Of a stretch of DNA of 59,895 nt, positions 1 through 59,895 are shown piece by piece. The position numbers and the translations under genes were made by a program. The stretch comes from Xinfangfangia pollutisoli (GTDB lineage: Bacteria > Pseudomonadota > Alphaproteobacteria > Rhodobacterales > Rhodobacteraceae). Within the stretch, counting starts at the first letter, position 1. Every line of letters begins with the position of its first letter. The notes below the pieces were generated by a model, which ran no database searches, was not told the origin of the DNA, and saw only the letters and a list, made by a program, of their open reading frames with translations. Location: positions 1-59,895 of the forward strand of contig NZ_JAICBZ010000013.1 of the NCBI RefSeq assembly GCF_020179405.1, given 5' to 3'.

Positions 1-249
1 GGGCGGGGCGGGGGCGGCAAAGGCCTGCACCAGCACCGGCAGCCGGTCGGCCGGCACGGCCAGGGCCTGGGCCGGATCCGCGATTTCCGTCACCGCACTG
101 CCGGCGGGCAGATGGCGCGGATCGCCGATCCAGAAGAAGGGCAGGTCCGCCCCCAGCGCCGCGCGCGCCTTGACCGCCAGTTCAGGGCCGATGCCGGAGG
201 GATCGCCCGCGGTCAGGGCGATCGGCGCCGTCGGACCTGGCCGGGTCAC
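1..249 (-). CDS. pdxA: 4-hydroxythreonine-4-phosphate dehydrogenase PdxA (partial, N-terminal part)
   Basis: PdxA oxidises 4-phosphohydroxy-L-threonine in the DXP-dependent branch of pyridoxal 5'-phosphate synthesis in the cytoplasm. Only the first 83 or so residues are present; the rest lies beyond the left edge. The N-terminus carries the family signature IALTAGDPSGIGPEL near residues 10-24, followed by ARAALGADLPFFWIGD. The GTG start overlaps the surA stop as GTGA, so translation is probably coupled. The position downstream of lptD and surA is the classical surA-pdxA arrangement. Identification is firm despite truncation. Confidence 0.88.
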   Translation of the reverse strand, partial: MTRPGPTAPIALTAGDPSGIGPELAVKARAALGADLPFFWIGDPRHLPAGSAVTEIADPAQALAVPADRLPVLVQAFAAPAPP

Positions 250-1502
250 GGTTCGCGAATGATCGCGGCGGCGCGCAATTCCTCAAGATAGCCATTGGCC
301 AGCGATTCCAGCTTCTGGTTCAGCAGCTGCTCGCGGATATTGCTGCGCGAGGGCGGCGTTTCCAGCACCGGCTCGCGCTTGCACAGCATGATCAGCCGCT
401 TGAAGCTGCCGCGGCTCAGCGCGGTCGAGATCTCGCCCGGATCCAGCTTGGCCAGTTCCAGCCCGACATCCTTCGGCACTTCGCCCATGGTGGCGGTGGT
501 CATGGTCATGTAATCGGCGGGCAGACCCTTGGCCTGGCCATACAGGTCATTGCACTGGTCGACCGCCGCCTTCACCGAAGCCAGCCGCGCCGGATCGTCG
601 GCCGGCACCAGCAACTCGGCCCAGGTCACATTCACCTTGATCGGCTCTGCGGTTTCGTCCGGCGCGACCGAGCGCAGCAGGAACAGCACGACCGCGCCGG
701 GCACTGCAACCGGGGCCGACACGTCGCCCGGCCCCAGGGCCAGGATCTGGCCGGCAATCTGGCCGGGCAGGTTCGACAGCGGCAGCCAGTCCAGCCGGCC
801 GCCATTCGGCGCGGTGGGCGAGGCGGAATATTGCCGCGCGGCTTCGGCGAAGGCCGCTTCGGAATGGATGCTGCGCGCCAGATCCTGCGCCTGGGCGAAG
901 ACCGCGTCTTCCTGCCCGGGCTCGGCCGGGATCACCAGTTCCGAGACCAGAACCTTCAGCGCCTTGGGCCGCGCCGCCGCGGCAAGCGCCTTGTCGATAT
1001 CGGCCTCGGGCACCGGCACCTGGCCGACATAGCGCTGCCGCACCGCCTTGCGCCACAAAAGCCCGGCCGAGACGAAATCGCGGAAGGTTTCGGCGGCGAT
1101 GCCGATCTTCTGCAATTCGACGATCAGCTGATCGGCGGTCAGGTTCGCGCGCGCGGCGAATTCGTTCATCCCCTCGGTCAGCTCTTTCTCGGACAGGGTG
1201 ATCTTCAGCCGCTTCGCCTCGGTCAGGCGCAGCTTGTCCTCGATCAGGCCCTTCAGCGCCTGCTCTTCGGGGTTGCCCGGCGCACGCAGCAGCTTGAGGA
1301 ACAGGATGCGCTGTTCAACCTCGTAGCGGGTGATCACCCGGTCGCCCACATACATGCGCGGCGCGAACATGTCTTGCGCCAGGGCCGGGGTCGGGGCCAA
1401 CGCCAAGGGGGCAAAGGCCCCGGGCAAGGGGGCCAGCGCCAGTGCCGAAGCGAGGCCCAGCGTCGCAGCCCTGCGCATCCTAGGTTTCGCCTGCCGTGTC
1501 AT
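246..1502 (-). CDS. surA: Periplasmic chaperone / peptidyl-prolyl isomerase SurA
   Basis: SurA escorts unfolded outer-membrane proteins, including LptD, across the periplasm. The protein (418 residues from this start) begins with a basic, Ala/Leu-rich signal peptide that ends around ALAQD, followed by a SurA N-terminal domain (VGDRVITRYEVEQRI). A parvulin-type PPIase region lies around residues 170-280 (FAEAARQYSASPTAPNGGRLDWLPLSNLP). A second, degenerate PPIase-like stretch may follow. The ATG chosen has AGGA five bases upstream and directly precedes the signal peptide; an in-frame ATG seven codons further up (1523) is a possible alternative. The gene lies between lptD and pdxA, as expected for the family. 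Confidence 0.88.
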   Translation of the reverse strand: MTRQAKPRMRRAATLGLASALALAPLPGAFAPLALAPTPALAQDMFAPRMYVGDRVITRYEVEQRILFLKLLRAPGNPEEQALKGLIEDKLRLTEAKRLKITLSEKELTEGMNEFAARANLTADQLIVELQKIGIAAETFRDFVSAGLLWRKAVRQRYVGQVPVPEADIDKALAAAARPKALKVLVSELVIPAEPGQEDAVFAQAQDLARSIHSEAAFAEAARQYSASPTAPNGGRLDWLPLSNLPGQIAGQILALGPGDVSAPVAVPGAVVLFLLRSVAPDETAEPIKVNVTWAELLVPADDPARLASVKAAVDQCNDLYGQAKGLPADYMTMTTATMGEVPKDVGLELAKLDPGEISTALSRGSFKRLIMLCKREPVLETPPSRSNIREQLLNQKLESLANGYLEELRAAAIIREP

Positions 1503-1608
1503 CGAAGTCCTGCCGCCTGTCATTCGCTTCCGGTGTCCGTTTGTTTCCGGTATCCGCCTGTTTCCGGTCTTTTCCCCGGGTCTGCCCGGTTGGCCGGGGC
1601 GCGGGTTC

Positions 1609-3774
1609 CTAATTGTAGCAGCGCCGCGACGGGCCTGCCGTCTTGCCGCTGCCGAAGCCGATCAGATCGACCGAAAGGCCGAAACTGGTGGTCGGGGTCA
1701 CACTAGTCGAGGACGTGAAGCGACGCGAGACCGAAAAATCGACCAACACGCAATCGTTGCGATATTCCACGCCCATTCCGGCCAGGGTGCCGCGGTCGGT
1801 CTGAAAGTCGTAGCGCCCCGACATTTTCGCCATCAGCGCCGGCGTCGCCTGCCAGCGCGCATCGAAGGCGAATTCGCGCGTCGGATCGGGCCGGTTTTCC
1901 TGCGGATCGGCCACCGCCCAGATTGCCGAGGTCGACAGCGCCACTTTCTCGCGGTTCAGCGCCAGGCGCAATTCGCCCTTGGTCAGCGCGAAGTCGTCGT
2001 CCAGGATCACCCGGCCGGTGGCGGCAAAGCCGTTCTGCCAGTCGACGGTCAGCGCCGCCAGCCAGTCGGATTGCCCGGTGTTCAGCCCCGAGGCCACGCC
2101 GAACTGGTCGCGATCGCGGTCGCGCACCACCCGGCCCACGGTCATGCCCAGGCTCCATCCCGCCGGATCGTAGCGGGTCCAGCTGACACCGATATTGGCG
2201 CGCTTGCCCTCTTCCACCGCATCGGCGCCGGGGAAGCGGTCAAGCGACCAGATATTGCCCTCGTCGAATTCCACCAGGGCGGAATCCTCGTTCGGGATCC
2301 GCGCGCCGTTCTGGCCGGCCCAGATCAGCTGCACCACCGGCTCGATCACATGGGTCGCGCCGGTTTCGGCGACGTGTTTCACCCAGGGCCAGCGCAGTTC
2401 CACCCCCGCCGCGGCATGGCTGCGGGCATGGTCGCCGCCATAGATCCCGTCCTGGCCGATCGTATAGGCATCGGCCGAAGCCTCGCCCAGGATCGTGGCC
2501 TCGATCCCGCCCGCCAGAATGAAGCTGCGCCGCCAGTCGATCCGCGCCGAGATCCGGCTGACATCGCGGCCATCGGCGATGTCGTCGGGATCGGGCCCGT
2601 CCAGCGGGTTGTTCGAGGTGCGCAGATGCGAATGGGTCTGCAGCCGGAACCCGCCTTCGCCGCCCAGCGTCCACAGTGAGAAGCGGCGGTGGAAGGTCAC
2701 ATCGGTGATCAGCGAAGGCAGGGTGTTGTTGTCTTCGTCATCGCGCAGCGACTGGAACGACACCACCCGCGCCGAGAAGAACCCGTTGCGGCGGGTGCGC
2801 GAGATCTCGACCCGGCTGTCGAGCATATCGGTATCGGAATAGCCGTAATCCAGCAGATAGGCATTGTCCGAGGCGGCCTGCAGCCGGAAGGTCAGCTTGA
2901 AATCGTCGGGCAGGTCGAATTCGCCATTGGCGAAGATGAAGCCGCGATCTTCGCCGGGCAGCAGCCGGTCGCGGGTCAGCGCGCCGGTGACCTCGATCTT
3001 TCCGGTGCGGAAGGCCTGGCGATAGCGCAACTCCAGGGTGCGGCTGTGGCGCGCGGTCAGATAGGGGGTGACCGTCAGGTCCTTGTCTTCGCCAAGCGCC
3101 ACGAAATAGGGCAGTTTCAGCCCGAAGCCCAGATCCGAGGTGGTGCGCACGACCGGCATCAGGAAGCCGGTGGTGCGGTCCAGCGTCGGGTCGGGCATGC
3201 GCAGCCGCGGGATGTAGAAGATCGGCAGGCCGGCCACGCGGAACTGGGCCTGATCGAAATACAGCTGCCGCGCCTCCTGGTCATGCACCACCCGCGCGGC
3301 GCGGATTTCCCACAGCGGCACGGGGCTGTTTTCGCAGATCTTGCAGGACGAGGCGACGACCTGATCCAGCTCGGTATAGCGCCCGCCGATCCGCATCGCG
3401 CGGTTCGCTGCGATCTGCAGCTGCTGGTTCAGCACCAGCCGGGCCGAGGTCAGGATGCCTTCCGTCATGTCGGCCGACAAGTCGGCGGCGCTGGCAAACA
3501 GCGTCGTATTGCCGCCTGCATCGGTCAGGATGATCGGTCCCTCGATCTGCAGCCGGTCGCTGGCCTTGTCATAGACCAGCCGCGCCGCGCGCAGCCGGTT
3601 GCCCTGATAGAAGATCTCGACCGCGCCGCTGGCCACAAGCTGGTTGTCGCCGGTGATTTCCAGCCGGTCCGAGACCAGCGTGGCGCGATCCTGGGCCTGG
3701 GCCTGGGCGCGCGCCGGCAGGGCCAGCGTCAGGGCCAGGGTCAGAAGAAGGGCAAGGCGGCACAGCGCAGTCAT
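1609..3774 (-). CDS. lptD: LPS-assembly outer-membrane protein LptD
   Basis: LptD, with lipoprotein LptE, inserts lipopolysaccharide into the outer leaflet of the outer membrane. The 721-residue product has a signal peptide (residues 1-23, ending ALPARA). An OstA/LptA-like beta-jellyroll follows (DRLEITGDNQLVASGAVEIFYQGNRLRA, about residues 35-70 onwards), then a long C-terminal beta-barrel. Cysteines sit in SSCKICENS, in NDCVLVDF and in the C-terminal RRCYN, which suits the disulfide-dependent maturation known for LptD. Length is typical for alphaproteobacteria. The start codon shares one base with the lptG stop (TGATG), so it is co-transcribed with lptF and lptG. Confidence 0.93.
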   Translation of the reverse strand: MTALCRLALLLTLALTLALPARAQAQAQDRATLVSDRLEITGDNQLVASGAVEIFYQGNRLRAARLVYDKASDRLQIEGPIILTDAGGNTTLFASAADLSADMTEGILTSARLVLNQQLQIAANRAMRIGGRYTELDQVVASSCKICENSPVPLWEIRAARVVHDQEARQLYFDQAQFRVAGLPIFYIPRLRMPDPTLDRTTGFLMPVVRTTSDLGFGLKLPYFVALGEDKDLTVTPYLTARHSRTLELRYRQAFRTGKIEVTGALTRDRLLPGEDRGFIFANGEFDLPDDFKLTFRLQAASDNAYLLDYGYSDTDMLDSRVEISRTRRNGFFSARVVSFQSLRDDEDNNTLPSLITDVTFHRRFSLWTLGGEGGFRLQTHSHLRTSNNPLDGPDPDDIADGRDVSRISARIDWRRSFILAGGIEATILGEASADAYTIGQDGIYGGDHARSHAAAGVELRWPWVKHVAETGATHVIEPVVQLIWAGQNGARIPNEDSALVEFDEGNIWSLDRFPGADAVEEGKRANIGVSWTRYDPAGWSLGMTVGRVVRDRDRDQFGVASGLNTGQSDWLAALTVDWQNGFAATGRVILDDDFALTKGELRLALNREKVALSTSAIWAVADPQENRPDPTREFAFDARWQATPALMAKMSGRYDFQTDRGTLAGMGVEYRNDCVLVDFSVSRRFTSSTSVTPTTSFGLSVDLIGFGSGKTAGPSRRCYN

Positions 3775-4871
3775 CAGCCGTCCTCAAGATGCAACAACAG
3801 GCCAAGCGCCAGCATGATTGCCGCGACCGGCGGCGTCCAGGCGGCCAGAAGGACCGGGATCTGCCCGTTCTCGCCCAGGGCCTGGGCGAAATTCCGCAGG
3901 AAGAACAAGGCGAAGCCCGAAAGCATTGCGTAAAGCACCATCTGGCCGATCCGGCCGAAGCGGACATGCCGCATCGTGAAGCCGGCTGCAACCAGAACCA
4001 TCGCGGTCAGGAACAGCGGCTGCGCCAGTTCCATCTGGAACCACAGCTCATAGCTGCGCGCCGAGAAGCCGGCGGTTTCCAGCTCGTCGATATACGAGGG
4101 CAATTTCCAGATCGGCACCGAAGCGGGCGTGCCGAAACTGTCGCGGATCCGCTCGGGCGTCAGGTCCGAGGGCAGGCGGGTGCCGTCGGGCCAGGTGGCG
4201 GCGCTCAGTTCCGGATTGGGCGCGGTCAGATCCCACATCTTTCCATCGTCAATCAGCCAGGCCCCCGCGGTCAGCCGGGCCGAGCTGGCCTCGACCCGCG
4301 TCGCGGGCGTGCCATCGGTGCCGAAGGTCAGGAAGGACACGCCGAACAGCTCGGTCCCATCGGGATTGGCGCGGCTGGCCTGGATCACGGTCTGGCCATA
4401 TTCGCCGCCCTGGCGCAGCCACAGCCCGGAATCCGACACGGACAGCACCGATCCGTCGGGGCCCTGATAGCGCGCCTTCAGATCGTCATAGGCCTTGGTC
4501 GTCGCCGCAACCAGCGGGTTCAGCACCGCAACCGCCAGAAGCCCGATCGCCAGCGTGGCCAGTACCGGCGTGACCAGAAAGCGCAGCCCCGACCGACCGG
4601 CCGCCCGCACCACCACCAGTTCCGACGACCGTGCCAGGCCCAGGAAGACCGCGATCGAGCCCATGATCACGATCAGCGGCAGGATGCGGTACAGGGTCTC
4701 GGGCACGTTGACCAGCGACAGGCGGAAGGAATCCATGATCCCCGCGCCCTGGCCGGAAAACTGGCGCAGCTGCTCGATCATGTCGACCAGCATCAAGACG
4801 CCGAAGAACACCAGGAAGACCTGGAACACCGTCCAGAGAAAGCGGCGCGCGATGTAGAAGGACAGGGTCAT
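3774..4871 (-). CDS. lptG: LPS export ABC transporter permease LptG
   Basis: LptG is one of two YjgP/YjgQ-family permeases of the LptB2FG complex, which extracts LPS from the inner membrane and feeds it to the LptC-A-D bridge. The 365-residue protein starts MTLSFYIARRFLWTVFQVFLVFFG and has an N-terminal membrane segment and further helices near residues 50-120. A periplasmic beta-jellyroll lies in the middle, with C-terminal helices after about residue 270. I chose the ATG that overlaps the lptF stop as ATGA; the upstream extension of this reading frame lies entirely inside lptF and is not a plausible start. Confidence 0.9.
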   Translation of the reverse strand: MTLSFYIARRFLWTVFQVFLVFFGVLMLVDMIEQLRQFSGQGAGIMDSFRLSLVNVPETLYRILPLIVIMGSIAVFLGLARSSELVVVRAAGRSGLRFLVTPVLATLAIGLLAVAVLNPLVAATTKAYDDLKARYQGPDGSVLSVSDSGLWLRQGGEYGQTVIQASRANPDGTELFGVSFLTFGTDGTPATRVEASSARLTAGAWLIDDGKMWDLTAPNPELSAATWPDGTRLPSDLTPERIRDSFGTPASVPIWKLPSYIDELETAGFSARSYELWFQMELAQPLFLTAMVLVAAGFTMRHVRFGRIGQMVLYAMLSGFALFFLRNFAQALGENGQIPVLLAAWTPPVAAIMLALGLLLHLEDG

Positions 4872-6007
4872 GCCGCAGCCTCCGCCACCGCTGCGGGGGC
4901 AGGGCGCAGCCGGCGCGGGCGCTGCGCCAGCCACAGAAGCAGCACCGACAGCACGCAGCCCAGCAGCGGCGCGGCATAGGTCAGCGGCCAAAGCCCGTCT
5001 TCGCGCAAAAGCGCCCCGGTCGCGGCGGTGTTCACCAGTTGCAGCCCGATCAGCAGCACGATCGCCACCGCGATCTGCCGCCACAGGCCAAAGCGCGAAT
5101 AGCCCCCCAGCATCAGCGCGGCAAAGCCCAGAAGGGGCGCGGCCAGCCCCAGGAAGGCGCCGGCGATCCGGCTGTGGATCTCGGCGCGGAAGCGTTCGGG
5201 CGTTTCGCCCGCGGCCTCGATCTGCGCCGGATCGGCCTGGATCAGATCCAGCGTGGTCAATTCGCGCATCCGCCGCGCCCGGCCTTCCGAGGGGGCGACG
5301 ATGCCCGACAGATCCATCGCGAAGGTCGAAAACCGCGTCAGCGCGATGCGGCGGCTGTCATCGCGGCTTAGACTTTGGGCCGCCCCGTCCAGCATCACCA
5401 GCCGCGGCGCGGTGTCGCCGCGCACGATCAGCGCCTTGCGGGCGGTATAAACCACCCGCTCGGCCGGGTTGCGTTCGTCGGACAGGAACAGGTCGTTCAA
5501 CTCTCCCAAGGGCGAGATCTCGCGGATATACAGGGTCACGCCCTTGGCCGGATGCATGAAACGCCCCTCGTTCAGGAAGCGGCCGGTGACGTTCTCCGAC
5601 ACCTCGGCGCTGCGATCGGCCAGCCGCGCCTGGCTGAGCGGCACCAGATGGTTCAGCAGCACCAGCTGCATGGCGACGACGATCAGCCCGAAATACAGCA
5701 CCGGCCGCGCCAGGCGGAAGGCGGAAAAGCCGGTGGCCTGCATCACCACCAGTTCCGATTCCTGCATCAGCCGGTTCACCGCATAGACACAGGCCGCGAA
5801 GGCCGAGACCGGCAGCACCAGCCGGATGACATTGGGCAGCGACAGAAGCGAGAATTCCAGGAAGACGACCGCCGACTGCCCGTCGCCGATCAGCTGGTCA
5901 AACAGGCCCACCGCCCGGTTGACCCAGTAGACAGCCACCAGCACCAGCGAGAAGAAGCCGAACAGCCCGAGCAGTTGCGACAGAAGATATCGGTCGAATC
6001 TCGGCAC
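4868..6007 (-). CDS. lptF: LPS export ABC transporter permease LptF
   Basis: LptF is the partner permease of LptG in the LPS export complex. The 379 residues begin MPRFDRYLLSQLLGLFGFFSLVLVAVYWVNRAVGLFDQ, the typical first helix and coupling region, and the pattern of N-terminal helices, periplasmic domain and C-terminal helices is as in LptG. It is the first gene of the lptF-lptG-lptD-surA-pdxA operon and is divergent from pepA. The 166 bases between them must hold both promoters, but I could not single out convincing -35/-10 pairs there. Confidence 0.9.
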   Translation of the reverse strand: MPRFDRYLLSQLLGLFGFFSLVLVAVYWVNRAVGLFDQLIGDGQSAVVFLEFSLLSLPNVIRLVLPVSAFAACVYAVNRLMQESELVVMQATGFSAFRLARPVLYFGLIVVAMQLVLLNHLVPLSQARLADRSAEVSENVTGRFLNEGRFMHPAKGVTLYIREISPLGELNDLFLSDERNPAERVVYTARKALIVRGDTAPRLVMLDGAAQSLSRDDSRRIALTRFSTFAMDLSGIVAPSEGRARRMRELTTLDLIQADPAQIEAAGETPERFRAEIHSRIAGAFLGLAAPLLGFAALMLGGYSRFGLWRQIAVAIVLLIGLQLVNTAATGALLREDGLWPLTYAAPLLGCVLSVLLLWLAQRPRRLRPAPAAVAEAAA

Positions 6008-6173
6008 GCCAGGCCCGGTCCCCTACAAGATGTTGCGGCGGACCCTAGCGGATTTCCTTGGGGGCGAAAACTCATATCTGGCCAAGCCGGCGGGGCGGCG
6101 CTAGCGTGGCGCCCGTTCCGGCAGGGCGGTCGCGCCCGGGCCGTCCCCGATCCCCAATCCGAAGGCCGAAGCC

Positions 6174-7646
6174 ATGTCGCATCCCGTTCAGATCCAGTTC
6201 CAGGCCACGGCGCTTGACGCTTTGGCCGCGCAGCCCGGCCGCATCGCGCTGTTTGCCGAGCCGGACAGCCCGCTGTCGCCGGCCGGCCGCCGGCTGGACA
6301 GGGCGACGCGCGGGGCGCTGGCGCGGGCCGTGGGCTCGGCCGCTTTCGCGGCGCTGAAGCCGGGCGAGTCGCTGGATCTGGCCTTCCCGGCCGGTCTGGC
6401 CGCCTCGGCGCTGCAGATCGTCCGCCTGGCCAAGCGTTGCGACATCGCCCAGGCCCGCAAGGCGGGCGCCGCGATCGGCAAGGCGCATGGCGCCGAGCCG
6501 CTGGTGGTACTGGCCGAAAGCCATGCGCGGGCGGCGGAAATCGCCTTCGGCCTGGCGCTGCGGGTCTATGATTTCGCCGTCCACAAAAGCGCCGAGCCGA
6601 AGCTGCCTGGCTCGGTCGCGGTGATGGTGGCCAATCCCGAAGCGGTAGCGGCCGAGGCCGCGCCGATGGCCGCGGTGGCCGAAGGCGTGTTCTTCACCCG
6701 CGATCTGGTGAACGAGCCCGCGAATGTGCTGACCACCTATGATTTCGCGGCCCGGCTGGCGGCGATGCAGGAACTGGGCCTGGATGTCGAGATCCTTGAG
6801 GAAGAGGATCTGGAAAAGCTGGGCATGCGCGCGCTTCTGGGCGTGGGGCAAGGCTCGGAAAGCCCGTCAAAGGTCGTGGTCATGCAATGGCATGGCGGCA
6901 AGAAGGGCGAGGCGCCCTTCGCGCTGGTCGGCAAGGGCGTGTGTTTCGATACCGGCGGCATCTCGATCAAGCCGGCCGCGGGCATGGAAGACATGACCAT
7001 GGATATGGGCGGCGCGGGCGTTGTGGCGGGGGTGATGCGCGCGCTGGCGCTGCGCAAGGCCAAGGCCAATGTCGTGGGTCTGGTCGGGCTGGTCGAGAAC
7101 ATGCCCGACGGGCGCGCGCAACGCCCGGGCGACGTGGTGCGCAGCATGAAGGGCGACACGATCGAGGTGATTAATACCGATGCCGAGGGGCGGCTGGTTC
7201 TGGCCGATGTGCTTTGGTACGCGCAGGAACGCTTCAAGCCCACCGGCATGGTCGATCTGGCCACGCTGACCGGCGCGATCATCGTGGCGCTGGGGCATGA
7301 GAATACCGGCGTCTTCTCGAATGACGACCGGCTGTGCAACGCCTTCCTCAAGGCCGCCGCGGCCGAGGGCGAGGGCGCCTGGCGCATGCCGATGGGCGAT
7401 GCCTATGATGCCAAGCTGAAAAGCCGTGTGGCCGATATGGTCAATTCCTGCGGGCGCGATGGCGGCTCGGTCACCGCGGCGCAGTTCCTGGCGCGCTTCG
7501 TCAAGCCCGACGTGCCGTGGATTCATCTGGATATCGCCGGCACGGCGCTTCTGAAGACCGACAGCATGCTTGCGCCGAAAGGCGCCACGGGCTGGGGCGT
7601 CATGGCGCTGAACCGGCTGATCCGCGATCTGGTCGAGGCGGGTTAA
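6174..7646 (+). CDS. pepA: Leucyl aminopeptidase (M17 family, cytosol aminopeptidase)
   Basis: A two-metal (Mn/Zn) exopeptidase that releases N-terminal residues from peptides in the cytoplasm; in some bacteria PepA also acts as a DNA-binding protein. At 490 residues it has the expected length. The C-terminal catalytic domain carries the metal/catalytic motif VGKGVCFDTGG near residue 251 and the family signature NTDAEGRLVLADVL near residue 333. The N-terminal macrodomain-like part is less conserved, as usual. It is monocistronic or co-transcribed with holC, which follows after about 60 bases. PepA next to holC and divergent from lptFG is a common proteobacterial arrangement. Confidence 0.93.
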   Translation: MSHPVQIQFQATALDALAAQPGRIALFAEPDSPLSPAGRRLDRATRGALARAVGSAAFAALKPGESLDLAFPAGLAASALQIVRLAKRCDIAQARKAGAAIGKAHGAEPLVVLAESHARAAEIAFGLALRVYDFAVHKSAEPKLPGSVAVMVANPEAVAAEAAPMAAVAEGVFFTRDLVNEPANVLTTYDFAARLAAMQELGLDVEILEEEDLEKLGMRALLGVGQGSESPSKVVVMQWHGGKKGEAPFALVGKGVCFDTGGISIKPAAGMEDMTMDMGGAGVVAGVMRALALRKAKANVVGLVGLVENMPDGRAQRPGDVVRSMKGDTIEVINTDAEGRLVLADVLWYAQERFKPTGMVDLATLTGAIIVALGHENTGVFSNDDRLCNAFLKAAAAEGEGAWRMPMGDAYDAKLKSRVADMVNSCGRDGGSVTAAQFLARFVKPDVPWIHLDIAGTALLKTDSMLAPKGATGWGVMALNRLIRDLVEAG

Positions 7647-7707
7647 GATGCGCGCGTCCATGTCCAGGCCTGGTCCTTCGGGCGGCCTTTCGGGGCGCCG
7701 CTAGGCG

Positions 7708-8175
7708 ATGGGCATGGTCGTCTTCATGCAGCTCACCCGCTCGACGGTGGAAGAGACCGTTCTCTTGCAGGCGGGGCGGGCCCTGAAACAGGGCTGGCGG
7801 GTGATGCTGCGCGCCGCGCGGCCCGAACAGCTGGCGCGGCTGGACGACTGGCTGTGGCTGCATCCCGAAGACGGGTTCCTGCCGCATGGCCGCGAGGATG
7901 CGCCGCAGGCCGAGGCCCAGCCCTTGCTGCTGGGCCTGGGCGCGCCGGTGAACGGGGCGCAGGCGGTGCTGTTGCTGGGCGGGCTGGCGGTCGATCCCGA
8001 CGAGGCGCGGCGGATGGAGCGGATCTGGCTGCTGTTCGAAGGCGAGGATCCGGCGCAATTGCAGGCGGCGCGGGCGCAGTGGAAGGCGGTGACCGCCGCC
8101 GGGCTGACCGCGCAATATCATTCCGAGGAAAGCGGCCGCTGGCAGTTGAAAGCCGAAAGCGCGGCCAAGGCCTGA
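7708..8175 (+). CDS. holC: DNA polymerase III subunit chi
   Basis: The chi subunit links the clamp loader of DNA polymerase III to single-stranded-DNA-binding protein. The 155-residue protein starts MGMVVFMQLTRSTVEETVLLQAGRAL, the characteristic first strand and helix of HolC. It continues with RVMLRAARPEQLARLDDWLWLHPEDGFLPHG, the conserved stretch around the chi active-site-like fold. Length is close to the E. coli protein. It lies directly downstream of pepA, a widespread linkage that supports the call. Confidence 0.88.
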   Translation: MGMVVFMQLTRSTVEETVLLQAGRALKQGWRVMLRAARPEQLARLDDWLWLHPEDGFLPHGREDAPQAEAQPLLLGLGAPVNGAQAVLLLGGLAVDPDEARRMERIWLLFEGEDPAQLQAARAQWKAVTAAGLTAQYHSEESGRWQLKAESAAKA

Positions 8176-8264
8176 GGCTTGGGGTCTGAGGCCGGGACCT
8201 GAGGCCGCGTCGGGCGGCGGAAGGCGCAGGAACCGGGTCGCTTGCAGCGGCTGTGCCCGTCTAC

Positions 8265-8285
8265 CCAGAAGGGGCAACCTTCTGG
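8265..8285 (+). promoter_or_regulatory. Inverted repeat overlapping the Shine-Dalgarno of the SDR gene
   Basis: Perfect 8-bp arms (CCAGAAGG and CCTTCTGG) separated by GGCAA. The last two bases of the right arm are the first two of the GGAG Shine-Dalgarno, which sits seven bases before the downstream ATG. In RNA the stem would partly hide the ribosome-binding site. A DNA-binding operator is an alternative reading. Regulation itself is inferred only from the geometry. Confidence 0.4.
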
Positions 8286-8294
8286 AGACCTTCC

Positions 8295-9047
8295 ATGCGA
8301 CTGAAAGACAAGCGAATTCTGATCACCGGCGCCAGCAGCGGCATCGGCGCCGCCGCGGCTAGGCTGTGTGCGACCGAAGGGGCGCGGCTGATCCTGACCG
8401 CGCGGCGCGCGGACCGGCTGCAGGCGCTGGCGGCCGAGATTGCGGCGGCGGGCGGCAGGGCGCTGACGCTGGCCGGCGCGGTCGAGGACGAGGCGCATCA
8501 GGCTTATCTGGCCGATCTGGCCCTGCGGGAATTCGGCGGGCTGGACGGCGCCTTCAACAATGCCGGCATGACCGGGCCGGCGGGGCCGGTGACGGGGCTG
8601 GCGCTGGCCGATTGGCAGCGCGTGCTGGAGGTGAACCTGACCGCGGGCTTTCTGGCGGCCAAGCATCAGATCCCGCTTCTGCTGGCCGCGGGTGGCGGAT
8701 CCCTGCTGTTCACCTCGTCCTTCGTGGGCCATGGCATCGGCCTGCCGGGCATGGCGGCCTATGCGGCGGCGAAATCCGGGTTGATCGGTCTGGTGCAGGT
8801 GCTGGCGGCCGAACATGGGGCGCAGGGGCTGCGGGTCAACGCCCTGCTGCCCGGCGGCACGCGGACCGAAATGGCGGGCGACGATCCAGGCTTTCACGCC
8901 TGGGTGGCGGGGATCCATGCGCTGAAGCGGATGGCCGAGCCCGAGGAAATCGCCCGCGTGGCGCTGTTCCTTCTGTCGGACGAGGCGTCCTTCGTGACCG
9001 GCGCCGCCATCGCGGCCGATGGCGGCAACACGATCTTCAAGGGCTGA
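8295..9047 (+). CDS. Short-chain dehydrogenase/reductase (SDR family oxidoreductase)
   Basis: A classical SDR of 250 residues with the NAD(P)-binding TGASSGIG motif at residues 11-18, the structural NNAG-type motif (FNNAGMTGPAG), and the catalytic Ser/Tyr/Lys set in FTSSFVGHG and YAAAK. The C-terminal end, FVTGAAIAADGGNTI, is typical of FabG-like members. Substrate cannot be deduced from sequence. The ATG is preceded by GGAG at good spacing, within the end of an inverted repeat. The gene stands alone between holC and the oppositely oriented aspartyl protease gene. Confidence 0.87.
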   Translation: MRLKDKRILITGASSGIGAAAARLCATEGARLILTARRADRLQALAAEIAAAGGRALTLAGAVEDEAHQAYLADLALREFGGLDGAFNNAGMTGPAGPVTGLALADWQRVLEVNLTAGFLAAKHQIPLLLAAGGGSLLFTSSFVGHGIGLPGMAAYAAAKSGLIGLVQVLAAEHGAQGLRVNALLPGGTRTEMAGDDPGFHAWVAGIHALKRMAEPEEIARVALFLLSDEASFVTGAAIAADGGNTIFKG

Positions 9048-9068
9048 GCCGCGCGCGCGCCCCGGGGC

Positions 9069-9641
9069 CTACCTGCGCAGCACCATCCGGTCGCCGTCGA
9101 TCTCGATGCGGAAGCGGCGCAGGTAATCCATGCCCAGAAGCGAGCTGTCCATCTGGCCGTCGTTCACATAGGCGGGAAAGTCGCGGTCCTCGAACGGGCC
9201 CAGGGCCAGACTGTCCAGCGTGACGCGGGCGGTGCGGACGATGCCATTGGCGGTGGCCGCACTGCCCAGATAGATCAGCCCCGACGTGTCGATGCCGATC
9301 CGCCCGGCATCGGCCTGCGACAGGACCAGATTGGTGGCCCCGGTATCGACCAGGAAGAACACCTCGGTGCCGTCGATCACCAGTTCGGCATAGAAATGCC
9401 CGTCGGCGGCGCGGGGCAGGGTGATCTCGTTCTGGCCGGTCAGGCTTTGGCTGGGGGTGATGCGGTGGCGGATATCGCCCCACATGCCGTAGCCGGCAAC
9501 GACGCCCAGGAAGATCAGCCCCCAGGCCAGGCCCACGCGCAGCGCCTGGCCCAGCCGCTGGCGATATTCCACCACGACCCAGCCGCCCACGGCCATCAAC
9601 AGCAGCACCAGATAGAAAAGCCGCCCGTAATCGCCGTCCAC
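9069..9641 (-). CDS. TIGR02281-type clan AA (retropepsin-like) aspartic protease, membrane-anchored
   Basis: The 190-residue protein has two N-terminal membrane segments (about residues 8-25 and 38-52), followed by a single retropepsin-like domain. The active-site motif is FLVDTGATNLVLS near residues 97-109, with the hydrophobic-hydrophobic-Gly flap/closing motif SSLLGMDYLRRF near residue 168. Such single-domain proteases dimerise to form the active site. The domain is predicted to face the periplasm. The physiological substrate is unknown. This small protease family is widespread in alphaproteobacteria. Confidence 0.82.
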   Translation of the reverse strand: MDGDYGRLFYLVLLLMAVGGWVVVEYRQRLGQALRVGLAWGLIFLGVVAGYGMWGDIRHRITPSQSLTGQNEITLPRAADGHFYAELVIDGTEVFFLVDTGATNLVLSQADAGRIGIDTSGLIYLGSAATANGIVRTARVTLDSLALGPFEDRDFPAYVNDGQMDSSLLGMDYLRRFRIEIDGDRMVLRR

Positions 9642-9696
9642 GCCCGCCTCCGTTTCCCCCTATATGGGCGGTGGGGCGGGGCGGGGAAAGGGGGGC

Positions 9697-10317
9697 TCAG
9701 CCGATCAGGCCGGTCTGCCGCACCCCGTCGATCACGAATTGCACCGACAGCGCGGCCAGAAGCATGCCCAGAAGCCGGGTGATCACGATCACCCCGGTGC
9801 GCCCAAGCAGCCGTTCCAGAAGCGGCGCGGCCATCAGGAAGGCCCAGGTCACCAGCATCATCAACAGCATCAAGGCGATCACCGCCGCGGCGCCGCCCCA
9901 ATCGCCGCCGGCCTGCCCGACCAGAAGGATCATCGAGGCGATGGCACCGGGCCCGGCGATCAGCGGCGTCGCCAGCGGGAAGACCGAAGGGTCGTGATCG
10001 GGATCGCCGGTCTGGCCCTCGCGCCGCTGGCTGCGGCGTTCGAACAGCATGTCCAGCGCGGTCAGGAACAGCAAAAGCCCGCCGGCGATGCGGAAGGCCG
10101 GCATGGAAATGCCGATGAAGCCCAGGATCGCCTCGCCGAACAGGCCAAACAGCGTCAGCAGCACGGCGGCGATCAGACAGGCGCGGCGCGCCATGGCGCG
10201 GCGGCGGTCAGGGTCCATGCCGCGGGTCAGGGCGATGAACAGCGGCACCAGACCCGGCGGGTCGATCACCACGAACAGCGTGGCAAAGGCGGTGATCAGG
10301 AAGGCGGTCTCGACCAT
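9697..10317 (-). CDS. MarC/NAAT family inner-membrane protein
   Basis: A 206-residue, very hydrophobic protein with about six predicted helices. It begins MVETAFLITAFATLFVVIDPPGLVPLFIALT and contains LLGFIGISMPAFRIAGGLLLFLTALDML-like and PLIAGPGAIASMILL segments, which are hallmarks of the MarC (UPF0056) family. Members were once proposed to act in multiple antibiotic resistance, but no transport activity is firmly established. A charged loop near residues 110-130 (RRSQRREGQTGDPDHDPS) is cytoplasmic in the family model. Confidence 0.85.
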   Translation of the reverse strand: MVETAFLITAFATLFVVIDPPGLVPLFIALTRGMDPDRRRAMARRACLIAAVLLTLFGLFGEAILGFIGISMPAFRIAGGLLLFLTALDMLFERRSQRREGQTGDPDHDPSVFPLATPLIAGPGAIASMILLVGQAGGDWGGAAAVIALMLLMMLVTWAFLMAAPLLERLLGRTGVIVITRLLGMLLAALSVQFVIDGVRQTGLIG

Positions 10318-10447
10318 GCCGGCCCCCGGTTGCGTGCGGGCGGATGGTGCGGGGCTTTGGCCCTTAAGGCAATGCCCAAGTCAGACGACCGGCCATGCAG
10401 GGCCGCCGCGCCGGCCGAAGCCACGCGGCGGCGATCATTTCAGCCGA

Positions 10448-11065
10448 TCACTCGGCCGCGACCGGCAGGCCATAGGTCAGGAAGCGGCCCTCGTCGGGGA
10501 TGAAGGCCTTCTCGCCCGGCGCGCCGGCCTTGCCGCCGAAGGGCATCTGCGCGCGCAGAAGCCAGGTTGCCGGAATGTCGAAGGCCTCGGCCACCGCGGC
10601 GTCGATCACCGGGTTGTAATGCTGCAGGCTGGCGCCGATATCGGCATCGCTGAGCGCATTCCAGACCGCGACCTGCGCCATGCCCGAGGAATGTTCCGAA
10701 AAGCCCGGGAAGGCGGCGGCATAAAGCGGGAACTGCTCTTGCAGGCCCTTCACGGTCGCCTGGTCTTCATAGAACAGCACCGTGCCCGCGCCGGCGGCAA
10801 AGGCCTTCATCTTCTCTTCGGTCGGGCCGAAGGCATCGGCCGGCACGATGGCGCGCAGGCAATCGGTGACGATCGACCAGAACTTGTCCGAGGTTTCGCC
10901 GAACAGGATCACCGCGCGCGAGGATTGCGAGTTGAAGGACGAGGGCGACAGGCGCACCGCCTCTTTGATCAGCGCCTCGACCTGGGCTTGCGGCTGGGGC
11001 AGGGTCTTGGTCAGGGCATAGACCGTGCGGCGGTTCTTCAGGGTGTTCAAAGCGGGGTTGGACAT
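10448..11065 (-). CDS. Nitroreductase family protein (NfsB/YdgI-like)
   Basis: A 205-residue FMN-dependent oxidoreductase of the nitroreductase superfamily. The N-terminus NTLKNRRTVYAL is the FMN-phosphate-binding RRS/T-type motif, followed by EAVRLSPSSFNSQSSRAVIL, the conserved flavin-contact region. The C-terminus contains LLRAQMPFGGKAGAPGEKAF, close to the E-rich end of HBN1-type nitroreductases. The ATG at MSNPAL fits the family N-terminus; the upstream in-frame extension has no family similarity. Electron acceptors in vivo are unknown. Confidence 0.84.
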   Translation of the reverse strand: MSNPALNTLKNRRTVYALTKTLPQPQAQVEALIKEAVRLSPSSFNSQSSRAVILFGETSDKFWSIVTDCLRAIVPADAFGPTEEKMKAFAAGAGTVLFYEDQATVKGLQEQFPLYAAAFPGFSEHSSGMAQVAVWNALSDADIGASLQHYNPVIDAAVAEAFDIPATWLLRAQMPFGGKAGAPGEKAFIPDEGRFLTYGLPVAAE

Positions 11066-11232
11066 GACAGGCCTTCGCGGTTGCAGAATTCTGCCCCAGA
11101 CCTGCGCTTTGCCCCCTTGCGCTTCAACCCGCATCTCTGTGCGCAGGCGCAGAGAACCCGTTGAATTTGGCTGATTGACAGACCCGGCGCGCAGCGACTC
11201 GGGCCACGGGCCTGCCGAAGCGTTTCGTTTCG

Positions 11233-11691
11233 TCAGACGATCGACGGGCCTAGGCTGGCCGGATCGACGCCTGGAACCGCCCAGAATTCTTCGGCGAAAG
11301 CGGGCAGCTGCGCCAGAACGCGATCAAGATCGCCGCGCAGCACCGATTTGCGCAGGGCGAGCGCCGTTGCCGCCACGCAATTCGGCGGCGTCAGGTTGTG
11401 ATGCGGACGAAGCGCCAGGGCCTCTTGCGTCCAATCCGCCCGGGTGCCGGGCGGCAGGGGGCCTTCGTCCAGCCGCCAGTCGGCAATGAACAGCGCCCGC
11501 AAGACCGAGGGCAGGATCTGCGCGAAATCGATGGCCTGTTGCGGTGTCAGCCGGCGACGAAAGGCCTTTAGAACGCCCTCGACCGCCGTATAGGCAAGAT
11601 TGTCGGTCGCAAGCCCCATCTCTTCGCGGGCGATTGCCAGGAAGGCCTGCCATTCGCGGGTGGCCTGCCGGTAGGTCCAGGGCATCGGCAT
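11233..11691 (-). CDS. DUF2267 domain protein
   Basis: A 152-residue soluble protein that fits the DUF2267 family: WTYRQATREWQAFLAIAREEMGLATDNLAYTAVEGVLKAFRRRLTP-type helical repeats, then VLRALFIADWRLDEGP. The function of the family is unknown; it is often found near stress genes. The start ATG shares a base with the stop of the upstream ABC-F gene (TGATG), so both are translated from one message. No catalytic motif is visible. Confidence 0.75.
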   Translation of the reverse strand: MPMPWTYRQATREWQAFLAIAREEMGLATDNLAYTAVEGVLKAFRRRLTPQQAIDFAQILPSVLRALFIADWRLDEGPLPPGTRADWTQEALALRPHHNLTPPNCVAATALALRKSVLRGDLDRVLAQLPAFAEEFWAVPGVDPASLGPSIV

Positions 11692-13538
11692 CAGCCGGCG
11701 GCCTCCAGCGCTTCCTGCGCGGCCAGCCACAGCGCCTCGGCCCGGTCCAGGCCTTCCATCAGCTCGGCATATTTGCGGTTCCAGGTCTCCAGCTCGCCCT
11801 TGCGCGCGTCCTCGTACAGTTCGGGATCCGCCAGCTTCTTCGCCAGCCTGTCGCGCATCTCGTTCAGCTTGCCCAGCCGTTCCTCGCAGCGCCGCACTTC
11901 GGCCCGCAGCGCCAGCACCTCGTCGCGGCTGGCCTTCTTCGGCTTTTCCACCGGCTTGGGCGCGGGCTTGGCCTCGTCTTCCGAGGTCAGCAGCAGTTTG
12001 CGATAGGTTTCCAGATCCTCGGCGAAGGGCGTGACCTCGCCGCCCTTGACCAGCCACAGCCGGTCGGCGACCAGTGACAGAAGATGCATGTCATGGCTGA
12101 CCAGGATCACCGCGCCGGAATAATCCATCAAGGCTTCGACCAGCGCCTCGCGGGATTCGATGTCCAGGTGGTTGGTGGGTTCGTCCAGGATCAGCAGATG
12201 CGGCGCGTCGATCGTGGCCAGAAGAAGCGACAGCCGCGCCTTCTGGCCGCCCGACAGCTTGCCCACCAGCGTTTCCGCCTGATCGGCCAAAAGCCCGAAC
12301 CCCGCCAGCCGCGCCCGCAGCCGCGCGGGCGTCTCATCCGGGCGCAGGCGGCGGACATGCTGCAGGGGTGTTTCGTCGATATACAGCTCGTCCACCTGAT
12401 GCTGGGCGAAATAGCCGATCCGCAGCTTGCCCGCGCGGTGCAGCTTGCCCGCTTCGGGCGCCAGCTTGCCGGCGAGCAGCTTCGACAGCGTCGACTTGCC
12501 CTCGCCATTGCGGCCCAGAAGCGCGATCCGGTCATCCTGATCGACGCGCAGCGACAGCCGGCGCAGCACCGGCGGGCCGCCATAGCCCACCGACACCCCG
12601 TCCAGCGTCAGGATCGGCGGCGACAGTTCCTCGGGTTCGGGGAAGGAAAACTTCGCCAGCGCCGCTTCCTGCGGGGTGGTCGCGAAGGAAAGCTTCTCGA
12701 TCATCTTGATGCGCGACTGCGCCTGCCGGGCTTTCGAGGCCTTGGCGCGGAAGCGGTCGACGAAGCTTTGCAGATGCGCCCGCCGCGCCTCGGTCCGGCG
12801 GTTCTCGGCCTCGGCCACCGCCAGCCGCGCGGCGCGGGTTTCGGCGAAGGTGTCATAGGGGCCGGAATAGAGCGTCAGCTTGCGGTCTTCGAGATGCAGG
12901 ATCGCATTGACGGCGCGGTTCAGCAACCCGCGGTCATGGCTGATGATCAGGACCGTATGCGGGTATTTCGCCAGATAGCTTTCCAGCCACAGCGCCCCTT
13001 CCAGATCCAGATAGTTGGTCGGTTCGTCCAGCAGCAGGTAATCGGGCTGCGCAAACAGCACGCCCGCCAGCGCGACCCGCATCCGCCAGCCGCCCGAAAA
13101 GGCCGAGCAGGGCATCAGCTGCTTTTCCGGCGGAAAGCCCAGGCCGCGCAGGATCGAGGCGGCGCGCGCCTCGCCCGACCAGGCGTCGATATCGGCCAGC
13201 CGCGCCTGAACCTCGGCGATGCGATGGGCATCGGTCGCGGTTTCCGCCTCGGCCATCAGGGCCGCGCGCTCCTTGTCGGCTGCCAGCACCGTGTCGATCA
13301 GCGACACCTCCGACGAGGGCACTTCCTGCGCCACCCCGCCGATGCGGGCGCGGGCGGGAATGGTGATCGACCCGCCCTCCAGCGCCAATTCGCCCCGGAT
13401 CAGCCGGAAGAGCGTGGTCTTGCCGGTGCCATTGCGGCCGACAATGCCGACCTTGTGGCCGGTCGGAATGGTGGCCGAGGCGCCCTCCATCAGGGGGCGG
13501 CCTTCGACGGAATAGGTGATGTCTTCGATGCGCAGCAT
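11691..13538 (-). CDS. ABC-F family ATPase (YheS-like)
   Basis: A 615-residue soluble protein with two ABC ATPase domains and no membrane segment. Domain 1 has Walker A GRNGTGKTT (about residue 36), signature FSGGWRMRVAL and Walker B LLLDEPTNYLDLE. The interdomain linker (about residues 235-310) is charged and helical. Domain 2 has GRNGEGKST, LSGGQKARLSL and LLILDEPTNHLDIE. The C-terminus (about 530-615) is a coiled coil. ABC-F proteins bind the ribosomal E site and influence translation elongation; YheS is the closest type by architecture. The reading frame stays open far upstream, antisense to ndk, but MLRIEDITYSVEGRP is the natural start. A DUF2267 gene follows with one-base overlap. Confidence 0.88.
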   Translation of the reverse strand: MLRIEDITYSVEGRPLMEGASATIPTGHKVGIVGRNGTGKTTLFRLIRGELALEGGSITIPARARIGGVAQEVPSSEVSLIDTVLAADKERAALMAEAETATDAHRIAEVQARLADIDAWSGEARAASILRGLGFPPEKQLMPCSAFSGGWRMRVALAGVLFAQPDYLLLDEPTNYLDLEGALWLESYLAKYPHTVLIISHDRGLLNRAVNAILHLEDRKLTLYSGPYDTFAETRAARLAVAEAENRRTEARRAHLQSFVDRFRAKASKARQAQSRIKMIEKLSFATTPQEAALAKFSFPEPEELSPPILTLDGVSVGYGGPPVLRRLSLRVDQDDRIALLGRNGEGKSTLSKLLAGKLAPEAGKLHRAGKLRIGYFAQHQVDELYIDETPLQHVRRLRPDETPARLRARLAGFGLLADQAETLVGKLSGGQKARLSLLLATIDAPHLLILDEPTNHLDIESREALVEALMDYSGAVILVSHDMHLLSLVADRLWLVKGGEVTPFAEDLETYRKLLLTSEDEAKPAPKPVEKPKKASRDEVLALRAEVRRCEERLGKLNEMRDRLAKKLADPELYEDARKGELETWNRKYAELMEGLDRAEALWLAAQEALEAAG

Positions 13539-13733
13539 GGGCGGGGCATGCCGCAGCGCCGCGCGAAGGTCAATCGAGTGTAACGCCGATGGGCCCGGGC
13601 GCGGCCAAAAAGACGCCCCGCCCGCCGGGGCGGCATGCCGCGCGCGCACCTTTTCAACGCGCCTGCGCCATGCTAGCAGCCGCGCCAGGAGACATGGCCC
13701 CTGCCGGGGCCCCGAACGCAAATGGAGAGGCTC

Positions 13734-14156
13734 ATGGCCACCGAACGCACCCTGTCGATCATCAAGCCCGATGCGACCAAGCGCAATCTGACCGGCAAGA
13801 TCGTTGCCAAATTCGAAGAGGCCGGCCTGCGCGTCGTCGCTTCGAAGCGCATCCACCTGACCCCGGCCCAGGCTGGCGAGTTCTATGCCGAGCATAAAGA
13901 GCGCGGCTTCTATGGCGAACTGTGCGCATTCATGGCGTCGGAGCCGGTCGTGGTGCAGGTTCTGGAAGGCGAAGGCGCCATCGCGAAGAACCGCGAAGTG
14001 ATGGGCGCGACCGATCCGGCGCAAGCCGCCGATGGCACGATCCGCAAGGAATTCGCGCTGTCGAAGGGCGAGAATTCGGTGCACGGCTCGGACAGCGAAG
14101 CCTCGGCCGCGCGCGAGATCGCCTTCTTCTTCTCGGGTCTCGAACTGGTCGGCTGA
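13734..14156 (+). CDS. ndk: Nucleoside diphosphate kinase
   Basis: Ndk balances nucleoside triphosphate pools by ping-pong phosphotransfer through a histidine. The 140-residue protein shows [16 protein letters not shown] at the N-terminus, and NSVHGSDS with the phosphorylated histidine at residue 117. The ATG is preceded by GGAGAGG at proper distance. A four-codon upstream in-frame ATG exists but has a weaker context. The gene is followed within eight bases by the triple TTCGAA palindrome element, which may end its transcript. Confidence 0.95.
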
Positions 14157-14163
14157 ACGACGC

Positions 14164-14234
14164 GACCGGAGTTTTCGAAAACTCCGGTCCGGTTCCTTCG
14201 AAGGAACCGGGCCATTTTCTTCGAAGAAAATGGC
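14164..14234. repeat. Triple TTCGAA-centred palindrome cluster (order a-b-c)
   Basis: Three perfect palindromes abut each other: 14164-14189 (26 bp, core AGTTTTCGAAAACT), 14189-14210 (22 bp, core TTCCTTCGAAGGAA) and 14211-14234 (24 bp, core TTTCTTCGAAGAAA). The cluster fills the gap between the convergent ndk and TfoX-domain genes. A sister cluster with the last two modules swapped lies behind cysS at 57558-57627. In RNA each module could fold into a hairpin on either strand, so bidirectional termination is plausible; a protein-binding or REP-like role is equally possible. Confidence 0.85.
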
Positions 14235-14236
14235 GG

Positions 14237-14575
14237 CTAGCGCCGTTCCACCACGCCAAAGAACGAAAGGGCCGCCTCCAGATCGGAGCGGCCCTTTTCC
14301 TGTGATCCGGCATGTTCGGCCTTGATCGCATCGAAGCGGGCGCGCAGCGCCACCTTCTCGTCGCCCTTGCAATCGTTCCAGGGCCGGCCCTGCAGCCCCA
14401 TCACCAGAACGTAATAGCCGATGAAATGCGGCGCCGTGCCGGCGCGCAGCAGCCTGCGATAGGCGTCATCGGCCCCAAGCGCCCGCAGATCCTCGGCCGA
14501 GGCGATCCCGGCCTTCAGAAAGGCGGCCTCGCTGGCGGGGCCGAGATTTGGAATTGTGGAAATCGGAGTGGACAT
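14237..14575 (-). CDS. TfoX C-terminal domain protein
   Basis: A 112-residue protein whose N-terminal 85 residues match the TfoX/Sxy C-terminal (helix-hairpin-helix-like) domain: ISTIPNLGPASEAAFLKAGIASAEDLRALGADDAYRRLL and YYVLVMGLQGRPWND. In Haemophilus and E. coli, TfoX/Sxy activates competence genes through CRP. This protein lacks the TfoX N-terminal domain, so a competence role cannot be assumed. A short charged C-terminal tail follows. It is convergent with ndk across the palindrome cluster. Confidence 0.78.
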   Translation of the reverse strand: MSTPISTIPNLGPASEAAFLKAGIASAEDLRALGADDAYRRLLRAGTAPHFIGYYVLVMGLQGRPWNDCKGDEKVALRARFDAIKAEHAGSQEKGRSDLEAALSFFGVVERR

Positions 14576-14675
14576 GGTGCCGCGCGGTCAAGGGTTCAGT
14601 CACCCTGCGGGCAGGTCCTGGTGCCGTCAAGCCCGCCCCGGTTCGGAACGGGGCCAGATCGGCGGGGAGGGCGGC

Positions 14676-14810
14676 TTAGATCGAGGCCCAGTCCCGGAAG
14701 ATCGTGCCGCTGCCCTGTTGCTGGGGCGTGGCGGTGCCCGATTGGCTGGGCTGTTGCGCGGGGGTCTGCGTGCCGCCCTGTTGCTGCTGCGAGGGAATGG
14801 CCTTGGCCAT
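14676..14810 (-). CDS. Small Gln/Pro/Ser/Thr-rich hypothetical protein
   Basis: A 44-residue product (starting MAKAIPSQQQQGG and ending SGTIFRDWASI) with no recognised domain and a composition typical of disordered proteins. The ATG has GGAG six bases upstream. An in-frame ATG at 14858, behind an AAAGGGG sequence, would give 60 residues and is also possible. The codon choice is normal for the genome. I cannot assign a function; the non-repetitive aromatic C-terminus may be the functional part. Confidence 0.4.
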   Translation of the reverse strand: MAKAIPSQQQQGGTQTPAQQPSQSGTATPQQQGSGTIFRDWASI

Positions 14811-14964
14811 GATGAACTCCGTGACTGCGCCTGTGGCGTCGTTTGCCTGTCCGGTCATTTGACCCCTTTGCATGGCAGGGACAAGCCAGGGACATGGCAA
14901 GACCAAGGCACAGGTCTTCACATGTGCGGCATTCGCAACAGTTTAGCGCAATCTTGCGGCGCTC

Positions 14965-15156
14965 TCAGGCGTCTTTGCTGGCCGGAAAGCCGATGTCGGC
15001 CAGCGCTTCCAGCATGCGGTCCAGATCGGGGCCGTCGACATGCACCTTGCGCGCCGGCAGGTCGACCTCGATCTTCGAGGCATGCGGCGCTAGGGCGGCC
15101 TCGACGCTGGCCTTGCAATGGCCGCAGCTCATGTCGGGAACTGAGAGGGTGATCAT
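14965..15156 (-). CDS. Heavy-metal-associated (HMA) domain copper chaperone, CopZ-like
   Basis: A single ferredoxin-like HMA domain of 63 residues: [22 protein letters not shown] contains the metal-binding M-x-C-x-x-C motif (MSCGHC) at residues 9-14. Such proteins carry Cu(I) in the cytoplasm and hand it to CopA-type ATPases. It is divergent from the copA gene, whose N-terminus holds two similar domains, so the pair likely forms one copper-homeostasis unit. The start ATG sits seven bases behind an AGGAGA sequence. Confidence 0.85.
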
Positions 15157-15257
15157 CTGGGTCTCCTTTCCCCAACGGGGACAGAAACCGATATGGCGCC
15201 GGCCCGGGGGCCAGCGCAAGGGGCAGCGGCGCCGCCAGGCTGCGGCAGGCCGTCCGC

Positions 15258-15286
15258 TTGACCCTTGGGCCGGGCGCGCCGATACC
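15258..15286 (+). promoter_or_regulatory. Candidate sigma-70-type promoter for copA
   Basis: TTGACC and GATACC separated by 17 bases, about 46 bases upstream of the copA start. The spacing and -35 hexamer are good; the -10 is moderate. I do not see a clear CueR-type operator with its long spacer, so copper control at this promoter is not shown by the sequence. Confidence 0.38.
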
Positions 15287-15331
15287 GGACCGCGGCCCCG
15301 GACCGGGCCCCAAGCTGGATGCGAGACGCCG

Positions 15332-17713
15332 ATGGATGCCCCGACCCGCCCCGAAACCGCGCGCCTGAAGATCGAGGGCATGAGCTGTGCCTCTTGTGTC
15401 GGCCGGGTGGAGCGGACGCTGAAGGCGCTGCCGGGCGTGGCCGAGGCCAGCGCGAATTTCGGCACGGGCGAGGCGGTGGTGCGCTTTGCCGCGCCCGCGA
15501 GCCGGGCGCAGATGGCCGAGGCCCTGGCGCGCGCGGGCTATCCGCTGCATCCCGAGGTGGTGGATCTGTCGGTCGAGGGGATGACCTGCGCCTCCTGCAC
15601 CGGGCGGGTCGAGCGGGTGCTGCGCGCCGATCCCGCCGTGGCCAGTGCCACCGCCAATCTGGCGCTGCGCCGCGCCCAGGTGACGCTGTGGGAGCCGGTC
15701 GACCCGGCACGGCTGGCCGCCGCCGTCACCCGCGCGGGCTTTGCCGCCACACCGCTGGCCGAGGCCAGGCCTGCCGACCCGGCGGCCGAGGAGCGCGCGC
15801 TGTGGCGCAAGGCGGGGCTGGCCAGCCTTCTGGCCGCGCCGGTCTTTGTGGTCGAGATGGGCGGGCACGCGGTTCCGGCCTTCCACCACTTCCTGCATGG
15901 GCTGATCGGGCAGCGCCCGCTTTGGCTGGCCGAATTCGTGCTGGCCACGCTGGCGCTGGCCGGGCCGGGGCGGGTCTTCTTTGCCAAGGGCCTGCCGGCG
16001 CTGCGCCGGCTGGCGCCCGACATGAATTCGCTGGTGGCGCTTGGCACATTCGCGGCCTGGGCCTTTTCCACGCTGGTCCTGTTCGCGCCGGGCCTGATCC
16101 CCGAAGCCGCGCGCGCGGTCTATTTCGAAGCCGCGGCGGTGATCGTGGCGCTGATCCTGCTGGGCCGCGCGATGGAGGCGCGAGCGCGCGGCCAGGCGGG
16201 GGCGGCCATCGCCCGGCTGGCCGGGCTGCAGCCCCGATCCGCCCGGCTTGAGGGCGGCACCGAACTGCCCATCGCCAGCCTGATGCCCGGCATGCGCATC
16301 CTGCTGCGCCCGGGCGAGCGGGTGCCGGCCGATGGCCGCGTGGTGGCGGGCGGCTCGGCCGTCGATGAATCCATGCTGACCGGAGAGCCCCTGCCGGTGC
16401 AGAAGGCCGAGGGCGACGCGGTCACCGGCGGCACGGTCAATGGCACGGGGGCGCTGGTGGTCGAGGTGACGGCAGTGGGCGGGGCCACGGTTCTGGCGCG
16501 GATCACCGCTTTGGTGGCCGAGGCGCAGGGCTCGAAACTGCCGGTTCAGGCGCTGGTCGACCGGGTGACGCTGTGGTTCGTGCCTGTGGTGATGGCGGTG
16601 GCGGGCCTGTCGGTGCTGGCCTGGCTGATCGCGACCGGCGATGTCGCGCGGGCGCTGGTGGCCGGCGTGTCGGTGCTGATCATCGCCTGTCCCTGCGCGA
16701 TGGGGCTGGCGACGCCGGTCTCGATCCTGGTCGGCACCGGCCGCGCCGCCGAATTGGGGGTGCTGTTCCGCCGGGGTGAGGCCTTGCAGCGGCTGGCCGG
16801 GATCAAGCGGATCGGTTTCGACAAGACCGGCACGCTGACCGAGGGTCACCCGGCGGTGACGGGCTGTTTTGGCCCCGATTGGGTGGGGCCGATGGCGGCG
16901 GCGGTGGAACGGGACAGCGAGCATCCTTTGGCGACGGCGGTGCGCGCGGCCTGGCCCGGGGCGCCCGCCTCCAGCGATTTCATCGCCCGGCCCGGTCTGG
17001 GCGCCAGCGCCCTGGTCAATGGCGCGCGGATCGAACTGGGGGCGGCGCGGATGTTCGACAGCCTGCCGGCCGATCTGGTGGAACAGGCCGATGCGGCCTC
17101 GGCCAAGGGCGAAAGCGTGCTGTTCGTGGCCCGCGACGGGGCGGTGCAGGGGCTGATCACCGTGGCCGACCGGCCGCGCCCCAGTGCGGCGCGGGCGGTG
17201 GCGGCGCTGCGCGAGATGGGGGTGACGGCGGCGATCCTGTCGGGCGACAATCCGCGCGCGGCGGCGGCGGTGGCCGCGGGCCTCGGGATTGACGAGGTGC
17301 ATGCCGGGCTGATGTCCGAGGAAAAGCTGCGGCTGATCCGCGATCACGGCGGTGCCTTCGTGGGCGACGGGATCAACGATGCCCCGGCGCTGGCGGCGGC
17401 CGAGGTGGGAATTGCCATGGGCACCGGCACGGATGTGGCGATCGAGGCGGGCGATGTGGTGCTGATGCGCGGCGATCCGCTGGCCGTGGCCACCGCGCTG
17501 CGCCTGTCGCGGGCGGTGCTGCGCAACATCGGCCAGAATCTGACCTGGGCCTTCGGCTACAACACGCTGCTGATCCCGGTCGCGGCGGGCGCGCTGGTGC
17601 CCTTCGGCGGCCCGCAACTGTCGCCGATGCTGGCTGCGGGCGCGATGGCGCTGTCTTCGGTGATGGTGCTGACCAATGCGCTGCGGCTGCGCCTGCTGCG
17701 CCCGGCGCGGTAG
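15332..17713 (+). CDS. copA: Copper-translocating P1B-type ATPase CopA
   Basis: A 793-residue inner-membrane pump that exports Cu(I). Two N-terminal HMA domains carry MSCASC (about residues 17-22) and MTCASC (about 84-89). Further motifs are the actuator TGEP near residue 350, the transmembrane metal site CPC ([13 protein letters not shown], about residue 454), the phosphorylated aspartate in DKTGT (about 496), an HP motif (SEHPLA), and the hinge GDGINDAP (about 677). The CPC motif assigns it to the Cu(I) subgroup. The frame is open further upstream, but [19 protein letters not shown] is the plausible N-terminus. It is divergent from the copper chaperone gene and convergent with the Rrf2 gene. 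Confidence 0.93.
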
Positions 17714-17714
17714 A

Positions 17715-17736
17715 CCCGCGGCGCGCGCGTCGCGGG
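17715..17736. terminator. Hairpin between convergent copA and Rrf2 genes
   Basis: Perfect 6-bp arms CCCGCG and CGCGGG enclose a GC-rich 10-base loop in the 37-base gap between the two convergent genes. There is no U-tract on either side, so termination here is only a possibility. Confidence 0.3.
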
Positions 17737-17750
17737 CTCGGGCGACCGGC

Positions 17751-18185
17751 TCAGGCGGCTTTCAGGATCCGCTCGGCTTCCACATTGTCACGGATCAGCT
17801 CGGCCAGGGTCATGCGGTCAAGCCGGTCATAGAAGGCGTCCAGCGCCTCGGTCAGCAGGCAGGTCAGCCGGCAGCAACCGTTCAGCGGGCAGGTCTTTTC
17901 GCCCTCGGCGAAGCATTCGGCAAAGGGCAGGACACGTTCGAAGGCGCGGAACACCTGGCCCACGGTGATCAACTCGGCCGCACGGCCCAGCCGCAGCCCG
18001 CCGGCGCGACCGCGGATCGTGTGCAGGAACTTCTTCTGCGCCAGAAGATGGATCACCTGCGCCAGATGGTTTTCCGACGCCGCATAGGTTTCGGCAATCT
18101 CGCTGCGGCGGACGATGCGGTCGGAATTCACCGCGCAGAACATCAGCGTCTTCATCGCAAGGCTGGTGCGGGTCGTCATGCGCAT
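17751..18185 (-). CDS. Rrf2 family transcriptional regulator, probably Fe-S (NsrR/RirA-like)
   Basis: A 144-residue Rrf2 protein with an N-terminal winged helix-turn-helix (MRMTTRTSLAMKTLMFCAVNSDRIVRRSEIAETYAAS) and the recognition/wing region (FLHTIRGRAGGLRLGR). A cysteine-rich loop follows: KTCPLNGCCRLTC near residues 102-114. Rrf2 proteins with such loops (NsrR, RirA, IscR) bind an Fe-S cluster and sense nitric oxide, iron or cluster status. The cysteine spacing C-x4-C-C-x3-C does not match one subgroup perfectly, so I leave the name open. GAGGGG lies seven bases before the ATG, and an FNR-type box lies 57-70 bases upstream. Confidence 0.82.
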   Translation of the reverse strand: MRMTTRTSLAMKTLMFCAVNSDRIVRRSEIAETYAASENHLAQVIHLLAQKKFLHTIRGRAGGLRLGRAAELITVGQVFRAFERVLPFAECFAEGEKTCPLNGCCRLTCLLTEALDAFYDRLDRMTLAELIRDNVEAERILKAA

Positions 18186-18241
18186 GGTCTGTCCCCTCGG
18201 GCTGAGTTTATCCTTCCTGGCCCGCGCGCGCGCATCGCGAC

Positions 18242-18255
18242 TTGATATAGATCAG
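18242..18255 (-). promoter_or_regulatory. FNR/NNR-type box upstream of the Rrf2 gene
   Basis: TTGAT-ATAG-ATCAG matches nine of ten positions of the Crp/FNR-family consensus TTGAT-N4-ATCAA. In Rhodobacter and Paracoccus such boxes are read by FnrL/FnrP, NNR or DNR proteins in response to oxygen or nitric oxide. It lies in the 292-base gap between the Rrf2 and glgP genes, nearer to the Rrf2 start. Confidence 0.55.
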
Positions 18256-18416
18256 ATGTCCCAAAATTTTCGCGATCTGCGCAGGTTTTGCCGGCTTTTC
18301 ACCCGCTTTCGCACGAAGATCGTCATGGACTTGTGCCAGCATCCCCGTATGACTGCCGATGAATTGAGCATTTGCCCGAAGGCCGGGCGTAAATCGCGCG
18401 GCACCCCTGCCTGTGC

Positions 18417-18444
18417 TTGACCGTAAGACGGACAGGCGTAGGCT
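18417..18444 (+). promoter_or_regulatory. Candidate promoter of the glycogen operon
   Basis: TTGACC, a 16-base spacer and TAGGCT precede the glgP start by 33 bases. The -35 is strong and the -10 weak. It is the best pair I see in front of the operon. A GTTAAC sequence directly downstream (near 18449) could be part of an operator but matches no family with confidence. Confidence 0.35.
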
Positions 18445-18477
18445 TCTGTTAACAACGATCCTTTGGCAGGAAGTTCC

Positions 18478-20871
18478 GTGACCGACCAGAGCCTGACCCC
18501 GAACGTGCTGAAAGCCGATGTGCTGCGGCACCTGACCTTCACTCTGGGCAAGGACGCACCGAATGCCAGCCTGTACGACTGGCGGATGGCGCTGTCCTAT
18601 GCGGTGCGCGACCGGATCGTCGGGCCCTGGTTCACCTCGACCCGGCGGACCTGGGACGAGGACCGCAAGCGGGTATATTACCTGTCGATGGAGTTTCTGA
18701 TCGGGCGGCTTTTGGAAGACGCCATGGTCAATCTGGGCCTGTATGAGGTCTGCGAGGAAACCATGGCCAGCTTCGGCCAGGACCTGCGCGAGATCATCCG
18801 GGACGAGCCGGATGCGGCGCTGGGGAATGGCGGGTTGGGGCGGCTGGCGGCCTGCTTCATGGAATCGATGGCGACGCTGGGCTGCCCGGCCTATGGCTAC
18901 GGGATCCGCTATGAGCATGGGCTGTTTCGCCAGCGCTTCGAAGGCGGCCGCCAGGTCGAGACGCCGGAAGACTGGCTGAGCCAGGATCACGCCTGGGAAT
19001 TCCCGCGCCCCGAAAGCGCCTATACGGTTGGATTCAAGGGCGAGGTGGTGCTGCGCGAGGGCCGTGAGGTCTGGGTCCCGGGCGAGACGGTGCTGGCCGA
19101 GGCGCATGATACGCCGGTGATCGGCTGGCAGGGCAAATGGGGCAATACGCTGCGGCTTTGGGCGGCGAAACCCACGACGCAATTCGACCTGAACCGCTTC
19201 AACCATGGCGACTATACCGCCGCGGCCGAGCCGGAAACGCTGGCCCGCACACTGAGCCGGGTTCTGTATCCCGATGACACCACCTATCAGGGCAAGGAAT
19301 TGCGGCTGAAGCAGGAGTTTCTGCTGACCTCGGCCGCGCTGCAGGACATTCTGCGCCGCTATCTGGCCGCCCATCGCGACCTGAAGGCGCTGCCGAAATA
19401 CGTGGCGATCCAGATGAACGACACCCATCCGGCGATTGCCGGGCCGGAGCTGATCCGGCTTTTGTCGGATGTGCATGGCATGGATTTCGCCGATGCGCTG
19501 GCCACGGCGCGGGCGTGCCTTGGCTATACGAACCACACGCTTCTGCCCGAGGCGCTGGAGAAATGGGCGACCTTCACCTTCGGCAATGTCCTGCCGCGGC
19601 ATATGCAGATCGTCGAACGCATCGACAGCTGGCACAAGGGCACCTATCCCTCGCGCCCGCATTACGTGGGCATCGTCAAGCATCACGAGGTGCGGATGGG
19701 CGAATTGGCCTTCGTGATGGCGCAGAAGGTCAATGGCGTGTCGGCGCTGCATTCCGACTTGGTGAAAAGCTCGCTTTTCCCCGAGCTGAACGCGCTGCAT
19801 CCGGGCCGGATCATCAATGAAACCAATGGCGTGACCCCGCGGCGCTGGCTGAAGATGTGCAACCGGCCGCTTTCGGCGCTGATCACCGAGACGATCGGGC
19901 CGGGCTGGGAAGACGATCTTGACCGGCTGAACGCGCTGGTGCCGCATGTCGAGGATGCGGGCTTTGCCGAAAGGTTCATGGCCGCCAAGCGGTTGAACAA
20001 GGTGCGGGTGTCGAACTGGATCGCGCGGGATTTCGGGCTGCAGGTTTCGCCCGATGCGCTGTTCGACGTGCAGATCAAGCGCATTCACGAATACAAGCGC
20101 CAGCTTCTGAACATTCTGGAATGCATCGCGCATTGGCACGAGATCAAGACCGGCAAGATCCGGAACCCGGTGCCAAGGGTGCGGATCTTTGGCGGCAAGG
20201 CCGCGCCGGGCTATGCGGTGGCCAAGGAAATCATCCGTCTGATCAACGACGTGGCGGTGGTGGTGAACAATGATCCCGAAACCGCCGAGCATCTGAAGAT
20301 CCTCTTCGCGCCGAATTACAACGTCTCGATGGCCGAACGGCTGATCCCGGCGGCCGATCTGTCGGAACAGATCTCGACCGCCGGCAAGGAAGCCTCGGGC
20401 ACCGGCAACATGAAGTTCATGATGAACGGCGCGCCGACCATCGGCACGCTGGACGGGGCGAATGTGGAAATCCTGCAGGAAGTGGGCGAAGAGAATTTCT
20501 TCCTGTTCGGCCTGACCGCCGAAGAGGTGAAAAAGCGCCGCGAGGTTCCCGAACATGAACGGCTGGCGATCGAGGCCAGCCAGTCCTTGCAGGACGTGTT
20601 GCAGATGATCGCCGAGGGCCGCTTCTCGCCCGATGAACCCGGGCGCTATCACGGCATCGTCCATGGCATGTGGCACCATGATTATTTCCTCGTCTCGGCG
20701 GATTTCGACGCCTACCATGCGGCGCAGGGCCGGGTGGACGAGGCCTATGCCGATGTGAAGCGCTGGGAGAAGATGGCGGCGATGAACACGGCACGCAGCG
20801 GGTTCTTCTCGTCCGACCGGACGATCCGGGGCTATATGAAAGACGTCTGGGATGTGACCCCGGCGCTCTGA
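18478..20871 (+). CDS. glgP: Glycogen phosphorylase
   Basis: A PLP enzyme that releases glucose-1-phosphate from glycogen non-reducing ends. The 797 residues include the N-terminal phosphorylase signature [22 protein letters not shown], substrate region [16 protein letters not shown], and the PLP-lysine motif [15 protein letters not shown] with Lys646. The GTG chosen has AGGAAG six bases upstream; a TTG five codons earlier is a weaker option. It is the first gene of glgP-B-C-A-X-pgm, so the same transcript encodes both glycogen synthesis and breakdown. Confidence 0.94.
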
Positions 20872-20893
20872 CACGGCCCAGATCTGGGAGGGG

Positions 20894-23110
20894 ATGCGGA
20901 TGGGCGCAGCTGCGCTGGAACCGGAGGCGGCACGGGCGATTGCCGAGGGACGGCATGGCGATCCTTTCGCCATTCTGGGCCCGCAGAAAGTGCCGGGCGG
21001 CTGGCGGGTGGCGGCCTTCGTGCCCGGCGCCGAACGATTGTTCGTGATCACCGGCCGGAAAGAGGCCGAGGCCGAGGCCGATCCGGGCGTGCCGGGCCTG
21101 TTCACCCATCTGATGCCGCGCAAGGCCGCCTATGCCCTCCGCGCGCAGGGGCATGGGGCCGAATGGCGGTTCGACGATCCGTTCCGCTTCGGCCCGGTTC
21201 TGGGCGAGATGGACGAATATCTGCTGGGCGAGGGCACGCATCGGCGTCTGTGGCAGGTGCTGGGCGCGCATTGCATCACCCATGAGGGCGTGGACGGCGT
21301 GCATTTCGCGGTCTGGGCGCCCAATGCCCAGCGGGTCTCGGTCGTGGGGGATTTCAACCTTTGGGACGGCCGCCGCCATCCGATGCGCCGGCGCGGCCCG
21401 ACCGGCGTGTGGGAGATCTTCCTGCCCGGATTGGCCGAGGGCACGGTCTACAAATACGAAATCCGCGGGCCGGGCGGCGCGCTTCTGCCGTTGAAGGCCG
21501 ATCCGGTGGGCTTCGGGTCCGAGCATCCGCCCGCCACGGCCAGCGTCGTGCGGCAGATCGGCGGCACGTTCGGCGATCAGGACTGGATGGCCGGCCGCGC
21601 GCAGCGCAATTCCCGCGAGGCGCCGATCTCGATCTACGAGGTGCATCTTGGGTCCTGGCGGCGGGCGCCGGGCGGGCGGATGCTGTCTTACCCCGAGTTT
21701 GCCGAACAACTGGTCGATTATGTCGCCGATATGGGCTTTACCCATATCGAATGCCTGCCGGTTTCCGAATACCCGTTCGATGGCAGCTGGGGTTACCAGC
21801 CAGTGGGCCTGTTCGCGCCGACGATCCGCCATGGCACGCCCAGCGAATTCCGCGCCTTCGTCGATGCGGCGCACAGGCGGGGGCTGGGGGTGATCCTGGA
21901 CTGGGTGCCCGGGCATTTCCCCAGCGATGCCCATGGTCTGGCGCAGTTCGACGGCACCGCGCTTTATGAACATGCCGACCCGCGCGAAGGCTTTCATCAG
22001 GACTGGAACACCCTGATCTACAATTACGGCCGCAGCGAGGTAAAAAACTACCTCGTCTCCAACGCCTTGTATTGGCTGGAGGAATACCATGTCGACGGGC
22101 TGCGCGTCGATGCCGTGGCCTCGATGCTCTATCGCGATTACAGCCGCAAACCGGGCGAATGGATCCCGAACCGCGACGGCGGGCGCGAGAATTACGAGGC
22201 CATCGCCATGCTGCAGGCGATGAATGTCACCGCCTATGGCGAATGCCCCGGGGTGATGACGGTGGCCGAGGAAAGCACCGCCTTTCCCGGCGTGTCGCGG
22301 CCGGTGGACTGGGGCGGGTTGGGCTTTGGGTTCAAATGGAACATGGGCTGGATGAACGATGTCCTGTCCTATATGGCGCACGACCCGATCCACCGGAAAT
22401 ATCACCACAGCCAGATGACCTTCGGCCTGGTCTATGCCTGGTCGGAAAACTTCATCCTGCCGATCAGCCATGACGAGGTCGTGCATGGCAAGGGCTCGAT
22501 GCTGGGCAAGATGCCCGGCGATGGTGAACAGAAGTTCGCAAACCTGCGCGCCTTTTACGGTTTCATGTGGTCGCATCCCGGCAAGAAGCTGCTGTTCATG
22601 GGCCAGGACTTCGCCCAGGGCGCCGAATGGAACCACAATCAAAGCCTGGACTGGCATCAGCTGGACCTGCCGCAGCATCGCGGCGTGCAGGCCCTGGTGC
22701 GCGATCTGAACCATCTCTACCGCGCGACGCCGGCGCTGCATGTCAATGACTGCCGGCCCGAGGGGTTCGACTGGATCGAGGCCGATGATGCCGAGGCCGG
22801 GGTCTTCGCCTATCTGCGCAAGGGCGGCGCGGCCGATCCGATGGTGGCGGTGGCGCTGAACATGACCCCGGTCGAGCGGCGCTATCGGCTGGGCCTGCCG
22901 GCGGAGGGGCGCTGGACCGAGATGCTGAACACCGATGCGGCATGTTACGGCGGCGGAAACCGTGGCAATCTGGGGGGGATATCCACCGAACCTGTTTCAC
23001 ATCAAGGACATGCGCAATCGGCCATTGTAACGCTGCCGCCGCTGTCGGCAGTCTGGTTCATGCAGGAGGAGGCGCCCGGCGCCGGTTCTGCAACGGGGAG
23101 GGGAAGATGA
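20894..23110 (+). CDS. glgB: 1,4-alpha-glucan branching enzyme
   Basis: A GH13 enzyme that makes the alpha-1,6 branches of glycogen. The 738-residue protein has an N-terminal CBM48 ([27 protein letters not shown]) and the TIM-barrel. Catalytic motifs are [18 protein letters not shown] (nucleophile Asp), [13 protein letters not shown] (acid Glu) and [14 protein letters not shown]. The length fits the long bacterial form. Two ATGs two codons apart (20894 and 20900) follow GGGAGGGG; the second has the more usual spacing. The stop overlaps the glgC start as ATGA. Confidence 0.94.
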
Positions 23111-24378
23111 AGGCACGCGCGAATACCAGGTTGTCGTCCCAGGCCATGGCCTTCGTCCTGGCCGGCGGCCGCGGCAGCCGGTTGAAAGAGCTGACCGACC
23201 GGCGGGCGAAACCGGCGGTCTATTTCGGCGGCAAGACACGGATCATCGACTTCGCCCTGTCGAATGCGCTGAATTCCGGCATCCGCAAGATGGCGATCGC
23301 CACGCAATACAAGGCGCACAGCCTGATCCGCCATGTCCAGCGCGGCTGGAACTTCTTCCGCGCCGAGCGCAACGAATATCTGGACGTGCTGCCCGCCAGC
23401 CAGCGGATGGACGAGGTGAACTGGTATCGCGGAACGGCGGATGCAGTGGCGCAGAACATCGACATCATCGACAGTTACAACATCCTCTATGTGGTGATCC
23501 TGGCCGGGGATCACATCTACAAGATGGATTACGAGGTGATGCTGAAGCAGCATGTCGAGACCGGCGCCGATGTGACGATCGGCTGCCTGACCGTGCCGCG
23601 GGCCGAGGCCTCGGCCTTTGGGGTCATGGCGGTCGACAAGGATCTGCGCGTCACCGAGTTTCTGGAAAAGCCGAAGGATCCGCCGGGCATTCCGGGCGAT
23701 CCGGGCAATGCGCTGGCCTCGATGGGGATCTATGTCTTCGACTGGGCCTTCCTGCGCGATCTATTGTTGCGCGACATGGTGGATGGCAATTCCAGCCATG
23801 ATTTCGGCAATGACCTGATCCCGATGATCGTGAAGCAGGGCAAGGCCATGGCGCATCGCTTTGCCGACAGTTGCGTGACCTCGGGGCTGGAGGACGAGCC
23901 CTATTGGCGCGATGTGGGCACGATCGACGCCTTCTGGCAGGCCAATATCGACCTGACCGATTTCGTGCCGAAGCTGGATCTTTACGACAATTCCTGGCCG
24001 ATCTGGACCTATTCCGAACTGGTCCCGCCGGCGAAGTTCATCCATGACGAAGATGGCCGGCGCGGCTCGGCGATTTCCTCGCTTGTGGCGGGCGATTGCA
24101 TCGTCTCGGGCACGGAAGTGCGCAATTCGCTGCTGTTCACCGGGGTGCGGACCCACAGTTTCTCTAGCCTCGAACATGTGGTGGTGCTGCCGCGGGTGGT
24201 GGTCAATCGCAAGGCGGAATTAAGGAATTGCGTGATCGACTCGGGCGTGACGATTCCCGAAGGGCTGGTCGTCGGCGAAGACCCGGAGGAAGATGCGAAA
24301 TGGTTCCGGCGGACCGAAAGCGGCATCGTGCTGATCACCCAGGCGATGCTGGATTCACGGGCGAAGGCGCGGGCGTGA
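23107..24378 (+). CDS. glgC: Glucose-1-phosphate adenylyltransferase (ADP-glucose pyrophosphorylase)
   Basis: Makes ADP-glucose from glucose-1-phosphate and ATP, the committed and allosterically controlled step of glycogen synthesis. The 423-residue protein shows [38 protein letters not shown], the nucleotide-binding loop and activator-site region. It also has [23 protein letters not shown] and FLEKPKDPP. The C-terminal third is the left-handed beta-helix. The start overlaps the glgB stop; glgA follows after 67 bases. Confidence 0.95.
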
Positions 24379-24445
24379 CGATGGCCGGGCGCGGGCCGCG
24401 CCCCCGGAGTGTTTTGGGACGGATGAAGATCGGAAAGGGGCGGGG

Positions 24446-25869
24446 ATGAGCGGACGGGTCTTGTCTGTGGCCTCGGAATGCGTGCCGCTGGTGAAAACGG
24501 GCGGGCTGGCCGATGTGGTGGGCGCGCTGCCGGCGGCGCTGGCGCCTTTGGGCTGGGACATGCGCGTGCTGATCCCGGCCTATCGGGCGCTGCGCCCGCT
24601 GATCGAGGGCTGGTCCGAGGTCTGGTGGGAAGAGGATCTTTGGGGCGGCGAGGGGCGGGTTTACCTGGGCGAGATCGCCGGGCTGCAGATCCTGGCCCTG
24701 GATGCGCCGCATCTTTATGACCGGGCAGGCGGGCCCTATGCCGGGGCGGGCGGCGACTGGCCCGACAATCCGCAGCGCTTTGCAGCACTCAGCTGGATCG
24801 CGGCACGCTTCGCGCGCGAGGGGGTCGAAGGCTGGCTGCCCGATATCGTGCATGCGCATGACTGGCAGGCGGGTCTGGCGCCGGCCTATATGGCCTATCA
24901 TGGCGGCGGCACGGCGGGCTCGGTCATGACGGTGCATAACATCGCCTTCCAGGGCTGGGCGCCCGCGACGCTTCTGACCGACCTGCGCCTGCCGGGCAGC
25001 GCCTTCAACTCGCATGCTTTGGAGTATTACGGCGGGATTTCGGCGCTGAAGGCGGGGCTCGTCACCGCCGACCGGATCACCACCGTCTCGCCCACCTATG
25101 CGGCCGAACTGATGCGGCCGGAATTCGGCATGGGGCTGCAAGGCGTGATCGTCGAGCGGGCCTCGGTGGTGGAAGGCATCCTGAACGGCGTCGATACCGC
25201 GGTCTGGTCGCCCGAGGCCGAGCCCGCGCATGCCTATTCGGCCAAGGCGCCTGCGGGCAAACTGGCGGCGCGGGCCGCCCTTTGCGCCGAATTCGGCGTC
25301 GATGTGCCGGGCCCGCTGGCGATCGTGGTCAGCCGGTTGACCGATCAGAAGGGCATCGATCTTCTGCCCGAGGCGCTGCCCGAATTCATTGCGGCCGGCG
25401 GCGGGGTGATCGTGCTGGGCACCGGCCATGCCGAGCTGGAAGGCGCGATGCAAAGCCTGGCGCATCGCTTCCCCGGCCGGGTCGCGGTGAAGATCGGCTA
25501 TGACGAGGGGCTGAGCCATCGGCTGTTTCAGGGCGGCGATGCGGTTCTGGTGCCCTCGCGCTTTGAACCCTGCGGGCTGACGCAGATGTATGGGCTGCGC
25601 TATGGCACGATCCCGGTCGTGGCCGCGGTGGGGGGGCTGGCCGATACGGTGATCAACGCCTCACCCGCGGCGCTGGCGCGCGGGGCGGCGACGGGGGTGA
25701 CCTTCGCGCCCACCGATGCGCTGGCTTTGTCGCAAGCCCTGCGCCGGCTGGTCGCGCTGCATGCCGACCGCAAGACCTGGGCGAAGCTGGTGAAGAACGC
25801 CATGACCCAGCCGGTCGGCTGGGAGACCTCGGCCCAGGCCTATGCGGCGCTGTACGAAGGCCTGACCGC

Positions 25870-25873
<4 letters not shown>
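24446..25873 (+). CDS. glgA: Glycogen synthase (ADP-glucose-dependent)
   Basis: A GT5 glycosyltransferase that extends alpha-1,4-glucan with ADP-glucose. The 475-residue product has the N-terminal ADP-glucose-binding motif KTGGLADVVGALPAAL at residues 14-29. Further motifs are HDWQAGLAPAYMAYH, the TVHNIAFQGW motif, and the C-terminal RFEPCGLTQMYGLRYGTIPVV loop. Its stop overlaps the GTG start of glgX as GTGA, which implies coupled translation. Confidence 0.95.
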
Positions 25874-29633
<3,760 letters not shown>

Positions 29634-29639
29634 TCGCCC

Positions 29640-29670
29640 GGCGCGCGGGGGGCAGGCCCCTCTGCGCGCC
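29640..29670 (+). terminator. GC-rich hairpin after pgm
   Basis: Seven-base arms GGCGCGC and GCGCGCC surround an inner GGGG/CCCC pairing, starting six bases behind the pgm stop. There is no U-tract, as is common for alphaproteobacterial terminators, so the assignment is tentative. Confidence 0.42.
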
Positions 29671-29740
29671 CTTCGGCCGCGAGGGCGGAGATTTCAGGCC
29701 TTCAGGAGTCGAATCCGGCGGGTCACCCCGGCGCGGGATA

Positions 29741-29761
29741 TGGTTTTCTTGCGCAAAACCA
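29741..29761 (+). promoter_or_regulatory. Inverted repeat before the MttB-family gene
   Basis: Perfect 7-bp arms TGGTTTT and AAAACCA with a 7-base spacer end 11 bases before the start codon, directly in front of the G-rich ribosome-binding site. It could be an operator or an mRNA hairpin. No family assignment is possible. Confidence 0.35.
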
Positions 29762-29772
29762 GGGGGGTGGGC

Positions 29773-31308
29773 ATGGATCAGCAGCGGCGCAGCGGGCGGC
29801 AGGCACGGACGGCGGAACGCAGCCGGAAAGGCGCGGGCGCGGGGCTGGGCCGGCCCTATATCATCCGCAACGTGCCGACCTATGACGTTCTTTCCGAAGA
29901 GAATCTGCTGAAGATCGAAGCGGCGGCCGACCGGATCCTGGCCGAGACCGGGATCGAGTTTCGCGACGATCCGGTGGCGCTGGATCTGTGGAAGCGGGCC
30001 GGGGCGCAGGTCGATGGGCTGCGGGTGCGCTTTGCGCCGGGCATGCTGCGCGAGATCCTGCGCGATGCGCCCCCGGAATTCACCCAGCACGCCCGCAACC
30101 CGGCGAAATCGGTGCGGATCGGCGGGCGGAATGTGGTGTTCGCTCCGGCCTATGGCAGCCCCTTCGTCATGGATCTGGACCGCGGCCGCCGCTTTGGCAC
30201 GCTGGAGGATTTCCGCAATTTCATCCGCCTGGCCCAGTCCAGCCCCAGCCTGCACCATTCCGGCGGCACGATCTGCGAGCCGACCGATGTGCCGGTGAAC
30301 AAGCGCCATCTCGACATGGTGATGTCGCATATCGAATTGTCGGACCGGCCCTTCATGGGCTCGGTCACCGCCGAAGAGCGCAGCGAAGACAGTATCGAGA
30401 TGTGCCGGATCCTGTTCGGCCGCGATTTCGTCGATGCGAATTGCGTGATCCTGGGCAATGTGAACGTGAATTCGCCTTTGGTCTGGGACGGCACGATGAC
30501 GCGCAGCTTGCGCGCCTATGCGCGGGCGGGTCAGGCCGCGGTCGTGGTGCCCTTCATCCTGGGCGGCGCGATGGGGCCGGTGACCAATGCCGGCGGCATC
30601 GCGCAAAGCCTGGCCGAGACCATGGCGGGCTGCGCGCTGACCCAGCTGGAGCGCAAGGGCGCGCCGGTGATCTTCGGCAATTTCCTGTCCTCGATGAGCT
30701 TGCGTTCGGGCAGCCCCACCTTCGGCACGCCCGAACCGGCGATCGGCAGCATGGTGGTCGGGCAACTGGCACGGCGGCTGAACCTGCCCCTGCGCTGTTC
30801 GGGCAATTTCACCACCTCGAAACTGCCCGATGCCCAGGCGATGACCGAGGGCACGATGTCGATGCTGGCGGCGGTGCAATGCGGGGCGAATTTCATCCTG
30901 CATGCGGCGGGGTTCCTGGATGGGCTTCTGTCGATGTCCTATGAGAAATTCATGCTGGACGACGATCTGTGCGGGGCGCTGCATTCCTATCTGGACGGGG
31001 TGAAGATCGACGACGACCAGCTGGCGGTCGAGGCTTTCGCCGAAGTGGGCCCGGGCAATCACTTTTTCGGCTGCAGCCACACGATGGCGCATTACGAAAG
31101 CGCCTTCTGGGATTCCGGCCTGGCCGACAATGAGCCGTTCGAGAAATGGGAGGCAGCCGGGTCGCAGGATGCGGCGACGCGCGCGAATGCAGCCTGGAAA
31201 GCCCGGTTGCGCGATTATGAGCCGCCGGCGCTGGACGCAGGCATTGCCGACGGCCTGGCCGAGTTTGTCGGGCGCCGCAAGGCCGAGATGGCGGATGCCT
31301 GGTATTAG
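29773..31308 (+). CDS. MttB-family (non-pyrrolysine) methyltransferase
   Basis: A 511-residue protein of the trimethylamine methyltransferase MttB superfamily: ENLLKIEAAADRILAETGIEFRDDP near the N-terminus, HHSGGTICEPTDVPVNKRHLDM, and GAMGPVTNAGGIAQSLAETMAGCALTQL in the barrel. No in-frame TAG is present, so it belongs to the non-pyrrolysine group; characterised members demethylate quaternary amines such as glycine betaine and pass the methyl group to a corrinoid protein. No corrinoid-protein gene is adjacent. The substrate is therefore unknown. The ATG follows a G-rich AGGGGGG site; an inverted repeat precedes it. Confidence 0.85.
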   Translation: MDQQRRSGRQARTAERSRKGAGAGLGRPYIIRNVPTYDVLSEENLLKIEAAADRILAETGIEFRDDPVALDLWKRAGAQVDGLRVRFAPGMLREILRDAPPEFTQHARNPAKSVRIGGRNVVFAPAYGSPFVMDLDRGRRFGTLEDFRNFIRLAQSSPSLHHSGGTICEPTDVPVNKRHLDMVMSHIELSDRPFMGSVTAEERSEDSIEMCRILFGRDFVDANCVILGNVNVNSPLVWDGTMTRSLRAYARAGQAAVVVPFILGGAMGPVTNAGGIAQSLAETMAGCALTQLERKGAPVIFGNFLSSMSLRSGSPTFGTPEPAIGSMVVGQLARRLNLPLRCSGNFTTSKLPDAQAMTEGTMSMLAAVQCGANFILHAAGFLDGLLSMSYEKFMLDDDLCGALHSYLDGVKIDDDQLAVEAFAEVGPGNHFFGCSHTMAHYESAFWDSGLADNEPFEKWEAAGSQDAATRANAAWKARLRDYEPPALDAGIADGLAEFVGRRKAEMADAWY

Positions 31309-31332
31309 GCGGCGCCGGCCGGCCGCGGGGTG

Positions 31333-31803
31333 TCAGGTCCTGAGGCCGGTCTCTTCCAGCAGGCCCAGCCGCTTGGCCTCGTAATAATAGCCCTTGGCAT
31401 ACCACATCTCGGCCCTGTCCTGGTTGCCGCGCGACACAAGCCAGGCGCCGCGCAGATATTTGCCGGCGTAAAGCAGGTTGGTTTCGGCATCCAGCAGCCC
31501 CTCGGGCGCGCCCCGGTAGCCCATGGTCTGGGCAGTGCGCGGGTGGATCTGCAACAGCCCGTAATAGGGCCCGTTCCGCGCCGCCGGATTATAGCCGCTT
31601 TCGCGCCGGATCATCCGGTGCAGCAGGCTTTCGGGAATGTCATGGACGCCGGCATATTTGCGGATCAGCGCCCGCATCTCGGGCGTCTCGCCGGCATGCA
31701 GCCCCGAAGGCGACGAGGCGTCCGATCGCGAGGCGCGCGCCCCGCAGGCCGCAAGACACAAGGGCAGGGCGGCAAGAACAAGTCCACGGCGGGTCAGGGT
31801 CAT
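31333..31803 (-). CDS. Lytic transglycosylase (SLT domain) lipoprotein
   Basis: A 156-residue lipoprotein with lipobox LCLAAC (Cys20) and a compact SLT/GEWL-like domain. The catalytic Glu lies in HRMIRRESGYNP near residue 69, followed by the GLLQIHPRTAQTMGY motif typical of family 1 transglycosylases and later NLLYAGKYL. It would cleave peptidoglycan glycan strands from the periplasmic face of a membrane. It is convergent with the MttB-family gene. Length is at the short end of the family. Confidence 0.87.
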   Translation of the reverse strand: MTLTRRGLVLAALPLCLAACGARASRSDASSPSGLHAGETPEMRALIRKYAGVHDIPESLLHRMIRRESGYNPAARNGPYYGLLQIHPRTAQTMGYRGAPEGLLDAETNLLYAGKYLRGAWLVSRGNQDRAEMWYAKGYYYEAKRLGLLEETGLRT

Positions 31804-31975
31804 GGGCAGGGCTCGGCGAAAAGGGGCGGTGTCGCAGCCATAGGCTGCGCCGCGCGCGCGGGCAAGCGGTCTGCGCGGGGCCGGGCGGAAGCCGGCCGAT
31901 CCGACCTGCCACTTTCGTCCACTTCTCAGCCGGGCGGGGCCGCGCTACTGTGGCGGCGCGTTTCCCGCCCGCATC

Positions 31976-32028
31976 CTTGCCAGCCTTCCCTTGCCAGCCT
32001 TCCCTTGCCAGCCTTCCCTTGCCAGCCT
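31976..32028 (+). repeat. 14-bp tandem repeat (3.8 copies) in front of the response-regulator gene
   Basis: The unit CTTGCCAGCCTTCC occurs three times exactly and then as an 11-base partial copy, ending ten bases before the start codon. It occupies the position where the ribosome-binding site should lie, and no Shine-Dalgarno is visible after it. The unit is not a multiple of three. Copy-number change could alter translation or promoter geometry. Confidence 0.9.
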
Positions 32029-32038
32029 CAGGCCCGCC

Positions 32039-32725
32039 ATGCCGACCGACCCGATCCCGCATCCTCCGTTCCGCTCGGCTTTGATCGTCGACGATCATCC
32101 GCTGTATTGCGATGCGCTGGCGATGACGCTGCGCGCCATCGCCGGGATCGAGGCGGTGGAAACAGCCGACCGGCTGGATGCGGCGCTGGCGCGGCTGGAT
32201 GCGGCGGCGGCGCCCGATCTGATCGTGCTGGATCTGAACCTGCCCGATGTCGACGGGCTGGACGGGCTTTTGCGGCTGCGCCAGGCGGCGGGTGCGGTGC
32301 CGGTGCTGGTCGTGTCGTCTCTGGCCGAGAACCGGGTGATCCGCGGCTGCCTGTCGGCGGGGGCGGCGGGCTTCGTGCCGAAACATGCCAAGCGCGAGGT
32401 GTTTCGTGCCGCGATCGACCGGATCGCCGCGGGCGAGCGCTATCTGCCCGAAGGCTATGACGGCGGGGCCGAGGCGCGGCCGGGCGCGCGGGACGAGGCG
32501 ATCGGGCGTCTGGCCTTGCTGACCCGGCAGCAGGCGCGGATCCTGGAACTGATCTGCGAGGGGATGCTGAACAAGCAGATCGCCTGGGAATTGTCGATTG
32601 CCGAGACCACGGTGAAGGCGCATGTCACGGCAATCATGCGCAAACTTGGGGTGCAAAGCCGCACGCAGGCGGTTCTTCTTGCGCGCGAGACGCATTTCGC
32701 CAGTCTGATGCCCGAGGGCGGCTGA
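32039..32725 (+). CDS. LuxR/NarL-type two-component response regulator
   Basis: A 228-residue regulator with an N-terminal receiver domain (SALIVDDHPLYCDALAMTL; phosphoacceptor Asp65 in IVLDLNLPD; switch residues around VVSSLAE and Lys in FVPKHAK). The C-terminal LuxR helix-turn-helix reads LTRQQARILELICEGMLNKQIAWELSIAETTVKAHVTAIMRKLGV. It is followed after 58 bases by a FIST-domain gene and then a hybrid kinase, which is the probable partner. The start is placed at MPTDPIPHPPF; the 14-bp tandem repeat ends just before it, so initiation here is unusual. Confidence 0.88.
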   Translation: MPTDPIPHPPFRSALIVDDHPLYCDALAMTLRAIAGIEAVETADRLDAALARLDAAAAPDLIVLDLNLPDVDGLDGLLRLRQAAGAVPVLVVSSLAENRVIRGCLSAGAAGFVPKHAKREVFRAAIDRIAAGERYLPEGYDGGAEARPGARDEAIGRLALLTRQQARILELICEGMLNKQIAWELSIAETTVKAHVTAIMRKLGVQSRTQAVLLARETHFASLMPEGG

Positions 32726-32783
32726 GGCCTCGGCCGCCGCAGGGGCGGGGCTGCGGGGATCGACGCGAGGGGAGGCGCGGGCG

Positions 32784-33992
32784 ATGAAGATGACAAGCGA
32801 GGCGGCGATACCCGGGGCGATGGCGCTGCCGCCGGTGCCCGAGGCGATCATGCCGCGGGCGCAGTGTTCCGCGCAGGCGCCCGATGCGGCGCGGCAGCTG
32901 GCGCAGGCGCTGGGGCCGGGGCCTTTTGCCGCGGTGATCCTGTTCGTCTCGCCCCTGGCCGATCTTCCGGCCCTGGCGCGCAGCCTGCCGGCGGCGTTCG
33001 GTGCCACGCGGGTTCTGGGCTGCACCACCGCGGGCGAGATCGGTGCCGAAGGCTATGCCGAGGGCGAAATTGTCGCGATCGGCCTGCCCGCGCCGTGGTT
33101 CGCCGTCGAAAGCCTGCCGGTCGATCTGGCGCGGATCGAGGCCGAGGCGCTGATCGGACGGATGATCCGCGCCCGGGCCGCACTGGCCGATGCCCATCCG
33201 GGCTGGGACAGCGAGTTCGCCTTCCTGATGGTCGACGGCCTGTCGGTGCGCGAGGATGAACTGACCGCGGCGCTTGGCCCCGGGCTGGGGCCGATGCCGC
33301 TGTTCGGCGGCTCGGCCGGGGATGGCACGCGGTTCGGCGAAACGTTCGTCCTGTCCGACGGCGCGTTCCGCCGCGGCCATGCGGTGCTGACGCTGGTGCG
33401 CAGCCTCTGCCGGGTGCGGGTGTTCAGCTTCGACCATCTGATCCCCAGCGAAAGGCGCATGGTGGTGACCGAGGCCGACCCGGCCCGGCGCATCGTGCGG
33501 CAGATCAATGCCGAACCCGCGGCGCGCGAATATGCGCGGCTGCTGGGCAAGGATCCGGGTCAGCTGACCAGCTTCACCTTCGCGGCCCATCCGGTCGTGG
33601 TGCGGGTGGGCGGCAAGCATCATGTCCGCGCCATCCAGCAGGTGGCGCCGAATGGCGATCTGGTGTTCTTCTCGGCCATCGACGAGGGGCTGGTGCTGAC
33701 GCTGGCCGAGCCGCAGGACATGGCGCTGCATCTGGACGCGGCGCTGAAATCCCTGTCGGATGCCGGCCCGCCCGCCGCCATTCTGGCCTGCGACTGCATC
33801 CTGCGGCGGATGGAGGCGCAGGAAAAGCAGCGCTATGGTGCGGTCTCGGCCCTGCTGCGGCACTATGGCGTGGCGGGGTTTTCGACCTATGGCGAGCAGG
33901 TGAATTCGATGCATGTCAACCAGACCATGACCGGCGTCGCGATCTATCCGCCCGAGGTCTCGGCCCAGCCGCCGGGCGCCGAGCAGGGCTGA
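32784..33992 (+). CDS. FIST-domain sensory protein (NosP-like)
   Basis: A 402-residue soluble protein with FIST-N (about residues 40-235: FAAVILFVSPLADLPALARSL, RVLGCTTAGEIGAEGYAEG, PLFGGSAGDG) and FIST-C (about 250-390: EYARLLGKDP, ILACDCILRRMEAQEK, GVAGFSTYGEQVNSMHVNQTMTG). FIST proteins bind small ligands; the NosP subgroup binds haem and nitric oxide and inhibits a neighbouring hybrid kinase of the NahK type. That kinase follows here five bases downstream, which supports NosP. Haem binding is not proven by the sequence; the histidine of the SMHVNQT motif would be one to test. Confidence 0.82.
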   Translation: MKMTSEAAIPGAMALPPVPEAIMPRAQCSAQAPDAARQLAQALGPGPFAAVILFVSPLADLPALARSLPAAFGATRVLGCTTAGEIGAEGYAEGEIVAIGLPAPWFAVESLPVDLARIEAEALIGRMIRARAALADAHPGWDSEFAFLMVDGLSVREDELTAALGPGLGPMPLFGGSAGDGTRFGETFVLSDGAFRRGHAVLTLVRSLCRVRVFSFDHLIPSERRMVVTEADPARRIVRQINAEPAAREYARLLGKDPGQLTSFTFAAHPVVVRVGGKHHVRAIQQVAPNGDLVFFSAIDEGLVLTLAEPQDMALHLDAALKSLSDAGPPAAILACDCILRRMEAQEKQRYGAVSALLRHYGVAGFSTYGEQVNSMHVNQTMTGVAIYPPEVSAQPPGAEQG

Positions 33993-33997
33993 GCGCG

Positions 33998-36196
33998 ATG
34001 ATCGAGGCGCTGATCGACCCCTCCGACAGCCCCGAGCGGCAGCGCGAGAAGCTTCTGACCATCGCGCAGGTGCTGATGCGCCGGGTCGAGCAGATTACCG
34101 ACGATTCCGGTGCCGCCTATGCGCAGTTCCAGCGTGCCGTCCTGCTGGAGGATCAGGTCCGCGCCCGCACGCGCGAGTTGGGCCATGCGCTGGACCTGCT
34201 GAACAACTCGAACAGCCGCCTGGCCGAGGCGATGCGCGAGGCCGAAAGCGCGCGCCAGAACCTGGCAAACGCGATCGAGACGATCCAGGAAGGCTTTGCG
34301 CTGTTCGACGTGGGCGAAAAGCTGGTGATGTGCAATTCGCGCTTCGGCATGCACATGCCCGATATCCGCGCCAGCCTGCGGCCGGGAATCTCGTTTGCCG
34401 ATTACGTGGGCCTGGTCAGCTGCTCGCGCTTTCTGTCGCTGCCCGACGGCACCACGCCCGATGACTGGGCGGTGGCGCGGATGCGCCGGCATCAGGACCG
34501 GCATGTGATCTTCAACGTCCGGATGGATGCCGATCACTGGGTGCAGGTCAGCGAACATCGCACCGCCGATGGCGGGACGGTGATCCTGCAGACCGATGTG
34601 ACCGAGATCATCCGCACCGAACGGCACGAACGCGGCCGGCTCTTGGACGATCAGGCCCGGATGATCCGCGCGACGCTGGACCATATCAACCAGGGCGTGG
34701 CGATCTTTGATGCGGGCGGGCATCTGGGCGGCTGGAACCGGCGGCTTGCCACGCTTCTGGCGCTGCCGGCCAGCGTGACGCGGGTCGGCGTGTCGTTCCA
34801 GACGCTGTTCGCCCGGCTGAGCGAACAGCTGAGTTTCGGCGGCCCGGTGCCGGTTGCGCGCGACCGGCTGCTGGCCTGGGTGGCGGCCGGGCCCGGCCGG
34901 GCGCCGATCTCGTTCGAGCTGCGCCGCGGCAGCGAGCTGATCCTGGATGTCTTCGCGCAGGAAATGCCCGATTCCGGCTTTGTGATGAGCTTCACCGATG
35001 TCACCGCCGAGCGCGCGGCGCTGGCGGCGCTGAGCCGGGCGAATGAGACGCTTGAGGCGCGGGTGGCCGAACGCACGCTGGAATTGCAGGATGCGCTGGC
35101 CGATGCGGAACGCGCGAATGCCAGCCGCTCGCGCTTTGTGGCGGCGGCCAGCCATGACCTGCTGCAACCGCTGTCGGCCGCGAAACTGTATATCTCGTCG
35201 ATTGACGACGAGGCTTTGGCGCCGGCCGCGCGGGTGGCGCTGGACAAGGCGCAGAACGCGCTTCTGTCGGTTGAAGGCTTGCTGGCGGCGCTGCTGGATA
35301 TCTCGCGGCTGGAATCGGGCAAGGCCGCGCTCAGCGTCGGGCCGGTGGCGCTGGACCCGCTTCTGCGCCGTCTGGCCGAGGATTTCGCCCCGATGGCCGC
35401 GGCCAAGGGACTGCGGCTGATCACCGTGCCCTGTCAGGCGGTGGTGGAAAGCGATCCGGCCTATCTGCGGCGGATCCTGCAGAACCTGATTTCCAACGCG
35501 ATCCGCTATACGGATCGCGGCCGGGTGCTGGTGGGGGCGCGGCATCGGGGCGCGCTGATCCGGCTGGAGGTGCGCGATACCGGCCCCGGCATCCCCGCCG
35601 AGGCGCAGCGCGACATCTTCAAGGAATTCCACCGGCTGAACGCCCGCGCCTCGGCCTCGGAAGGGATGGGGCTGGGCCTGGCCATTGTCGAGCGGGCCTG
35701 TGCGCTTCTGGGCCATGGGCTAAGCCTGGACTCGACCCCGGGCCGCGGCACTTGTTTTGCGCTGGAGCTGCCCCTGGTGGCCGAGACCCCGCCCGAGGCG
35801 GTGGCCGATGCAAGCCCGCCGCCGCGCCCCACCGCGCAGGACAAGATCGCGCTTCTGGTGGAAAACGACGTGGAACTGCGGGCGGCGTTGGTCTTGACGC
35901 TGGAAAGATACGGGCTGACGGTGATCGAGGCCGGATCAGGGGAAGAGGCGCTGCGGCTGATTGACGAGATCGGCATCCTGCCCGATCTGATCCTGGCCGA
36001 CCATCAATTGGGCGAGGGGCGCACCGGCCTGTCCTTCCTGCTGGATTTCCGCGCGCTGCACGGCCCGCTGCCGGTCTGGCTGATCACGGCGGATCGCAGC
36101 CGGGATCTGGCCGGTTCGGCCCGGGCGGCGGGGATGGGGTTGATCCTGAAGCCGATCGAGCCGCGCGAGCTGGAGCAGGTTCTCGCGCATCTGTGA
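33998..36196 (+). CDS. Hybrid sensor histidine kinase/response regulator, NahK/ErcS-like
   Basis: A 732-residue cytoplasmic kinase without membrane helices. An N-terminal coiled coil (about residues 10-90) leads to a PAS domain of the PAS_7 type (IETIQEGFALFDVGEKLVMCNSRFG) and a second PAS (TLDHINQGVAIFDAGGHLGGWNRRL). Then follow HisKA (SRFVAAASHDLLQPLSAAKL, His386), HATPase (NLISNAIRYTDRG, DTGPGIP, GLGLAIVERAC) and a C-terminal receiver with Asp668 in ILADHQLGEG. This domain order is that of NahK/ErcS proteins. It likely receives input from the FIST protein and phosphorylates the LuxR-type regulator of the same cluster. Confidence 0.87.
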   Translation: MIEALIDPSDSPERQREKLLTIAQVLMRRVEQITDDSGAAYAQFQRAVLLEDQVRARTRELGHALDLLNNSNSRLAEAMREAESARQNLANAIETIQEGFALFDVGEKLVMCNSRFGMHMPDIRASLRPGISFADYVGLVSCSRFLSLPDGTTPDDWAVARMRRHQDRHVIFNVRMDADHWVQVSEHRTADGGTVILQTDVTEIIRTERHERGRLLDDQARMIRATLDHINQGVAIFDAGGHLGGWNRRLATLLALPASVTRVGVSFQTLFARLSEQLSFGGPVPVARDRLLAWVAAGPGRAPISFELRRGSELILDVFAQEMPDSGFVMSFTDVTAERAALAALSRANETLEARVAERTLELQDALADAERANASRSRFVAAASHDLLQPLSAAKLYISSIDDEALAPAARVALDKAQNALLSVEGLLAALLDISRLESGKAALSVGPVALDPLLRRLAEDFAPMAAAKGLRLITVPCQAVVESDPAYLRRILQNLISNAIRYTDRGRVLVGARHRGALIRLEVRDTGPGIPAEAQRDIFKEFHRLNARASASEGMGLGLAIVERACALLGHGLSLDSTPGRGTCFALELPLVAETPPEAVADASPPPRPTAQDKIALLVENDVELRAALVLTLERYGLTVIEAGSGEEALRLIDEIGILPDLILADHQLGEGRTGLSFLLDFRALHGPLPVWLITADRSRDLAGSARAAGMGLILKPIEPRELEQVLAHL

Positions 36197-36203
36197 CGCG
36201 GCC

Positions 36204-36217
36204 TGGTCTTACGACCA
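36204..36217 (+). promoter_or_regulatory. GntR-type operator-like palindrome upstream of coxG
   Basis: TGGTC-TTAC-GACCA is a perfect 5-bp inverted repeat about 90 bases before the coxG start. It resembles the TGGTC/GACCA half sites of FadR-subfamily GntR regulators. No GntR gene is in the window, so the reader is unknown. Confidence 0.35.
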
Positions 36218-36306
36218 AGGCAGCATGGCAGCGCGCGGCCGGGACCGCTAGGCTGCGATCAGCATTGGGGGAGGCGCGCATTGGCCGACCCGACGGGGAG
36301 GATTGC

Positions 36307-36831
36307 ATGAAACTGACCGACAGCCGCGAGATTGCCGCTGCGCCTGCCATCGTCTGGCAGGCGATCCTTGACCCGGAGGTGCTGAAGGAATGCATCCCCG
36401 GCTGCCAAAGCCTGACCGGCTCGGTCGCGGAAGGCTATGAGGCGGTGGTGAAGCAGAAGGTCGGCCCGGTCTCGGCCACTTTCACCGGCATCGTCAGCCT
36501 GTCCGACATCGTCGAAGGCCAGTCGGTCAAGATCTCGGGTGAAGGCAAGGGCGGCGTCGCGGGCTTTGCCAAGGGCGGCGCGGTGGTGACGCTGGCGCCC
36601 TCGGGCGAGGGCACGCTGCTGACCTATGATGTCGATGCCAGCGTCGGCGGCAAGATCGCGCAGCTGGGCAGCCGGATCATCGACAGTTTCGCCAAGAAGA
36701 TGGCCGACGATTTCTTCTCGCGCTTCCAGGCCGCCGTCGAAGGCCCGGCCGAAGAGCCGGCGGCCGAGGAAGGCGTTGCCGATTCGGGGGAAAAGAAGAA
36801 AGGCTGGTTCAAGCGGCTGACCGGCGGCTGA
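36307..36831 (+). CDS. coxG: CoxG/SRPBCC family protein (CO dehydrogenase subunit G)
   Basis: A 174-residue START/SRPBCC-fold protein: MKLTDSREIAAAPAIVWQAILDPEVLKECIPGCQSL is the family N-terminus, then GFAKGGAVVTLAPSGEGTLLTYDVDASVGGKIAQLGSRIID. In Oligotropha, CoxG has a role in anchoring CO dehydrogenase to the cytoplasmic membrane. The C-terminus after residue 145 is acidic then basic (GEKKKGWFKRL), compatible with membrane association. The ATG follows GGGGAGG. It is the first gene of coxG-S-L-M. Confidence 0.87.
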   Translation: MKLTDSREIAAAPAIVWQAILDPEVLKECIPGCQSLTGSVAEGYEAVVKQKVGPVSATFTGIVSLSDIVEGQSVKISGEGKGGVAGFAKGGAVVTLAPSGEGTLLTYDVDASVGGKIAQLGSRIIDSFAKKMADDFFSRFQAAVEGPAEEPAAEEGVADSGEKKKGWFKRLTGG

Positions 36832-36885
36832 GTGTCGCCGTTCCGCAAGACCGCAAACTACCCAGGGATTCCAAGGGAGGACGAC

Positions 36886-37368
<483 letters not shown>

Positions 37369-37428
37369 TCACGCGCCAATCGCAATCCGCCCGCCGCTGC
37401 CATGCGGTCGGGCCAGAGGGAGGATTTC

Positions 37429-39801
37429 ATGCCGAAGGACACGGGCATTGGCGCTCCGATGAAGCGCCGCGAGGACATCCGGTTTCTGACCGGGAAGGGC
37501 CGCTACACGGCCGATATCAATCTGCGCGGGCAGGCCTATGCCGCCTTCGCGCGCAGCGAAGTGGCGCATGGCAAGATCAATGCGATCGACACCAGGGCCG
37601 CTTCCGAAATGCCGGGCGTCTTGTGCGTCATGACGGGCGAGGATTTCGCCGCCATGGGGGGCAACCCCGCCGGCTGGCTGATCAACAGCCGCGACGGCAC
37701 CCCGATGCGCGAGCCGAAGCGGCCGGTTCTGGCCCATGGCAAGGTGCGCCATGTGGGCGACGCCTATGCGGTCGTGGTGGCCGAGACGGTGGAACAGGCG
37801 CGCGACGCGGTGGCGGCGATCGAGGCCGACATCACCGAACTGCCCGCCATCGTCGACATGAAGGCCGCGCTGGCCGACAGCGGCAATCGCGTGCATGACG
37901 AGATCCCCGACAATCTGTGCTTCGACTGGGGCTGGATCGAGGACAACCGCGCCGCGGTGGAAGAGGCTTTCGCCAAGGCCCCGCATGTGACCACGCTGGA
38001 ACTGGTGAACAACCGCCTGGTCCCGAATGCGATGGAGCCGCGCGCTTCGCTGGCCGATTACAACCCGGGGACCGAGGATTACACGCTTTACACCACCTCG
38101 CAGAACCCGCACCTGCACCGCCTGCTGATCGCGGCCTTCGTGATGGGCATTCCCGAGCATAAGCTGACCGTGATCGCCCCCGATGTGGGCGGCGGCTTCG
38201 GCTCGAAGATCTACCATTACGGCGAAGAGGCCGCGGTGCTGGCCGCCGCCAAGGCCTTGAAACGGCCGGTGAAATGGGTGGCCGACCGGACCGAAAGCTT
38301 CCTGTCGGATGCGCATGGCCGCGACCATGTGACGAAGATCCAGCTGGCTTGCGAAAAGGATGGCACCTTCCTCGCGCTGCGCACCGAGACCCTGGCCAAT
38401 GTCGGCGCCTATCTGTCGAACTTCGCCACCGCGACGCCGACCTTCCTGCATGGCACGCTGATGGCGGGGCCCTACAAAACGCCGCTGGTCTACGTGAACG
38501 TGAAAGCCGTTTTCACCAACACCGCCCCGGTCGATGCCTATCGCGGCGCGGGCCGGCCGGAAGCGACGTTCTCGATCGAGCGGATCGTCGACAAGGCCGC
38601 GGACGAGCTGGGGATCGACAAGCTGGAGATCCGCCGCAAGAACCTGATCGGCGCCGATCAGTACCCTTACACCACGCCCGTGGGCCTGGTTTACGACACC
38701 GGCAATTATGCCGCGACGCTGGACAAGATGGTCGAGCTGGCCGACGTGGCGGGCTTTGAAAAACGCGCGGCCGAGTCGAAGGCGCGCGGCAAGCTGCGCG
38801 GCATCGGCTATTCGACCTGGATCGAGGCTTGCGGCATTGCGCCCTCGAACCTGGTGGGCGTGTTGGGCAGCCGGGTCGGGCTGTTCGATGCGGCCACGGT
38901 GCGGGTGAACGCGACCGGCAATCTTTCGGTGATGACCGGCGCCCACAGCCACGGCCAGGGCCATGAGACGGTCTTCGCGCAGGTCGTGGCCGAAAAACTG
39001 GGCATCCCGGAATCCTCGATCGAGATCGTCCATGGCGACACGTCGAAAATTCCTTTCGGCATGGGCTCTTACGGCTCGCGCAGCCTGGCGGTTGCCGGAT
39101 CGGCCATGGTGAAGGCGGTCGACAAGATCATCGCCAAGGGCAAGAAGATCGCCGCCCATATGCTGGAAGCGGCCGAGGACGACATCACCTTCGAGAACGG
39201 CAAGTTCCAGGTGGCCGGCACCGACAAGGCGAAGACTTTCGGCGAGATCGCCTTCTCGGCCTATGTGCCGCACAACTACCCGCTCGAGACGCTGGAGCCG
39301 GGGCTTGAGGAATCGGCCTTCTACGATCCGGGCAACTTCACCTATCCCGCCGGCGCCTATGCCTGCGAGGTCGAGGTCGATCCGGATACCGGCCGGGTCG
39401 AGATCCTGTCCTTCACCGCGGCCGATGATTTCGGCAATGTCATGAACCCCTTGATCGTTCAGGGTCAGGTGCATGGCGGCGTGGGGCAGGGGATCGGTCA
39501 GGCGCTGCTGGAAAACACCACCTATGACGAAAACGGCCAGCTTCTGTCGGGCAGCTTCATGGATTACGCCATGCCGCGGGCCGATGACGTGCCGTTCTAC
39601 ACTGTCGATCACAGCTGCAACACGCCCTGCACCCATAACCCGCTTGGGGTGAAGGGCTGCGGCGAGGCCGGCGCCATCGGCTCGCCGCCGGCGGTGGTCA
39701 ATGCGGTGGTCGATGCGCTGCGGCGCGGCGGCCATACGGGGATCAGCCATATCGACATGCCGGTCTCGCCGTCGCGGGTCTGGCAGGCGATGCAGGCGTA
39801 A
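37429..39801 (+). CDS. coxL: CO dehydrogenase-type large subunit, form II (molybdenum hydroxylase)
   Basis: The molybdopterin-binding catalytic subunit, 790 residues, with the ald_Xan_dh_C N-terminal domain ([19 protein letters not shown]) and the Mo-cofactor domain ([54 protein letters not shown]). The active-site loop reads AYRGAGR at residues 370-376, the form II signature, not the AYXCSFR motif of true aerobic CO oxidisers (form I). CO oxidation by form II enzymes is debated, and other substrates are possible. The conserved Mo-site glutamate is in [14 protein letters not shown] precedes the start at MPKDTG. Confidence 0.9.
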
Positions 39802-39816
39802 AGGGGAGGGATCATC

Positions 39817-40602
39817 ATGTATGACTTCGAATTCGTGAAACCCGCCTCGATTGCCGATGCGGTGAAGGCCCTGAAGGAAGACGGCGCGCAGGCGCTGTCG
39901 GGCGGGCAGACGCTGATCGCCACGATGAAGCAGCGGCTGGCCGCACCGGGCACGCTGGTCAGCCTGACCGGGATCGCCGAGATGAAGGGCGTCTCGGCGG
40001 CGGGCGGGCAATTGACGGTCGGCGGGGCGACGCCCCATGCCGTGGTCGCGGCCGAGGCGAAGGCCGCCTATCCCGGCCTTGCCGCCCTGGCCGGCGGGAT
40101 CGGCGATCCGATGGTGCGCAACCGCGGCACGATCGGCGGCTCGATCGCCAACAATGACCCGGCGGCCTGCTATCCTTCGGCCGTGCTGGCCTCGGGGGCG
40201 ACGGTGGTGACCGACCGGCGCAAGATCGCGGCCGATGACTATTTCCAGGGCCTGTTCACCACGGCGCTGGAAGAGGGCGAGATCGTCACCCAGGTGATCT
40301 TCCCGATCCCGGAAAAGGCGGCCTATGTGAAGTTCAACCAGCCGGCCAGCCGCTTTGCGCTGACCGGGGTCTTCGTGGCGAAATTCGCCTCGGGCGTGCG
40401 GGTCGCCGTCACCGGCGCCGGCGCCGATGGCGTTTTCCGCTGGACCGAGGCGGAAGAAGCGCTGTCGAAAGACTTCAGCCCCGCGGCGGTCGACGGCCTT
40501 TCGGTCGATCCCTCGGGCCTGATGGGCGATCTTCACGGAACGCCGGAATATCGGGCAAACCTGATCAAGGTGCTGACGAAACGCGCCGTCGCCGCCGCCT
40601 GA
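39817..40602 (+). CDS. coxM: CO dehydrogenase-type medium subunit (FAD-binding)
   Basis: The FAD subunit of the molybdenum hydroxylase, 261 residues, begins [19 protein letters not shown] motifs are [15 protein letters not shown] (about residues 28-42) and [28 protein letters not shown] (about 89-116). The C-terminal domain is the CODH flavoprotein type. The order S-L-M is typical for form II clusters (form I has M-S-L). A strong hairpin follows 20 bases after the stop, so the operon seems to end here, with no maturation genes in the window. Confidence 0.9.
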
Positions 40603-40622
40603 GCCGCATCTGACGGCAAGGC

Positions 40623-40652
40623 AACGGCCCGGGCCCCAAAGCCCGGGCCGTT
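40623..40652 (+). terminator. Intrinsic terminator after coxM
   Basis: A perfect 12-bp stem (AACGGCCCGGGC and GCCCGGGCCGTT) with loop CCCAAA is followed by TGCACTTTT. This is the most convincing Rho-independent terminator in the window. Confidence 0.75.
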
Positions 40653-40680
40653 TGCACTTTTCCAACCCGCCCGGGCTGGA

Positions 40681-40698
40681 GTGTCATCTGGGCGTTGC
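40681..40698 (+). repeat. Left copy of an 18-bp direct repeat flanking the HNH gene
   Basis: GTGTCATCTGGGCGTTGC agrees at 16 of 18 positions with the copy at 41460-41477, in the same orientation. Each contains TGTCAT and, 11 bases further, CGTTRC, which resembles a weak Pho box. It lies 58 bases upstream of the HNH gene's candidate -35. Confidence 0.5.
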
Positions 40699-40755
40699 CG
40701 AATCCCGGCAGGGATATCGGCAGGGCCCCGCGTCGGGCCCACAGGTGCTGGGGGG

Positions 40756-40783
40756 TTGCACCGATCGAACTCCCAGATATAGT
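40756..40783 (+). promoter_or_regulatory. Promoter of the HNH gene
   Basis: TTGCAC, a 16-base spacer and TATAGT form a good sigma-70-type promoter, with a predicted transcript start near 40790 and a leader of about 70 bases. The AT-rich -10 stands out in this GC-rich region. Confidence 0.5.
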
Positions 40784-40857
40784 CAGGCTGTCGGGGCGGG
40801 GCTCCCCGCCCTCGGGCCAGGTCTGGCAGACGGGGCAGGAACGGAGTCTCGGACGGA

Positions 40858-41442
40858 ATGGACGGCGATTTCAGAACTCAATTCGTGCGCGAACCCGCGG
40901 GGTTGAAGCATTTCCCCGCGCTGGTGCTGAACGCCGATTACCGACCGCTCAGCTATTACCCGCTGTCGCTTTGGCCCTGGCAGGAAGCGATCAAGGCCGC
41001 CTTCCTGGACCGGGTGCAGATCGTCGCCGAATACGATCATGTGGTGCGCAGCCAAAGGCAGGAATTCAGGATCCCCTCGGTCGTCGTCTTGAAAGAATTC
41101 GTAAAACCCCAGAAGCGCGTGGCCTTCACGCGCTTCAATCTTTTTCTAAGGGACGAATTCTGCTGCCAGTATTGCGGCGCCAAGGGCGATCTGACCTTCG
41201 ACCATGTCATCCCGCGATCGCGCGGGGGGATCACGTCTTGGGAAAACGTCGTTGCCGCCTGCAGCCCCTGCAATCTGCACAAGGCCAACAAGACGCTGCG
41301 GCAATCGGGCCTGCAGCTGCGCAAGCCGCCGCGCGCGCCCACGGCGGCCGAGATGCAGGGCCATGGCCGCCGCTTCCCGCCGAATTTCCTGCACGACAGC
41401 TGGATGGACTACCTGTACTGGGATGCCGAGCTGGAGGCCTGA
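40858..41442 (+). CDS. HNH endonuclease-domain protein
   Basis: A 194-residue protein with an HNH nuclease fold in the second half: CCQYCGAKGDLTFDHVIPRSRGG, then NVVAACSPCNLHKANKT, i.e. two CxxC zinc-knuckle pairs and the DH catalytic pair. The N-terminal 90 residues (FPALVLNADYRPLSYYPLSLWPWQEAIKAAFLDRVQIV) are strongly conserved in a family present as a single copy across alphaproteobacteria. The cellular role of that family is unknown. It is not part of a restriction or phage cluster here. The gene stands alone between the cox operon and mgtC, with its own promoter. Confidence 0.85.
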   Translation: MDGDFRTQFVREPAGLKHFPALVLNADYRPLSYYPLSLWPWQEAIKAAFLDRVQIVAEYDHVVRSQRQEFRIPSVVVLKEFVKPQKRVAFTRFNLFLRDEFCCQYCGAKGDLTFDHVIPRSRGGITSWENVVAACSPCNLHKANKTLRQSGLQLRKPPRAPTAAEMQGHGRRFPPNFLHDSWMDYLYWDAELEA

Positions 41443-41459
41443 GGCAAGGTCGCTTTCCT

Positions 41460-41477
41460 GTGTCATCTGGTCGTTAC
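41460..41477 (+). repeat. Right copy of the 18-bp direct repeat, upstream of mgtC
   Basis: GTGTCATCTGGTCGTTAC, the partner of the copy at 40681. It begins 17 bases after the HNH stop and ends 59 bases before the MgtC-family start, so it probably lies in that promoter region. TGTCAT and CGTTAC are 11 bases apart, as in Pho-box direct repeats, but the second half site is a poor match. Confidence 0.5.
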
Positions 41478-41536
41478 AAAAGCTTCACAAATCCCGGCCC
41501 GCATGATCAGGTGGCGGCTTCCTGTCGGAGACGCCC

Positions 41537-42235
41537 ATGGTCATTCCCCTGCATATCGCCGCGTTCAACCTGTTTGTTGCCCTATCCTGCGGGGCGCTGA
41601 TCGGGTCTGAACGACAGGTGCGTCAGCGCATGGCGGGCCTGCGCACCAATGCGCTGGTGGCGCTGGGGGCGGCCTGTTTCGTGGTCTTCTCGCAGTTGTT
41701 CCCGGACGAGGTGTCGCCCACGCGGGTGGCGGCGCAGGTCGTGTCGGGGATCGGCTTTCTGGGCGCCGGGATCATCTTTCGCGACGGGTTCAACGTGCAT
41801 GGGCTGAACACGGCCGCGACGCTGTGGTGTTCGGCGGGCGTGGGCATTCTGGCCGGGGCCGGGCATTGGGACCATGCGCTGGTGATGACGGGCTGCGTGG
41901 TCTTCGTGAATCTGGGGCTGCGGCCCCTGGTGAAATGGCTGAAGCGCAAGACCCGGGCCGGCGTTCCGATCCTGCGCAGCTTCCGGGTCGAGGTGACGGT
42001 GGCCGAGGCGCAGGAAGCCATGGCGCGCGGGCTGATCCTGCGCACCCTGTCGCTGGCCGGCATGCATCTGAGCGAGATCGACGTGCGGCCCTCGGACCGG
42101 GGGTCGGGGCTGGACCTCTCGGCCACGGTCAGCGCCGAGGGGCCCGGAGAGCTGGCGCTGGAACAGGCGGTTCAGCGCCTTGCCGCCGAGCCGGGCCTTA
42201 TTCGTGTGCGCTGGCAGTCGCTGGACGAGGCCTAG
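41537..42235 (+). CDS. MgtC/SapB family membrane protein
   Basis: A 232-residue inner-membrane protein. The N-terminal 110 residues hold about four to five helices with the MgtC signature (LSCGALIGSERQVRQRMAGLRTNALVALGAA and VVSGIGFLGAGIIFRDG, GLNTAATLWCSAGVGILAGAG). The C-terminal 90 residues form a soluble ACT-like domain. MgtC proteins modulate ATP synthase, phosphate and Mg homeostasis in some pathogens; the role in free-living alphaproteobacteria is unclear. A short upstream region contains the 18-bp repeat. Confidence 0.87.
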   Translation: MVIPLHIAAFNLFVALSCGALIGSERQVRQRMAGLRTNALVALGAACFVVFSQLFPDEVSPTRVAAQVVSGIGFLGAGIIFRDGFNVHGLNTAATLWCSAGVGILAGAGHWDHALVMTGCVVFVNLGLRPLVKWLKRKTRAGVPILRSFRVEVTVAEAQEAMARGLILRTLSLAGMHLSEIDVRPSDRGSGLDLSATVSAEGPGELALEQAVQRLAAEPGLIRVRWQSLDEA

Positions 42236-42318
42236 CGCAGGCCGCGGCCGCCTTCTCGCTTTCCGGCACCCGCGCTGCGATGCTAGACAGGGCGCGGGCT
42301 TCGCGCTAGAACGCCCCC

Positions 42319-42330
42319 GTTAGCGCTAAC
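42319..42330 (+). promoter_or_regulatory. LacI-family-type operator upstream of zwf
   Basis: GTTAGCGCTAAC is a perfect 12-bp palindrome with the central CG typical of LacI-family sites, ending 19 bases before the zwf start. In Rhodobacter and Sinorhizobium the LacI-type regulators CceR and PckR control central carbon genes including this pathway; assignment to that regulator is inference. Confidence 0.55.
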
Positions 42331-42349
42331 AGTCAAGCGAGGAACCGCC

Positions 42350-43801
42350 ATGGTCGTGCGCGTCATTCCGGTGGATCCCTTCGATCTGGTGATCTTTGGC
42401 GGCACGGGCGATCTGGCCCGGCGCAAGATCTTTCCGGGTCTCTACCGCCGCTTTCAGGCCGGGCAGATCCCGGCCGAGGCGCGGATCATCGGCGCCGCGC
42501 GCGGCGAGCATGACGATGACGAATTCCGCGGCATGATCGCCGAGTCGATCGCCGAGTTCGTGCCCGAGGCGCGGCGCGATGCCGACAGTCTGGGCGCCTT
42601 CCTGCAGCGGCTGTTCTACATCGCCATCGACGCCCGGGGCGAGCAGGGCTGGGCGCAGCTGAAGCAGACCATGCGCATCGACGTGGTGCAGGCCTATTAC
42701 TTCTCAGTGGCGCCGGCGCTGTTCGGTGACATTGCCGAGCGGCTGACCAGCCATGGCATCGCCGGGCCCGAAGCGCGGATCGTGGTGGAAAAGCCGTTCG
42801 GCCGCGATCTGGCCTCGGCCCGGGCGCTGAACGCCACGCTGGCGCTGCATTTCGCCGAAGGCCAGATCTACCGGATCGACCATTATCTGGGCAAGGAAAC
42901 CGTCCAGAACCTGATGGCGGTGCGCTTTGCCAATATCCTGTTCGAGCCCTTGTGGAAGTCGGAATATATCGACCATGTCCAGATCACCGTGGCCGAGACG
43001 GTGGGGGTCGATGGCCGCGGCGCCTATTACGACAAGTCGGGCGCGATGCGGGACATGGTGCAGAACCACCTGATGCAGCTTCTGTGCCTGATCGCGATGG
43101 AGCCGCCCTATCACTTCGATCCGGATGCGGTGCGCGACGAGAAGCTGAAGGTGATCCGCGCGCTGGATCCGGTGCCGTCGCATGACATCGTGCGCGGCCA
43201 GTATCTGGCCGGGTCGGGCGAGGGCGGGTATCTTGAGCATTCCGAGAACCCGCAAAGCCGGACCGAAAGCTATATCGCGCTGAAAGTGGCGATTTCCAAC
43301 TGGCGCTGGAAGGGCACGCCCTTCTATCTGCGCACCGGCAAAAGGCTGCGCGCGCGGGCCAGCGAGATTGCCGTGACCTTCCGCGAGCCGCCGCATTCGA
43401 TCTTCGACGATGCCGAAGGCTGGCGCGAGAATGTGCTTGTCATCCGCCTGCAACCCGATGAGGGCATGCATCTGATGGTGATGATCAAGGAACCGGGACC
43501 GGGCGGAATGCGGCTGACGCAGGTGCCATTGGACATGTCCTTCGCCGAGGCTCTGGGCCCCGAGGCCGAAGATGTGCCCGATGCCTATGAGCGGCTGATC
43601 ATGGATGTGATCCGTGGCAATCAGACCCTGTTCATGCGCGGCGACGAGGTCGAGGCCGCCTGGGCCTGGACCGACCCGATCATCGAGGGCTGGGAAGAGC
43701 GCAGCGACCGGCCTCAGCCCTATGACGCCGGAACCTCGGGGCCCGAAGATGCATTGATGCTGATGCACCGCGATGGGCGGCGCTGGCGGGAGATCAGGTA
43801 A
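42350..43801 (+). CDS. zwf: Glucose-6-phosphate 1-dehydrogenase
   Basis: Oxidises glucose-6-phosphate to 6-phosphoglucono-lactone with NADP+ (or NAD+), opening the Entner-Doudoroff and pentose-phosphate routes. The 483-residue protein shows the nucleotide-binding motif FGGTGDLARRKIFPGL (residues 13-28) and the substrate-binding RIDHYLGKETVQNLMAVRF with the catalytic histidine region. VEKPFGRDL and YLRTGKRL also match. GAGG lies seven bases before the ATG. The TAA stop shares its last base with the pgl ATG, so zwf-pgl are coupled; pgi follows. Confidence 0.95.
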   Translation: MVVRVIPVDPFDLVIFGGTGDLARRKIFPGLYRRFQAGQIPAEARIIGAARGEHDDDEFRGMIAESIAEFVPEARRDADSLGAFLQRLFYIAIDARGEQGWAQLKQTMRIDVVQAYYFSVAPALFGDIAERLTSHGIAGPEARIVVEKPFGRDLASARALNATLALHFAEGQIYRIDHYLGKETVQNLMAVRFANILFEPLWKSEYIDHVQITVAETVGVDGRGAYYDKSGAMRDMVQNHLMQLLCLIAMEPPYHFDPDAVRDEKLKVIRALDPVPSHDIVRGQYLAGSGEGGYLEHSENPQSRTESYIALKVAISNWRWKGTPFYLRTGKRLRARASEIAVTFREPPHSIFDDAEGWRENVLVIRLQPDEGMHLMVMIKEPGPGGMRLTQVPLDMSFAEALGPEAEDVPDAYERLIMDVIRGNQTLFMRGDEVEAAWAWTDPIIEGWEERSDRPQPYDAGTSGPEDALMLMHRDGRRWREIR

Positions 43802-44475
43802 TGGAATTTGTCGACTATCCGGACCGCGAGCTGATGTATCTGTCGCTGGCCGACAAGATCGCCGGCGAATTGGCCGATTTTCTGCGCCGCGAGGGCCGCG
43901 CCTCGCTTTGCGTGCCGGGCGGCACGACGCCGGGGCCGGTCTTCGACACGCTGTCGGGCGTCGATCTGGACTGGCCGAATGTCGCGGTTTTCCTGAACGA
44001 TGAGCGCTGGGTGCCCGAGGACGATCCGCGCTCGAACACGCGGCTCTTGCGCGAACATCTGTTGCGCGGGCGCGCGGCCCGGGCGCGGCTGGTGCCGCTG
44101 TGGCTGCCCGGCGCGGCCGAGCCGGAACAGGCGCTTGAGGTCCTGGAAGACGGGCTGCGCCCGCATCTGCCGATTTCGGTCCTTCTGTTGGGCATGGGGA
44201 CCGACATGCACACCGCCTCGCTTTTCCCCGGCGCCGACCGGCTGGCCGAGGCGCTGGCCGCTTCGGCGCCGTTGCTGATGCCGATGCGGGCCGAGGCGGC
44301 GGGCGAGCCGCGGGTGACGCTGACCGCGCCGGTGCTGCAGGGGGCGCTGAAGATCCATGTTCTGATCACCGGGGCGGAAAAGCGCGCGGCGCTGGAACGC
44401 GCCCAGGGCTTGACGCCGGCCGAGGCACCGATCAAGGCGCTGCTGGCCAATGCAACCGTCCACTGGGCCGAATAG
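43801..44475 (+). CDS. pgl: 6-phosphogluconolactonase
   Basis: Hydrolyses 6-phosphoglucono-1,5-lactone. The 224-residue protein belongs to the DevB/SOL family: [19 protein letters not shown] (sugar-phosphate-binding loop, residues 38-56), [24 protein letters not shown], and [20 protein letters not shown] with the catalytic region. One base overlap with zwf and 19 bases to pgi indicate a single operon with a continuous metabolic order. Confidence 0.93.
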
Positions 44476-44494
44476 GCCGATCCGGGGAAGACAT

Positions 44495-46096
44495 ATGACG
44501 CAATGGGATGCGCTGAAGGCCCATCACGCCGCCACGGCGGACCGCCCGATCCTGGCCCTGTTCGATGATCCGGCCCGGGCGGCCGGGTTCTCGGTCGCGG
44601 CCGATGGCATGCTGTTCGACTATTCCAAGACCGGGATCGACGCCCGGGCGCGCGAGCTGCTGCTGGACCTGGCCGAAGGGGCGGGGGTGGCGGCGCGGCG
44701 TGCGGCGATGTTCGCGGGCGAGAAGATCAACGAAACCGAGGGTCGCGCCGTCCTGCATGTGGCGCTGCGCGCCGGCGATCAGGCGGTGATCGGGGTCGAT
44801 GGCGCCGATGTGCTGCCCGAGATCCGCGCGACCCGCGCCCGCACCTATGCTTTCGCCGAGGACGTGCGCTCGGGCGCGTTTGCGGGGCAGGGCGGGCGGA
44901 TCACCGATGTGGTGAATATCGGCATCGGCGGGTCTGACCTGGGCCCGGCCATGGCGACGCTGGCGCTGGCGCCCTTTCACGACGGGCCGCGGCTGCATTA
45001 CGTCTCGAATGTGGACGGCGCGCATATCCATGACACGCTGGCCGGGCTGAACCCGGAAACCACGCTGGTGATCGTGGCCTCAAAGACCTTCACCACGATC
45101 GAGACGATGACCAATGCCGAAACCGCGCGGGCCTGGATGGCGGGCAAGGTCGCCAACCCCGCCGCGCAATTCGCCGCGGTCAGCACTGCCGCCGACAAGA
45201 CCGCCGCCTTCGGCATCGACGCCGCCCGCGTCTTCGGCTTCGAGGATTGGGTCGGCGGGCGCTATTCGATGTGGGGTCCGATCGGCCTTGGCCTGATGAT
45301 CGCCGTGGGCCCGCAGGATTTCGACGCTTTCCTGGCCGGTGGCCGGGCGATGGACACGCATTTCACCACCGCACCCTTGGCGCAGAACATGCCGGTGCTG
45401 CTGGCGCTGGTGGGCGTCTGGCACAATCAGATCTGCGGCCATGCGACCCGCGCCGTCCTGCCCTATGACCAGCGCCTGTCGCGCCTGCCGGCCTATCTGC
45501 AGCAGCTTGAGATGGAATCGAACGGCAAGCGGGTGGCGCTGGACGGGTCGGACCTGACGGTGAATTCCGGCCCCGTGGTCTGGGGCGAGCCGGGGACGAA
45601 TGGCCAGCATGCCTTCTACCAGCTGATCCATCAGGGCACCCGGGTTGTGCCCTGCGAATTCCTGATCGCCCGGCACGGGCACGAGCCGGACCTGGCGCAT
45701 CAGCACCTGCTTCTGGTGGCCAATTGCCTGGCGCAATCCGAAGCGCTGCTGCGCGGCCGCAGCCTGGACCAGGCCCGCGCGATCATGGCCAAGAAGGGGC
45801 TGACGGGGGCCGAGCTGGACCGTCAGGCGCGCCATCGCGTCTTCCCGGGCAACCGGCCCTCGACGACGCTGGCCTATGACCGGCTGACGCCCTTCGTGCT
45901 GGGCCAGATCATCGCGCTTTACGAACACCGGGTCTTTGTCGAAGGGGTGATCCTGAGGATCAACTCTTATGACCAATGGGGGGTGGAACTGGGCAAGGAA
46001 CTGGCGCTGGCGCTGCAGCCGGTGCTGGAGGGCAAGGCCGGAACCCAGGGCAAGGACGGCTCGACCGCCGCGCTGGTCGCGTTCCTGAAGGGCTGA
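44495..46096 (+). CDS. pgi: Glucose-6-phosphate isomerase
   Basis: Interconverts glucose-6-phosphate and fructose-6-phosphate. The 533-residue protein has [12 protein letters not shown] (about residues 145-156), [58 protein letters not shown] with the active-site His region, and the C-terminal [21 protein letters not shown] signature. Length and motifs fit the large bacterial Pgi. GGGGAAG precedes the ATG. It is the third and last gene of zwf-pgl-pgi; a hairpin cluster follows. Confidence 0.95.
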
Positions 46097-46103
46097 GCGG
46101 CGC

Positions 46104-46198
46104 GCGATCCTTCGACGAAGGATCGCATCCCGCCCAAGACCCTTCCCGTCATGACAAAGGGGGCCGCCGGCCCCCTTTTGATCCTTCGGCGAAGGATC
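46104..46198. repeat. Paired GATCCTTCG palindromes flanking a terminator
   Basis: Two near-identical palindromes, 46104-46126 (arms GCGATCCTTCG, one central base) and 46180-46198 (arms GATCCTTCG, one central base), flank the hairpin at 46156-46178. The CCTTCG arms recall the TTCGAA palindrome clusters at 14164 and 57558, here with one base inserted at the centre. They fill the gap between convergent pgi and ridA. Confidence 0.75.
46156..46179. terminator. Bidirectional terminator between pgi and RidA genes
   Basis: Ten-base arms AAAGGGGGCC and GGCCCCCTTT with loop GCC. A T-run follows on the plus strand, and the A-run on the left arm serves as the U-tract for the minus strand. This is the expected geometry for two convergent genes. 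Confidence 0.72.
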
Positions 46199-46207
46199 GC
46201 GTGCCGC

Positions 46208-46561
46208 TTACAGAAGCGCCGCGGTGACGATCACCTCGACCTTGTATTCGGGGGCGGCCAGCTTGGCCTCGCCGGTGGCGCGGGCGGGCGTATGGCCCTG
46301 CGGCACCCATTGGTCCCAGACCGCATTCATCTCGGCGAAGCTCGCCATATCGGCCAGCCAGATCTGCGCCGACAGGATGCGGGTCTTGTCGATCCCGGCA
46401 CCGGCCAGGATGCGGTCCACTTCGGCCAGGCATTGCTTGGTCTGATCCGCCACCGAATCGCCGGGATTGCCGACCTGGCCGGCAAGCCAGAGGATGCCGT
46501 TATAGGCCACCGCCTCGGACATCCGGGCACCCACGCCATAGCGCTTGATTTCGCCGCTCAT
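46208..46561 (-). CDS. RidA/YjgF/UK114 family protein
   Basis: A 117-residue trimeric enamine/imine deaminase-type protein. Conserved elements are YNGILWLAGQVG, the ADQTKQCLAEVDRILAGAGIDKTRILSAQIWLADM helix-strand block, and the active-site region TPARATGEAKLAAPEYKVEVIVTA. The arginine of PARAT corresponds to the substrate-carboxylate-binding residue of RidA. It probably protects PLP enzymes from reactive enamines, though the subgroup cannot be fixed. GGAGTT precedes the ATG. Confidence 0.86.
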   Translation of the reverse strand: MSGEIKRYGVGARMSEAVAYNGILWLAGQVGNPGDSVADQTKQCLAEVDRILAGAGIDKTRILSAQIWLADMASFAEMNAVWDQWVPQGHTPARATGEAKLAAPEYKVEVIVTAALL

Positions 46562-46624
46562 GAGGAACTCCTTTCCACTCTGCCCTGTCGGGATAGCCGC
46601 CGGGCGGATGAAAGGAAAGTGCGA

Positions 46625-46942
46625 TCAGGGCAGGGGCTGGCACAGGAAACTGTCGCCCGAGACCGGCGAGAACCAGGACATCGTGCCGTCCGGGTTCATC
46701 GCCAGCGACAGCTGGTAGTCATCGGCGAAGGTCAGCGTATAGGTGTCGCCATCGCCGGAGATATCAAGGATCTCCATCTCCTCATCGCCCGGCGCGTAGA
46801 TCTGTCCGGTGAAGGTGAAGATGCCCACTTCGCAATCCCAGCGGCCTTCAAAGGGCCAGGGCGCGGCCGCGCTCTGGGCCGCAGCCGGCAGCGCGGCCGA
46901 CAGCAACAGGACCAGCGACAGGGCCAAGGGGGCGCTACGCAT
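46625..46942 (-). CDS. Hypothetical secreted protein
   Basis: A 105-residue product with a clear signal peptide (MRSAPLALSLVLLLSAALPAAAQ, cleavage near residue 23). The mature part is acidic and beta-rich with two cysteines (WDCEVGIF and SFLCQPLP), which could form a disulfide in the periplasm. I do not recognise a family. An upstream ATG at 46960 would add six residues. It lies just downstream of the tRNA-Gly gene on the same strand, so read-through transcription from the tRNA promoter is possible. Confidence 0.65.
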   Translation of the reverse strand: MRSAPLALSLVLLLSAALPAAAQSAAAPWPFEGRWDCEVGIFTFTGQIYAPGDEEMEILDISGDGDTYTLTFADDYQLSLAMNPDGTMSWFSPVSGDSFLCQPLP

Positions 46943-46964
46943 CGACGAACCCGTGATCATGAGA

Positions 46965-47038
46965 TGGAGCGGGTGAAGGGAATCGAACCCTCGTCGTAAG
47001 CTTGGGAAGCTTCTGCTCTACCATTGAGCTACACCCGC
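46965..47038 (-). tRNA. tRNA-Gly (anticodon CCC)
   Basis: A 74-base tRNA including an encoded CCA end. The acceptor stem GCGGGTG pairs with CACCCGC, the D arm has GCTC/GAGC, and the anticodon loop TTCCCAA gives anticodon CCC, which reads GGG. The T arm is GAGGG/CCCTT with loop TTCGATT. The anticodon stem has one mismatch (G27-A43). It lies between the secreted hypothetical and the fasciclin gene. Confidence 0.95.
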
Positions 47039-47109
47039 CGATGCCCGTGACCTAAGCGAAGCCGAAGCGCCCGTCAAGCGCGTCGCGGGGCCGGTCGGCG
47101 GCAAAGCGA

Positions 47110-47140
47110 AGGCGGCCGCGCGGGGATCCGGCGGCCGCCT
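47110..47140 (-). terminator. Hairpin downstream of the fasciclin gene
   Basis: Perfect 10-bp arms AGGCGGCCGC and GCGGCCGCCT with an 11-base loop, 24 bases past the fasciclin stop. On the minus strand it is followed by TCGCTTTG, a weak U-tract. It separates the gene from the tRNA. Confidence 0.55.
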
Positions 47141-47164
47141 CCTTCGGCACGGCGAGGTGAGGGG

Positions 47165-47707
47165 TTACTTCGCCGGCAGAAGCACCGTGTCGATCACATG
47201 GATGACGCCATTCGACTGCTTCACATCGGCGATGGTGACATGGGCGGTGTTGCCCTGGCCGTCTTCGATCATCAGCATGCCGTCCTTGGCGCTGGCGGTG
47301 AATTCACAGCCGCCCACGGTCTTGACCACATGCTTGCCGCCGTCATCGGCCACCATCTTCTGGATATCCGCCGCCATCGCATCGGCCGCGACGACATGGC
47401 AGGTCAGGATCTTGACCAGCATGTCCTTGTTTTCGGGCTTCAGCAGGGTTTCCACCGTGCCGGCGGGCAGTTTGGCGAAGGCCTCGTTCGTCGGGGCGAA
47501 AACGGTGAACGGGCCCGGGCCCGACAGGGTTTCCACCAGACCGGCGGCCTGCACCGCGGCCACAAGCGTGGTGTGATCGGCCGAATTCGCGGCATTTTCC
47601 ACAATCGTCTTGGTGTCATACATCGGCGCGCCGCCGACTTCGGGATTGCCAGCCAGAGCGGCGGTCGCGGTCAGCGCCAGAACGGCGGCAAGGCGAAGGG
47701 TTTTCAT
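47165..47707 (-). CDS. Secreted fasciclin-domain protein
   Basis: A 180-residue protein with signal peptide ([20 protein letters not shown]) and one fasciclin (FAS1) domain. Its H1 and H2 boxes are [15 protein letters not shown] and [13 protein letters not shown], and the intervening [14 protein letters not shown] region is typical. FAS1 proteins act in adhesion at the cell surface or in the periplasm. It lies downstream of, and in the same direction as, an ECF sigma/anti-sigma pair. A candidate ECF promoter lies directly in front of it, so it is probably the regulated target. Confidence 0.88.
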
Positions 47708-47761
47708 GCAGGTCTCTCCCAGGGTCGGGCGACAGGACCATCCCGCCGCCTCATGCCCGGA

Positions 47762-47788
47762 GATACGAGCCGGTTTGCGCGAAGTTGC
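47762..47788 (-). promoter_or_regulatory. Candidate ECF sigma promoter of the fasciclin gene
   Basis: On the minus strand GCAAC, then CGTATC, giving AAC-N16-CGT, the usual geometry of ECF promoters. The start codon is about 55 bases downstream of the -10. I did not find the same pattern in the region upstream of the sigma gene itself. Confidence 0.5.
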
Positions 47789-47797
47789 AGTGCCCGC

Positions 47798-47823
47798 TTG
47801 CGATCACGCAGCCGTGATCGCAA
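47798..47823. promoter_or_regulatory. Inverted repeat between anti-sigma and fasciclin genes
   Basis: Perfect 11-bp arms TTGCGATCACG and CGTGATCGCAA with loop CAGC, four bases after the anti-sigma stop and ten bases upstream of the ECF-type -35. It may end the sigma/anti-sigma transcript or act as an operator. No U-tract follows. Confidence 0.55.
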
Positions 47824-47826
47824 ATG

Positions 47827-48480
47827 TCAGGCGCCGATCTCGGCCGACATGACCAGAGGCCCGGTCGGGCCGTCGATCGGGCTGCCGCCCGCGGGCTCCA
47901 GCGTGATCGCCAGCGTCCAGCCGGCCTGCGGGCGCGGGCCCGGCAGGGTCAGCGGCGCGGCCTCCAGAAGGCCCAGCGACACGGGCTTGCCCCCCGGCGG
48001 GATCAGCCACAGTTCATGCACCTGGCCCGGCGGCGCGGCACTGCCGGCGCTGCGGCTGACGATCAGATCGCCCTCGGCCCAGGTCGCGTCATAGGCGATG
48101 GCGCCATCGGCGCTGGCCAGATGCGCCAGATGCTCGGGCCCGGGCTGCAAGAGCGGCAGCGCCACGAAGGCCAGAACCGCGACCGCGCCCGCAAGCCCGC
48201 CCAGCGCCCAGCCGAACCAGCCGCCGGCGCGGCGCGGCGGCGACGGGAACAGCCGCGCCTCGACCTTCGCCAGCAGATCGGCCGGCGCCGGCGCTTCGGC
48301 ATAATCGGCGTTCAGCGGCGACAGCCGCTCTTCCCAGGCGGCGATCCGGGCCGCGAAACCGGCATCGCTGCGCGCCCGCGCCTCGGCCGCCAGACGGTCG
48401 GACAAGGGCAGGCTGCCCAGCACATATTCGCCGGCCAGGCCATCATCTTCGTCATGCGGGGGCAGGGGCGTGTCGGTCAT
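47827..48480 (-). CDS. Anti-sigma factor, RskA-type
   Basis: A 217-residue membrane protein. The N-terminal cytoplasmic part (GLAGEYVLGSLPLSDRLAAEARARSDAGFAARIAAWEERLSPL) matches anti-sigma K N-terminal domains. One transmembrane helix follows (WALGGLAGAVAVLAFVALPLL, about residues 88-108). The C-terminal RskA domain is periplasmic (VSRSAGSAAPPGQVHELWLIPPGGKPVSLGLLE and TLAITLEPAGGSP). Its start overlaps the sigma stop as ATGA, the usual coupling for sigma/anti-sigma pairs. Release would require regulated proteolysis by analogy with RskA. Confidence 0.85.
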   Translation of the reverse strand: MTDTPLPPHDEDDGLAGEYVLGSLPLSDRLAAEARARSDAGFAARIAAWEERLSPLNADYAEAPAPADLLAKVEARLFPSPPRRAGGWFGWALGGLAGAVAVLAFVALPLLQPGPEHLAHLASADGAIAYDATWAEGDLIVSRSAGSAAPPGQVHELWLIPPGGKPVSLGLLEAAPLTLPGPRPQAGWTLAITLEPAGGSPIDGPTGPLVMSAEIGA

Positions 48481-49013
48481 TGCTCCAGACACTCCTTCAG
48501 CCGCAACAGCCCGCGGCGCAGCCAGCTGCGCATCGTGTTCAGCGGAATACCTGCGCGCGCCGACAAGGCCTCATAGGACAGGCCCTGCAGATAGGCGCCG
48601 CGCAGCGCATCGGCGCGCGCGGGCTCGAGCGTGGCGAAACAGTCCGAGATCCGCCGCACCTCGCCCCGGGCGATCAGCTGCGTCTCGGCGCGCGGGGCGG
48701 GATCTGCGGCCAGATCCAGCGCTTCGGTGCCGGAACTGTCCTCGGGCCGGGCGCGCAGCCGGTCAATCGCGTGGTTGCGCGCGACCGCGATCAGCCATGT
48801 CATGCCACGCCCGCGCGCCGGATCGAAGCGCGCGGCCCGCAGCCAGACACGGGTATAGACCTCTTGCAACGCATCCTCCGCTTCGGCCCTTTGCCCCAGC
48901 ATACGGAGAAGCACGCCCATGAGTTTCGCCGAGGTCTGGGAATAAAGCGCACGGAAGGCGGCGCGGTCTTGCGCAGCACAGCGGGAAATCAGCGCGGCGA
49001 CCGGGTCATCCAT
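48477..49013 (-). CDS. ECF RNA polymerase sigma factor, SigK-like
   Basis: A 178-residue sigma-70 family factor of the extracytoplasmic type. The sigma2 region is FRALYSQTSAKLMGVLLRMLGQRAEAEDALQEVYTRVWLRAARFDPARGRGMTWLIAVARNHAIDRLR, and the sigma4 region is FATLEPARADALRGAYLQGLSYEALSARAGIPLNTMRSWLRRGLLRL. There is no sigma3. The association with an RskA-type anti-sigma and a fasciclin gene suggests the SigK group (ECF19-like). It is the first gene of this minus-strand set. Confidence 0.88.
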   Translation of the reverse strand: MDDPVAALISRCAAQDRAAFRALYSQTSAKLMGVLLRMLGQRAEAEDALQEVYTRVWLRAARFDPARGRGMTWLIAVARNHAIDRLRARPEDSSGTEALDLAADPAPRAETQLIARGEVRRISDCFATLEPARADALRGAYLQGLSYEALSARAGIPLNTMRSWLRRGLLRLKECLEQ

Positions 49014-49166
49014 GCCGAAACCCTAGCGGCTTGCCGCGGGTTTGCAAGGGGGCGACGCCGGGTGCCCCCGCGCCGGGCGCGGCGATCTTGCACAGGGGGC
49101 AGGGGTTTGCGATCCGGTGGCGCGGGTTTACCTGTTGCAGGCCGCCCCCCGAACAGGACGATTCCC

Positions 49167-49688
49167 ATGGCCGTTCCCGCCTCGCGTCAGGATCTGCTGG
49201 CCGCAATCGCGACCAGCTACGACAAGCTGGCCGCCGATCTGGCGCTCGTGCCGCCGGCCCGCGCGCGTGAGGCGTCGCTGCCCGGCCACAGCGCCGGCAC
49301 GGTGATGAGCCCGGCCGATCTGGTCGCCTATCTGATCGGCTGGAACGAGCTGGTGTTGAAATGGCTGGACCGCGACGACAGGGGCGAGACGGTGGATTTC
49401 CCCGAAACCGGCTACAAATGGAACCAGCTGGGCCAGCTGGCGCAGCGCTTCTACGCCGATCATCGCGATCTGCCCTGGCCCGATCTGCTGGCGCGCCTGG
49501 CCCGCGCCAAGGCAGGGCTGGTGGACACCATCGCCGCGCGCACGGACGAAGACCTGTATGGCCGCCCCTGGTATGGCAAATGGACCAAGGGGCGGATGAT
49601 CCAGTTCAACAGCGCCGCACCCTATGCCAATGCAAGGGCGCGGATCCGGGCCTGGCGGAAGCCGCAGCCCGGCGCCCGTCAGGCCTAA
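49167..49688 (+). CDS. ClbS/DfsB family four-helix bundle protein
   Basis: A 173-residue soluble protein: MAVPASRQDLLAAIATSYDKLAADLALVPPARA, DLVAYLIGWNELVLKWLDRD, FPETGYKWNQLGQLAQRFYADH and WYGKWTKGRMIQFNSAAPYANARARIRAW. These blocks match the DfsB/ClbS family (DinB-like fold). ClbS itself protects colibactin producers from the toxin. No colibactin-type biosynthesis genes are in the window, so a general role with electrophiles or unknown substrates is more likely. Its stop overlaps the stop of the convergent ASKHA gene by four bases. Confidence 0.82.
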   Translation: MAVPASRQDLLAAIATSYDKLAADLALVPPARAREASLPGHSAGTVMSPADLVAYLIGWNELVLKWLDRDDRGETVDFPETGYKWNQLGQLAQRFYADHRDLPWPDLLARLARAKAGLVDTIAARTDEDLYGRPWYGKWTKGRMIQFNSAAPYANARARIRAWRKPQPGARQA

Positions 49689-51724
49689 CGCCGCCGCCGC
49701 CGCCCGCCTTCGCCGCCCCCCGAGGCGGTGTTGAACGAGACCGCGGGCAGGGTGACGATCCGGGCCAGTTCCGGGAACGGGTCCACCGCATGGGGGATCG
49801 CATTCGCATTCACGAAATGCTCCTGGAAGCGCGGCTCGATCGCGGTTTCCACCTTGTGGATCTGGCCGACCACCGTTTCGATCTCGTCCCGCGCGGCGCG
49901 GTTCAACAGCGCGATCCGCGCGCCGGTGCCGGCAGCGTTGCCGGCGCTTTGCACGTGATCCAGCGGCACATCGGGGATCATCCCCAGGACCATCGCATGT
50001 TTGGCGCTGATATGCGCCCCGAAGGCCCCGGCCAGCACCACCCGGTCAACCTTGTCGACCCCGATCTCGTCCATCAGCAGCCGGGCGCCCGCGTAAAGCG
50101 CCGATTTCGCCAGCTGGATGGCGCGGATATCGCCCTGCGTGACCATGATCTTCGGCCCACCAGACTCGCGCCCGTCATAAAGCAGATAGCTGTGGGTGCG
50201 GCCGAAGGGCAGGCAGCGTTCGGTCCCGGTCTGCTCGGGGCTGCCGATCAGCCCGCCCGCATCGACCAGCCCTGCCATCCGCATCTCGGCCACCGCCTCG
50301 ATGATGCCGCTGCCGCAGATGCCGGTGATCCCCGTCACCGCGGTTGCCGCGGCAAAGCCCGGATCGTCGGACCACAGATCGCAGCCGATCACCCGGAAGC
50401 GCGGCTCTTTCGTCACCGGGTCGATTTCAACCCGCTCGATCGCGCCCGGCGCCGCGCGCTGCCCGCTGGAGATTTGCGCGCCTTCGAAGGCCGGACCCGT
50501 GGGCGAGGAACAGGCCAGAACCCGATGTTCATTGCCCAGAAGGATCTCGGCATTGGTGCCGACATCGACGATCAGCACCATGTCCTTGGATTTCTGCGGC
50601 TGTTCCGACAGCGCCACCGCAGCGCAATCGGCGCCGACATGGCCGGCGATGCAGGGCAGCACATACATCCGCGCATTGCGGTTCAGCGCCGCAAGCCCGA
50701 CATCGCGCGCATCCAGCGCCAGGCTGGAGGACAGCGCCAGCGCAAACGGCGACTGGCCCAATTCCACCGGGTCGATGCCCAGGAACAGATGGTGCATCAC
50801 CGGATTGCAGACCAGCACGATCTCGTAGATCACCTCTGCCGCGACGCCGGCCTGCTGGGCGATCTCGGCCGCCAGCGTGTTCAAGGCCTCGCGCACCGCG
50901 CGGGTCATTTCCACATCGCCGCCGGGGTTCATCATCGCGTAGGAGACGCGGCTCATCAGATCCTCGCCGAAGCGGATCTGCGGGTTCATCAATCCCGACG
51001 AGGCCAGGACCCGCCCGTCGCGCAGGTCGCACAGATGCGCGGCGATGGTGGTCGAGCCCAGATCGACCGCCAGGCCCAGCAGCGGGCTTTCGTCAAAGCC
51101 CGGAAAGATGTCCAGCACCCGATGCGCCGCGTCGTGATTGCCTCGGTTCAACACGACGGTGACCTTCCAGTCGCCCTTGCGCAGGACCGGCTGCAGGCGG
51201 CGCAGCACAGACAGATCCGCCTCGACCCGCTCGACGCCCCATTGCGCCTTCAAGGCGCGGGCAAGCCGTTCGAAATCGCCCGAGGGCTCCTCCATGTCGG
51301 GCTCTTCCACCTCGACGTAAAGCGCGCGGGTGGCGGGATCCATCTCGATATGCCGCTCGGTCGCGGATTTGCGGATCACCTGCTTGTGGACCTGGCTTTC
51401 CGGCGGCACGTCGATGACCACATCGCCCATGATCTTCGCCTGACAGCCCAGCCGGCGGCCGTCGATCAACCCGCGGATCCGCTTGTAGCGGTCCTCGACC
51501 GCGTTCCAGTCGCTCAGCGCATCGGCCGAGACGGTGACGCCGTGCTTCGGAAACTCGCCATAGCCCGGGGTGATCTGGCATTTCGAGCAGATGCCGCGGC
51601 CGCCGCAGACCGAATCGAGATCGACGCCCAGCTGCCGCGCCGCCGTCAGCACCGGCGTGCCGGGCGCAAAACGCCCGCGCTTGCCCGAGGGGGTGAAGAT
51701 CACAAGGGGATTCTGGTCGGTCAT
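49685..51724 (-). CDS. Corrinoid-activating ASKHA protein with N-terminal [2Fe-2S] ferredoxin domain (RACo-like)
   Basis: A 679-residue protein. The N-terminal ferredoxin-like domain has Cys40, Cys46, Cys49 and Cys94 (VCGGRGICSKC and LGCQAK), followed by a middle domain. A long ASKHA-fold ATPase region (DUF4445) contains LGLAVDLGSTTIAAHL, IVDVGTNAEILLG, TGICGSGIIEAVAEM and VLAGAFGAHI. Such proteins use ATP and a low-potential electron to return Co(II) corrinoids to Co(I) in methyltransferase systems. An MttB-family gene is present 20 kb away, but no corrinoid protein is in the window. The C-terminus is Gly/Arg-rich. Confidence 0.86.
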   Translation of the reverse strand: MTDQNPLVIFTPSGKRGRFAPGTPVLTAARQLGVDLDSVCGGRGICSKCQITPGYGEFPKHGVTVSADALSDWNAVEDRYKRIRGLIDGRRLGCQAKIMGDVVIDVPPESQVHKQVIRKSATERHIEMDPATRALYVEVEEPDMEEPSGDFERLARALKAQWGVERVEADLSVLRRLQPVLRKGDWKVTVVLNRGNHDAAHRVLDIFPGFDESPLLGLAVDLGSTTIAAHLCDLRDGRVLASSGLMNPQIRFGEDLMSRVSYAMMNPGGDVEMTRAVREALNTLAAEIAQQAGVAAEVIYEIVLVCNPVMHHLFLGIDPVELGQSPFALALSSSLALDARDVGLAALNRNARMYVLPCIAGHVGADCAAVALSEQPQKSKDMVLIVDVGTNAEILLGNEHRVLACSSPTGPAFEGAQISSGQRAAPGAIERVEIDPVTKEPRFRVIGCDLWSDDPGFAAATAVTGITGICGSGIIEAVAEMRMAGLVDAGGLIGSPEQTGTERCLPFGRTHSYLLYDGRESGGPKIMVTQGDIRAIQLAKSALYAGARLLMDEIGVDKVDRVVLAGAFGAHISAKHAMVLGMIPDVPLDHVQSAGNAAGTGARIALLNRAARDEIETVVGQIHKVETAIEPRFQEHFVNANAIPHAVDPFPELARIVTLPAVSFNTASGGGEGGRRRRR

Positions 51725-51797
51725 GGCTGTCTCCGTTCGCCCCCCTGTTCTAGGCCGCCGGCGCGCAGCTGCAACGCCCGCCAGCGGCAGGCGATGG

Positions 51798-52955
51798 TCA
51801 GTCCGCGCCCTTTTCGGCCAAAGGCACGGCCCGCCACAGCACCATCACCACCGCCAGAACCGCAAAGGCCCAGACCGGCAGGCCCAGGAAACCGGCCAGG
51901 GCGAACAGCATGCCAAGGACGGGCAAAGCCCATTTCAGCCGCGGCGGCAAAGGGTGCCGCAAGTCGCGGATGACCCAGATCGTCAGGCACAAAAGCGCCA
52001 GACTGCCGCCCAGCCAATACGAGACCTGAGCTTGCGTGGCGTGGGCGTGATGGGTCGCAACGTCAACCGAGGCCGCGACCGCCGCCCCCAGGACCGCCGT
52101 GGCGCCGAAGACCAGCACATGGCCATAGCCCCACAAAAGCGCCACCGGCAGGCGGGCACTGGCCAGATGCTCTTCCTCGGCGAAATACACCCACCAGATG
52201 GCGAAGACGATCACCAGCGCCGCGGTCGCGACCAGCGCCGCCGTGGCCGAGGGATGCTCGGCGAACAGGGCACCATAGCCATGCGCGACCGACAGCACGA
52301 TCTCGCCCAACGAGATGATCATCAGCAGGCCGTAACGCTCGATGATGTGATGGCGGTGGAAGGGGGTGACCTTGGCGCTTTCGGCAAAGGGCGGCACCGC
52401 CAGTTCCAGAACCCAGACCAGCGCGCCGCCGATCAGGAACAGGGGCGTGCCCGGCGCGATGCCGAAATACAGCACGCACCAGCCAAGCTGCGCGATGAAG
52501 ATCCCCAGGGCATAGCGCAAACAGGTCGTGCGATAGGCCGGATCGCCGGTCGAGGCGCGCAGCCACAGTCCGATCATCCCCAGCCGCATCACCACCCAAC
52601 CCAGAAGGCCGTAGCTGAAGTCGAGCGTGGCGAAGATATGCTCGGCGCCCCCGGCAAAGATTGCCGCGCCGGCCATGATCACCATGGTCAGCAGGCGATA
52701 GACCGCATCGTCATTGTCGAAGGCCGAAGCGAACCAGGTATAGTTCATCCAGGCCCACCAGATCGCGATGAACAGGAAGATGAAGCGGGGCAGGGCCTGA
52801 AGCCCGTGGCCCTCCGAGATGGCGTGGTGCAGCCCGGCTGTGACGGCGGCGATGGCCAGAACGGTGATCAGGTCGAAGAACAGCTCCAGCGTGGTCGAGA
52901 CGCGGTGATGTTCGTCGGGGTTGCGGGGCGGCATGGGGCGCAAAACTTGAAACAT
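51798..52955 (-). CDS. Low temperature requirement protein A (LtrA) family membrane protein
   Basis: A 385-residue polytopic inner-membrane protein with around eleven hydrophobic segments. Family features are the N-terminal HHRVSTTLELFFDLITVLAIAAV, the charged motif ESAKVTPFHRHHIIERYGLLMIISLGEIVLS in the middle, and WWVYFAEEEH. LtrA was named for low-temperature growth in Listeria; its biochemical function is unknown. The ATG at MFQVLRP is preferred over a GTG four codons upstream, because GGGA lies at a fitting distance. Confidence 0.84.
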   Translation of the reverse strand: MFQVLRPMPPRNPDEHHRVSTTLELFFDLITVLAIAAVTAGLHHAISEGHGLQALPRFIFLFIAIWWAWMNYTWFASAFDNDDAVYRLLTMVIMAGAAIFAGGAEHIFATLDFSYGLLGWVVMRLGMIGLWLRASTGDPAYRTTCLRYALGIFIAQLGWCVLYFGIAPGTPLFLIGGALVWVLELAVPPFAESAKVTPFHRHHIIERYGLLMIISLGEIVLSVAHGYGALFAEHPSATAALVATAALVIVFAIWWVYFAEEEHLASARLPVALLWGYGHVLVFGATAVLGAAVAASVDVATHHAHATQAQVSYWLGGSLALLCLTIWVIRDLRHPLPPRLKWALPVLGMLFALAGFLGLPVWAFAVLAVVMVLWRAVPLAEKGAD

Positions 52956-53092
52956 TGAATATCCCACTGGTCGTTTTTCGCAGCTGAACCACTTCGCCCC
53001 GGCCGCGCAAGCGTTGTTGGCGGCGGGCAGGCGGGTTTTGCGGCCGGCAGACCTTGCGAACGGTATTTTTGCGAAGATGACGGGGGCGGCAG

Positions 53093-53121
53093 TTGACCTT
53101 GGCCCCCGGCCGGCCTAGCTG
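53093..53121 (+). promoter_or_regulatory. Candidate promoter giving a leaderless ABC-F message
   Basis: TTGACC, 17 bases and TAGCTG end only eight bases before the ATG. The transcript would start at or within two bases of the start codon, which agrees with the absence of any Shine-Dalgarno there. Confidence 0.42.
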
Positions 53122-53129
53122 CCGGGACC

Positions 53130-54947
53130 ATGGCGCGCGCACCCCTTCTTCAGCTTTCCGACATTTCCCTGACCTTCGGCGGCAATCCCGTCTTTGACGG
53201 TCTGTCCCTGACCGTGCAGCCGGGCGACCGGCTGGCCTTGGTGGGGCGCAATGGCTCGGGCAAGTCGACCTTGATGAAGGTGATGGCTGGCCTGGTCGAG
53301 CCGGACCGCGGCGCCCGCGTCGTGCCGCAGGGCGTGACCGTCGGCTATATGGAGCAGGACCCGGATCTGTCGGGCTATGCGACGCTGGGCGATTACGCGG
53401 CCTCGGGCCTGCCCGAGGATCACGCCTGGCGGCTTTCCGTGGTGGCCGAGGGGCTGAAATTCCGCCCCGAGGCGCCGGTTGCGACCGCTTCGGGCGGCGA
53501 AAGGCGACGGGCGGCCCTGGCCAAGCTGCTGGCCGAGGCGCCGGAACTGATGCTCTTGGACGAGCCGACCAACCATCTGGACATCCAGGCCATCGAATGG
53601 CTTGAGGCCGAGCTGCGCGACACCCGCGCCGCCTTCGTGCTGATCAGCCATGACCGCGCCTTCCTGAAGGCCCTGTCGCGTGCCACGCTCTGGATCGACC
53701 GGGGCGAGGTGCGCCGGCGCGAGGCGGGCTTTGACGGGTTCGAAGACTGGCGTGAAGAGGTTTGGGCGGCCGAGGACGAGGCGCGCCACAAGCTGGATCG
53801 CAAGATCAAGGCCGAGGCGCGTTGGGCGGTCGAGGGGATCTCGGCCCGGCGCAAGCGCAATATGGGCCGGGTGCGGGCCTTGCAGGCGCTGCGCGAGGAA
53901 CGCCGCAGCCAGATCCGCCGCCAGGGCACGGCGGCGCTGGAGCTGGAGGCCGGCGCCACGTCGGGGCGCAAGGTGATCGAGGCCGAGCATCTGGCCAAGG
54001 CCTTTGGCGACAAGGTGATCGTGCGCGATCTGTCCTTGCGGGTGCTGCGCGGCGACCGGGTGGCCTTCGTGGGCCCGAACGGGGTTGGAAAGACCACGCT
54101 TCTCAAGATGCTGACCGGCGAAGTTGAACCTAATTCCGGCAAGGTCACCCTGGGCACCAAGCTGGAGATCGCGGTCTTCGACCAGACCCGTGCCGCGCTG
54201 GATGCCGATGCCAGCCTGTGGGAGAACCTGACCGGCGATCCGCTGCTGAAGGTCTCGGGCGCGACGGATCAGGTGCTGGTGCGCGGGCAGAACCGCCATG
54301 TCGTGGCCTATCTGAAGGATTTCCTGTTCGACGAGGCGCAGGCGCGCGCGCCGGTGCGCAGCCTGTCGGGCGGCGAAAAGGCGCGGCTTCTTCTGGCCAA
54401 GCTGATGGCCAAGCCCGCCAATCTGCTGATCCTGGACGAGCCGACCAACGATCTGGACGTGGAAACCCTGGACCTGTTGCAGGACATTCTGGATGGGTTC
54501 GACGGCACGGTGCTGCTGGTCAGCCATGACCGCGATTTCATCGACCGCGTCGCCACCATGACCGTCGCGCTTGAGGGCGAGGGTCGGGCCACGGTCTATC
54601 CCGGTGGCTGGTCGGACTATGCGGCGCAGAGGCCTGTTCAGGAAAGTGTCGCGAAGACAGCGCCTTCCGAGCCGAAGCTGAAGCCGGATGTGAAGAGTGT
54701 CGCGCCTGCGCCGCGCCCTGCGGCCAGCGGGCTGACCTTCACCGAACGCAAGCGGTTCGACGATCTGCCGGCGCTGATCGCCCGGCTGGAAGCCGAGATC
54801 GCCAAACTGACCGAATTCCTGGCCCAACCCGACCTGTTCACCGCCGAGCCGGTGAAATTTCGCAAGGCCTCGGAAGGGCTGGCCGAACGTCAGGCCGCGC
54901 TGGCCGCCGCCGAAGAGGAATGGCTGGCCCTGGCCGAACGGGCCTGA
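53130..54947 (+). CDS. ABC-F family ATPase (Uup-like)
   Basis: A 605-residue protein with two ABC domains. Domain 1 has GRNGSGKSTLMKV, ASGGERRRAALAKLL and LMLLDEPTNHLDI; the linker is basic (about residues 215-280). Domain 2 has GPNGVGKTTLLKML, LSGGEKARLLLAKLM and LLILDEPTNDLDVE. The C-terminal 80 residues form a coiled coil (FDDLPALIARLEAEIAKLTEFL) as in Uup, where this part binds DNA. Uup proteins affect ribosome function and the frequency of transposon excision. It is the second ABC-F protein of the window. No ribosome-binding site is visible before the start. Confidence 0.88.
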   Translation: MARAPLLQLSDISLTFGGNPVFDGLSLTVQPGDRLALVGRNGSGKSTLMKVMAGLVEPDRGARVVPQGVTVGYMEQDPDLSGYATLGDYAASGLPEDHAWRLSVVAEGLKFRPEAPVATASGGERRRAALAKLLAEAPELMLLDEPTNHLDIQAIEWLEAELRDTRAAFVLISHDRAFLKALSRATLWIDRGEVRRREAGFDGFEDWREEVWAAEDEARHKLDRKIKAEARWAVEGISARRKRNMGRVRALQALREERRSQIRRQGTAALELEAGATSGRKVIEAEHLAKAFGDKVIVRDLSLRVLRGDRVAFVGPNGVGKTTLLKMLTGEVEPNSGKVTLGTKLEIAVFDQTRAALDADASLWENLTGDPLLKVSGATDQVLVRGQNRHVVAYLKDFLFDEAQARAPVRSLSGGEKARLLLAKLMAKPANLLILDEPTNDLDVETLDLLQDILDGFDGTVLLVSHDRDFIDRVATMTVALEGEGRATVYPGGWSDYAAQRPVQESVAKTAPSEPKLKPDVKSVAPAPRPAASGLTFTERKRFDDLPALIARLEAEIAKLTEFLAQPDLFTAEPVKFRKASEGLAERQAALAAAEEEWLALAERA

Positions 54948-54966
54948 GCCGGCGATCCGCGCCGGC
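54948..54966 (+). terminator. Hairpin after the Uup-like gene
   Basis: Seven-base arms GCCGGCG and CGCCGGC with a five-base loop directly follow the stop codon. There is no U-tract. The rest of the 263-base gap up to 55210 is GC-rich and shows no further gene; a small hairpin (55158-55176, arms CCCGAA/TTCGGG) lies in the leader of the next gene. Confidence 0.38.
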
Positions 54967-55210
54967 CGGCGCCGCCGCACGCCCGCAATGATCCTTCCGC
55001 CGCGTCATCGGCCGGGAACGGCCCGTTTCGCGCGCCGCATCGGCCGGTTCTTGCTGCAGCTGCACACGGGCGATCGCGGCCGGCTCACGACCGCTTGAGC
55101 CCGCCTTGCCGGAACCGCCGCAAATGCCCAGCGTTAACTCTCGAAGCCGCGCCTCGCCCCGAAGGCAGAATTCGGGACGTGAAGGCCGGCTCGAAACGAA
55201 GGAGACAGAC

Positions 55211-55813
55211 ATGAAACGTTTTGCGATGGTTCTTGCGGCTTCGGCGGCACTGCCGATGGCCACGGCGGCCTTTGCGGGCGGGATGAGCGAGCCCGTGGTC
55301 GAGCCGGTCATCACCCCGGCGCCGGTGCCGGTGGCGGCGCCGACGGGCGATTGGGGCGGCTTCTACGGCGGTGCGCAGCTGGGCTATGGCGATGTCGACA
55401 CCAACGGGGCCGGCGCCGATGGCAATGGCATGATCGGCGGTATCCATGCCGGCTATCGCTGGGATCTGGGCAAGACCGTTCTGGGTGTTGAAGGCGAATA
55501 TGACACCGCCAATATCGACCTGGACGGCGGCGGCTCGATCGATTCCGTGGCGCGGCTGAAGCTGATGGCCGGGGCCGATCTGGGCTCGAACCTGATCTAT
55601 GCCACCGCGGGCGGCGCCTGGGCGGATGCCAAGCTGGGCGGCAGCAGCGCCTCGGACAATGGCTATTTCTACGGCGTGGGTCTGGAACACCAGATGAACA
55701 GCCAGTGGAGCGTCGCGGGCGAAGTGCTGCAGCACAAGTTCGACGATTTCGACGGTAGCGGCGTGGATGTGGATGCGACCAGCGTCACCGCCCGGGTGAA
55801 CTATCGCTTCTGA
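55211..55813 (+). CDS. Outer-membrane beta-barrel protein (OmpA-like/opacity family)
   Basis: A 200-residue protein with signal peptide (MKRFAMVLAASAALPMATAAFAG), a Pro/Val-rich linker (VVEPVITPAPVPVAAP) and then a small porin-like barrel: GDWGGFYGGAQLGYGDVD, GGIHAGYRWDLGKTVLGVEGEY, LIYATAGGAWADAKLG, YFYGVGLEHQMNSQWSVAGEVLQHKF, and the aromatic C-terminal strand SVTARVNYRF, which is the recognition signal for barrel assembly. Probable eight strands. Its physiological role is unknown. AGGAGAC precedes the ATG. Confidence 0.85.
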   Translation: MKRFAMVLAASAALPMATAAFAGGMSEPVVEPVITPAPVPVAAPTGDWGGFYGGAQLGYGDVDTNGAGADGNGMIGGIHAGYRWDLGKTVLGVEGEYDTANIDLDGGGSIDSVARLKLMAGADLGSNLIYATAGGAWADAKLGGSSASDNGYFYGVGLEHQMNSQWSVAGEVLQHKFDDFDGSGVDVDATSVTARVNYRF

Positions 55814-55839
55814 CGGCGCGGCCTTTCAGGCAGCCGGGG

Positions 55840-55865
55840 GGCCCGCGGTCGAAAGATCGCGGGCC
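55840..55865 (+). terminator. Terminator after the outer-membrane protein gene
   Basis: Arms GGCCCGCG and CGCGGGCC are extended by three further pairs closing a GAAA tetraloop, 27 bases after the stop. A short T-containing stretch follows. The stable stem and GNRA loop support termination. Confidence 0.6.
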
Positions 55866-55904
55866 TTCGGCCGTTTCGGGGGGCGCGGGCGCGCGGAAAT
55901 CCCT

Positions 55905-55932
55905 TTGCCTTGGGCCGGAAAGCGTGTATCCC
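55905..55932 (+). promoter_or_regulatory. Candidate promoter of the Cys-codon leader ORF and cysS
   Basis: TTGCCT, a 16-base spacer and TATCCC. The -10 ends seven bases before the ATG of the small leader ORF, so the transcript should begin at or next to that ATG, which would make the leader message leaderless. No Shine-Dalgarno lies in front of it. Confidence 0.45.
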
Positions 55933-55939
55933 GCGCGCC

Positions 55940-55984
55940 ATGACGACATTGCGCGCCATTCGCATCTGCTGCATTCCCCGCTGA
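55940..55984 (+). CDS. Small leader ORF with tandem cysteine codons upstream of cysS
   Basis: A 14-codon ORF encoding MTTLRAIRICCIPR, then TGA. Two consecutive TGC (Cys) codons at positions 10 and 11 lie 108 bases before the cysteinyl-tRNA synthetase start. It has no Shine-Dalgarno, but a promoter-like pair places the transcript start at its ATG. The peptide itself is probably without function; translation past the Cys codons would report charged tRNA-Cys. Similar leaderless Cys-rich ORFs act as cysteine attenuators in mycobacteria. Expression is not shown by sequence alone. Confidence 0.5.
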   Translation: MTTLRAIRICCIPR

Positions 55985-55992
55985 CCTTTCGG

Positions 55993-56070
55993 CGCGGGTG
56001 CTTCGTCATGACCTTCTGACAAGCCCTCGCGCGGGGACTGCCTGCTGTGCGACCGCCGCTTTCTGAGGGC
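55993..56070 (+). promoter_or_regulatory. cysS leader with alternative base-pairings
   Basis: Segment 55993-56003 can pair with 56021-56031 (ten of eleven positions including one G-U). GCCCTC at 56023-56028, inside that stem, can instead pair with GAGGGC at 56065-56070, which contains the only Shine-Dalgarno-like GAGGG of cysS. The two pairings exclude each other. CCCCG at 55976-55980, at the end of the leader ORF, can also pair with CGGGG at 56032-56036. This is the layout expected for a translation-controlled attenuator. Confidence 0.4.
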
Positions 56071-56080
56071 CTGCGACAAG

Positions 56081-57544
56081 ATGGTGACCATCCGGCTGAC
56101 GAATTCGATGACCCGGCGGAAGGAAGACTTCCAGCCGATCAACCGCGACCGGGTGGGCATGTATGTCTGCGGTCCCACGGTCTATGACCGGGCGCATCTG
56201 GGCAACGCCCGTCCGGTGGTGGTGTTTGACACGCTGTACCGGCTGCTGCGCAATGAATATCAGCCGGATCATGTGAAATATGTCCGCAATTTCACCGATG
56301 TCGATGACAAGATCAACGCCGAGGCGCAGCGGCGCAAGGCGGCGGGCCGGCCCGAAAGCCTTGAGGCGCTGATCCGCGAGCGGACCGAGGAAACCATCGC
56401 CTGGTATCATGCCGACATGGACGCGCTGGGGGCGCTGCGCCCGGATGTGGAACCGCGGGCGACCGAATTCATCGGCGCGATGATCGCGATGATCGAGGGG
56501 CTGATCGCGGCGGGCCATGCCTATGAGGCGGCGGGTCATGTTCTGTTCCGGGTGCGGTCCTACCGCAATTACGGCGCGCTGTCGGGCCGGTCGGTCGATG
56601 ACATGATCGCGGGGGCGCGGGTCGAGGTGGCGCCCTTCAAGGAAGACCCGATGGATTTCGTGCTGTGGAAGCCCTCGGATGCCGATCTACCGGGCTGGGA
56701 CAGCCCCTGGGGCCGCGGCCGTCCGGGCTGGCATATCGAATGCTCGGCCATGAGTTACGAATTGCTGGGCGACAGTTTCGACATTCATGGCGGCGGGCTG
56801 GACCTGCAATTCCCGCATCATGAGAACGAGATCGCGCAAAGCTGCTGCGCCCATCCGCAGGGCGGCTTCGCCCGCTATTGGCTGCACAATGAGATGCTGC
56901 AGGTCGAGGGCAAGAAGATGTCCAAATCCCTGGGCAATTTCTTCACCGTGCGCGATCTGCTGGGCCAGGGCATCCCGGGCGAGGTGATCCGCTTCGTCTT
57001 CCTGATGACGCATTACCGCAGCCCGATGGACTGGACGGCGGAAAAGGCGCGGCAGGCGGAAGCTACATTGAGGAAGTGGCACCGTGTCTTGACCGGTGTC
57101 GCTCCCACACGCCCCGACGACGTTGTGGTCCACGCTCTTGCGGACGACCTGAATACGCACGGCGCATTGCAGGCGCTTCGCGGTCTCTATGACCGGTTAG
57201 AAGATGTGCGGAAAGTCGAAGCATACGGTCATCCCAATGACAGATCGAGCTTGGCAGAGTCCGGGGATGCAATAGAGGGACGTTTTGTAGCTTCGGCTCA
57301 ACTGCTGGGTCTCCTGCTCGCGGGAGGGGACGCCTGGATTGGAGCCGGCGTCGATCTCGCTCCCTACACCGCGCGTCTGACCGCACTGCGCGAAGCCGCC
57401 ATGGCGTCAAAGGACTTCTCCGCCGTCGACGCGCTGAAATCCGCCCTGACTGCGGCCGGGGTCGAGGTGCGCATGTCCAAGGCCGGGGTCGAACTGCTGC
57501 CGGGCCCGGGCTTCGATGCCTCGAAGCTAGAGGCGCTGCAATGA
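56081..57544 (+). CDS. cysS: Cysteinyl-tRNA synthetase
   Basis: Charges tRNA-Cys. The 487-residue class I synthetase has [18 protein letters not shown] with the first zinc cysteine and the HIGH-type HLGN motif (about residues 27-44). It also has WHIECSAMS (second zinc cysteine), [11 protein letters not shown] (zinc histidine) and [11 protein letters not shown] (KMSKS). The C-terminal DALR-like helical domain follows. The only Shine-Dalgarno-like sequence, GAGGG, is 11 bases from the ATG, rather far. Residues about 328-440 are encoded by DNA with clearly lower GC and unusual codons. A Cys-codon leader ORF lies upstream. Confidence 0.94.
57062..57390 (+). other. Low-GC, atypical-codon segment inside cysS
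   Basis: Codons rare elsewhere in the window (TTA, AGA, ATA, GTA, many ACA, GCA, CGT, GGT, CTC) appear suddenly after 57061 and fade near 57390. The 60-base rows 57181 and 57241 have 30 and 33 G/C, against 40 in the row at 57001. The frame and protein similarity remain intact, so this looks like homologous replacement from another organism. The right edge is only approximate. Confidence 0.7.
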
Positions 57545-57557
57545 TCGTCCGTGCCCA

Positions 57558-57627
57558 CCGGAGTTTTCGAAAACTCCGGCCAAGTTTCTTCGAAGAAACT
57601 TGCCAAATTCCTTCGAAGGAATTTGGC
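57558..57627. repeat. Triple TTCGAA-centred palindrome cluster (order a-c-b)
   Basis: Three palindromes in a row: 57558-57579 (22 bp, core AGTTTTCGAAAACT), 57581-57602 (22 bp, core TTTCTTCGAAGAAA) and 57602-57627 (26 bp, core TTCCTTCGAAGGAA). The cores equal those of the cluster behind ndk, but the last two are swapped and the outer arms differ while remaining self-complementary. It lies 13 bases after the cysS stop, ahead of the citramalate synthase gene in the same orientation. Confidence 0.85.
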
Positions 57628-57690
57628 CTGGGCGCAGCACGGCCTGCCGCCCCCACCCGTTGACCTGCCCGGACCTGCAAGGACCAAGCC

Positions 57691-59313
57691 ATGAGCCCCC
57701 GCGACCGCCTTTATCTTTACGACACCACGTTGCGCGACGGGCAGCAGACCCAGGGCGTGCAGTTCTCGGCGCTGGAAAAGGCCCAGATCGCCCGGGCGCT
57801 GGATGCTTTGGGCGTCGATTACATCGAGGGCGGCTGGCCGGGGGCGAACCCGACCGACAGCGAATTCTTCGCCGCCGCGCCGCAGACCCGCGCCCGGATG
57901 ACCGCCTTCGGCATGACCAAACGCGTTGGCCGCTCGGCCGGGAATGACGATGTTCTGGCGGCGGTGCTGAATGCCGGCACCGACACGGTCTGTCTGGTGG
58001 GCAAGACCCATCCGTTCCATGTCACCACCGCCCTGGGCGTCTCGCTTGACGAAAACCGCGCCGCGATTGCCGAGACCTTCGCCCATCTGCGCGGGCTGGG
58101 CCGCGAGGTGCTGTTCGATGCCGAGCATTTCTTCGATGGCTATCGTGCCGACCCGGCCTATGCGCTGTCTTGCCTGAAGGCGGCGCATGATCAGGGCGCG
58201 CGCTGGCTCGTTCTCTGCGACACCAATGGCGGCACGCTGCCCGAAGAGGTGGGGCGCGTGGTGGCCGAGGTGATCGCGGCGGGCATTCCGGGCGACCGTC
58301 TGGGCATTCATTGCCATGACGATACCGGCAATGCGGTGGCCAACAGCCTGGCGGCGGTGCGGGCCGGGGCGCGGCAGATCCAGGGCACGCTGAACGGGCT
58401 GGGCGAGCGCTGTGGCAATGCCAATCTGGTCAGCCTGATTCCGACGCTGCTGCTGAAGGAACCCTTCGCCAGCCAGATCGAAACCGGGGTGACGCAGGAT
58501 GCGCTGCGCGGTCTGGTCAAGACCAGCCGGATGCTGGACGATATCCTGAACCGGGTGCCGCTGCGCAGCGCGCCCTATGTCGGCGCCTCGGCCTTCGCGC
58601 ATAAGGCGGGGCTGCATGCCAGCGCGATCCTGAAGGATCCCACCACCTACGAACATATCGACCCGGCCCTTGTCGGCAATTCCCGGCTGATCCCGATGTC
58701 GAACCAGGCCGGCCAGTCCAATCTGCGGGCGCGGCTGGCCGATGCCGGCGTGGCGATCGACCCCAAGGATCCGCGGCTGCCCGCGATCCTGGACACGATC
58801 AAGACGCGCGAGGATCAGGGCTATGCCTATGACGGGGCGCAGGCCAGTTTCGAGCTGGTGGCGCGGCGCGAATTGGGATTGTGCCCCGATTTCTTCGAGG
58901 TCGACCGCTACCGTGTCACGGTCGAACGCCGCAAGGACCGGCAGGGCCGCGTGGTCAGCCTGTCCGAGGCGGTGGTCGTGGTGCGCATCGACGGGCAGCA
59001 GGTGATGTCGGTCTCGGATTCGGTCGATGCCGATGGCTGCGATCGCGGCCCGGTCAATGCGCTGGCCAAGGCGCTGGCCAAGGATCTGGGCCCCTATCAG
59101 GCCGCCATCGACGACATGAAACTGGTCGATTTCAAGGTGCGGATCACCCAGGGCGGGACAGAAGCCGTCACCCGCGTGATCATCGACAGCGAAGACGGGC
59201 AGGGGCGGCGCTGGTCGACGGTGGGGGTCAGCCCGAACATCGTCGATGCCTCGTTCGAGGCGCTGCTGGATGCGATCCAGTGGAAGCTGATCCGCGATGG
59301 CGCCACGGTCTGA
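57691..59313 (+). CDS. cimA: Citramalate synthase
   Basis: A 540-residue member of the DRE-TIM (HMGL-like) family that would condense pyruvate and acetyl-CoA to (R)-citramalate, an entry into isoleucine synthesis. YDTTLRDGQQTQGVQFS carries the catalytic/metal Arg-Asp motif (residues 10-26), and GIHCHDDTGNAVANSLAAV holds the metal-binding HxH-type motif. GTLNGLGERCGNANLVSLIP is the C-terminal LeuA signature. Residues about 400-540 form the LeuA allosteric domain. TIGR00977-type CimA proteins have this length and sequence; 2-isopropylmalate synthase is the main alternative. Possible feedback by isoleucine is inferred from the regulatory domain. Confidence 0.87.
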   Translation: MSPRDRLYLYDTTLRDGQQTQGVQFSALEKAQIARALDALGVDYIEGGWPGANPTDSEFFAAAPQTRARMTAFGMTKRVGRSAGNDDVLAAVLNAGTDTVCLVGKTHPFHVTTALGVSLDENRAAIAETFAHLRGLGREVLFDAEHFFDGYRADPAYALSCLKAAHDQGARWLVLCDTNGGTLPEEVGRVVAEVIAAGIPGDRLGIHCHDDTGNAVANSLAAVRAGARQIQGTLNGLGERCGNANLVSLIPTLLLKEPFASQIETGVTQDALRGLVKTSRMLDDILNRVPLRSAPYVGASAFAHKAGLHASAILKDPTTYEHIDPALVGNSRLIPMSNQAGQSNLRARLADAGVAIDPKDPRLPAILDTIKTREDQGYAYDGAQASFELVARRELGLCPDFFEVDRYRVTVERRKDRQGRVVSLSEAVVVVRIDGQQVMSVSDSVDADGCDRGPVNALAKALAKDLGPYQAAIDDMKLVDFKVRITQGGTEAVTRVIIDSEDGQGRRWSTVGVSPNIVDASFEALLDAIQWKLIRDGATV

Positions 59314-59379
59314 CGCATCCCGGCCGGGCGCTGCCGAACCCGCTTCCCCCGGGCCTGCGGCTGGGATATCGGGGGGCGC

Positions 59380-59895
59380 ATGAGCCTGGATGCCTGTGCC
59401 GCGCTGTTGCAGCGCGGTGACCCCGATCGCTATCTGTCCGTCCTTGCCGCGCCGCTTTGGGCGCGCGAATTGCTGCTGCCGCTTTACGCCTGCAATCTGG
59501 AAATCGCCCGCGCGCCCTGGGCCTCGAAAGAGCCGATGATCGCCGAAATGCGGCTGCAATGGTGGCGCGACACGGTCGAGGCGGCGGGGCAGGGCAGGCC
59601 TGCGCGGGCGCATGAAGTGGCGGGCCCGCTGCACCGGCTGATCACCGAGACCGGCCTGCCGGTCGACCCGCTGGACCGGCTGATCGCCGCGCGGCGCTGG
59701 GATTGCTGGACCGAGCCCTTCGCCGATCTGGCGGCGCTGGAGACCTATCTGGACGAGACGGGCGGCGGGCTGATGTGGCTTGCGGGGCGCGCGCTTGGTG
59801 CGCCTGACACGGCCGAGGCGGCGCTGCGCGCCTATGGCTGGGCCAGCGGATTGGCGGGCTTCCTGCGCGCCGTGCCGGAACTGCAGGCGCGCGGC
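59380..59895 (+). CDS. Squalene/phytoene synthase family protein (partial, N-terminal part)
   Basis: The first 172 residues of a trans-isoprenyl-diphosphate-synthase-like (SQS_PSY) protein; the rest lies beyond the right edge. CAALLQRGDPDRYLSVLAAPLWARELLLPLYACNLEIARAPW and EPMIAEMRLQWWRDTVEA fit the family. The first aspartate-rich motif of real phytoene synthases (DDxxD type) is replaced by NLEIARAPW. This resembles the NDUFAF6-like branch, which functions in respiratory complex I assembly rather than in carotenoid synthesis. The ATG follows a GGGGGG sequence. A second Asp motif cannot be judged because of truncation. Confidence 0.78.
   Translation, partial: MSLDACAALLQRGDPDRYLSVLAAPLWARELLLPLYACNLEIARAPWASKEPMIAEMRLQWWRDTVEAAGQGRPARAHEVAGPLHRLITETGLPVDPLDRLIAARRWDCWTEPFADLAALETYLDETGGGLMWLAGRALGAPDTAEAALRAYGWASGLAGFLRAVPELQARG

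Follow-up and report, generated by a model that had tools for sequence, protein, structure and literature searches.

A predicted cysteinyl-tRNA-responsive transcription attenuator with a probably leaderless uORF upstream of cysS in Xinfangfangia pollutisoli

In mycobacteria, leaderless polycysteine upstream open reading frames (uORFs) reportedly act as cysteine-responsive attenuators. Within the Rhodobacterales, the uORFC-8-2 motif (Brewer et al. 2021, PMC8632094) is described from 145 examples, located exclusively upstream of cysS. According to the passage devoted to it, the motif combines an AUG uORF carrying tandem, mostly UGC, Cys codons with two stems, the first of which contains the Cys codons, and with a run of U at the 3' end; it is predicted to act by ribosome-mediated attenuation, with readthrough on stalling (PMC8632094). 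Across the literature searched, the name uORFC-8-2 was encountered in PMC8632094 only, the main text of that article does not contain the word "leaderless", and its passage on the motif names no antiterminator helix. Furthermore, trpL of Sinorhizobium meliloti is described as a transcription attenuator whose transcript starts with the ATG that opens a 14-aa leader peptide (PMC7298713).

The window analysed here is a stretch of 59,895 nucleotides from Xinfangfangia pollutisoli (contig NZ_JAICBZ010000013.1), in which cysS is preceded by a leader that we read as a transcription attenuator responsive to cysteinyl-tRNA, with a probability of about 0.7. This reading is backed by sequence comparison with relatives, which covers the uORF, the promoter spacing, the position of the Cys codons, the A:B hairpin, the U-rich tract and the compensatory changes between arms B and C. 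The elements of the locus are the following.

55905..55932, forward strand: promoter P1, TTGCCT-N16-TATCCC, from which the RNA is expected to start at A55940 or a neighbouring base
55940..55984, forward strand: uORF, MTTLRAIRICCIPR plus stop, probably leaderless
55967..55972, forward strand: candidate sensing codons, tandem TGC TGC (codons -5 and -4 from the stop)
55973..55975, forward strand: near-invariant ATT codon (Ile, -3)
55976..55984, forward strand: arm A, the last two sense codons and the stop, 5' arm of a terminator-like hairpin
55989..55998, forward strand: arm B, 3' arm of the A:B hairpin, whose GCGCGGG (55992-55998) can pair with arm C instead
55999..56014, forward strand: U-rich tract after A:B, weak in the window (4 T in 8)
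56026..56032, forward strand: arm C, CUCGCGC, which can pair with B as an alternative, putatively antiterminating stem (z -1.45; one G-U pair in the window)
56081..57544, forward strand: cysS, cysteinyl-tRNA synthetase, with a TIGR00435 match above its cut-off

With uORFC-8-2, as described in that passage, the leader shares its location upstream of cysS in Rhodobacterales, the AUG uORF and the tandem Cys codons in which UGC dominates. The Cys codons are usually the 14th and 15th in the motif and the 10th and 11th of 14 in the window, although the numbering may differ. The first stem of the motif holds the Cys codons; here codons -5 and -4 are paired with a mean probability of 0.39-0.75 in folds of 68 leaders. 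The second stem has a clear counterpart in A:B. As to the 3' U run of the motif, the tract after A:B is enriched in U among relatives and weak in the window. The attenuator family is, as described in PMC8632094, already in print as a prediction, the window holds a further example of it, and what is new is the structural and mechanistic detail. The mycobacterial uORFs, in so far as the title of Canestrari et al. (2020) and the passages citing it describe them, are leaderless short ORFs encoding Cys, as is probably the case here, but they belong to a different phylum, precede operons of cysteine metabolism and are cited as cases of translation attenuation, whereas here the downstream gene is cysS and a terminator-like hairpin is found. 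The trpL leader, as portrayed in PMC7298713, resembles the window in being alphaproteobacterial, in its 14-aa peptide and in an RNA start at the ATG, which is inferred in our case; it differs in having Trp codons and preceding trpE(G), where the window has Cys codons and cysS.

The uORF occupies 55940-55984, with the DNA sequence ATGACGACATTGCGCGCCATTCGCATCTGCTGCATTCCCCGCTGA and the peptide MTTLRAIRICCIPR; its stop is followed by 96 nt before cysS starts with the ATG at 56081, and 108 nt separate the tandem TGC codons from that same ATG. A sequence-only reading of this DNA had pointed to such a 14-codon ORF 108 nt before cysS, and both its presence at this position and its conservation in relatives are borne out. 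On both strands, the window contains 198 ATG ORFs of 10-18 aa (nested ATGs counted), eight of which carry tandem Cys, and the uORF is the only one among the 198 to end in CCIxx. Upstream, a strong GC-rich hairpin at 55837-55868 follows an ORF ending at 55813 and is likely the terminator of that ORF; because of its position after the upstream gene, the cysS leader probably forms a transcription unit of its own.

Within cysS itself, residues ~325-415 (57053-57325) show a likeness to relatives of 70% at best and 48% in the median, while the best likeness is 83-95% before this segment and 85% after it. The TIGR00435 match in the genome of the window ends at 57097, inside the divergent segment, which is possibly recombined or fast-evolving. 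Moreover, the palindromes TTTTCGAAAA, TTTCTTCGAAGAAA and TTCCTTCGAAGGAA occur both at 57564-57621 and at 14172-14229, in a different order, and represent a repeated element.

For the comparison, 80 cysS loci were fetched by protein similarity, most of them from Rhodobacteraceae by title, some under vague or odd titles. Two (L041 and L056) were dropped with only 80 and 20 nt of upstream DNA, leaving 78 usable loci. The sequence-only reading had proposed to look for the ORF in the cysS upstream regions of relatives, and the uORF is indeed conserved, being present in 73 of these 78. The five loci without it are L039, L042, L051, L059 (Rhodobacter capsulatus) and L060, and three changes on the cysS tree account for its presence and absence. 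An ATG ORF of 8-30 aa with tandem Cys, at most 220 nt upstream of cysS, was found in 55 of 79 sequences (the 78 related loci and the window), against ~1.0 expected from shuffles; in other families of the class, a tandem-Cys ORF precedes cysS in 2 of 30 loci, with 0.34 expected. On comparative grounds, conservation is the decisive evidence that the uORF is real.

A larger collection comprised 177 distinct leaders. Of these, 72, including the window, were not found with our own covariance model and are referred to as unselected; the 105 others were found with model R2, so the end of the uORF, the hairpin and the U tract were selected for in them; the model covers neither the promoter nor arm C. 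One leader (L186) is cut by a contig end. A TA element was scored in choosing the ATG for the 177-leader set, and only length and Cys content for the 78-locus set.

The codon pattern is best defined relative to the stop. A Cys codon occupies position -4 or -5 in 69 of the 72 unselected leaders (173/177 overall), and 54 of 72 (132/177) have tandem Cys. Peptides of relatives are mostly 13-14 aa long with Cys at -5/-4, the number of Cys codons per uORF ranges from one to four in the unselected set, and usage over the 177 leaders is 430 TGC to 10 TGT. Among the leaders of relatives, that of Paracoccus versutus (L106) is a single-Cys form; Thioclava pacifica (L057) also carries the leader. Position -3 is Ile in 71 of 72 unselected leaders (176/177), encoded by ATT in 68 of 72 (170/177), while ATT accounts for 147 of the 1201 Ile codons in the cysS genes of the same 72 leaders. 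As far as these sequences go, ATT at -3 is a constraint at the nucleotide level. That Ile is retained at -3 so widely (71 of 72 leaders) could also be taken to mean that what is conserved is the peptide itself, which might arrest the ribosome or act in trans, rather than the decoding of Cys codons, and a trans-acting peptide derived from an attenuator is known in Sinorhizobium, as reported in PMC7298713. However, the last residue varies among the unselected leaders (R in 43, G in 16, C in 10, others in three), the -3 codon is ATT in nearly all of them and the Cys count is not constant, and we regard this explanation as very improbable.

In the window, P1 consists of TTGCCT (55905-55910), a 16-nt spacer and TATCCC (55927-55932), ending seven bases before the ATG, and no Shine-Dalgarno (SD) sequence precedes the uORF ATG; on both points the sequence-only reading agrees with the DNA. 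Across the leaders, the uORF ATG is preceded by a TA near -12 combined with TTG or TGG near -35 in 159 of 177 (65 of the 72 unselected), compared with 52 of 8516 control ATGs inside cysS (0.6%), and the same pattern appears again in 31 further loci found with a model that does not include this region. Position frequencies before the ATG, computed over 75 rows which include one spurious row (L056) and in which the ATG was chosen by length and Cys content, are 80% for T at -35, 65% for T at -12, 64% for A at -11 and 90% for C at -1. SD-like sequences precede the uORF in 9 of 177 leaders and in one of the 72 unselected. The length of the uORF shifts by whole codons among relatives (39-57 nt) while the spacing between promoter and ATG is near-fixed, which argues that the AUG is tied to the transcription start. 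From the promoter spacing, the uORF is probably leaderless, with a transcript beginning at or next to the AUG. A scan of 55800-56150 with strict sigma-70 and terminator rules returned no promoter and no terminator, and a search of the window for the promoter pattern with the spacing of the relatives gave no match; the TA in the window lies one base farther from the ATG than the pattern allows.

A further promoter-like element is seen in the leaders of relatives. A TGNTA element lies within 93 of 177 leaders (22 expected by shuffling) and within 24 of the 72 unselected, and in 79 of the 93, e.g. L043, L077 and L115, it is located 42-48 nt past the uORF stop. In the arrangement TT-N18-TGNTA, the TA follows a conserved TT by 23 nt, the same spacing as in P1. 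The uORF-less loci L039, L042 and L060 retain TGCTA upstream of cysS, and the leader in the window contains no TGNTA pattern. The element may be a second cysS promoter which bypasses the attenuator.

The stop codon lies within the first conserved hairpin, A:B, which begins 3-4 nt past the second Cys codon. In the window it folds at -13.1 kcal/mol (z -1.66), close to the mean of -12.1 kcal/mol over the 177 leaders, and the loop between the arms is short in the leaders compared. At least six pairs from arm A form in 68 of the 72 unselected leaders, and a hairpin is present in 177 of 177 under the loose criterion of any pair from arm A; A:B exceeds shuffles by more than one standard deviation in 59 of 71 leaders, and 95.4% of its cells are paired, where versions slid along the sequence reach 16-53%. 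Pairs of A:B show almost no covariation of the classical kind, no more than shuffles do, as would be expected if the stop codon fixes the arm. The last codon and the facing base of arm B nevertheless change together on the tree, with 16 contrasts, 9.8 in the same direction and 1.6 in the other (median p 0.039, range 0.002-0.34). RNAalifold, run on a plain MAFFT alignment of 63 leaders, gave no consensus structure and no pairs, and the leader of the window as a whole is not unusually stable (z -1.18).

After the hairpin comes a tract rich in U. A density of at least 4 T in 8 is reached there by 162 of 177 leaders and by 63 of the 72 unselected, against a background of 15%. These tracts are imperfect, as at least 5 T in 8 starting at most two bases from the stem is found in only 40 of 177, and strict terminator rules identify no terminator at the locus in the window or in L083. 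Both observations would suit a mechanism in which A:B is itself no efficient intrinsic terminator and mainly pauses the polymerase or sets up Rho-dependent termination, the position of the ribosome on the uORF protecting or exposing the RNA. The enrichment in U is, however, strong, and it persists where the second promoter element is lacking (76 of 89 such leaders have at least 4 T in 8), and we consider pausing or Rho rather unlikely as the main role of the hairpin.

In these leaders arm B has an alternative partner farther downstream, the sequence CCCGC(G/C), which is arm C. Over 173 leaders, the pair flanking B:C is C-G in 79 and G-C in 63 (142 together) and neither in 31; four of the 177 were excluded as they have no recognisable B or C, and the window, where the pattern chose a wrong site, counts as a mismatch among the 173; for the tree test, its C base was assigned manually as G. 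On the first 103 rows, the tree test was not significant (eight contrasts, 4.5 vs 0.6, median p 0.22), and significance was reached only after the sample was enlarged to 167 rows, with 20 supported independent contrasts, 13.7 in the same direction and 1.1 in the other (median p 0.001, range 0.0003-0.02). Locus by locus, neither duplex nor gapless scores of B:C are significant against dinucleotide shuffles, with 5 of 72 leaders at 0.05 or below. The pairings A:B and B:C are mutually exclusive, having arm B in common, and tree-controlled changes back both of them, A:B weakly.

The sequence-only reading had envisaged two exclusive pairings, one of them hiding the GAGGG of cysS, and had suggested searching for compensatory changes. 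The pairing GGCGCGGG/CCCTCGCGC is present and matches the B:C helix, for which such changes are found on the tree in the enlarged sample. The conserved hairpin holding the last codons and the stop went unmentioned there. The other pairing, between GCCCTC in the window and the GAGGG of cysS, is possible on paper, but the GCCCTC/GAGGGC stretch folds no better than shuffles (z 0.18). This second stem underlies an account based on translational attenuation, where translation of the uORF decides whether the SD of cysS is hidden, and mycobacterial cysteine genes are cited as being under translation attenuation. With a stalled ribosome, the SD is predicted to be slightly more accessible (mean change +0.038, sd 0.109, n=174); the gain exceeds 0.1 in 42 leaders, and a loss of more than 0.1 is seen in 18. 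This small increase would exceed sampling error if the loci were independent, which they are not; in the window, by contrast, the predicted accessibility falls slightly on stalling, from 0.40 to 0.37. Furthermore, complementarity between C and the SD is practically the same for cognate and non-cognate loci (13.87 vs 13.73) in 77 of the 177 leaders, a set from which the window was left out because the pattern picked a wrong C site. On fold, complementarity and accessibility, SD sequestration is disfavoured as a conserved switch, and translational attenuation is judged unlikely. The part of the sequence-only reading which proposed a leaderless cysteine-responsive attenuator is thereby well supported by comparison, and its SD-based switch finds little support.

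In the favoured reading, which is transcription attenuation, it is inferred where the RNA starts, that the uORF is translated, that ribosomes stall on it, that the polymerase terminates and that the outcome depends on cysteine. The RNA would start at the uORF AUG, and a ribosome would load on the bare 5' end once this has emerged. With plentiful charged tRNA-Cys, the ribosome would read the Cys codons, terminate at UGA and leave, upon which arm A would pair with arm B and the hairpin, together with the U-rich tract, would stop RNA polymerase before cysS. With charged tRNA-Cys in short supply, the ribosome would stall at the Cys codons and cover arm A; A:B being blocked, B would pair with C and transcription would run on into cysS. 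A ribosome with its A site on given codons reaches ~12-13 nt further. Placed on the Cys codons, it would cover the first half of arm A and would therefore block the terminator and leave B for C. The sequence-only reading had seen a weak point in a ribosome which barely touches the upstream stem, and this difficulty is removed, since a ribosome stalled at Cys would overlap the 5' arm of A:B. A ribosome at the stop codon would also cover arm A, so that termination would need fast release: the OFF state would require it to leave before the polymerase moves off the U-rich tract.

Matches to the leader model are common within the family. With E up to 1 allowed, model R2 has a match in 80 of the 120 genomes searched in the family, and at E up to 0.05 in 169 of 295, the two samples overlapping; among the listed genomes with a match at E up to 0.05, each has exactly one. 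Adjacency to cysS was checked for part of the matches, namely at 32 loci (the window and 31 relatives), and holds for all of them. The genome of the window has one significant match, and its two other matches (E 1.9 and 3.3) are not beside cysS, which speaks against a multi-gene regulon. A search of 385 genomes of the class, run with strict filters at the cost of weak matches, gave hits at E up to 0.05 in three of five same-family genomes and in one other; this sole match in another family (G112, E 0.043) is not beside cysS, which within this search speaks against presence outside the family. Our model R1 scores the window at 46.7 bits, the window having been in its training set. The leader has no match in Rfam 15; on relaxing the threshold, two irrelevant hits appear, at E 1.4 and 2.

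A more detailed proposal is advanced tentatively, at somewhat less than even odds. It holds that the stop codon and the last codons form the 5' arm of the terminator, which the stalled ribosome would directly occlude, and that the 3' arm would switch to a covarying antiterminator, with the sensing codons and the nucleotide-fixed AUU at a constant distance from the arm; many relatives would have a second, attenuator-free promoter, surviving in some lineages without the uORF. In the literature searched, no experiment was found on the predicted cysteine attenuator upstream of cysS. If the favoured reading is right, it would provide concrete, testable wiring for this predicted attenuator, and the leaderless attenuators of Alphaproteobacteria would extend from Trp to Cys sensing, with a terminator which contains the stop codon of the uORF.
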